A DNA stretch of 48,445 nucleotides. It comes from Punctularia strigosozonata HHB-11173 SS5 (Eukaryota; Basidiomycota; Agaricomycetes; Corticiales; Punctulariaceae). Position 1 is the first letter of the stretch, and every line of letters begins with the position of its first letter. Under the pieces are notes generated by a model. That model was not told the DNA's origin. It saw nothing but the letters and a program-made list of their open reading frames with translations, and searched no databases. Positions 1 through 48,445 of this stretch are shown piece by piece. The translations under genes and the position numbers were made by a program. Where the stretch lies: positions 1 through 48,445 of the forward strand of contig NW_006767433.1 of assembly GCF_000264995.1 (NCBI RefSeq), given 5' to 3'.

Positions 1-558
1 AGCACGGAGATGTCGGTCATCGTCCGTTCTTCGGTCTTACTTAGTTTGGTCAGTGTACGGTCAACGTGAATTGAACACGCGACTCGCCTGGACTTGAAAT
101 CTAGGGCCGGTTGAAACCTCAGTCGATATTTCAAGTATACATTTGTGTTAAAACCAATTCTGGATTTTTTACGCCCAATAAGTCTAGATTGTAGTCGATA
201 CGTCATGTGCGAGTTTGGGACATAATGGAGTTGGTATTTATAATCCCACATTGGGTTTATTCTTATGGTAACGTACATGACTCCGACGCGGTATAGACTA
301 CAAATTCAAGTTACAATCTAAGCTGTATTTGGTCCTTGGTCTCAATATCTACGGCAGATTGGCGTGAAAAAATTAATCCAAACCGGGTTCGTAATGTGGA
401 ACCCTGGCAGTGACTTCAACTATTGTATCTCGGGCCGCATGATGCCTGCTCGTAATCCACCACCACCACCACCACCACCACCAATACGACGCGCTCGTTA
501 ACGGCGACCTTGTCACCAGTACTTACCGCACTGCCGAACTCCATCACCCACTACTGGC
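1..558. other. Gene-free 5' flank with ACC microsatellite
   Basis: No convincing coding exon was seen. A short perfect CAC/ACC trinucleotide run lies at about 457-483, roughly 75 bp before the F-box start codon. The rest is AT-richer than the genes to its right and shows no repeat structure that I could recognise. Confidence 0.5.
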
Positions 559-2109
559 ATGCACCGAGCTCTCCTTATTCACGAAATAGCTGTACGGATC
601 GCTGAATGGGCGGTTGCTCTCTCAGAGTTCGGTGACATCAATTTGTTAAACCTCGCTTTCACCTGCAAAGCATGGTCGGAAATCGCACTTGATGCACTAT
701 GGTCTACTATTCATGATCTCCACCATGTCTTGCGTTTGATACCTGGATATCGATATGCCGAGGGTGGCGGGGCCTACGGCTGGGTATGTCAATTCTTCGT
801 CGGGGTGCAGTCATACTTGCCTGACGAACTTCTGTAGGGATTCACGCGTCCAATATCGCAGTTGGACCTGGATCGTTTTCGTTACTACGCAGGCAGAATC
901 AGGACACTGGACATGGACTATCCGGGAGCGAAAATCGACGTCAGTAGCGTTCTCCGTACACTAAACATCCTCAAGCCTCCCCACCATCATCTCTTTCCCG
1001 AGCTCCGATCCCTCCGCTTCGAGTTGCATCCTATGCAGGCAGATCTTGCGGCTATCTGTATCGGTCCACGGCTCCAAACCGTCGAAATCCATTTCAGAGA
1101 ATCTGACGAAGGCGAGGTCTGGATGACCTACCGTCCCGACGTGCTACGACGGTTCCTGCTCCAGCTCGTAAAATTTCCTACGCCTGTGATGATCAATGCG
1201 CTCAATCTTCAGCTGCCGACGCTAGATTATAGCCATTTGACGCTCGTCGCTGGATTACGCTCGTTGAGCCGGCTATCGCTCTGTACGCACAGCATGTTGA
1301 ACGACCCCAAGTTCTTAGACTCCCTCCGCCAGGTTTGCTCCATGCCGTCCGTCGTGGATCTCATCGTTCACATCTACTGGTGGGGCCCGGAGAGAGATCA
1401 TGACCATTCTGTGTGTTTCCGACCAGCGGCGTCCGTGTTCGGATCCCGCCATACGTACGCAGGTGGTCTCCCCAGTCTCGGGCAGCTCGCGGCGGTCGTT
1501 CCGGAGGCTCCCGAGATGAGTTGGAACGCGACCTGGGACGAGCTACCAGAAGAATGGGAGCCGATGTTCGAAGCCCTCTTTCAGCGCCCCGCGCACCTCC
1601 TTCGGTCCCTGGGTCTTCATTCCCGGTCGGCGCAGTCGGAGCAACCGCCCCCGACGGCCATGTTGCGCATGCCGCTGTACGATCAGCTCCGCGAGCTGAA
1701 CATCTCCGTCCCGTTCGACTGGACGGACGAAGCCGTCGTCCACGTCGCGTGCTCGTGCCCGGCCCTCGCGTCCATGTCGCTTCTCTTCGACGATCATCCA
1801 GATGACAGCCAGCTATACCGCGTTTCCACCACGCCCCGCGTGCTCGCGTCACTCGCGATCACTTGCGATCGCCTGGAGCGCCTGCGTATCCACGTCAATC
1901 CGCGACTTCAACTACCAGAAGCACCAGCCACCCCGACGTCTGGGTTCGAGGGAAACACGCGCCTGCTCGAGCTGTACGTTCGATTCCTGCCTGCCTTTGA
2001 CTACCCCGCATTCTTCGAGGAACACGTCAAAAAGTTATATCCCAAGCTTAAGAAAGGTCGTGAGGTGGAAGGACCGGCAATGCTGTGGAAAGCCGAAGGA
2101 GGACGCTAG
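559..2109 (+). CDS. F-box-like protein with leucine-rich C-terminal part
   Basis: Two exons, 559-783 and 838-2109, joined across a 54-nt GT-AG intron in phase 0, give 498 residues. The N-terminus (about residues 1-75) has the pattern of an Agaricomycete F-box: a hydrophobic helix followed by LLNLAFTCKAW, then a Trp-containing LW motif. The remaining 420 residues contain irregular leucine-rich stretches such as LRSLRFELHP and LRELNISV, as expected for a substrate-binding leucine-rich region. Proteins of this kind recruit targets to an SCF ubiquitin ligase through Skp1; that role is inferred from the family, and the substrate is unknown. ATG 559 is the first in-frame Met. The gene is convergent with the Rab-like gene, with 164 bp between the stop codons. 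These proteins form a large, fast-evolving family in mushrooms. Confidence 0.82.
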
Positions 2110-2273
2110 CGCGGCGATGCGATTTGCGTCGTCGATTATAGACAAGCGGTCACATAAAACCTGCATAATATAACCGCCCTGTAACAATATTAACATGCAA
2201 CAATCTAGTCCAATAATACCGATAAAGAGGAACTGTCCGAGGGTTCGCATCGTCTCCGCACAATGAGAGTGGA

Positions 2274-3737
2274 TTATGAGGCACAACAAGTATCCGCCCC
2301 GGGGACCTTCCACCCCTTCGCCCTCCTCCTCCCTCCCCTCCCTCGCGCATCCAGCCGAATCGTGCCCCCGCCGTCCACATCATCGCTATCGAGCCCAGAG
2401 CGATCGCGCACGTGGAGCGTGCGCGCGTCGAGGGCGGCTTCGTACGCCCAGCGGGCGAGCACGCGCTGCGCGACGTAGGCAAACACGTCCGGAACGCCGT
2501 CGCCCGTCTTGGCGGAGGCGAAGAAGAGCTTGGGGCCCCGTGGCGCGCGCGGGGGGAGGGACGCGAGCGCGAGGGAGGGGAGGGAGTGCGCGTGCGGGTA
2601 GGGGTTGGTGGTGCTGGGGGTGGTAGAGGTGGACGAGTAGGGCCGACGCGGGGCGACGGTGGGTGCGTCGGAGGTGGTGGACATGGAGAGCGAGGCCATG
2701 CGGCGCGGGGTGCGCGTGGGGGACATTTCGAGCGAGGAGAGGGAGGACGAGCGGGTGCGGGAGCGCGAGCGGGAGTGCGCGCGGGAGTAGTAGGACGCGC
2801 GGGGCGAGGAGCGCGCGGATGAAAAGTGGTCGTGGAGAGAGAGTGAGAGCGAGGAGGAGGGCGTGTGGTAGATCGTCACCGTCGTCCGGGTCGTGCGAAC
2901 GGTGCCAATCATCGAGGTCGCGGAACGCGAGTGCGAGCGGGAGAGAGATTTAGACTTGGAGGAGATCGCGATGGAGCGGGGGTGCGGGAGTGGGGAGGAG
3001 TTGGAAAGAGGGTGCGGAAAGGCTTCGCGGTCGGTGAGCGGCTCGTCGTGTGAGATGATCGAGTCGTGGTCGGATATAGGGGAGGGCGGATGGGAATCCG
3101 GGGGGATAAGCGTGTCGAGGAACCGCATGGCTTCTAGCTCAGTCACGATCGAGTTGATATAGCCGTCTGCTGCAGTTTGCGTAGCAGCGTTGTGGTTGAT
3201 GCTAGATCCTGGTCTGGCAAGGTCCATCTTGTTCCCCACGACCACGCAGCAGAAATCCGCCGCCTCTTCGTCCGGCACTGGTGCCTTCGCGCGGAACTCG
3301 TCCCACCAACGCGTGAGGCTCGTCAAGGTGGATGGCTTGTTCACGTCGAAGATGAGGAGAACAGCGTCCGCGCCGCGGAAGAAGGCGGAAGATAGAGAGG
3401 AGAATCGTTCTTGGCCGGCAGTGTCCTACTGGCGGAGGGTCGGCATCAGCGTCGGTCCACGGAACAGGGGAATGGCTCTGACCCAGATCTGCAGCGTCAC
3501 AGACTCGTCTGGTATGTGCGGGTGTGGAACCGTTTTCGCGATGAAGTCGGCGCCGATGGTAGCGCGGTATCCAGTTGAGAAACGACCCGAGATGTACTGA
3601 GCGAGATAAAGATGTTCATCAGTCGTAGATCTTTACGGGCGCTTGCATCGTCCTGGTTGTATGAGACGTACTTGACCGCGCAGGCTGGTCTTGCCGACGC
3701 CGGAGTCGCCGACGACGACGAGCTTTATGGTCTGCAT
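2274..3737 (-). CDS. Rab7-like small GTPase with large Ser/Arg-rich insert
   Basis: Exons 3737-3672, 3596-3483 and 3425-2274 (all phase 0, GT-AG) give 443 residues. G1 is GDSGVGKT (10-17), the switch I threonine is in ATIGADF (33-40 region), G3 is DTAGQ (61-65), G4 is NKMD (125-128) and G5 is SAK (364-366). The G2 and G3 surroundings and the WWDEF segment resemble Rab7/Ypt7. Rab proteins control vesicle docking and fusion; Rab7 acts at the late endosome or vacuole. About 215 Ser-, Arg- and Thr-rich residues separate G4 from G5, where ordinary Rabs have about 30. The C-terminus ends CCAS, a plausible prenylation site. The start is uncertain: an upstream Met at 3859 begins an acidic stretch that could splice (donor after GTG GAA) to the Thr codon following Met3737 plus Gln, replacing the short N-terminus. 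Confidence 0.85.
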
Positions 3738-3859
3738 GGTGGTGAGAGCAGAAAAAGCATGATTGCCTCGAACGCCGCGCTCCTTGGCAACTCACTTCCT
3801 CCCACTTCCACGAGCTTGACCACGACATCATCTCTCTCAGGCTTCACCACATCTGTCAT

Positions 3860-4785
3860 TCCTATGTCTGTGACCCGATGCTGCTGCTGATGCTGGTCTT
3901 TGAGTTCGCCACTATCATCATGGCATAACGACCCCTTAGCTTAAGTTACTGCGGCGATCGTCCTAGTATCCATCACTCCGGTCTATGACTGCTCAGCAAT
4001 CTACACTGTACACGCCATCCCGATGTATCTGAATCCACTGGTCCCGTCAGCAGATCCTTCTAAAGCGTCTCTGCCCCTCTCGCCTAGATCGCGCTGCTCG
4101 ACTTGGGTTGGGGCAAGGACAGAAGGCGAAGTTCATCGACTGCGACTGCGACTGCGTACGGCCCGGGCGACGATAACATCAACTCTTTCACCACGCTGGA
4201 CATTGGCTGCTAGGAAGACGTATTTCATACGCATATACCACCCCACGATGGTGCATTCTTCCTGAGCGATATTAGCGTCGCTCGTAGTACTTCAAAACAA
4301 ACATGTTGAAATGCCAGGCTTAATCCATATACTCAGAGGAAGAGGTGCAGCTGATCCGGCCAACAACCGGACTATCCGGCGAAGGGAACCATGCTACATC
4401 ATGCCGTAACCCGTCGACCGTTCATGAATGTATTTCTCAGAATCATCGTGGTCGTCTGAACTCTAGACCAGGACCTAGGATACGGAATATCGTCGGTGTT
4501 CATGTTTCTGAAGCAAAGGGCCAGACCATCGTCGTCCACTGTCACCAGGTTCGGTACCCTGTTACTGTCCAAACACTGGCGCACAACAATGTCCGAAACA
4601 CGAGGCGCGAGTAGCACGCGGTAACGGAGCTCGAAACGCTGAATGATCGGCTGGAGAGTACCTCGCTTTTTTGTGACGTCGTCACGCTTCACCCGAGTCC
4701 AACGTTCAAGCGACCACCGTTGCCTACTCTCTGGAACTCGCAAACTTGCACATTCGTGTCGTTCGGTTGCCGGATTAACCGTACG
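3860..4785. other. Intergenic region between divergent Rab-like and GTPase genes
   Basis: Likely holds the promoters of the Rab-like gene (-) and large GTPase copy 1 (+). A short plus-strand open segment at about 4087-4219, preceded by a good acceptor (CCTAG) and ending in TAG, reads like a C-terminal exon (ends FTTLDIGC), but I found no partner exons. A 131-codon minus-strand reading frame at 4399-4794 is also open but matches nothing I know. Neither is called as a gene. Confidence 0.4.
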
Positions 4786-7700
4786 ATGGAGCATGAACCG
4801 ATGGACATCAGTGATCCGGAAGCCAACGAACTTGACGAACTCGACGAACTAGTTGACGTTGGCCCTCGTTTCGACCCTGAAAGTATACTCAAGGCAGGCA
4901 AAGCTATGGCTCAGCAGCTCGAGGTCATGACGGAGAGGTGGAATCTGTCGCCTGAACGTGCAACCATTTGGAAGGCGGCTCTGCACAGGTCGGTCGAAGA
5001 CATATCTCGTGAACGAAGGCTGACGCCCTATCTCAGCATTTCTGAATTTACCCTCCCAACGACGTCTATCGCAGTGTATGGGCGTAAGTAACAGCACACC
5101 GCCTTCTAGGTACATATATGACGTGATCCATAGGTACCGGAGATGGAAAAAGCACGCTTCTCAACGCACTAGTTGGCTGTAAGCGAGCGACGTCCGTCGT
5201 GATGTATGTTCCACGGCGCTGATCATACATCGCTCAGTGGACATCTTCCCGTCGTCAGCCACCGGTAAAGGTATGCATGACGTCGCCTGCGGTCTTGTAC
5301 AATCTGAACCGAAGCACTCCGGCAGCCGCTACCGGTGCACCGATCGTTATATCGTACCACGACTCGCCTATGATCTACTGTGACATTCAGTTTCTTGCCG
5401 AAAGCGCATGGAAGGATCAACTCTCGCAGTACCGTACCGATATCCTAGATGGCGTCCCCATCAATGACGACGTCAGGAAACTGACTTGGAACAAGGTGAG
5501 GCGTGATATCTAGCATTCGCCCTCTATCTTACATGATTATTCACACTAGATCAAGGAAATATATCCTGGACTGTCCGATAAGGATATCCTCAAGATGACC
5601 CCCGACGAAAACATCTCGTACGATCCTTGTGCGTGATCAATTTTATCGTCCCTTTCCTACTCTAACAGCTGGCGCTCAGTCTCTAAAGCATTGCTAGGAG
5701 AAAAGGCTCATTTTCAAGGAAGTGCGGATACTATCCGCGAAAAACTGCGAGCCTACGTTGGACATGCCAAGCATGCCGGCTTGGATCAACCAAAAGGCGG
5801 GCTCCTGAAATCCGCAGTATCCTGTTTCTTACCTCCTTTCAGGCTGCGTGTGGCCGCTGATTGTCGATATTGATGTTCGCGCGAAAGTTGAACTACTCAA
5901 ATATGGTTTGTCGATGATCGATTTGCCGGGAACTGGTGATGTCAATGCTGCACGCGAGCAGGTGACCTCTCACTACGGACAGAAAGCCGATGGGTTTCTT
6001 GTTGTGGCTGACATTCAGAGAGCTGTTACTACTTCTGAGCCTTTTCGTACGCATCCGATACCATATCCCAAGGTGCAGCATGATCTCATGCCAGAGACAG
6101 AGCACCTTAAGAACCTTACAAGTTCGTTATACTTCCTGCATACATGTCACCCGCTGTGACCTGACAAGATCTCTCCGCGATTTGTTATTTCCAGTGTGTA
6201 AGTCGACTAAAATCTGATGTGGAATTTGCGTTGATGTATTCGCCACATACCCTAGCTGTTGGGTGCGTATCCCCGACAAGCTGCTTCTTTCTTCCGCATG
6301 CTGGCTGATGTGGAAGTACTAGTCTTGACAAGGTCGTGTTTGTCTGTCAGTTACATTCGTATTCCTTGTCAACTGCGGGCTCAATAATCTTCGTCCATAA
6401 AGGCACAAAAGCGGACATGTGTAGCAACGATACCGATTTGCCTGATCACTCCAAGGAATCGCAATTATGGCTTGAGCTGTCCACCGATCGGGAGAGAATG
6501 GTCTCTCAGCGTGCCCAGAAGCAGGCGGAACTGAATCGTCTCAGCAATGTGGGCAAGGGTCAGCCTGCTTCTTGATTCAATGTTATACACCTCTGACTGA
6601 CATCGACGGACAGAACGCAAAAAATCGGAGGGACTCTCAGAGGCCTTCGAGCAGCTTCAATCAACTGTCAAGGAATTGCAGCGCATCGAGTCATTGTTGG
6701 CAGACAATGACAAGCAGATGAGACGGTTTTGCACTGCAGAACGGTCTAAGGTAAGTAAAGCTCGTATCGACATGCGACTGCTATGTCAACGTGTACCTAG
6801 GACATAGTAATGTCACTGAACGAAAGGATCGCCGAAATTCTTGACAGGAATGAGGCTAGCATTTGCATGCCTCGTAAGCATCCGACCTCACAATCCTCGC
6901 CACATTAGATCCTGATGCCTTAACAGGTGTCTATTGTTGTGCAGCACGTCACTCTATCTTGTCTTGTGCGTGTATATGCACTCTATGCGCACGAATCCTC
7001 ATCCTGGTTTTCGTAGCCGGGACTCATGCACCCAACGTATACAAGGAGATGGATGAAACGGGCATTCCTGCCATACGCCAGTGGTGCCAAAACCTGGGCT
7101 TAGCGGCATGTATCAAGGCCGTCATTGAGTTTATTGAGCAACTTGATATTCTTGTGGTTGATGTCCAGCGGTATCTCGATAATTCGCTTGTAGGGGATGC
7201 CTCATATCGCGCAGCCCTCCAAGAGGAATGGCAAAGCACGTCACATGTGGAAATCATGAACCATATGAAAGCACTTGCAGAGGCCGAGGTGGAAACTCTC
7301 AAGAAACGTTTCAGGCGTTATCTAAACGAATCCTGTACCATAGGCATCGAGAAAGTAAGATATTGATCCGATATGCAACGTTAACTAATGGCTGAAGTGA
7401 CTGAAACCTACAGGCAAGTGACGCTGCGCTCCGCACTGCTGAGGATTTGTGCGACTCAGGATTACACCACAACACCGTAAGAGCAAGTTCGTATCCCTAA
7501 TCCCTCTGTGGCATATAGTTTGTCGCTCACGTGAAACAGCTTTCCGTCATAACGGTGTCTTCCGGGAGAACTGGAACTACAAGCTGCTTATCCCGTTCCA
7601 AGATGCGATCATGCCTCAATGGAACTCTCTTTTCGCCCGACGAATGTTCGATGCACTCGAGGCCAACGTCGCGAAAGGCATCAAGAAGATTATCAAGCAA

Positions 7701-8485
7701 ATGGCGCCTAAGACGAGCCTCACCGCCGGACCTCTGAAGCGCCAGTTCTCAAAGCAAAGAAAGAAGTGCGAGAAGAACGTTCGCAAGTCTATGAACATAG
7801 CATTGCGCCAGTGGGAAAGCGCCTTCCAGAAGGATCGCAAGGATCTCCATAGTTCAATGCACGAATGGATTCAAACACGCCTGGAAGATGTGTATCAGGA
7901 GGCGGCAAGTAAGAAGGGGCCTGGTAGCTCGAAAATCTCGAAGGTCTGGCAGCGGAACTCTTATAGCTATTCTGCCCACTCGCTAATACACTGTCAGATT
8001 CTATTTCGTGATTTCATAGGAGAAAGCAAGCGTGACATTTTCATCGATCTTGGCAAACACGTCTTCAATAGCCTCGATCGTACTGCAGACAAGGTACAAG
8101 CAATCATGACAAGGCGTCTGTGCGCCGTTGCAGATCAGGTAGGTACAAGAATGGTTGTTTTATCCGAACGTTACTTGATAGAGCCGGACAGTGCACGTTG
8201 GATATGGCATTACTGTGGGATAGACCGACGGAAAATATCGACTACACCCAGGACAGGGTGGATTTGGCCGCGATGCGAGAGGAACTGAAAAAATACCATT
8301 CATTGGCAGAAGAGAGGAGATATGATATGCTGATGAACGGGGTGGAAATGGAAGGGGAAGGAGTAATAGCGAAAACGGAGCAGGGAGTGGCGGTGAAAAT
8401 GGAGAAGGGATTGATGTCGAAAACGGAGGAAGTGATAATTGGAACGCCGGAGGAACGAGGATTCATGAAGCAGGAGCATCCGTGA
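4786..8485 (+). CDS. SLIP-GC-like large GTPase (dynamin-like), copy 1
   Basis: Twenty exons give a closed 884-residue model: 4786-5083, 5134-5178, 5238-5270, 5326-5495, 5550-5628, 5680-5796, 5843-6046, 6101-6121, 6195-6197, 6256-6262, 6323-6345, 6403-6558, 6614-6750, 6801-6873, 6927-6965, 7017-7354, 7414-7486, 7540-7943, 7998-8138, 8192-8485. Walker A is GRTGDGKS (99-106), G3 is DLPGTGD and G4 is CTKAD. Coiled-coil-like helices follow, then the family block TVRAT plus HNGVFR. The Lys/Glu-rich tail repeats a K-T/M-E unit three to four times. Such proteins resemble nuclear GTPase SLIP-GC; their function in fungi is not established. Exon lengths 45, 33, 79, 204, 21, 3, 7, 23, 156, 404 and 141 are shared exactly with copy 2. 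The intron at 5797-5842 needs a GC donor; a GT-AG alternative (5757-5817) is also open. The 3-nt and 7-nt exons are discussed in the findings. Confidence 0.8.
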
Positions 8486-8614
8486 CTTGAACTGAGTACA
8501 TATGGTATGGTCCCGAAAATGCGCTTGTTGAATAGGTTATCGTACATTGCACCTTATCGTAACATATAGCTCGTATCTTATTGCGATAAGTGATCATGTT
8601 GGTGCAGGGGGCCG

Positions 8615-11159
8615 TCAATCCTGAGCGCTGTATCGTGTGCCGAACACACCCTCTTGCTTCGCCTTTATCTCTATGGCATGGGATTAACATGAATACTGAG
8701 ACATTGAGTTTACTTGTATACGATACTCACGAAGAGCTAAGTGTGTCGAATGAAAACGACATAACGCAAGGTTTCCTGGAAGCCGGTCGAGTTATCCCTT
8801 TTCAGTCCAATCATAGAGAGGAAGATACTCGTACCCATTAGGTACCAAAGATTCGGGAGCCCAATCTCGCGAGCGTTGCCGCGGATTTCGCCCTCTGCGT
8901 TCAGCCCCCAGATGGGCTTGCACTTGTCTGCGATTTCCTTTCCGCTGACAGACGCGATCGCCGTCCGCGGATCACCAAAGCTGGAACAGGACACGATCAA
9001 TATTACAAGAGTCAAGCGTGCTCGAATTGAGATCTTACCCCGTGGCGAAGATGACGACATCAGCGGGTATCTCGCTGCCGTCCGCAAACTTGATGCCAGA
9101 CTTGGTGAAGCGCTCGATGCCGCTCCCGTTCTTGATCTTGATCTTTCCGTCGATGACCATCTGGCTAGCGCCGACGTCTATTGACACCGCTGAGCACGAC
9201 TTGTGATATTGAATGAACCTGGAAAATCTCACCGAGGTAGTATCCTCCTCCGCGACTGTACGCCATGAGCAAGAAACCGGAGTCTTCGGGGCCGAGATTT
9301 GTCTTGAAGCCGACCTTGTTCAGGTCCTCGAGTAGTTTCCTATGACATCGTCAGGAATAGACGCACGTCAGTTTCAAGACGCAGAATCCGTACTTGTCAG
9401 CATCAGCGATCGCACGTGCCACGCGTTTGTGCATGTGCTTGAGGAAATAGTTCGGGAACGATGCACCCAACATATCGGCGACCTCGACTGGGACAGGCTG
9501 GTTCCAGTATACCCCTGCGGAGCATCGTCACCCAGGGGTCACACGCTGAAAGGGCTCAGCGTGGTAGACGTACCGAGCATGCGCGGCATTCCCTGCTTAG
9601 TGCTCATGATATATGTCGAGGAGCGCTGGTATATGGTAACGTCTAGGCGAATCGTCAACATCACCATGAAGATAGCCTTGGAGAACACCCACCGACGCCG
9701 TGTTCTACGTAGTCCGCGGCGATGTCATGACTAGAAGTACATGCGCCGACGATGACAACTTTCTTGCCAACGTGGTCGGTTGCGCGATGGTGCTGAGTTG
9801 AGTGCAAGATTTGGCCGCTGAACTCCTCCTTCGATTCAAGCGAGGTCAGAGCAACATGACACCGGGACCACCTCCATAACGCACCTTCCCGGGGATGTCA
9901 GGCATGTTGGGCACGCCGCCTGCTAATCCGAGGGCGTACACGAGGTGATCGACGGAGAAGGTCCGCTCCTTTCCGTCACCGCGTCTGACGACGACGGTCC
10001 ACTTCTTCGTCTTTTCGTCTTGTTCAGTCTTCAACACCGTGGCCGACGTCCACACGTTCAACTCCATGTTATGCGCGTAAGCCTCTAACCAGTCCGCGAG
10101 CTGGGTAGATTCCGCTGACTGAGTGGCCTGAAGATGTGGTAAAGGGAGATAAGCGCACCTTCTGAGCTGGGGTGTAAACCGGCCAATTGGGAGGGAATGG
10201 TAGGTAAGGCATATGATCGTACCCTATGAACGAATGAAGTAACATCTTGAGGTCCGGTTCGCGGTACATAGTTCGGAGGCAACTCACAGACGGGGTCGTG
10301 GAGACACAAGGCCTCGTATCGATTCCTCCATTGGTCTCCGATACGCGCCTGCTTTTCCAGAACAAGAGTCGGGATGTCCATCAGCTTCAGCCTGGCAGCC
10401 GCATCCAGCCCGCTGATACGCAGATGTCAGTGTCCCATGATAACATATGTCAAACTCGAGCGCAGCTAACCTTTGTCCAGCGCCAATCACGATGACTTGA
10501 GGCTCGGTGTCTTCAAACTCCACCTCTCTACGCCGTTTATCAACCTATACCAACCAATGAGTATGTTTCGCGTGAATTCGATGGTACGTACTCACCCACT
10601 TGCCATGCGATGGGTTATGCTCCCGTAAGGGGCCGACTTTCTCCGGGAAGCCCTTGAGCTCTTTCAAATTGGTGAAGACAGTGTGCGCTTTCCACGCCAG
10701 GCCGTTGACCTCGTTCCCGGTCGCGCCATCGCCGGATACGGGGACGGGAACGAGTCTGAAGAGGCCAACACCGACACCGACCGCCGTCTCGAAGCCGAAG
10801 AACCCGCGGATCCAGGCGAGGTCGGGTGCCGGCCTATCGAGGGAGACGGAGGCGGCGTCCAGTTTGACGTTGCTGATCTTCGATTTATTGAGGCGATCGC
10901 TCAGGAACGGCTCGATGCGTTCCGAATTCTTGAATGTGCGGAAGTCCCAGGTGAGGGCGAGTAGGTCGCGCCAATAGATGTCCACGATCTTCTCGTCGAC
11001 GAAGAGGTTCAAGACGCCACCTGCGTCGTTCGCCTCCATCGCTGCGCCAAAGCGCCTTACCCATTCGTCGGCAATGTCTTTAGCCGGGATGGAGGAGAGC
11101 GCCGTAGGCTGGACGCCTAGCTTGTCCAGGGTGGGGAGACAGTCGGTGGTGGACGCCAT
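8615..11159 (-). CDS. Flavin-containing monooxygenase with N-terminal NTF2-like domain
   Basis: Thirteen exons (11159-10596, 10544-10471, 10412-10288, 10223-10159, 10100-9885, 9828-9693, 9642-9574, 9514-9394, 9339-9233, 9177-9039, 8980-8835, 8775-8731, 8670-8615) give 620 residues with every phase consistent. Residues 1 to about 165 look like a SnoaL/NTF2-type domain (IVDIYWRDLLALTWDFRT). The FAD motif GAGQSG starts at 209. The FMO signature is FSG...HSTQHH (351-362), the NADPH motif is GACTSS (376-381), and the ATG motif is VVIFATGFG. The enzyme should use NADPH, FAD and oxygen to hydroxylate or Baeyer-Villiger-oxidise a small substrate; the substrate cannot be told. Mushroom genomes carry many FMOs of about 600 residues with this two-part layout. 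Met 11159 is the only in-frame Met ahead of the conserved N-terminus. The neighbouring FUSC-like transporter is on the same strand, 614 bp upstream, but nothing ties the two functionally. Confidence 0.93.
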
Positions 11160-11773
11160 GTCGAGGGGGGTACGAATGAAGATGGGCGTAGACTCACTTA
11201 ATCTTGGTCTGCTTGCTATCTCGCCGCCCAAGCCGCCCGTTACCGATCTCACGAACGATCGCTGCATGCCTTGGGATTGGTACGAGAACCCGACACATTC
11301 CCCGCGTTCCCCGCATTCCCCAGATCACGCGCCTTGCCGAACGCGGGGAGATGTCTCGGCATCATCCGGTCTGGGTCGGAAGCGGGTACAAGATTGGTCC
11401 ATGACCATCTGACATTGCATTGCAAAGGAAGTGCTGAGACATTGTAGACCACATCATACTCGCAGTACAATCACAAGCCGGCCCGTCGCGTCATCGCTGA
11501 GGAGCACCTTGTCAGCAGTGTAGACCCGTTTCGTAGGGAGTGAAACGGCACCCTCCAACCCCTGAACCACTCTCGGATTCGAGCCCCCTTCGCCCGTAAA
11601 GGCGAGCTTGCACATCTACAGCGCTAGATGCGCAGCAAGGAGAGTGTCAGGTGGCTCCGAGATCAGCGATGTGCGTGAAAAGCCGATGCTTGAGGATGGT
11701 CACGCCCTCTAGTTTGTCATGATGACGTGGTGCCAGTATACAGTGCTCAAAGGCACCATCCGAGTGACGGGGA
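11160..11773. other. Intergenic region upstream of the FMO gene
   Basis: This is the promoter side of the FMO gene and the 3' side of the FUSC-like gene. A perfect 7-bp hairpin (CCGTTTC ... GAAACGG) is found near 11526-11550. No coding exon was recognised. Confidence 0.4.
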
Positions 11774-14700
11774 TCATGCCTCTTTTGTGGTCGTACGGGA
11801 GCCCATAGGGATGCCCCGGCGCCCCTCGGCTAGTCTGATGCCCACTCCGTCGATGTGGTATTGCTCCCCGACGAGCTCCTTCGTGGCCACCATGAGGCGG
11901 TCCAACCTCGTCATAATGTTGAATGCGGTCGTCGTTGCCACGCAGAAGATCCTGGAACAAGGTCAGCCTGATGCCGGTCTCGACGGCAGGGAAGGAAGGC
12001 GCACAGATATTGCTCGTTCTCCAACGTATCGATGGTGACCGTCCGAGGGAGCCCGTAAGGATCGTCTTGGTCCGGTAGGAGGACATTGAGCCCATGTTGA
12101 TGGAGCATGAATCGGTCGACCAGAGGGCATGGCGTGATCTGAGGCAGAGGATTCCCCGTGCGTAGTGCTGTGGTGATCAAACCTGCATTATCGTCAGCAC
12201 ACGAAAGTTCAGTTAGAAATGGATGATAACGTACTGATCACAGCTAAGACGTCCCCCTGGAAGTCGGAATCCAGGAATCGCGTGCGTTGGAGGAACGCAT
12301 ACGTCCATGGGCCGTCTAACTGCTCCACCACGGACATGAGGTTGCTTAAGAGATAAGCAATCTGTAGCTGCGTGTCGCAGATCTTCTGGTACCTTTCCGC
12401 GGGCCACTTCCCTCGAAGCGAGAACTACAGACATACAAGCAAGTCAATTTTCTGGTCTACTACGGAAGGAAGCGGCAAACTCGCCTCATATATTATGTTA
12501 TCTTTGAGTGCTATGGACCGCTTCAACTTGGCTCGGATAGCGATGAGGCTGCGGACGATCTCCTGAGTGATGTTGTCCTTGCTCGGCCGCGCGTGATGAG
12601 TGACGGCGAACGAGATTATCGAACAGTAGAGGCATCCTAAGTCGGTGGCGGTGGTGGCTAGACTTGATCGCTGATACCGCCGCAGAGTTGTGGATGGAGG
12701 AAGGAAAGAGAATATACTGGAAAATGGCCATGAGTGTCGTTTTGCGTCGAGGAACCTAGGAAGAGACTACACACAAGGCTGCTGTCACCCCCGCGGTAAC
12801 CAGGACGAAGCGTCTCTACATCGCTCAATGAATCAGTCTGTTCCTCCGCCGAGGAGGTTACGCCTACCCATGCCACTGCCCAACCGACACCAGGGGAGCC
12901 AAACAGAGGGAAGTGGGTGTCCTGCCACGAGTAACCGACAACCTGTACGAACGTCATCAACGTCAACGCTGGCTCAAAACCGGCTGGGACTTACTAGCAT
13001 AGCTGTCACGAAGAAGATGATCTTTGTCATCGGAGGGACCGGCCAGTATAGCCTCCCGAAGAACATGAAGGGAAAGAAAATCGCGGTGACGGCGCCGAGG
13101 CCGTACGGGCTGCCATGGCCTGCACCGGTGGAGATGTACCTAGTCAAATACCGTCAACTCGATACGTGGAGCAGCACGGAGATTAGTTTGTACCACATGA
13201 GCAGGCCAAGCACTCCGCCACCAAACGTGCTGAAGATGCGAGCGGTGAGGCCGAATGTCGTGTCTCCGCGAAAACGCGCCAGAGTAAGCTGGCCCATGAA
13301 GCTATGGACCGGACGTCAATGGAAGCGTCGGAACGGAAGTACGAAGTAACTAACATTCCCCAAATGAACCGGTTTTCTGCGACGAATCAGCAAGCAAGCA
13401 CCCCTCGATCGAGGCAATCCACTTACCATAGCCGAATTCGGCAGACGACTGGATGAAGATCGGAAGCGCGAGCACGACTGAGAACAGAACCTTGAGCTCA
13501 TGCATCAGTGAGTTCCGGAGGAGACCGTGCTCAACTAGTCAATACGCCGGCTTTGATGGCAAAGACAGCATTGCCTCTAGTGAGAGCAGCAAGATTGCGA
13601 TATAGGAAGTTCATGACCCATTCGAATGGGTTCGCAGGGGGCATGGCATCTGGATCTCGACCAGCTGTCTGGCCCAGATCCTCCGGCCAGTGGTCGCCTA
13701 TACCTTGAACAACGTCTAAGGGGTGTTGGCGTTGTCAGATACTTGTCACAGAATGCATGAACGAAACAACCACGAACTTGGATCTTCGTCCTCCCCTCGA
13801 TCCTCGGCTTCATTATAGGTGGTGTACGACTGCCATAAGACATTCGCTCGGGATAGCCACGAAGTCGGGTACCACAGACGACTACGTCCTGCATTCTCTT
13901 CCACCTTCAATATGCCGCCGAGCTAGAGAAAACGGGTAGAGAGTCAAAAACTACTCAAAGCTAGGATTAATGCTATCGCCTGGACTCACCACGTCGACCA
14001 GATTCTGAGAGAATCGCATCAGATGGTACTGATACACATAGCAGTGGAAGAGGTATCGATGAGGTGGCGTGTCCATATCGTCCGCTCCCTGCCTCGGGTC
14101 CAACGCAACGCGATAGGGCTCCAGAATCGCGTGCCTGTCACGACTTTAATCAAAATCGGATTCTGAGTCACTTCAAAGCGACCCACCTCTTGACCTCCCT
14201 AAAGAGCCTCAATTCATCCACCAGCGCCGCATGCAACTTCTCAACCTCCTCCCTCCCTTCCTTCCAACATTTCTCCCTCTCCCTCCCTCTCTTCCATACC
14301 ATCACCCAGTCCCATCGGTCCTGCCTCACGACGTCCAGCCATCTCTCGACACCCTTCAACCCGTCCAAGTTTGCGCTCAGCAGTCCGTCGCAGCTCTGCC
14401 CGAGAAGCTCAACCGCCCGCGTCAACAAACGCTCCCCACTCGGATGCGCGTAGTGTCTGTTCTCGAGGCTTTGGTACCGCTGGGACTCGAACACTCCCAC
14501 AAGTGGCTCGTTCCGCTGGAGCGCAAAGTGAAATAGCGAGTTGTGTAGGCTGTGATGGTGGTTCGCGCCGGTCGACACGGGAGCACGCGCGTGGTGATGG
14601 TGGAAGCGCGACATGTTGAAGGGTGAGTGTGGATGGTGCTGGAAGATGTCGCGGAAGTGTGCGTGCGCGCTTGAGTCGGTCCGGGAGGCGTTTTGACGCC

Positions 14701-16552
14701 TTCGACGCGCGTTCCCGGCCTTTTCCCTATCCTTTGTATAAGTCCCCGATCCGGTTCCAGTTCCCGTGCCCGTTCCCGTAACCGATACCGGGGACGTTGG
14801 CGTCACCTGGCCACTCTCGAGGTCATCCCGCCTAGGTGACGGACTGGGGGGCCTGCTCTCCCTTGGAGACCCCGGAGGGCTTCCAGGCGAGCTTCCGGGC
14901 CTGCTCGGTCCTGGCGTGCCCACCCTACTTTGCGCCGGGCTGCCAACGCGGCTAGGGCCTGGCGTCATCGGGAAGCGCTCACGAAGGGGATCTACAAGCG
15001 CGAAGAAGACGCCCATCCCGTTAGCGCGCACGCTCAGCCGACGGGAGTCGGGCTGGAGGCTGGTCAGATCTGCAGGACCGATGCGGCCGTAGGTGATGTC
15101 GCGAGTGATGAGCCGCGTGGAAGCGGCGAGCGGGACGAGCGCGCCTTCGGACTGCGCGACGGCGGTGCGGATGGAGGAAACGGTCGAGGCAAACGCGGGC
15201 GAGTGCGGGTCTGTGCCGAGTGCGGCGCGATGCAGGGTGAGCGAGGTAACCAAAGGGGTGAACACGGCCCGGAGGCGGGTGCGATATTCGCCCATGACCG
15301 TTTCTGGGAAAAAGAAGAGCGAACAGAAGAGCGCGACGGCAGAATGGATCGCGACGGGGACGACGATGGTTTTGCCGAACTTTCATCACTGAATCAACGT
15401 TTGGAAGTGCTCGAGAATGAATCGTGACCTACAAGGTAGTATGCGTATGGAAACAACGGCGCCGATGTCAGAGAGATACCTGTTCAGAGGTATGAGTTAT
15501 TGGCGACAGACAAAGGGACAAGGAATCAAACGATGCCAAAACGTACTCAGGCAGATACAGGACAGAACCGTCGCGAATGTATACGGACCCGGACCTTTCC
15601 CTTTAATATACAACATGGTTGCTGAACCTATGAACATAAATATGGCCATAATCACTGTTACCTATCAAGCACGCGTGAGCTCCAGAAGCTCGCAATACAA
15701 GGTGGAATGGTAAAAACACACCCGCCATTCGATGTATTGACCAGAGAAGATGCTGGTGGAACTCGCGTTGGGGACGATATGCCTTCGAGTTAGGTTGGCC
15801 AGTTTAATACCGAGGCAACTCCATCTGACAACGCGTAAGGGTCGTTAAGCACGAATCTGAGACTCGAGTGCGAAATAAAACTCACGCCCATGAAGTAGTG
15901 ACGAACAGCAAGATGAAGAACTCGCGCTCCAGGACGGCCATGAACTGGTCGCTTGGCGGTGATAGGACGGAAGCTATTGCAATCATTGTCATAAGGGAAG
16001 ACTGTATGCGGAGAAGATGGGTAATTACCGACTAGGATGATGAAACTAGCCTATATGCGCATCGAGTTAACATCAGTATTCCCGTGGACACCGTAAATTG
16101 TCTCATACCTGACCCATGGACTGTTGAACAGGACGGATGAGAAGGAGAACTAGAGATAGCCAGGCAGCTAGAGCGCTCCTAATCGCAGGCTTCAACTTCG
16201 ACCACGTCGCATTGGCCGGGATCCACCGAAGCTGCTTTGGTACGGTAAAGATAGGAGCCCTCCGTGTCGCCTTCGTGACCTCGCTATTCCCCTTCTCGTT
16301 CGCATCGCCTCTGTGTCGAGCAATGTCCCCACTGCTATTCCTGCTCGCCTTCTCCTGTACGATCTCTTGCTGCTGCATTTCGGGGTCTGAAGTGCGACCA
16401 GTACTGCTTCCGTCACCTTGGGCGTCGGTGGCGTCTGGGCTGGGTTCGTCGGCGATCGACGGCGCCTGGGCGAATGAAACCCGGTGGCTCTCGTCCGGTC
16501 GCCGAGCGATAGGGGCATGGACAGGAAGTGGTGGCGAGTTGTCTTCGCGCAT
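11774..16552 (-). CDS. FUSC/ArAE-like multi-pass membrane transporter
   Basis: Eighteen exons give 1,241 residues: 16552-16109, 16001-15886, 15824-15722, 15661-15547, 15479-15433, 15379-14187, 14134-13990, 13922-13778, 13715-13546, 13496-13427, 13376-13355, 13301-13194, 13139-12995, 12942-12868, 12766-12485, 12424-12235, 12182-12005, 11951-11774. There are two membrane blocks, about residues 120-290 and 800-1000, with family signatures such as LSPPSD, GPGPY, MGQLTLARFRGDTTFG and GYSWQDTH. This duplicated FUSC layout belongs to the aromatic acid exporter/fusaric acid resistance superfamily; the cargo is unknown. Exon 6 (1,193 bp) encodes a long cytosolic part with Pro/Ser-rich, Thr-Gly-repeat and His-rich stretches. 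The C-terminus (ENEQYL...GEQYHIDGVG) matches the conserved tail of fungal members. Intron 12425-12484 fits best with a GC donor; a GT-AG alternative would replace the usual FSLRGKWP segment. Confidence 0.9.
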
Positions 16553-17576
16553 ATATGCGGTCGTTGCTCCTTTCGGTGTAGTGCACAGTTGTAAGTCGAG
16601 CGTCAAGGTCACGATAGATGACTCGAGGGGAGGAGAATTGCTAGGTCACGACTAATCGTCGACCCGGGCCGGATACTAAACGGGGGTAATCGGGCCTTAG
16701 CATGCACGGGAAACGGCGATAAAGATGGGAATACGTACGTATGTCTCCGTAACGCAGAGTCCCGCCCAAGAACGTCAAGAACGATAAGGACAACCAATGA
16801 GAGATCGCTCGGACTAATGCAGTTTTTCGAATGTATGCGCGGATGTAGCGCGACGAATGGGTGAACTCGTGATATGCGATTACAGTCGATATAGTATGAG
16901 GTTCTTCCGTTCGATGGCGCGTCAGCGAGCGCTGCGATTATAGAAAAGGTAGATTGGTCAAGAAGCCGAAACAAGGCTGCGGGATGCCGATGAGGTCGAG
17001 GTTAAACCCGCTTACGTCTGCACAGCCACATTACGTACGCGGGTCGACGGCTTGCTGCACAGCTGTATCCTCACATGCAACGCTCCTCATTCACACATCT
17101 TTCCACTCGGACGGCTTTCAGCCAGGAGACTACAATCCATACTCTCACGTGTCGCCCCGGAAACAAGAACGTAAGTGGTCTTGCTGCGCGAAGAAATTTG
17201 AGAGAGTCAGAGCTCCGACATGACCGCATTTACTGCGAGAAGTGTCATGTGTAAGGGAAGGGGCGCGAGTGACTCCGACGATAAAACCGGGGAACGACGT
17301 GTAACACTGCTTGAGCAATCATGAGGTTGCATTGATACCTCTTCGAAGTCGTACCATACTGTAGGTATTGTGGTAACAGCGGAGGAGTCTGTATCTTCGC
17401 AGTGAGGCGCGTAGATGGTTCATTATGCAGTGATGCTGAGGCCCTGGGTCCTGATAGGATGTACGAGTTCTAAGAGTACCATTGCATGCGTGGGCTTTGC
17501 GAGACTCACTGTTCACCACCTTACACGAGCCAGTATTCCATATCTCTTGAAGACATATAGCGCTCTGAGACACTGC
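16553..17576. other. Intergenic, no gene seen
   Basis: Promoter side of the FUSC-like gene and downstream side of the small membrane-protein gene. The open frames here are short and resemble no family I know. No repeats or RNA genes were recognised. Confidence 0.4.
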
Positions 17577-17855
17577 TCACGCAGGAATCATGAGCTCCCC
17601 CCATGTCCGTACGGCAGCGATCCCGCCGAAGAAAACTAGGACACCCGTGAGGATGTTGATGTTCCCCGGGAGCTATACAATGTATGTTAGCTTCACAAGT
17701 ATCAGACAAGTCCACGTATGTCATAAACACACCTTTTCGGGAGACCAAATCTCCTGGCGCATGAACCGGGAGAACGCGCCCTCGTTCGGGTCGACTCTCC
17801 TGGCAGAGTGGCCCTGGAGGGCATACATGTTGGGTGCAGCTCCGCGGCGGTTCAT
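17577..17855 (-). CDS. Small single-pass membrane protein, possibly Tom6-like
   Basis: Two exons, 17855-17733 and 17672-17577, separated by a 60-nt GT-AG intron, give 72 residues. The N-terminal half is polar and basic (MNRRGAAPNMYALQGH). The C-terminal half has one hydrophobic segment (NILTGVLVFFGGIAAV) followed by RTWGELMIPA and the stop. This shape, a basic leader, one helix and a short W-x-E-x-x-x-P tail, resembles fungal Tom6 and other small mitochondrial outer-membrane proteins. Tom6 stabilises the TOM import complex, but sequence similarity here is weak, so the name is tentative. Met 17855 was chosen because the conserved-looking MNRR start follows it; the frame is open further upstream, so an upstream start cannot be excluded. 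Confidence 0.65.
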
Positions 17856-18240
17856 TGTCAGATTCGGTAACCGATAGAGGGGCGAAGAATGAGAAGCTGT
17901 GAGTTTTGGACAGACGACGTCGAGTTGCTCCGGACGGTTGAGAGGAGAGGAGTGCGCCAGCAGCCGACGGCTGCGCCACAAAAAATAAGACCACGTGCGC
18001 GTGAGCGCCTATTGAAATTTCGCCCAACGTCAGCCCGTTCACAAAGTCCATGTGGCAAGCGCGTGCTGAGATCGCCATAATACATACATCGATAGTACAG
18101 ACGAACGAGACAAAATTTTTGTTGGTTTCAATGTGAACGCGGTCAAAAACGAAGGACGATCGGATCGGGTCCCTTGCGATTCGCGACGGACAGGTGCAAA
18201 GACGGGGGGCCTGATCATGATGATTGCAACAAACGTCCTA

Positions 18241-19370
18241 TCATAGCTTCGCCGTGCTCTTGATAGAAAGGGGCGCAAACGTAGGTGGCGCCTTTGTCTT
18301 GAAAGCAGTGAGGGCGTCCTCAAGATCCTGCATCCGCACTCAGCCAAGTCGTCGCAGCCCCACCGAAGTACCTCCTCACCTTGGTCTGCAACATCGCCGA
18401 GTTCCACACAGCGGTATACTCCAAGTTCTCCCGAACTGAATGATCCCTCGCATGAAGCAATAGCTTCTTCGTACCCATGACAGCGACGGGGCTCTTGCTC
18501 GCGATGACCTTCGCGACCTCCAACGCCGCCTTGCGCACCTGCACGTAGTCGCCATCAACCACCTTAGATACAAGTCCCAGCCGAAGCGCTTCATCTGCAT
18601 TGAAGGAGCGCGCGGTGTATGCCAGCTCATGCAATAGGGACGACGATCCAGTGATCTTGGGCGTGCGCGCAAGCGTGCCTATGTCAGCGGCAAGACCAAC
18701 GTCTGCTTCCTAATGTGTAGAACATTAGCACAATTCTAATATATGTTCACCCTTGACTGACTTTAATGGAGAACGTAGCATCACGAGCCGCGTAGCGTAT
18801 ATCACAGGCTGCGATTATGTCGATGGCGAGACCGAAGGCTACGCCGTGTACTGCAGCAATAACGGGTACGGGGCACCGCTCAGGAGCCGATATCGCGTGT
18901 TGGAATGAGAGAATCTCAGGGCGTAGTTGGTAGGCTGTCCGTGCAGGATCGGTTGCCGTCGGAAGAGTGGATAGATGGTTCACTTGTAGCATTCCATGAG
19001 ACGAAAGTTATCATAGTAAACGGGATATGCAAAGCCCACCATCGATACCGGCAGAGAACAGCTTTGGCAGCGCTGAGGCTAGCACTACGACGCGCACGTC
19101 CCCGTCGTCGCAAATAGTGTCAAGGATAGCACTGTATTCTTCCCAGAAGCTGAGTCCACATGAGCGATGATGCATTGGAGCATGGCAATGAGCTAGCTAC
19201 GGCTGAGTGAAGGCATTCACTGGTTTTCTTGAATACAATCTCAGTGAGTAAAGAGAGCTCGAGCAAAGTGATCGTACGCAGCCTTACCGAGTCAACTCCA
19301 GTAGGGCAACGTGGGGATAAGGAAATGATACGCAGATAAATTGCGGTTGCGGTTTTCTTGTCGGTGCCAT
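18241..19370 (-). CDS. Peroxisomal delta3,5-delta2,4-dienoyl-CoA isomerase
   Basis: Six exons (19370-19288, 19227-19201, 19149-19040, 18982-18762, 18709-18380, 18327-18241) give 285 residues. This is a crotonase-fold protein of the ECH1/DCI1 group. The oxyanion-loop regions LPKLFSAGID and PVIAAVHGVAFG are present, as are ACDIRYA and EADVGLAADIGTL, whose Asp corresponds to the catalytic acid in the rat enzyme (from memory). The protein ends in AKL, a type 1 peroxisomal targeting signal. It should shift double bonds of dienoyl-CoA esters during beta-oxidation of unsaturated fatty acids. The second exon is only 27 nt. It shares a 218-bp divergent promoter with the MFS gene to its right. A 2,4-dienoyl-CoA reductase of the same pathway lies about 24 kb away in this window. 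Confidence 0.93.
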
Positions 19371-19588
19371 TGCTGTTCGTGAAGAAAGAAGAAAGAAACA
19401 AGGGCGAAAGGGATGTTCACGGGGATCGTATGTCAACGCGCAAAGCGTAAATGCGGGACGCGACCGGCATCGGCTATATATGTAACCGGTATGTCCGTAC
19501 GCATCGGCCGCACAAAGTTCGTGGCAGCGACTTGTCGTAATTTACATCATTTCTCACTTGTTCTCCGGTCCTCTCAGTCTCCTCAACC
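19371..19588. promoter_or_regulatory. Shared divergent promoter with TATA-like box
   Basis: The 218 bp separate the start codons of the dienoyl-CoA isomerase (-) and MFS transporter 1 (+). A TATATATG box at about 19474-19481 sits roughly 110 bp before the MFS start codon. A pyrimidine-rich stretch follows it up to the ATG, as is common in fungal promoters. Confidence 0.5.
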
Positions 19589-21988
19589 ATGTCTGTGAAC
19601 CCTCTCTCCGACCCTCTTGATCATGCATCTAGTCGCCGTCGCTCATCATTTTCAGCGACGAGTCCTCCTTCCAGTCCCCCACAATCTGCTAGCTTGAAAA
19701 AAGTCTTCGGCTCCACTGATCCATTTGATCTCTCCGCCGGGCCAGGAAGCGAACAGCGCCGTTTGGATGTCTTGCAGTCCTGGGACACACTTTCTGCAAC
19801 GGGTTCCCTTGTATTAGAGCACGACTTAGGCACTACATCTGTATTAGAAGAAGCGAGGGCGGGAGGAGACGTTGCTTCCAAGCACTCGGGATCGGTGTAT
19901 GATGTATCAAGAGTCAATGCGCCGTCAACGCGGGTGGATCCTTCAGCCGTGCTCGAGGTGGTGGAGGATATTTCGCCGGAGATGCGCGCGAAGATACGTC
20001 GTCAAGGTCGGGTGCACTTCGTGGTGCTTTGCTGGGTGCTCTTCCTCAATGGCTGGAACGACGGCTCGGCTGGCCCGCTCATCCCGACAATTCAACGCGT
20101 ATATCATGTAGGTCATCATTCACGATCCCTTCATCCACCTCTGGTTCCCCCCGTGTCTCTTACTCCTTGCGTTGCTGGCTCGCTCATACGTATGAGTAGG
20201 TCGACTTCGCGATCGTGTCTCTAATCTTCGTGTGCAACTGCGTGGTATGCGTTTCTGGCATGCACGGACTGAAGCAAAGATTGATCGAATTACCTCACAG
20301 GGATTCATTGCAGGCGCGCTTGCGAACGTTTGGCTCGCGGACAGAGTTGGATTTGGGAAGGTTAGCCTCTCCGCTAACACCTAGTGCTCTGGTGTACTAA
20401 AGCGTAACGCAAGGCTATGTTCCTCGGTACGCACATCACGACAGCGGACATGGCATGCATCTGAGATCACGCCAGGCGCCTCCTCCACGACCATTGCCTA
20501 CGCCATTCAAGCTCCTGCGCCGTCATTTCCGGTTCTCGCCGCAGCATACGTCATATCAGGATTTGGCCTCTCCATCCTTGTATGTTCTCCCTGACATGGT
20601 CTTTTGGGTTTCGTAAATCATTCACGGACAGCAACCAGAACGCGAGCGCGAATGGATTCGTAGGAAGCCTTAAAGAACACGTTTCTACGAAACTATCTTT
20701 CATCCATGCGTCTTACGGTACGTGAAAATACCATAACCCCTTTCATCGGGCTTCTCACATGTAGGTCAGGTATCGGCGCCTTCGCAGCGCCCCTTGCGGC
20801 AACCCACTTCGCCTCGCAACGACGATGGAGCTTCCACTTCCTCGTATCGCTCGGCATCTCTGTCATCGCGCTCACGCTCGTCGGGGTCGTGTATAGGTTC
20901 AGAACCCTCACTCGTACGTCTTCTAACCCAAAATTCCGATCTGTCTAACGTACATGGCAGAACTTCTGCGTGAATCTGGGCACGCCGAATCCGCCGAAGG
21001 AAACTCGTCGGATAGCAAGTACTCCCAAATTTTCCGCATCAAGCTCGTGCATCTCCTTGCTCTATTCGCCCTCGTCTATGTTGGGACAGAGGTGACACTA
21101 GGCGGCTGGATTGTAACGTTTATCATCGAAAAGCGTGGGGGAGGGCCAAGTGCTGGATATGTCAGCTCCGGATTCTTCGGTGTAGGCATTCTGGTCTCCG
21201 CTCGAACGGACAAGCAGCTGATGCTCACCTTCAGGGTCTGGCACTCGGAAGGGTGCTACTGATCGGCGTGAATCGTCTGGTATGTGCTGGGAACATGGAG
21301 GAGGTTGCGCCCTCTAACGGCAACAGGTTGGCCCGCGCCGTGCGCTGATGATCTACGTGACATTGTCCATCGCGTGCGTGTATTCATCTAACACGGCAAG
21401 CTTCGCTGCATCGCATCGCTGACTACTGGTGTAGGCTCCAGATCACTGTTTGGCGCGTACCGTCGCTCGTCGAGAACGCGGTAGCCGTGTCGGTCATCGG
21501 CTTGCTCTTTGGACCAATGTATCCCATGCACGTCTTCTGTTCCACTCCGTCATTTTGCACGCTAACGTCCGCTTCGTAGCTTGATGAACCACGCCAGTCG
21601 GGTGATGCCGAAGTCAGCTACTCACCTCCCGGCATCGTGCATGAACCATGACTGAAATGACGGCATCTTAGATGGCTACTCACAGGCTCCTTGGGTTGGA
21701 TCGGCGGCGTTGGAAACAGTGCGTTCTATTTCTTCATTACATTGTTCCCCGCACATAAGAGTGCTCATGTACGGACGATGACGCAGCTGGCTCGGCCGTG
21801 TTGCCCTTCATAACCGGTATCCTTGCTGCACGATTCGGAATTAATTCACTGCAGCCCTTGTAGGTCTTGCTACTGCGCTTTCCGTTCGCGCATGTGCACT
21901 AATGATATTTCGCAGCCTCGTAGCGATGATGATACTTTTGTTTTGCGTCTGGGCGGCGGTGCCCAAGAGCCCGCGCCGACCCGAGTGA
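19589..21988 (+). CDS. MFS transporter, copy 1
   Basis: Fifteen exons give 531 residues: 19589-20107, 20200-20244, 20301-20360, 20414-20426, 20476-20579, 20639-20717, 20770-20913, 20961-21181, 21235-21279, 21327-21373, 21435-21527, 21580-21612, 21672-21718, 21787-21859, 21916-21988. A polar 135-residue N-terminus leads into the first helix (NGWNDGSAGPLIP). The A-motif-like ADRVGFGK loop and a second half starting LVHLLALFALVYVG are present, and the protein ends PKSPRRPE. It resembles fungal BSC6/FucP-type major facilitators; the substrate is unknown. Copy 2 at 29467-31880 keeps nearly all intron positions and the same last residues. The intron at 21528-21579 begins GCACGT where copy 2 has GTACGT, so it is either a GC-AG intron or a weakened donor. 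Copy 1 has one extra intron (20914-20960). Confidence 0.92.
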
Positions 21989-22345
21989 TTCTGGAATTGC
22001 ATGTAACAGATTTCATCGTCCGCAAAACATGGGTGCTGTCCGTCAGAGGCCGGACACTATACCGTAATCAATGGGTACTCTCTATGTCAAAATAACATCC
22101 AAGAGCTGTTGCCGTCCCGAAGTAAACTCGAATGAAGTGAACAGCATACTCGGATTCCACGCGCTTCGACGAAAGGCCGCAGGATCCTGAAATGGGGTAG
22201 ACTATGACGCTCGGACCAAGGTACCCTGCACCTCTCGTGTGCATATCCATGAAAACAACCAATTTTGATATCTCAGATGCGTTTCCAGCCATTCGTGGTC
22301 TTCGACGCAGCAGAGTGCGTGGTCGACATCCCGAGGGGTGCGGCA

Positions 22346-23076
22346 GCAACCACGAACAAGCAACACGCTCAACCGCGGACGGTGTCGTCTTCCTACGTAT
22401 CTGGAAGATAATCCGTATGCGAACCGCCTCAAGTTCGTGAGTGGTCACTATCCTTCAGAAGCGTTATGACTTCGACATATCATTATCTCTCCTTCAGTTA
22501 TGCGGCTTGGCACTGGGCCTCGGGTGCCTGCACAACTTGAGCATAACACACGGAAATCTCAAAGGCGTAAGCATGTTTGTATATCTCTCGGCCTCAGAAC
22601 TATTAATGAACCACCTTCCAGGTCAATACTCTCATGGACGACGATCTAAAAGCACGACTGGCAGACTTCGGTTTGATCGTGATTGGTACCGAACCTTCAG
22701 TAACCCAGTGAGACTATATCACGACTGCACTGAAAGCAGGATCTGAGCGCTGGATGGCTCCTGAACTAATCGACCCGGAAGTGATTTGCCTGCCGAACCC
22801 ATCGTCGTATATATACGCGTTCGCTATGGTATCCTCGGAGGTGAATTTCGTTTCAAGCTTCAACAAATGTCGCTCACTCATCCATGCTGACAGATGTTCA
22901 CCGGAGATTATCCATCCTCCGAAATTCGGACGGAGACTGCCGTGATCCAAAGGGTATCTCGCGGAAATCGCCCCCAACGCCCTCTCGATGGGAGCGTTGG
23001 GTATGAGTCGTGCTACCCATCGGCGAGAAAGCTCACGCCGAGTTTGTCCCTACGCAAGCCACGCGACGGAGGATAG
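22346..23076 (+). pseudogene. Protein kinase C-lobe fragment with altered catalytic loop
   Basis: Five exon-like blocks with canonical 53-61 nt introns (about 22346-22436, 22498-22566, 22622-22685, 22740-22840, 22894-23076) read as the C-lobe of a tyrosine-kinase-like Ser/Thr kinase of the type abundant in mushrooms. They contain LHNLSITHGNLKG, LADFGL, ERWMAPEL, YAFAM and MFTGDYP. The catalytic loop has Asn where the catalytic Asp should be (HGN instead of HRD or HGD). No Gly-rich loop or VAIK lysine was found in the 350 bp between the MFS stop codon and the first block. After the RNRPQRP-like region the usual CW-containing end is also missing. I read it as a truncated, probably inactive kinase copy; a functional pseudokinase with unseen 5' exons cannot be excluded. 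Confidence 0.65.
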
Positions 23077-23310
23077 CGCAACATGGACGATGACCCATCC
23101 GCTTTGTCTGTGTCGTTTAGGAGTGATTATCCAAATAATCCTCACCAACTGTTTCGTCACCGATGTAGTCATTGGAGGCATATACAGGACTACTGTGTTA
23201 GCATAGGTAATGGATGTCCGTCTCAAGTCGCCAAAGAGGAACAGTGGGGAAGCGTCTGCGTAGATAGCCTCAGAGCAAACTCGGCTGCCGCCCCTCTCTC
23301 CTCTCTCATA

Positions 23311-24641
23311 CTAGTCCGGGGAGAAACACACCGCATGCACCCACTCACCCACGTCCTTCAGCGCATCTGTTCGCTCAGGCTCGTGCCAAGCGAAACTGCA
23401 GAAGTCGTGCGTCGCGTCCGGCTTATCTATGAAATGTACCGCGTCTGCTCCCGATTCCGCTACGATCCTGTTGCGCAAAGTGACGACCGGGTCGTATGTC
23501 TGCTCCGCGCCACCAACGACGATGCACGTCTTGGGAAATCCTCGGAACAAGCCCGAGACGCGCTCAGGTTCGAGCGAACGGGAGGCGGGCGCGATCCATG
23601 CCATCGCCTCACGATCGTGCACGCTCAAGTTCCCTGTCAACGCGCGGTACGTGTATCCCGACGCGACGATGGGCTCCACGAAGTCGGATCTTGCATTTCT
23701 GGCCATCGACGAGTTCGGCCCGATGTGTGTGTTCGCAAAGTCGACCGTCGGGGAGAAGAGGAGGACAGCGCCGGGGAACGGCAGGTCTTTGAACTCGAAG
23801 GCGATGAGGTATCGCACGAACCATACCGCGAGGGCGCCGCCGGCGGAATCGCCGCTGATGACGACGTTTTGACTCGTGAACCCGAGGGTGTTGACGAGGT
23901 AGTTATATCCGGCGACGGCGTCCAGGAGAGGGGCAGGAAAGGGATTCCGAGGTTCGAAGGGAGGGCCGGCCGAGATACGGTATTCGAGGGCGAAGATGCG
24001 CGGGGTGGAAGGAAAGTACTGCTGGAAACCGGCGTACAGATCCTTCATCACTCCTTCTGTAGGCTTTCCTGCGCCCATCTGCGGAGTGTGCGGTACATTA
24101 GCGAAAGAAGTATCAGCGTGCACATGCGTATGTTCGTACCACGAATCCTCCTCCTGCAACATTTATGCATCAGGTTTGTACGCTTGAACGCTCGATAATA
24201 CAAACACGTACCATGTAGATGATAGACAACTTTCTCTCCTGCCTCTGCTTTCTGCCCTGGCTTTCCGTCCGCACCCCTACGTCCGACCCAGTATCCAGAT
24301 ACATCTACGGCACTGACTCCGTTTGCCTCAGCCATGCGCCCAACTTCCCCTTTAACATACTGCGGTGCCGCATCCACCGCGACCAATCCGTCAGCATCCG
24401 CCGACTGCGCCTTTGGGTCCGGAGGCACCCATGTAGGTATTTCGGTGTCCCATAGTACGTTCACATACACGCGGAAGAACTGGACGATCAACGATCGGGA
24501 TAGCGTCCAGCTCGGGCGTGGCCGCGCAGCGGGGATAGCGTAGCGAGCGAGCCAGTACGGCAGTCGGATAAAGAGGATTATCAAAATCGTCACAACGAGG
24601 TAGAAAAATCGGAGCGGCTGGCGCCGAAAAGAGAAGGCCAT
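23311..24641 (-). CDS. Membrane-anchored alpha/beta hydrolase (HSL/AFMID-like)
   Basis: Exons 24641-24212, 24153-24140 and 24078-23311 give 403 residues. A signal-anchor-like helix covers about residues 12-30. HGGGFV (143-148) is the oxyanion-hole motif of the hormone-sensitive-lipase family, and GDSAGG places the nucleophile at Ser226. ATHDF near the C-terminus should supply the catalytic His. The family hydrolyses esters of small or lipophilic substrates; the real substrate is unknown. The middle exon is only 14 nt and encodes most of the oxyanion-hole motif. Its two flanking introns are 58 and 61 nt with canonical ends. A continuous reading frame runs over the second intron, so an annotation without that splice would look open but would lose the conserved junction FV-MGAG. 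The gene is divergent from GTPase copy 2. Confidence 0.9.
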
Positions 24642-25660
24642 GGCAAAGGCTGTTTTGGGCGATCATTCTGTGGGCATCATTTTATGGGTACGAGCAGGTT
24701 GGACAGCATTTCTGAAGCCTCGAAGAGTGGTGATGACAAGCAGTACACAGACGGCCGAGCGCCGTGGGAAGATCTCGCGGGGTCGAGTCAACGGCGACTC
24801 GACGCACATTCGCAAGAAACCTCATGCTTGCGCTAACATGAGCTCGGGAACAAATCTAAAGTCGATGGAATAGTTACAAATCACGAACATCAAGCTGGGC
24901 GCAGAGCACCTGCACGCCGCACTCCTCGCAACTCGGAGGCGACAACCTCACTCGAGATTGCCTATCAGCAGACCGGTGGTGCTCCAGCGAGATAGGTGAC
25001 ATTGTGTTACGGCACTCGTAGTCACCAGAGCTTGCCCTTACTTGGCCGGGTCTGAAGCTCGAAAGGAGTTAAGGGACGGTACCTGACAACTCGGCATGCT
25101 GCCGCGGGCCAGTGCATACCTTGTTGCCGGATCGGGGAAGGTTGAACTATGCAATCGTGCGCTACTGCGTAGCTGTTGGGCTCTCCGCGCGCAGATACGA
25201 AATGCAGCAGCGAGTTACCGTACTTCAAACCGAGTCTGCAATTTGACCGATGAAACACTGACAATCGCTTTTACCTTCGTAAGTAACCCCTTCCTACCCT
25301 AGACCTTCCTCGGAAGTCCCTTGACAACGTCCCGGAGCCTAATCAAGCCGATTCTCTGCGTCACTGTTGGATATGATTCAAGCTCTGGTTCTGGGCTCCG
25401 AATGGCCGGCATCTTGGCTTATCGGTTTCGTAAAGTACGCGATCATCGAGTTCAGGCTCCATCAGGTGTGACTTCATCTGTGCTATAATCGTAGCGGCAG
25501 CTCACACAGCTATCTGAACCTAATCGTGGCTGAAGTCATGCGAGCGAAGACGCCAGTAGGTCCGTCTCCCTATATGATACCGAGAGGCTGAATGAATCTG
25601 ATTCTTTCCTTTAGAGACACAGCAGCGCATTCCTGTGTATCCCTTTTTAAATATTCGAGC
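24642..25660. other. Divergent intergenic region, no gene seen
   Basis: About 1 kb between the start codons of the alpha/beta hydrolase (-) and large GTPase copy 2 (+). It should hold both promoters. The short open frames inside it show no family features. Confidence 0.4.
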
Positions 25661-28600
25661 ATGGCGACACCGGACACCGATATGGACGTCGATATAACAC
25701 CATCGTTAGAACCTGGGAAGGTTATCACAACAGGACAGGAACATCTTCGACGGTTAGGCGATATTGTCAAGTTATGGAACGTCTCCATCGACCGTCGAAC
25801 ATCCTGGAAAACCGATCGGGGCAGGTCAGACACTCAAAACCAGAAAGTACGGCTAGCATTACTGACACACGTCATCTAGACTCTACAAGTACAAGCTCCC
25901 AACGTTGACCATTGGTGTCCACGGTAGTGAGTCTCTAGCGGATTGTCCCTACGCAAATTCGTATTAATCCTCTGAAGCGACGGGCTCAGGAAAGAGCACG
26001 CTGATCAACAACCTCCTTGACTGTTAGCGCCCCTGAGTTGCTTACTTTGGAAGACTGTTGATTTCTATACATTATACAGGTGACATCCTTCCGACTGGAG
26101 CATCTGGCGAAGGTGAGAGAGCACCCGACTCCCTCGTGCGCCGTTTCCTGATTATTTGACTTATGATATAAACGTAGCTGTCACCAGTGTTCCGATCTTC
26201 ATATCGTACCACGACGATATCGATGCTCGTTGCGTTATCGAATTCGTGGATTTGAAAACCTGGAAGACCGAGATCGCGAGGTTCTTGGATGATTGTACAG
26301 ACACTGACGGTGTTCGTGACGTCGAAAGAAGCATCAAACAAAGCGAAGATAATGCGATCAAGTCAGTTTGGGACAAGGTAGCTGCTATGGATCGTTTTCG
26401 TTACCGCTAAACACCTCATCCATCTTATCCAGATTGCGTCCATTTATCCAGGTCTGTCAGCAAGGAAAATGAACAACATGACACCAGAAAACGTGCTAGA
26501 GTATGATCCAGGTTTATACATTGACTTCAGAATATCGAATACCTCTAATCCTGAATTTTGCAGCATGTACTTCGTTACTCGGTACCGAAGAAGTGATACG
26601 AGGAACCACAGGAAATGTAGCCAATCAACTACGCTCATATGTCACGCAGATGAGGCCACATTCCGGGAGTAGGCTCACAGGCGAGTAGATCGTGTTTTTG
26701 CCTCATCTGTAATTGACACATGCCTAGGTCATCTGTGGCCTATAGTTCGCCATGCGACCCTCCATTTAAAGGTCGACTTCCTCGAGACAGGGATACGCCT
26801 CATCGATCTTCCGGGAACAGGTGACGCAAACACAGCTCGAGAACGTGTTGCGCTCGACTATCAAGATAAAGCCGATGCCTTTTTCATCGTCTCACCTATC
26901 ACAAGGGCCAAGGATGACGGACCGACACTCGGTATATGTGGATCATTGTTAGGTATTCGCAAACTCATATGATACTACAGATATGGTGAAGTCTTTGTCA
27001 AGTAGGTTTCAAGTCACCCGTTATTACTAACTTACGCTCATCTCTTCACAATTAGTGGGTGAGTTCCTTCTCACCAATAAGTATGTCTGCTTCTCACAGC
27101 TTGTTTTATTACACCAGCTGTTGGGTAGGATGAGACTACGTATTGAATGCACTGCAGCTGATTGTGTGTTATTAGCGTGGACAAGCTTACAATTATATGT
27201 CAATGATACCCATTACACCTTTGTAATTTTTGCTCATCGTTGTGACACCAGGTACACATTCGGATTCAAATCCTGAAACTGTCTTGCGGGACTTTCAACC
27301 GGAGGAGTCCGTGGAATGGGATATGTTGTCTCACCGTCGCGAGGCATATATGAACAAGTTGAAGGAATGCAAAGATAAACTCTGCAAGCTGAAGCTTGGG
27401 TGCGAGGGTATGCTAACATGAAACGTGCTAAGGTGTATCAGGCTGAGAGCTCACTACTTGAATCTTAGGCCACGTCTCAGCCCAGACCTCTCGATTAGAG
27501 AAAGAAGTCGGCAATTGGAGCGCGTACCTCGCGGATGTAGACAAGGCCAGACTCCGTATCTGTATGGAAGCTCGCGGAAAGGTTTGCACTTCACTCGATG
27601 TTATGCTACATTGTACCCATCACATACTATGCGGTTCACCTGGTTAGTTTGTGAAGAAAGGGTTGCGAAATAGACTTTCCACGATCTTGGGAGATATAGG
27701 CAAGTTGATCAATCAGTTGTGCGTTCATAACTGGAAATTGACCTCGCCTACAGATAGCAGACAATTGAAGGTGTTTACCTGCGCTTCAAAGTGTCATAGT
27801 GATGTCTCAGGTATGCCATTGTATGAGCGATAACAAACACGAGATATCTTACATTGCGAAAGGTGGCGATTTTGGTTATTCCAGTCCCGATACCACCCCG
27901 GATTCCGGTATCTGCGAGCTGCGTGCTTGCTGGAAGGCGTTATCATTGAGAATGCGCAACGACGCTCTCAAAAGCTTTATTGTCCCGTTTTCCATCCATG
28001 TCAATGATTGCATTGACTTTCTTGACCACACGTTAAGCAGTGGTCGGCTGGAAAGGAAGTCCCTCGGGACTGAGTGGGAGAATAAGGTAAAGCCTGAACT
28101 GAAGCGGGCGCTCAGATCCTTGGTCAAGAATGAACAGAAAGCTCTGAAGCGAGTTTTCGATGACTCGGGTATACTCGTTGCCTGTGTCAAGGGTATTTTC
28201 GAGGTGAATCACTTACCTGTCTTCGGCGAAGATTCCCATCGATTAATCAATGCAGGGAGTTGGGAACTGTTCAATTGTTGTGGATGCATTGTATAGGAAG
28301 GCGTGGTCAACCGTACGAGCAAGTGAGCCTTCTTGTCTTCAGAACCGATGGATGGTTAATCTTCGCATCTAAATAGCATTGCGCCGCCACGGTATATTCC
28401 ACGGGGAGAATCTAAACTACAGCTTCCTTGTTCCCTTCCGGGACGAAATGATTCGGGAATGGAATCGCATGTTTGGCCAAGCGTTGCTCTCTGATGTTGC
28501 AGAAGACGTTGTCAAGTTGCTCTCGGAGGCTCTGGACACGCTTGCTTCCAGGAAAATAACGAGCCCCACTCTACAAAGACAATTCGATGTTCAGCGCCGT

Positions 28601-29168
28601 CTTTCCGTCTCGAAAGCTCGACTGTCCCTGACCATCGCGGCTCAAGAGTTTGATTCAATCGTTCAACGTGGAAGACAGCGACTACACGCATCTTTATCAG
28701 AGTGGATCAAGGAGTTTCTAAGGTCCGAGTACGATGAAGCGTTTTCGTTCACGGGTCGCGGTAGCGTCTATTTGCAGCAGGTTTGTTGATATGCATGATC
28801 ACTGGTAGATCACTGACATGCCTTCCAGGCTCATTTTCGCCGTTTTGTGGACGACAATAGTGAATCTATGTTTATACACGTGTGGAGTCGTCTCTCAGGC
28901 GGTCTCGACGACCTGACAGGGGACGTCCAGAAGTCCATGTTGAGGTGTTTGAACAACACAATTGAACAGGTGCGTTGCAATAGACGTCAACCCGGTAGCG
29001 ACAATGTGAAGTATCACCTAGTGCACCCGCTCGATATCAATTTTATGGGACGAGCCCAAGAAAAACGTGAACTATGAAGAGCACCGAGAAGAGATAAATA
29101 AAATAATCACCTTTGCAGAGGAACAGCTGGCGCGATGCCGGCTAGCGTCACCGAACATGGCCATCTGA
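25661..29168 (+). CDS. SLIP-GC-like large GTPase (dynamin-like), copy 2
   Basis: Twenty-one exons give 810 residues: 25661-25846, 25890-25926, 25978-26022, 26080-26112, 26178-26377, 26433-26511, 26564-26668, 26728-26931, 26981-27001, 27056-27058, 27118-27124, 27176-27198, 27252-27407, 27469-27581, 27648-27718, 27761-27810, 27863-28203, 28256-28322, 28377-28780, 28829-28969, 29022-29168. Walker A is GTTGSGKS and G3 is DLPGTGD. The G4 position reads CTHSD where copy 1 has CTKAD, so the guanine-specifying Lys is His; nucleotide specificity may be altered. The block TVRAT plus LRRHGIF and a C-terminal LWDEP motif match copy 1. Protein identity to copy 1 is clearly low, so the duplication is old. 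The intron after exon 1 (43 nt) is the least certain junction. Confidence 0.8.
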
Positions 29169-29466
29169 TCAACAGCAGATGGCGAAAGCGCTGGGCAGAG
29201 TATAGATCACCGAGAACCTCACAAAGTATCTTTGTGGTTGGCATGTATGTGTTACATGAAACCATGACATAGTCATTCTATATTCTATACAACTATCACA
29301 CACGTCTCCTGCCATCTATCTCGAAACCCAAGTGAAATAAAATCGTTCATTGATGCGCCGTGCGAAGGGGAGAAAGCCGTCCCAGAAAAGCCGTCCCAGA
29401 GCAAACACCCTACACAGGGAGACGTCCCTTTTTTATTCTAGCTCGCAGTTTTTTTCTGCCTTCCGC
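29169..29466. other. Convergent intergenic region
   Basis: 298 bp between the stop codons of GTPase copy 2 (+) and MFS copy 2 (-). AT-rich, with AATAAA-like polyadenylation motifs near 29095-29102 and 29336-29341; nothing else was seen. Confidence 0.5.
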
Positions 29467-31880
29467 TTACTCAGGTCGGCGCGGGCTCTTGGGCACCATG
29501 GCCCAGATGCATAGCAGGACAACCATCATAGCGACCACACTGTCGTCTCGCGTTAGCACAAGGGCAGCACAAAAACATCAGGAGAAGGAGGGGAAAGGAC
29601 ATACAAAGGCTGCAAAGCGCCGATACCGAATCGCGCGGCGAGGATGCCGGTGATGAACGGTAGAACGGCGGATCCAGCTGGAGTGTGCATGTAATTAGTG
29701 TCAGAGTCGCTCGTATGATGGGGAGCCTGCGTACCAGTCCCGACGCCGGCGATCCAGCCCAGCGAGCCTGTGAGCAGCCACCTACACCCAAGCGTCGTCA
29801 GCTTCAATCATGAGAAGGAGATAGAAGAAGACGTACTTGGGCATGATACGACTTGCTTGGTTTACGAGACTACGATCGTTGGTCAGTTGGTATATCAGGG
29901 GAAAAAATGGAAGATAATACGTACATAGGGTACATCGGACCAAACAGCAGGCCGATGATCGAAACCGCAACCGCGTTCTCGATGAGCGAGGGTACACGCC
30001 ATATAGTGATCTCAAGCCTGATCGTTGGTAGACAGAGTAAGGCGACAATCCTTTGAAGGAGTAAAGACGTCGACGTACGCGATGGAGAGGGTGACGTAGA
30101 TGAAAACTACGCGGCGCTCGCCGACCTACACCGTCCGGTCAGGAACACAACCACCGCCGCCACTGGATGGCAATCACATACCAAACGATTGACACCGATC
30201 AGTAGCACCCGACCGAGCGCCAAGCCCTACGCAACCTCAATCAGTGACCTCTTCGTCATCCCAGTTCTCCAGGAATCGACCTACCCCGAAGAACCCGGAA
30301 CTGACGTATCCCGCACTCGGGCCTCCGCCGCGCCGGTCGTTGAGGAAAGACACGATCCACCCGCCAAGCGTGACCTCCGTGCCGACGTAGATGAGCGCGA
30401 AGAGCGCGAGCAGATGCAGCACCTTGATCCGGAAGATCTGCGAGTAGGTCCCGTCGGTCGAGGTGCCTTCGGTCACCTCGTGGCCCGTTTCGCGTAAGAG
30501 CTCTGTTCGAGCGTCAGATACAGGGGGAGGAGATGCCGCAGAGGCGAAGGAGGCGGACGCACGGTTAAGGGTCTTGAAGCGGTACACGGTCACAACGAGC
30601 GCGAATGCGAGAACGGCGATGCCCAATGAGATGAGATAGTGGAAACTCCACCTCTGTTGGGACGAAAAGTGTGTCGCAGCGAGCGGGGCCGCGAAGGCAC
30701 CGATACCTGTCCATAATCGTGAGAAATACGGGTCAAAAGACGAGGAGAGGGCTGGGATGTACCGTACGACGAGTGAATGAGACATAACTTGGTGGAGACG
30801 TGCGCTTTGAGGCTGCCGACATATCCATTGGCGCTCGCATTCTTTGGACCGCGTTTAAGTCAATAAGACGAAAGTGAGGGAGCTGTAGGGAAGGAACGTA
30901 CGAGGATAGAGAAACCGAAGCCGGAGAAGACGCATGCAGCCGCGAATAGCGGGAAAGGCGGCGCCGCTGCTTGAATGCAGTATGCGATCACGGGAGAGAG
31001 CGCGGCTGACGCGGGGTCAGATTGGAGCCCTGTATACAGCGTATGATGATGTTCGTGGCATACCTATGAACATGGCCTGAACAAGAAAGGTCAGCATGAA
31101 CCGTACGGCGCGAGCGAAGCACACGCACCTTGCCGAGACCAAGCCTATCAGCAAGCCAGACGTTCGCCAACGCTCCTCCAACATAGCCCTGGAGAACTTG
31201 TTCGTAAGGGTTCGATCTAAAGACGTTAGGTTGCTCGCGAATCGTACCACGCAGTTGCAGACAAAAATGAGGGACACGATCATAAAGTCAACCTAATTTC
31301 ATCGAATGAGTACGATCATAAGACGAGACTGTGAGGAAGGCAAACATACGTGATATACCTGCTGGATCCTCGGAATCAACGGCCCCGTCGAGCCGTCGTT
31401 CCAGCCGTTTTGGAACATCACCAAGCACATTACCGCGAAGTGCATCCACTCCCGACGTCGCATCTTTTTGCGCAACGCCGACGAAAGCGGCTCGTCCACC
31501 TCGAACCTGAGCGAGGGCACGCCCGGCGTCGAGATCCCACCGACGCTGGAACGGATCGTCTTGCTATCGACATCTTCGTCCACCTCCTCCACCTCCTCCT
31601 CCAGCTCGAACTTAGCGTCGATGTCGCGTTCCTGCAAGCGGGAACCGGCCTCGAGGGCGAGGGTGTCGCGGGATCGGAGAGCTTCGGAGCGGCGTCGGAC
31701 GCGGTCGACGCCGGCCGTGAGGTGCGGCGAGAACACGGGGAGGTCGAAGGAGTCGGTAGATCCGAGAGCGTCCTTCAGGCTACCAGGGTGTGGGCGAGTC
31801 GAGGGGCCCGACGCGGCGAACGAAGGTCGGTGGCGGATGTGCGCATTTTCGAGAGGGGGATCGTGGTGGTCGGAGGACAT
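29467..31880 (-). CDS. MFS transporter, copy 2
   Basis: Resolved exons: 31880-31350, 31292-31248, 31188-31129, 31076-31064, 31005-30902, 30841-30763, 30706-30285, 30226-30182. The remaining six exons down to 29467 follow the copy 1 pattern, for about 554 residues. A 140-residue polar, acidic N-terminus precedes NGWNDGSTGPLIP. The ADRLGLGK loop, LLALFALIYVGTEVTLGGW and the terminal PKSPRRPE are shared with copy 1. It is a major facilitator of the same BSC6/FucP-like group, substrate unknown. Relative to copy 1 it lacks one intron and carries about 18 extra residues (ASPPP region) at that place in the central loop. All splice donors seen are GT. The two copies face each other from opposite strands about 7.5 kb apart. 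Confidence 0.92.
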
Positions 31881-32592
31881 GGCTGGAGAAATCGAGAGAG
31901 GGGTGAGATGAGATGAGATGAGTCGAGGAGATAAAATGTGAATGAACACGAACCCTATTACGCATCTTTCATATCATATGGAAGGGCTGGAATGCGCTGG
32001 ATACGTCAATTGAACGCATCATGTCTTGGTGGATCCTGGATAAGCTGTTCGTCCGGGCGACGTGGTAGGTGGTGGTGCGGCGACATCGTGAGCGTTGATC
32101 GGCGTCACTCATGAAGACGGTTTATTGTAGATGCGTTTGAGATGCGTCAAAGCAGCTGAGATTTTGTGCAAGGCGACCGGTTGCCCACAGACACGATGAA
32201 AGCCGAGGAGGGAGAAGCCCTGAGCCGAACACCCGAGGACCGCACCGCAGAACCGGACCGGTGCCGCCACGCGTTCGAGCCAGCTGGTCGACCCTCTGCA
32301 CGAACCTGCTCAGCCTGTAGTTCAAGGTCGCGGAAATCGTATACTGTCGTCAACTCAAACGCTTTCTCATGAGTTGCATGCTTATTCAGGTGACGATGGC
32401 ACACTACGTTCGCATTGAACATCGATCTATGCACCGTCACCGGTTTCCGCGATAGCACGCCGAAAGCCAAAGCACGACAAGTCAGACGTCACATGATCGA
32501 AGCATCTAGGACCATAGACCAAGTGTAGACATTCCTTGGGTAAGTGTAAATATCCCTGTCATAAACGTACAGCTGCTGTAATTTTGCGCGTC
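31881..32592. other. Intergenic, no gene seen
   Basis: Holds the MFS copy 2 promoter and the 3' side of the four-helix membrane-protein gene. A short GAGAT repeat (31908-31920) lies just upstream of the MFS start codon. The open frames present are short and unassignable. Confidence 0.4.
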
Positions 32593-33181
32593 TTAAGCGG
32601 TACGCAGAAACATAATTGCAGAGACCAGCAAGAAACCCAAGCAGACGATGACGCCGACGACGACGATGACCGCCACGGGCGACGTCGCGCACACGACGAA
32701 CATGAGCGCCATCGGAGTACAGACCATGCCCACTCCGATGAGCAGACCTGTTTCGATCTTATCGACGCGCTCCGGAGCGAGGAGTAGGATCGCGGCGGCG
32801 GCGGCAGCGCACGCGAAGGCACAGTTGGCCAGGATAATCGCGGCATCCAGCAGCCCCTTGTCCGACGCGTTGGCGCCTGCGAGGCTGGTGATGATCTGCA
32901 CCGCGATGGCAACGATGCACAGAATCTGGCGAGTGCTTGGGTAAGCTCGTAGCCAGCTTTGAAAGTAATCGGCAGGCTCACGTATTGCAGGTAGACGCTC
33001 TCCAGGCTCCCGACGACCTGTCTTTCTTCAGCAGGCTGCTGGGCTGGTAGAGATCGCGTGAAGACGCGTAGAAAGACGACTGCTGCAGCGGCATACCGTT
33101 GATTGCGTAGCGTTGGCCTTCCTCGTGTGGAGTCGGGTTCGGCGATGGCTGGCGCGACGTTTGGCGGTGGCTCAAGGTCAT
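32593..33181 (-). CDS. Four-helix membrane protein of unknown function
   Basis: Exons 33181-32982 and 32935-32593, separated by a 46-nt GT-AG intron, give 180 residues. The first 65 residues are polar and likely cytosolic. Four hydrophobic segments follow: LCIVAIAVQIITSL, an Ala-rich AACAFACAAAAAAILLL-like helix, LLIGVGMVCTPMALMFVV and VAVIVVVGVIVCLGFLLV. No known motif was recognised. Met 33181 is the first in-frame start. The closest idea is a tetraspan-type or MARVEL-like small membrane protein, but nothing specific supports either. It lies 331 bp from the left end of the Mutator-like element. Confidence 0.78.
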
Positions 33182-33502
33182 GTTGGTAGACTGAGGAGAG
33201 CGGCGATCGGATGTAGTCGTTTGTGCTGGAGGGCCTCTAAACAGACTCGAAGGAGCTTTATACTTTCGTTGAACATGACCATCGCTCCATATAAACTTCC
33301 CCCGAACTGAGGCAAATCGTCGCTCTTCAGCTTCGAAATCACGGTGGGAGCAGGTCGGTACTACATTTTAGTGCAGGTCACTACTTTTCAGTGCGAAAAG
33401 TGGGGAAATCAGTGCCCTTTGCCCGGAGAAACCGGTTTCGGCGTGCGCGGGGCTGTCCCGAGCGCACTTGTGATGGACGCAGCTTCGGCACTGTCTCACA
33501 GT

Positions 33503-33511
33503 ACGGGGAGC
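33503..33511. repeat. Target site duplication, left copy
   Basis: The 9 bp ACGGGGAGC directly abut the left inverted repeat and recur exactly at 34543-34551 after the right repeat. A 9-bp duplication is typical of Mutator-like transposons. Confidence 0.88.
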
Positions 33512-33808
33512 CAGGCTCCGACCCATCCACTCTCCAGCTATTTGCGCTCCAAACAGAGAGCGCCCGCGAGGCTGAATCCGAGTTGAATGGGATTTGGGAA
33601 GATAGGGGAAGATACTGGATTAGGAAGATGGCGGTGCAAAGAGAATGATCCGAGGAATATCCGAATAGAGGGGAGCGCAACGCTGGAGAGCGGCTGGCAC
33701 ATAATGTAATTTGCAATTAATGCCGAAGCTCGGCTCTGACACATATTCTCCCAGGGTAACTGAAGACCCAGCTTGGGGTCAACAACCGCGCGCAGGTAGC
33801 ACAGCCAC
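33512..33808 (+). repeat. Left terminal inverted repeat (297 bp)
   Basis: Begins CAGGCTCCGACCC and appears identical, in reverse complement, to 34246-34542. Reading both arms base by base showed no mismatch that I could find. Confidence 0.92.
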
Positions 33809-34245
33809 AAGTGAGATTCGCTCAACAACGAGCATATTCCTTTCTCGTCGATAGGTGTAGGAGTGCTAAGGCATACTCCGTGGACTGTTGCAACCCCTTT
33901 GGGTTGTTGAATGGTGAAATGAACTCATGAGCTTAGCGGACCACCGTTGCAGCAAGTCATATATGACAGGGAGTCGTGCGGACAACGCGCGCATTTGACG
34001 AAGTGGTAACGTGTCGCATTTCGCGACTTTCCTTTTTCGTAAGGACGGGGTTCAATCCAGAGACGCACACTTTTTTCAACAATGCATAGCAATTGTTTCC
34101 GACCACCGAAATCAAGGGCGCCCTCTCCAGCTTAATCTAGGTCTTTAAGAGCCTAATAACTAACATTATTATGTAGATGACAGGATTGTGTACCCTCTAT
34201 CAGGGATTACTAGGGGATTGCAGCAGTATGAGCCGGATTGGGGAC

Positions 34246-34542
34246 GTGGCTGTGCTACCTGCGCGCGGTTGTTGACCCCAAGCTGGGTCTTCAGTTACCC
34301 TGGGAGAATATGTGTCAGAGCCGAGCTTCGGCATTAATTGCAAATTACATTATGTGCCAGCCGCTCTCCAGCGTTGCGCTCCCCTCTATTCGGATATTCC
34401 TCGGATCATTCTCTTTGCACCGCCATCTTCCTAATCCAGTATCTTCCCCTATCTTCCCAAATCCCATTCAACTCGGATTCAGCCTCGCGGGCGCTCTCTG
34501 TTTGGAGCGCAAATAGCTGGAGAGTGGATGGGTCGGAGCCTG
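34246..34542 (-). repeat. Right terminal inverted repeat (297 bp)
   Basis: Reverse complement of 33512-33808, ending GGAGCCTG immediately before the second copy of the 9-bp target duplication. Confidence 0.92.
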
Positions 34543-34551
34543 ACGGGGAGC
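34543..34551. repeat. Target site duplication, right copy
   Basis: Second copy of ACGGGGAGC, abutting the right inverted repeat. Confidence 0.88.
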
Positions 34552-35601
34552 ACTGATCTTTCGTGCTCTCTCTGCGCTGTTGGATTGGTGATGGGAAGTT
34601 CATTGACTCACCCTTAAGCAAGCGTCTCCGGGTGCCGATCACGCCTCGTCGCATGCTCTCACACGAAGCTGTCGCATTGAATCTCACTTTGATGACGAGG
34701 AAGGCACGCATACTGACTGTTTCGGACGACGATGTTTAAAGCATGGTGGATCTCAGAGGCTTCATTTTACTGTCTACGAGCGGCAAAATACCCATAGTAG
34801 AGCAGCGTTGTAACATCCAGCGATCCCTCCTTTCGTTCCGATCACTCGAACCATTCGGTGTACTTCGTGACAAACTTCACTTCTTCGAGGCCAGGCCGAC
34901 TCATTGGGCTCGTGGAGGATGCATCGGATTCAATTCGACGGTTTCCTGTATAGGTCAGTAAAGATGCAAGCGTCCGTGCTTGCTTCCCTCGACCATAGTC
35001 GAGCAAAGACTTGCCAAAGTGGAAAGTCGAGAGTCCATTGAGAGGCTACCTCGGGTGAACATCAGCGAGACGTATGTCGCCTTGCAGAGAGCGAACAGCG
35101 TAGCGGGGTCGAGTCATGCCCCGGTTGGTTTACGCGAAGAAGGTTCGCGCCGTGCTTTGCTTGGCGGTGGGGACGGTTTCTGTTCCCTCGAGCAGGCGCC
35201 TGGCGAATGATGGGATAGTCTGAAGTAATTCTACGTCAGCAAAGTTAGCTTTGCAAAGGGTAGGCTTCATCCTGGCTTTGTCTAGCATGGCGCCGGCGTC
35301 AGTGTTAGCTCTCTGGCAGCGAGACTGGTTGAGGGCTGGTCACTACCGTTATTGCAAAGTGCGATGGGCGCCAATCGGGCTGAATGATTCGCCGGAGGCT
35401 GTCTTCATTTTCAGTGCATGTATGACCCGAGATAACGTGCTCTAAGTAAGCTATCGGCCGCACTCCGCATGGTCCGAAAACTAGAAGTCGCAGGGAAGCG
35501 GCAGGACTATTAAATCGATACATGTACAATATGGGTATACAAGGCCGCGAAGTATCATTCTTCTTCTAAAGTCCCCAAACGTATGATTAAGTTTACTGTC
35601 C
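34552..35601. other. Intergenic, no gene seen
   Basis: About 1 kb between the transposon and the 3' end of the CSC1-like gene. Short plus-strand open frames (for example around 34743-35210) have no family features, and no splice-linked set of exons was found. Confidence 0.4.
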
Positions 35602-38512
35602 TCACGAAGTAGTCATACCCCCATACCATGCCTCGTCCGGCGGCCCCATCACTACCTCCACTTTCCCGTTATCGAGCATGCGGGCCCACTCACAACTTGA
35701 CGCGACGCCTTCCATCCTCAGCCTCCTCATCTCTGCCCTCGCCAGTCCGAGCTCGTCATCCGCCATCCAGATCAGCCGCTGGTCCTTCCACGTTGAAGGT
35801 GGATCGAACGCCTCCGCATGCAGACCAGTCGTACGGCCGTACTGCGCGCCTGCGAGCATTTCTTCTGTTATCCCGCACTGAAGGCCGGGAGGAATCGCGG
35901 GCGACGTAGTGCCGGAGGTGATGCTCCCTCTAATGCTGGCCGCGTCGGGGGAGGTAGGATTCAACCACGCCACGGAGCTAGACTTGAAGTAATGTACGCC
36001 CGTGTCGAGGAAGGTGTACGTCGCGGGCGAGAATTTCCATCGCACCATCCAGATCTCGCATAATGCCGTCAAGATCATCATGACACCCTGTACCGATAAT
36101 GTCAGCCTCGCTGAACAAAGATCGACAGCGCGTTGTATGCAACGTACCATGACCGATCCACCAAGCGAGCCCATAATAGAAAGGCCGTTACCGGCAGGCG
36201 CGCTGAGGAAGAACAGCGTACCCAGCCATGCCTCTAAAAGGTACAGAGCAACGAACACCGTCCCGAGGGCTCGGGGATAGTATAACCCGCCGGTCTCTAG
36301 CTCCTCAGGCTGTTCAACCACATACAGCACCAAGTACTTGTAGGTGACGTAAAGCCTGTGATTCAACGCAATGAGTAAAATCGTCCAGCAAAATGGGACC
36401 TCGATGGTACTCACAGGAGAAACCCAGCAGCGCCAATACCGACCACGACGGGTTGGACGACCGAGTAGACGATGCATATGCATCCCATAAGCGCAACGGT
36501 AGGCCACGCAGTTGCCAAATCCAGCTTGCCCATCCCCCAGTCCGTCCTCCACACCTCTCTCGGCGTGTTCATCCTGCGCATATTCCGCCACTTGGCCATG
36601 AGCAACGGCACGATGCGCGAGACCCCTGCGCCTGACATGGCCAGCGTGCTAGTGATGAGATACGTGATGAACAACACGCCTGCGTCGGGAAGGTGCGTTG
36701 CGAGCTCGCTGGGGAGTTTGTCCGTGGCCAGGGTGATGTGGCTGAGAGAGGGTGGTAGACCAGAGCCGAGGGTCACGACAAGGAAGCCAAGGATGACCTG
36801 GAAGAACCACATCCGGGAAAAGAGCGCTTTTTCGATATCTGATCGACGCGGAGAACCTTGCAGGCTGATGAGGGGGCGAAGGAGGACGGGAAGGATCGCG
36901 AAGAGAATCGTAAGAACGACAGGTGGGAGCACACCCTGGACGATGCCGACGACTGGGGCGGGAAGCTCGCAGATCCAGGAGAGGAGGCGGACTTCGTTGC
37001 AAAGGAAGCTGACGTTTGAGGTCACACCAGCGAATGCCGCAGGGACCGCACACGCGATGATCAGCCCAATGGCGAGCAACCAACTGATCCCCGTCCTCAG
37101 CGCGCGCATCGCGCGGGACAGTCCTAGATTGCTCCAGATTACCTACGTCCGGTTCACGTTAGCGAACATTCGTCTGGAGGTCAAAAAGATAGAAAGCTCA
37201 CATCTTCCGGCACGACATCTACCGCGGCATTGATTCGCGTGTGCTTGGTCACAGCCCCGACGTTGCGCGCAAACGCGTGGGCGTCCTCCGTTCTTTCGAA
37301 ACGCACAAATGCCGCGCCCGTGAGCGGATGCAACTGCGTGGCCCACAGCTCGCCGCGCTGCGCCGCCTGGTAGGTCGCGCGCCCAGCGTCGATACGATCG
37401 CTCTGCTCCTTGATCTGCGCCGGAATGTGCTGGAGCGTGTTCACCTTCCTGCTCACGAGTGGGAGCGGGCCGATGCGGTGCGATGGCATGTCCTCGAGCG
37501 TGACGAACTTCGTGGCAAAGTCGTAGGGCGACTTTTCGGGGTCGGCGAGGCCTGGGTCGGAGGGCACCCTGTTCTTGTTGACGTTCCTCGTCGCTTGAAG
37601 CAGGAGGGCACCCTCGGCGCGTTCGAGTTTGAGGCATTCTCGTTCGCGATGGGAAAAGAGCTCGTCGAGACCGGTAGTGGACCGGGGGAGCCAGATACGC
37701 AGTATTGGCGTGGGGACGAGAGACCGAATGGCGTCGGATGACATGAGGGAGGGAGGGAGGTGGGTGAGCATCACCGTGCGGGCGCGCGCGAGGCGGCTGT
37801 GCGCAGGAGAGGAGAGGTACTTCTGACGTATGCGGATGAAGTTGGCGTATTCGCGGTGGAGGAGGAAAAGGACATAAACTGTGGGATACTCGTCACACAC
37901 CTCGTGAAATATGTAAGTATGGCGAAACGTACGAATGACGGTGACGGCAACGAGCAGGTGCGCGACGTGCTTCAATTGTTGGTCTTTCGGCACGTTTCCG
38001 AAGGTAAACATGTTCAGTCCAGATAAACCTGCATTGGGAGTGGAGGAGGAGACGGGCATGAGGACGATGCACGCGAGGACCGAAACGGGGAGGAGAATCG
38101 TGCACATGAGTCGGATGTAGCGAACGAAGAAGTAGGCATCGGGACCGTTCATGTCGAGGATGTGGACGTCATCTTCACGAAGAAGCGCGGAAAACCAAGA
38201 GTAAAGTCTGACGGGAAGGGGGCGAGGACGTTTGCTATGGGCGTTCGTGAGTTAGCGACGTATAATAAGAACACAGAGGGCTTCCTCACTGCATCGGGGT
38301 AAGGAATGTGCGGGGTTGGTAGAAATTGCGATAGCGAGCATGGTAGAAGTAGAATACGACGATACAAGCCATGAACGCGATCGAGCCAAAACTGAGTGCT
38401 ACGTCGCGATCCATGTTTAGACCACCATGCTTGCATGTCGATCTTGCAAGCGCTCACCTGAAAGAAAGGAAGGGACGGTAGATCCTCCTGAGTACGCTGT
38501 CGTCGTCGCCAT
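35602..38512 (-). CDS. CSC1/OSCA-like calcium-permeable channel (DUF221 family)
   Basis: Six exons (38512-38458, 38398-38290, 38234-37202, 37142-36415, 36355-36148, 36087-35602) give 872 residues. N-terminal helix SFGSIAFMACIVVFY is followed by NFYQPRTFLTPM and MNGPDAYFFVRYIR, the standard start of fungal members. The cytosolic PHM7-like part carries LTHLPPSL and GAAFVRFE. Then comes a multi-helix block: GVLPPVVLTILFAILPVLLR, FFQVILGFLVVT, FITYLITSTLAMSGAGVS, VYSVVQPVVVGIG and LYVTYKYLVLY. Family members are osmo- or mechanosensitive cation channels in the plasma membrane, a role taken from CSC1 and OSCA. Residues after about 710 form a cytosolic tail ending WYGGMTTS. Met 38512 was chosen because it alone joins the conserved first helix in phase. 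Confidence 0.93.
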
Positions 38513-39769
38513 TCTGCGAGCGATGCGTTGCTGCTACTCGGTGGAGGGCGAAGCCTGGGTGAGTCCGACATTTTGCAAGGGCCTTTTGAGGACGGGCAAG
38601 CTGACAGAGAAGTTCATAATGACGATCGACACAAAGGGCCCGATCTAGTGTCATGGCTGGACGCGTTTGGTCTCTCCGAAGAAATCATCCCTTCATGGAG
38701 TATACGTGCGGATCTATCTCGCGCGATCGTTTGGACTGTAGTAATGCATCTGTTGTGAGGGATGCAACGGTGAAGCAAGCACTTGCATAGTGGGCGCCGG
38801 CATATTGGTTTCCCTGCAAAGGCTGAAGACGGAGACTTGCCTCAGCGCCGCGTCAATGCTTGCCTTCCAAAAGTGGCCGACGCCTGCCTTCTGTTTCGGA
38901 AACGCCGGTCTCTCAGTCATCAATCATCTAGCCCAAAGTACCTCCTCAACCCTGAACTATCGCTGAAAAGGCGGCGTGTATCCTTCAGGCGGGTGCTTCT
39001 GTTTCAGATGTGTATATCACGCATGTTCGGCAGATACCGGCGCTCGCAACGGCAGTGAAAGGAGAGGAAACAGTGAGTAAGTATCCAATTGACCAGTCAG
39101 ATACTCAATCCTCATCAATCGTTGATACTGACCCAATGTAAGCTTACCTGACCAAGTTCGGTTGCCGCGGCCTTCCGAGTCGAGGTAGATTCCGTGCCTA
39201 TCGAACGACCAACCGGTGATGCACCAAGATCCCGAAGGATGGCCGCCAGAGCAGTATCAAGTACTCGAACAGCCGATATACGTGCAAGTCAGCCCAAGTA
39301 CTAAGACAAAAGCGCCTGTGCTTGTGCTTCAAATGCGTAGGCGATATGTGAGGCAGGGTTTCCCCATATCTCTGCCGCAGATATACGGCTAGTCTCAGGT
39401 TCAATGAGAGCTTTCCCGTTCATAGAGAGAGATCAGACTAGATTTATGTTGATGATGAGCAAAACGACGAGTGGAAGGGGAGGTAGAGGAAGGATACTGC
39501 GTGAAGGGAGGTATGTATACGCCACGTGGTGACCTATAAATAGCACACACAATGTTCACCTCCGTCGTGTTGCTTTCTTTAACCTCCTAGGAAGTTTCCT
39601 TGTGCATCACAACTGCATGACGTTCCCGACCGCGACATACTATGTTATACGCGATGACGAACTCATGTGCAAGGCAAGCTTTCCGATTTATCGCACAACG
39701 CCAATCCCACGAAGTTGTTGGCCTCGACGAAGTAATGGAAACAGACAGCGCACGACTACGTTCATGCCG
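38513..39769. other. Intergenic, possible small TATA-driven minus-strand gene
   Basis: Most of it shows nothing. One spot is of interest: on the minus strand a TATTTATAG box (about 39532-39540) is followed by a long pyrimidine-rich tract and an ATG at 39423, the layout of a strong fungal promoter. The frame from that ATG gives only 40 residues before TAG, although a further minus-strand segment with a good GTAAGC donor near 39147 could belong to the same gene. I could not join them in phase. Confidence 0.35.
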
Positions 39770-40302
39770 TTACGCAGAAGCGTATGTAACATTCACATCG
39801 CCCGTGCTCGCTCCTCCTGTGAACGTCGCAGTAAACGGCTTGTTCTGGCCGCAGACGGCGAACGCCGCTTTGATGCCCTTCAATTCAAATCACGTATGTC
39901 AGTACCGTGCGAGTGCAGCGAGCAACAGCTTAGAAGAACTCGCCTGTTCCCATCGCCCTTTGCTAATGTTGATCGTCGCACCCGATTGGACGGGGTTGAT
40001 AGTGAACTTGACGTCTCCCGATTGGCCGACCGTCGACGTCGGCGCGCCTTCGCACTTCTCAATCGTGCCCGCGATGCCACCGCATATCTGCAGGAGTGCG
40101 ACGTTGCTCGTATGGAAGTCAAGGGTGCTGGTATAAGAAATTTGCTCTTTATCAGACTACGGAGGGAGGGAGAACTATTGGGGACTTACGTGTTGGGGTC
40201 AGTGCACTTGACGTTACTGACGGTTTCCTGACGGAACTCCAGAGGAGCCGCGAAGGCTCCGAGAACGAACGCAGCGGCGGAGAGGACGACACTGAAGCGC
40301 AT
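39770..40302 (-). CDS. Small secreted protein with four mature cysteines
   Basis: Exons 40302-40190, 40127-39944 and 39877-39770 give 134 residues. A classic signal peptide (MRFSVVLSAAAFVLGAFA) is followed by a mature part with four Cys in the contexts VKCTD, QICGG, EKCEG and AVCGQ. No known fold was recognised; small secreted proteins of this size are common in mushrooms and some act in substrate or host contact. The second intron is ambiguous: a GC donor (39943-39878, GCGAGT) preserves EQ-GIKAAF, whereas a GT-AG alternative (about 39939-39867) also keeps the frame and gives EQ-T-AF. The product differs by a few residues only. Confidence 0.75.
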
Positions 40303-41312
40303 TTTGCTTGGGATTTGAGGGTTGCAACGGCAAGACGATCGAGAACAGAGAGAGCTACAAGAGCTTCGAAGGAAGCGACTGAGAATGAATGTGGGGTAGG
40401 CCTTCTGCTACGACAGAGTGAAGCTTAAGGAGAACGAGCGCTGCTGAACCCGACCAAGCAGGTGGCGAAGGGAAAGAGACGATGACCGATGGGGCAGAAA
40501 GTGGGATCGGTGTTCTCAGCATCTCTCGTCCTTATATCTGCCCGAGAACGAACGGAGGTAATATTCTGGAATGTGAACTGAAGCCGGCATTGTCCAGGTG
40601 ACGAACAGGCGAAGCTCAAGCGGCAGCACGCGTGCTTTCGCCGGCATGCATTTGTTTCCACGGCCTTATTACGTAATAGCACATCGACTTTCGAAGTTGA
40701 AGGCTACGGCGTTTGACACGCTCACTTCCGGGCTATACGATGTATTATCTGCTTCTAGCCATACGTCTACCTACCTCCGTTGAACTTCGCTCATTCACCC
40801 CGGAGCATGTCAAGTTCTGCTGCCCGACCTAGCCTTCTGGCCATTTGTACCACACGATTGACCTTGTCTCATCCCTCGCTCTCCTTCACAAATATCGCCA
40901 CCCTGGACGCGTCGGGACCGAGCAAACGTTTGGCTCTGAGACAGCTCCATAAGCCTGGGCTGCTAATCCCTCTAATCACTCTCGCGATAGGGACCCGGAC
41001 GCATGAGACACGCCGCGTAAGGAACTGTGCCTGCAGGAAAAACTCCGTAGGGGGCAAGATGTGGCCCGTATATGGCAATACTCGTGGCCTGCCGGACGTA
41101 CGCTCGCCAAGACGTCCCCCGGAGTGCGAATCATCCGTATTATTATGAAGGACAACGTCAACTTCATAGAACCTTGTTCGAGTTCGGCACGCGGGTGGCT
41201 TGAGTATTTACAAAAGGGCGTTCCCCACCTCTCCATCGCTCGCTCTCGCATTCCCCCCGTTCACAGTGGCTGGCATAAGAGACTCAGCCGAGGCAGACAG
41301 CCTGTCTCCGCT
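40303..41312. other. Divergent intergenic region
   Basis: Between the start codons of the small secreted protein (-) and the A/B-barrel protein (+). A pyrimidine-rich tract precedes the plus-strand start at 41313. Open frames at 40780-41148 are unassignable. Confidence 0.4.
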
Positions 41313-41767
41313 ATGCCGATTCAGCACGTTGGTAAGTCACATGGAATACGAACAGGAATAATCTGCTTACTTTCCTTGAAGCATTGTTGAAGCTCAAGCT
41401 CACGGTGCCGACTCCCCAGCAGATGCAGATCATTGAGCACGCGTTACGCGTCATGCGCTCCATCCCTGAAGTGAGGATGTGTCGTGGAGGGCGCCCATTG
41501 CGGATCAAGCAGGAAGGATACAACTTCGGTAGGTACTCAATGCTCGCTGGCTATTGCAAGTTCTGATGCATTGTGGCAGCTGTTACTGCTGAACTTGACG
41601 ACTGGGATGCATTCAAGTAGGTGTTTGCTTTATCGACCCTCTTGCTTTCAACCTCATGCATCTTTAACAGAAGATACATGAAACACCCCGAGCATGTAAA
41701 GTGGGCGATGACTCGTCCTATGCATCGTGATGGCGGCCTAACTCCTATCTTAATGTTTGCAGACTAG
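41313..41767 (+). CDS. Stress-responsive A/B-barrel (Dabb) domain protein
   Basis: Exons 41313-41331, 41382-41528, 41580-41616 and 41671-41767 give 99 residues. The start MPIQHVALLKLK and the later segments RSIPEV, ELDDWDAF and YMKHPEHVKWA are the usual landmarks of the Dabb family, small dimeric ferredoxin-like alpha/beta barrels linked to stress responses and in some fungi to polyketide or terpenoid chemistry; no catalytic role can be inferred here. A typical family member is about 100-110 residues. A further 42-nt intron with a strong CTAAC branch sequence may be removed near the 3' end (after ATGCATC); because 42 is a multiple of three, both versions use the same stop codon, and the shorter one would end in MHH. 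Confidence 0.83.
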
Positions 41768-42770
41768 AGCGATTCCTCGCTCCTCTTCTTGATGGTACAT
41801 CCTTCCTTCTCTATGATTCCCAGCGGCTTCGTTCAATGCACTCCCCGGTTCTCTCCCCGTGGCCCGACCATCTCGTTATCTGATCTCCCTTCCTCTCCTA
41901 CACGCGTCCTTGCTGACCTCTTTCTTCGTTCTTATCTTATAGGGATCCTATCCTATCAGATCCACGTTACCGAGCACGCCGACCACCACGACGATGTTCA
42001 GCCTCATCGCGATCGCCGCCATCGCCGCATCATCGAACCGCGGGGCCAGTACGACGGTATCAATACCGGCGAGAATCTCATGGCCGATGCCAGCGACACC
42101 CTCGTGGCAAAGCTGTAGACGCAGATCTCGGCGACACTCATTTATCTCACCCTATGTTCTTTTCACCCCCCGGAGATACGGGGATCTCACCGGAGAGTCC
42201 CAGGCGCAGGAGGAATGTGCACAGGTCCCGGTATGCCCGATATGTACATCGTTGTTAACGAAGGTAGATTCCTTCGCGTGTGTTCACTTATCTGTTGTAT
42301 ATCTATGTAGTGTGTACTTGTATGTCATGGCGATGCGAACGGTGGCCCTCGTGGGTAGTCGTCCGCGTGCGTTTACTACCACCGAGTCGTGGCGATGTGA
42401 GGCTCGTGGAAGAGAAGGGAGTGTTGCCAAATCGCAGTTGTTCTTACTTACCGCATAGGTGAGCGTGCGATGCGTAGTGCGACCGGCTGAGGTAGCGAAG
42501 CTTCTGCTCATCCTCGACGGGAGTGGCTGATAACAACGATTTCCGATAGGTGACATTGATAGGACGTGAAGTAGAATAATACGGAAAGACAACCCGTCGT
42601 GCTATGTACGTGGTCGTTATGGGTAACAAGACGATGCAGTTGTGGAGTGACCATGGCTGTTTGCAGTGCCATTTAGCGCGATTGTACATATGGCATGCCC
42701 GTGCGCCCAAGACGAATAAGGGCATCTTGCTGACCTCGAGGTATCTGGCATGGGACATGACCCCGGAGAC
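41768..42770. other. Intergenic, no gene seen
   Basis: Follows the Dabb gene and precedes the reductase 3' end (convergent). A plus-strand open frame at 41789-42118 has a plausible-looking C-terminal part (ends SDTLVAKL) but no promoter, partner exon or recognisable domain. Confidence 0.35.
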
Positions 42771-44096
42771 TCACATCCTCGCCTTGATCATTTTCTTTGC
42801 GCTCTCCGGATCGAGGACGCTTTCCGGGTAAGGCAGCACCGTCGTACGCAGGTGCTCCGAGCCTCCGTCAACCACAATGACCTAAGTGACAGAACACGAA
42901 GTCAGCCAGGGGTCAATCGAGAGACGGAAGGAGTGGAACTTACCTGTCCGGTAACGAAAGACGCGGCATCGCTGAACAACCACACCGCGGCGTTGGCGAT
43001 ATCCCTGATGTCCCCCATGCGCGTTAACGGCATGGCGCGCGGCGCCTGCGGTTGCCCCTACGCGAAGAGCAACGATATGAGCAAACAGATATGCTAGCTG
43101 ACAGAGGACGATCGTCTCCGAGTATTGGAGAGGACAGCGCTTGCCTTTTCCCTTGCGGACAGCCTGTCCATGCCCTCGGTTCCCGCGATGGGTCCGGGTG
43201 CGATAACGTTCGAACGGACGCCGCGCGGACCTTCTTCCACGGCGAGCACCGCTGACGTAGCGTCCACCGCGGCTTTAGCAGCGGAGACGTGCACCTGGTA
43301 GGGTGTCCCTACGAGAGTAGATCGGGGATCAGCAGCGGAGCAAACTGACAGAAGCCCGAAGCACGGTGATAGGACGTAAGAGTACCATTGTAGTGGAGCG
43401 TCGCGCTGACGTGAATGTACGACCCATGCGAGGCGCGGACGTAAGGCAAGGTAGCTTTGATGGTGTGATATGTTCCCAGCTGTAGATAAGAATGATCGGT
43501 CGGTGGTGCCCCGCGATTCAAGGAGGCTAAAGCGAGGCTCACCGTATCGATCTCGATCACAGTACGGAAGGCGTTTTCTGACAGCCCTTCGATAGGCGCA
43601 AGGAAGTTTCCGGCGGCACCTACATCGACATACGTAGATCAACGCCTTCGGTGTTAAGCAGACCAGACAGAGGGGATAAACGCGACTTACCGCAGATGAC
43701 GAAGTCGATATGTCCGAACTAGGTCACATGCGCTCGCATCAGTTTATAGCACCTTAATGAAAGATATCACGAAGTTGCGCAGACAGAGTGCAAACATGAG
43801 GCGTGTGGCAATGTATCGGGAGAAGAGACGACGACGCGAGCGCCATCCGGAACCAAACAGAAGGGAGTAACACCCCTTCCTGCGTCAGCATTGCCAGCGG
43901 GGGATTCTTCCCCGCGTAAAACGTTGCGCAAGGTTCAATCAAACCACAACAAAATCGGGCTTGGCTTACCTCCTCCACGCACTTCTTCACAGCTTCCTTC
44001 AGCTGTTCAGGACTCCGGACGTCGGCCTGGAGCGGGACGCATTTCTGCTTCGTTTTGGAGGAAAGATCGTGAGCGGACGCCGTGAGACGATCCAGC
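42771..44096 (-). pseudogene. 2,4-dienoyl-CoA reductase lacking its N-terminus
   Basis: Eight exons (44096-43970, 43718-43691, 43619-43543, 43479-43386, 43308-43136, 43057-42944, 42881-42771, all in phase; the 5' exon or exons are missing) read as a short-chain dehydrogenase close to Sps19/DECR2: [71 protein letters not shown]. Family members reduce 2,4-dienoyl-CoA with NADPH in peroxisomes. The TGGGSGIG dinucleotide-binding segment and a start codon should precede LDRLT, but I found neither in the 700 bp upstream; the frame hits a stop just before the acceptor at 44097. The C-terminus is KARM, not a canonical peroxisomal signal. The first retained intron is unusually long (251 nt). Either the gene is 5'-truncated or a distant first exon escaped me. 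Seven exons are listed; the expected eighth is the absent 5' one. Confidence 0.72.
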
Positions 44097-47000
44097 CTGA
44101 ACACAACGCATCACACGGGTCAGATGAGGCAGGCACATGTCATGGGCGGCAACGAGCTGAGCAAATGATCACGCTGCGGCTGAGACGGACAATTTTATCG
44201 AACGACAGTCCATGCTGCTTGACCTCTGCTGTAGTCAAGGAATCCTGGCTCATGGACGAGATGGACTATTACTGCGTGATCGAGATAATAGTACTGGCTT
44301 GCAAACCGCCAGTGAAGTCCCTGCGCATCCTCCCGGCGTCATCGGCGTAACCACCCGGACTGGAAGCTGATCTAACCAATCCCGGACGCTGCTTCAAACG
44401 TCTGGGCCGAGCTTTCTGCAACAAATCCGCTCCTTCTCGATATCCAAGAGTCTGTCCTGAAGCCGAAGGGAGAAGATATACCACATGATCACAACCTCGA
44501 AGCCTAGCACCACTTTGGGTCGTTGCCACCGGGAATGGCGGCGAGATGGCTGCGCATTTGGGCAAGGCACCACCAAGTCTTTTGCATGGAAACTCGGAAA
44601 TCTCGGGCGTCCACAATCTTCCTCGTTTGCGTGCCTCCTGGGGACCGTAGACAGCAGACTGATCCCACCTAGCGACTAGCTGACTGGCCAATGACGATAT
44701 GTCGGACTCAGCGGTGAATCTCGCGTGTGCTGCGGGAGTCGTAGCAGCTGGCCGCACTCGCCGACCACATGCGATTTCATGAGGTGCGTACCTGCCTTGC
44801 TAGCGAACGTTTTCCCAACACGAACACTCAGCTGACAAAGCTTCCCCGCAAGGAATCCCGTGGGTATGCGCAGTCACTGGGCGGCGATACCGAGTACTAC
44901 AACAGTCTCTTTCTTGGACGGATAGTCTCTCGTTGACATGTCTCTGACATCCCCTTACGAAATATCTGCGCGACGTTACGGCCTGTTCCGCTCGCCTCAT
45001 TGCGGCGTTACGCACGGGTGTCTCTCGGAGGCGAAGATGGCCTCGGGAAAGGCTAAAACGCTGCACTTCTTCTGCCTGAAGCGTATCTTGTCTGAAAAAA
45101 ATGGGAACGAAGTTTCTCTCATTTCGGACGAGTGGTTCCGCGACCACGCGATAAGACTTCACACCGCCTCCCGCGTTTCCGACCCCGGTCGGATTTTTCC
45201 TTCGAAAGAACACTTTAATGGATCCATACTCCAACGCGCCATCGGGACCTATGCTCTGGAATGCTGCCGACATCTAGCCCGCTCCGATGCTTGGCCACGG
45301 CGATGCTAACCCCACGTCCGCAGTCCTCGCCCCCCACACAACGCGCGATACCCAACTCCGGGCCGCGCGATCCTCTGCCTTTACGGCGAATACCGCGCCC
45401 CATAATCGGGGATCATCGTCGGATGGGCTTGGGTGTTGGTGGCGCCACCATCGTGGCAGCTGTCCCTTCGCAGCTCCGAGTCCCTGCCTCGCGTTTTCGC
45501 AGTTCAAGTCGGATGACCTGCCACCCTGGCTTCCCCATTCCCGTTCCTGAGCTTGATTTTCCTCGGCGCAACCGCAAGCTCCTCGGCTGGCAAAACCTAG
45601 GTCCAATCCCGTGTCGAACCGAGAGTCACGAAAACGCTTCGCTCTCGCTCGCCGCTGTCGTTACCCTCGCCGTCGATATACATAGCCGCGCGCCATCCGC
45701 CCTCGGTCCTTCGTCCAATCGACGCGCCCGTCCGGATAAAACGCGCGGGCGCGAGATACACGCTCGACCACGAGACCGAGGGTCCGACAGATCTTCGAGG
45801 GCGCGAACCACGCCATGTTCCCCAACCGCGCCCTCGGCAACTTCCCTCCCGACCTTCCTTTCCTTGACCCTGAAGCCTATCACGGGCGCGCAGGGCCTCG
45901 GCCGGTGTTTCTGGCAGCCCAACCCCAACCCCAACCCACCCCCTCCGCACCCGCGCATGTCACGCCCGGAGCTTGCGGCGCCGAAGGCTATCGCATTCTC
46001 TGATCCTGGCGAGACCGCGCGGATTTTTCGTTGTGTGATGCAAGGGTTACTAAGTGTTGTACCCGCCCGTTCCGGCCAGTGCTTGCCTGTTGGGTCTAGG
46101 GCAGGACCCCCAAGAGCGCGCTCCCCCTCCTTCTCAGTACCGGCACCTCAGCCTCGCTTTTCTGGTGGCCGCGGTGCGTTTCTGGCCCCGGTCACCTATC
46201 TCGTACCCGCATCACAGCCCGTCGCTCTCATGTAATGCGCATGTTTACTTTTCCCCCTCTGTTTTGCTTTTCTGTTTTTGAGATCCCGCGGTTTCATCAT
46301 CGATCTCAGTGGCACTGCGTGTGGACGACCGCGATCCGCGTATGGTTATAGCTCATATATGACACATATTCCCTTTGCGGAGGTCGTGTTCGGCGCCATG
46401 TAGCAAGGAGAGGGGGAGGCCGGTCGCTACTGCGCCATCACCGGCGGCGAATAATCCCCCCCGCATACAAGCCGAAAGGCAAGCATTATTTCTCCGAGAT
46501 TCTTCTCTACGGCAAGGCTTCTACCATCCGATACGGAGATGCGCACGCAGAACCCTGAGCTCCTCCCCCCCTTGCGTCAGAGCACCCGCAACCGGCCGAG
46601 CAAAGACCATAACTTGTTCGAGCGAGAGCGTCGCCGAGGACGTGCGCGGCAATATATCGGTGATCGTCCCCCCCACCTCGCTCGTTCGTTCGTTCGTTCG
46701 AACGCGATCACAATGGGGTCCTCGATGGCTCGATCTTTCCTCGGAGCCTACGAACTCCAAGGGAGCGCGGTAGCGAAAGCATTCTCACTCCCTTTGCCGG
46801 CGGGGGTGCGGTGGCGGATTACTGTGACACGTTCTCCCAGATATATCCTTTCCGTCTCGAAACGTCGTGGCAGAGATCCGACCGACGGCGCCTTCTCGTT
46901 GCGGGAACGGGGGGCGATTCGATAGCCCGAAGTAACGTCGAAGAAACGAAAAGAGAGAGAGAAAAAAGAACATCACGCTACGCAGTGCGCGATTTCTTCG

Positions 47001-47732
47001 TTTCGACGGAACGTGATGTTTTGGTAATGCGAAAGAAACCTATCGATCGTTTTTTTGCGTCCAGTTGAAACCGTACCGTTCCGTTCGTCGCTAGCATGAC
47101 ATTGACTGACAGACGCGCGTCCTGCTGTACGTACAGAGGTTTGCTAGCATCGATAGATGCGGCCAGAAGAGCGAAAAAAAACATGGTCGCGACGCGCAAC
47201 GTCACACTTCCCACTTCGAGAGAGGTGAACAATACGGGTTCCGAACGTGCCCCCCGGCCATCTCGGAATGAAACAGCCCCCCCGCGCCGCCCGGAGGAGA
47301 GGGGAGAGGCGCCTTTTGTTCGGTACACAGATCGACGATTACATCGGGATAAGACGGGGCGGAAATGACGGCGCACAGGAGCCCACAGAGCAAGCAAGCT
47401 GGCTCGCACCGCTTTTGGGAATTTCTCCTAACGTTCGGCGTGCGGGGTCCGTTCGATACGGGAGCCAAGCCAACGATAACGCGAGGGTATACGGTACATA
47501 GCACAAGAAAATTTTCATTAACTATTCGTTTGGATGAGAGAGTGTTTAATGGGAGATACGAATTGAATTGGTATATATGGTGGGAAGTGGGTCAAGAGCC
47601 GGTGCGCGAGTCGAGGAGGGAGGGTTAATATACATATCGAAAGCTCGAAGAGAGGGATGGAGAGAGAGAGAGAGAGAGGAGGGACAAAGGCTACAGTCGA
47701 TTGATCAAATTTGTAGAGGTAGAGTGAGAGAG

Positions 47733-47733
<1 letters not shown>

Positions 47734-47782
<49 letters not shown>
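47734..47782. repeat. GA dinucleotide microsatellite
   Basis: About 24 uninterrupted GA units, preceded by shorter GA-rich runs from 47657. On the minus strand it is a CT tract. Confidence 0.9.
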
Positions 47783-47785
<3 letters not shown>

Positions 47786-48148
47786 TGTGGTCCAGGGTCA
47801 CCCGACAAAGGAGGATAGGATATAAAGTAAAAAGCCGGTATACAGACAGCAAAAAGGCGAGCGAGCGAGCGAGCGATGGGGGTGCGGGCCAAACAAAAAG
47901 AAAACGAGCGCATATAGTCAGGTCAGGTCGAGTTCTTTCATCAAAAAAAAGCGTAGATAGGTGAGCGTTTAGAGGATGTTAGGATGCGTCGGCGGCGGGC
48001 AACGAAAATCTCAGAAGCATGGAAACACGATGTAAAGAAAAAAGAAAAGAAAGAAAAATGTCCCACATTAAAAAATCCGGGGGGCCGGTTGCGTTTGAGT
48101 CTTTCGTTTATGTTTCGTTCTCGACGCGCGGGGTGGAGGTTTTTCTCT

Positions 48149-48158
48149 TTATTTATTG
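48149..48158 (-). terminator. Polyadenylation signal cluster
   Basis: Overlapping AATAAATAAA on the minus strand, about 20 nt after the stop codon of the partial gene at the right edge. Confidence 0.5.
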
Positions 48159-48177
48159 CGCATCTGGGCGCGCCCCT

Positions 48178-48360
48178 TATCGACCCGTCCTCCAATACTC
48201 CATCGCGGAGAAATCGTGCGCGGGAGAGCCCGCCGCCGAGGAGGAGGAGTGATGCTGCTGATGCGGCGCGGGCGGGTTCATGGCGAACGTCGACGTCGAG
48301 AGCGGCGTCAGCACCGGCGCGAGCGACGACGACGACCCCGACCCGAGCCGGATCCGGATC
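48178..48360 (-). CDS. 3' end of a Ser/Pro-rich protein (partial)
   Basis: On the minus strand the last 60 or so codons read SGSSSSLAPVLTPLSTST, then NPPAPHQQHHSSSSAAG, then MEYWRTGR and a TAA at 48178. The composition and the downstream AATAAA signals suggest a real C-terminus, perhaps of a regulatory protein with a low-complexity tail. Upstream, an in-frame TAA appears next to an ambiguous base (n at 48387), so either an intron ends near 48361 (acceptor GGGAG) or the sequence is faulty there. The overlapping Arg-rich plus-strand frame is its shadow. Confidence 0.5.
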
Positions 48361-48445
48361 CCCTCCCGTCCCGCGCCGCCCGGTTANCGGCGTACGGCTC
48401 GTGCGGAGGAGGATGAGGAGGGTGAGGGAGGAGGGTGACCGGTAC

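Follow-up and report, generated by a model that had tools for sequence, protein, structure and literature searches.

A predicted 3-nt exon within a run of micro-exons in paralogous dynamin-like GTPase genes of Punctularia strigosozonata

Introduction

Can three nucleotides form an exon by themselves and, if they can, are they kept when the transcript is spliced? The question is raised by a gene for a large dynamin-like GTPase of the basidiomycete Punctularia strigosozonata, in which the segment between the G3 and G4 motifs appears to be broken into four exons of 21, 3, 7 and 23 nt. This arrangement was put forward in an original prediction, and we examined it together with its counterparts elsewhere in the genome. 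The window, by which we mean the whole stretch of DNA analyzed, is 48,445 nt long and forms the start of contig C1 (NW_006767433.1) of a genome of 33.57 Mb in 32 contigs. The original prediction was right to place an exon of 3 nt among the shortest possible, although animals are known to have 3-nt exons and Arabidopsis to have 1-nt exons (PMC4674806, PMC7392893), the latter occurring in Fusarium as well (PMC12940212). The structure is rare but already known; the interest of the present case is its conservation in three paralogues and the run of four micro-exons to which it belongs.

Results

The exon chain in copies 1 and 2

Two paralogous GTPase genes, copy 1 and copy 2, lie in the window, and a third, C20, is described below. 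The features of the two genes are as follows.

4786..7908, + strand, copy 1 gene for a large dynamin-like GTPase, 18 modelled exons without stops; the model ends at 7908, and C-terminal exons beyond it are left out
6101..6121, + strand, copy 1 21-nt exon, CAG before and GTTCGT after, phase 1 on both sides, equal in length in copy 2 and C20
6122..6194, + strand, copy 1 intron 2 (73 nt), with CTGAC whose A is 30 nt from the intron end
6195..6197, + strand, copy 1 3-nt exon TGT, CAG before and GTAAGT after, phase 1 on both sides, acceptor score 3.7, donor score 4.2
6198..6255, + strand, copy 1 intron 3 (58 nt), donor GTAAGT
6256..6262, + strand, copy 1 7-nt exon CTGTTGG, TAG before and GTGCGT after, identical in copy 2
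6323..6345, + strand, copy 1 23-nt exon, TAG before and GTCAGT after, leading into the G4 motif exon and restoring VVFVCTKAD together with 6403-6558
26187..27810, + strand, modelled part of copy 2, the paralogous GTPase gene, 11 exons with an open frame; 26187 is an anchor within an exon and does not mark its border
26981..27001, + strand, copy 2 21-nt exon
27002..27055, + strand, copy 2 intron 2 (54 nt), with CTAAC whose A is 25 nt from the intron end
27056..27058, + strand, copy 2 3-nt exon TGG, TTAG before and GTGAGT after, acceptor score 1.8, donor score 5.0
27118..27124, + strand, copy 2 7-nt exon CTGTTGG
27176..27198, + strand, copy 2 23-nt exon

The ATG of copy 1 is at 4786, and in the spliced model the frame stays open across all 18 exons. 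Introns 1 to 5, which surround the four micro-exons, are 54, 73, 58, 60 and 57 nt long in copy 1 and 49, 54, 59, 51 and 53 nt in copy 2; in copy 1 the run thus distributes 54 coding nt over 356 nt with five introns. GT and AG signals were present at all borders of the chain in both genes, the frame was open in both, and the coordinates, exon lengths and intron lengths that had been predicted were all correct. The prediction also held in that the four exon lengths recur in copy 2, that the CTGTTGG exon is identical in the two genes while the introns have diverged, and that the 3-nt exon, with phase-1 introns on both sides, is frame-neutral and adds one residue. The two chain peptides, EPF-QHLKNLTMSVGLDKVVFVCTKAD for copy 1 and TL-DMVKSLSMAVGVDKLTIICTHSD for copy 2, aligned without gaps, and equality of exon length extended beyond the stretch (79, 117, 204, 21, 3, 7, 23 and 156 nt in both genes). 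Judged by splice-site scores and phase, the 3-nt exon has the borders of a micro-exon, a class of internal exons no longer than about 30 nt, each bounded by 3′ and 5′ splice sites.

Several other features of these genes and their surroundings were observed. Copy 1 has further small exons at 5134-5178 (45 nt, P-loop), 5238-5270 (33 nt) and 6927-6965 (39 nt, after the GTPase domain). For a homologous intron, at 5797-5842 in copy 1 and 26681-26727 in copy 2, the best reading uses a GC donor (GCGGGC, 46 nt, and GCGAGT, 47 nt, respectively); C20 has GTACGT at this place. Copy 2 is flanked by two similar open reading frames in opposite directions, 19541-20224 (+ strand) and 31299-31973 (− strand), both with a serine-rich start and with F(L/Q)NGWNDGS(A/T)GPLIP near the end, which resemble the N-termini of transporters and may have arisen by local duplication.

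The protein family

GTPases of the dynamin superfamily are characterized by the motifs G1 GxxxxGK[ST], G3 DxxG and G4 [TN]KxD. Copy 1 matched all three with GRTGDGKS, DLPG and TKAD, and it gave 64.8 bits with the Dynamin_N profile (PF00350, cut-off 27), which places it in the dynamin superfamily. With the partial models of the other two genes Dynamin_N scored 27.8 bits for C20 and 22.1 bits, below the cut-off of 27, for copy 2. The motifs DLPG and TKTD of C20 also matched, the modelled part of this gene excluding G1. In copy 2 DLPG matched, and the G4 position (27252-27265) reads THSD, without the lysine, instead of TKxD, a change that may alter its nucleotide binding. A possible likeness to SLIP-GC drew no support from the URGCP_GTPase profile (PF25683), whose score of 12.4 bits, far below the cut-off of 55, gives no assignment to the URGCP or SLIP-GC-like group.

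Protein searches of the genome with copy 1, copy 2, C20 and C24 as queries returned the same four genes each time, so that the family has at least four members; a Dynamin_N profile search of the genome gave other dynamin-like matches besides. No relatives were confirmed among 109 and 40 pattern matches in the viral and prokaryote collections, respectively. Contig C20 carries the third paralogue (locus L017), whose exons measure 79, 105, 213, 21, 3, 33 and 153 nt. Its 21-nt exon is at 2443-2463, its 3-nt exon, TCG, at 2526-2528, and a single 33-nt exon at 2577-2609 replaces the split into 7 and 23 nt; introns 2 and 3 are 62 and 48 nt long, and the peptide is AH-RLFKSLLLEGRMRDNIAFVCTKTD. Introns 2, 3 and 5 are thus common to copy 1, copy 2 and C20, and intron 4 to two genes. 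The fourth and divergent paralogue, C24, when read by eye, has only the first intron of the stretch and none of introns 2 to 5. The 3-nt exon therefore occurs in three of the four family members found in the genome and is conserved between homologous genes.

Alternative chains

The original prediction had described the chain of copy 1 as the only in-phase reading that restores VVFVCTKAD, and this proved wrong. When chains were enumerated with permissive splice-site thresholds, copy 1 yielded 353 that were in frame and free of stops, copy 2 yielded 223 and C20 yielded 22. We then compared the encoded peptides between genes, scoring for copies 1 and 2 the 22,964 pairs (of 78,719 possible) that differed in length by at most 8 residues. 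The proposed pair was the best, with a score of 57, and the pair without the 3-nt exon scored 56. Among 2,199 pairs of copy 1 with C20, the top score of 34 paired the C20 chain with a chain of copy 1 that lacks the 3-nt exon; among 2,139 pairs of copy 2 with C20 neither proposed chain was in the top 8 (scores 51 to 43). Peptide agreement with C20 was therefore not decisive as proof of the chain, the proposed chains not being the top pairs there. The same was true of splice-signal ranking by itself: a rough ranking placed the proposed chain 52nd in copy 1, where 60 chains were kept, 12th in copy 2 and 1st in C20, and so first in only one of three genes. The proposed chain is singled out by the agreement of copies 1 and 2, not by frame.

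In copy 1, the lengths of introns 1 (6047-6100, 54 nt) and 5 (6346-6402, 57 nt) are divisible by three and neither intron contains an in-frame stop; their retention would therefore keep the frame, and chains that read through them score too. Retention of intron 5 would insert 19 residues into the G4 motif.

Splice signals and chance

The 3-nt exon has the form YAG-NNN-GTRAGT, in the same phase, in all three paralogues that have introns 2 and 3, with the donors GTAAGT in copy 1 and GTGAGT in both copy 2 and C20. Because AG-NNN-GT alone is common, we chose a test of site quality. The interval from the donor of the 21-nt exon to the next acceptor was shuffled 20,000 times per gene with dinucleotides kept and at least 40 nt required on both sides. 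A 3-nt site pair as good as that observed arose with P values of 0.001 in copy 1, 0.0006 in copy 2 and 0.00035 in C20, values that are slightly favourable, the thresholds being the observed values themselves, and whose multiplication would assume independence. CTRAC is present in intron 2 of all three genes, its A preceding the intron end by 30 nt in copy 1, 25 nt in copy 2 and 24 nt in C20; shuffling gave P values of 0.056, 0.075 and 0.066, respectively. The homologous introns, by comparison, were no more alike than shuffled sequences (z from −0.7 to 1.9 in 13 comparisons) and are saturated. Descent with little change cannot, then, account for the conserved site, which was retained while its surroundings changed. 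Since the site pair recurs in three paralogues with saturated introns and with a CTRAC branch-like site upstream, the tiny exons are most readily accounted for as genuine and inherited from a common ancestral gene.

In 240.7 kb of the genome, searched on both strands, YAG-N3-GTRAGT occurred at five sites, three of which were these exons. When CTRAY was required 6 to 33 nt upstream, three sites remained, and all three exons have this spacing. No excess of 3-nt spacing over the 240.7 kb was found, the count of 5 at a spacing of 3 comparing with 2 to 11 at the other spacings from 0 to 30; the signal is confined to the GTPase family and is not genome-wide. Another site of this form, CAG TCC GTGAGT at L021:8563 (− strand), has CTRAY within 40 nt upstream and could be a second 3-nt exon.

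Our splice matrices were rough, having been built from 99 ab initio candidates and 14 family introns counted twice. With them, the intron 3 donor of copy 1 was not the strongest of the chain (4.2 versus 4.8 for intron 4). A path model scored the form with the 3-nt exon above an otherwise equal skipped form in copy 1 (−6.59 versus −9.27) and in C20 (−10.87 versus −13.47); for copy 2 the equal skipped form was absent among the best 12 chains.

Inclusion or skipping of the 3-nt exon

Skipping of the 3-nt exon would need introns of 134 nt in copy 1, 116 nt in copy 2 and 113 nt in C20, whereas elsewhere in these genes we modelled 20 introns, which range from 46 to 66 nt. Inclusion gives introns 2 and 3 of 73 and 58 nt, 54 and 59 nt, and 62 and 48 nt, respectively. 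The evidence at the DNA level thus favours inclusion. The protein comparison does not: distant dynamins appear slightly to prefer the skipped form. Dynamin_N gave 67.3, 22.7 and 28.1 bits to the skipped forms of copy 1, copy 2 and C20 and 64.8, 22.1 and 27.8 bits to the included forms, an advantage of 2.5, 0.6 and 0.3 bits. Profiles of the three paralogues scored 43.8 skipped and 38.8 included against the bacterial dynamin-like protein 5owv, whose structure is solved; when C24 was added the scores were 47.9 and 38.1, with alignments that differ elsewhere too. As these dynamin relatives are distant and the loop is variable in length, we read the result as meaning that the residue is probably not required by the fold, and this would leave room for the optional use of the exon. 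C24 was tried as an intronless length marker but did not settle inclusion, having 28 residues from intron 1 to the Thr-Lys of the G4 motif as compared with 21 in copy 1, 21 in copy 2 and 22 in C20.

Taking these results together, we infer that the 3-nt exon is normally retained in the mRNA, as part of a chain of genuine micro-exons whose flanking introns are removed stepwise, and we give this reading a probability of roughly 0.63. The exon might instead be a regulated cassette, both forms being made and the loop before the G4 strand being toggled by one residue. Its frame neutrality between phase-1 introns would suit such a role, as would the finding that, against distant dynamins, the skipped protein scores no worse than the included one, but skipping demands introns of 113-134 nt in genes where 20 others span 46-66 nt, and no mark of regulation was noticed by eye in the sequence. 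Exon skipping is a minor splicing mode in fungi, which we also counted against a regulated cassette. On the other side, a 3-bp exon with a GTAAGT donor is described as alternatively made in Drosophila hth (PMC7392893), and overall we regard regulated use as unlikely but by no means negligible. In its strongest version, which we consider quite improbable, the cassette would be ancient and predate the duplication, and the spliceosome would toggle the length of the GTPase by one residue beside G4; the skipped form would then have the length of other dynamins, the included form would be a lineage-specific variant, and a codon-sized exon would tune nucleotide binding.

The remaining explanations deny the three nucleotides a place in the mRNA. 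If a single intron of 113-134 nt separated the 21-nt and 7-nt exons, AG-NNN-GT would be a coincidence or a decoy. Frame and peptide are good without the 3 nt (56 versus 57), the best pair of copy 1 with C20 lacks the exon in copy 1, and the scores with distant homologues are slightly higher; these points are opposed by a high-quality site pair whose phase agrees in three genes despite the saturation of their introns, and by the branch-like site before each 3-nt exon, and we give the single intron little credence. Nor do we find it credible, except at very long odds, that the site is an intermediate of the stepwise removal of one intron, recursive or like that of the stwintrons known in fungi, with the three nucleotides finally lost. 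Two introns only 3 nt apart would invite this view, but each comes with a full donor and acceptor of its own, and nothing was seen that would afterwards excise 3 nt in frame. With both introns complete and AG separated from GT by 3 nt in each of the three genes, the site is neither a stwintron nor a zero-length recursive site.

Discussion

Retention of the 3-nt exon would have to be reconciled with the size of the splicing machinery. The footprints of U1 and of the 3′ splice-site factors should be too large for both to be seated on 3 nt. We propose that the short introns are each recognized as a unit by intron definition, in which case exon length would be no barrier. The exon would offer too little room for the 3′ splice-site factors of intron 2 and the U1 snRNP of intron 3 together, and since simultaneous occupancy would be impossible the flanking introns would be removed sequentially. 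Intron 3 would most likely go first, by way of its GTRAGT donor, so that the three nucleotides would open an enlarged exon of 10 nt (36 nt in C20), and removal of intron 2 would then splice the 21-nt exon to it. The 3-nt exon would thereby complete two codons, A|TG T|CT in copy 1, A|TG G|CT in copy 2 and C|TC G|AG in C20, and add one residue, predicted to precede the strand bearing the G4 motif. It has been proposed that short introns are by default recognized through intron definition, and the steric clash over tiny exons is described as a classic problem (PMC8378409). The order with intron 3 first is suggested by the GTRAGT donors, by the dependence of the 3-bp micro-exon 8 of Drosophila homothorax (hth) on its GTRAGT donor for its production (PMC7392893), and by the tendency of plant micro-exons, whose introns are reported to be removed sequentially, to lose the downstream intron first in most cases (PMC8831610).

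These systems resemble the present one to different degrees. The hth micro-exon shares with it the length of 3 nt, the CAG before and the GTRAGT donor after, but, as described, it arises when an alternative donor inside a 48-bp exon is used, and no larger exon is evident here. Plants have conserved exons of 1 to 15 nt, including the 1-nt exon of APC11 (PMC8831610, PMC4674806), which like ours may be adjacent and whose introns are removed sequentially, as we propose for these genes; the plant cases have much wider sampling and RNA support, whereas the present case is argued from sequence. In Fusarium CYP621A a single-nucleotide exon lies in an apparent intron of 139 nt, compared with a median of 56 (PMC12940212). 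This too is a fungal nuclear coding micro-exon flanked by two short introns, recognized from frame, from AG and GT borders that homologues share and from an over-long intron; it is 1 nt long, obligatory for the frame and confirmed by reads, whereas ours is 3 nt long, frame-neutral and predicted from DNA. Among basidiomycetes, the P450 genes of Phanerochaete chrysosporium similarly have frequent small exons and introns of 45-55 bp, the shortest exon reported being 6 bp (PMC1184071), as against 3 nt here. Exons of 3 bp are cited in fungal mitogenomes, and a 1-nt mitochondrial exon has been described (PMC12308204); these are exons of organelle genes, and the 1-nt exon is flanked by group II rather than spliceosomal introns. 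A "3-bp exon" of Ganoderma gpd was set aside, being by the published description part of a longer exon 2 that follows a 6-bp exon 1 (PMC8379801). No 3-nt exon in a fungal nuclear gene was found in the literature searched, a scope outside which most subscription journals fall, and we claim no first.

If confirmed by RNA, these genes would provide a 3-nt exon in a basidiomycete, set within a run of four micro-exons and kept in three divergent paralogues. They would then offer a compact natural test of how intron definition handles exons whose two borders lie too close to be recognized at once, and of which intron is removed first; they would also illustrate how automated annotation might drop or misplace the strand that leads into G4.
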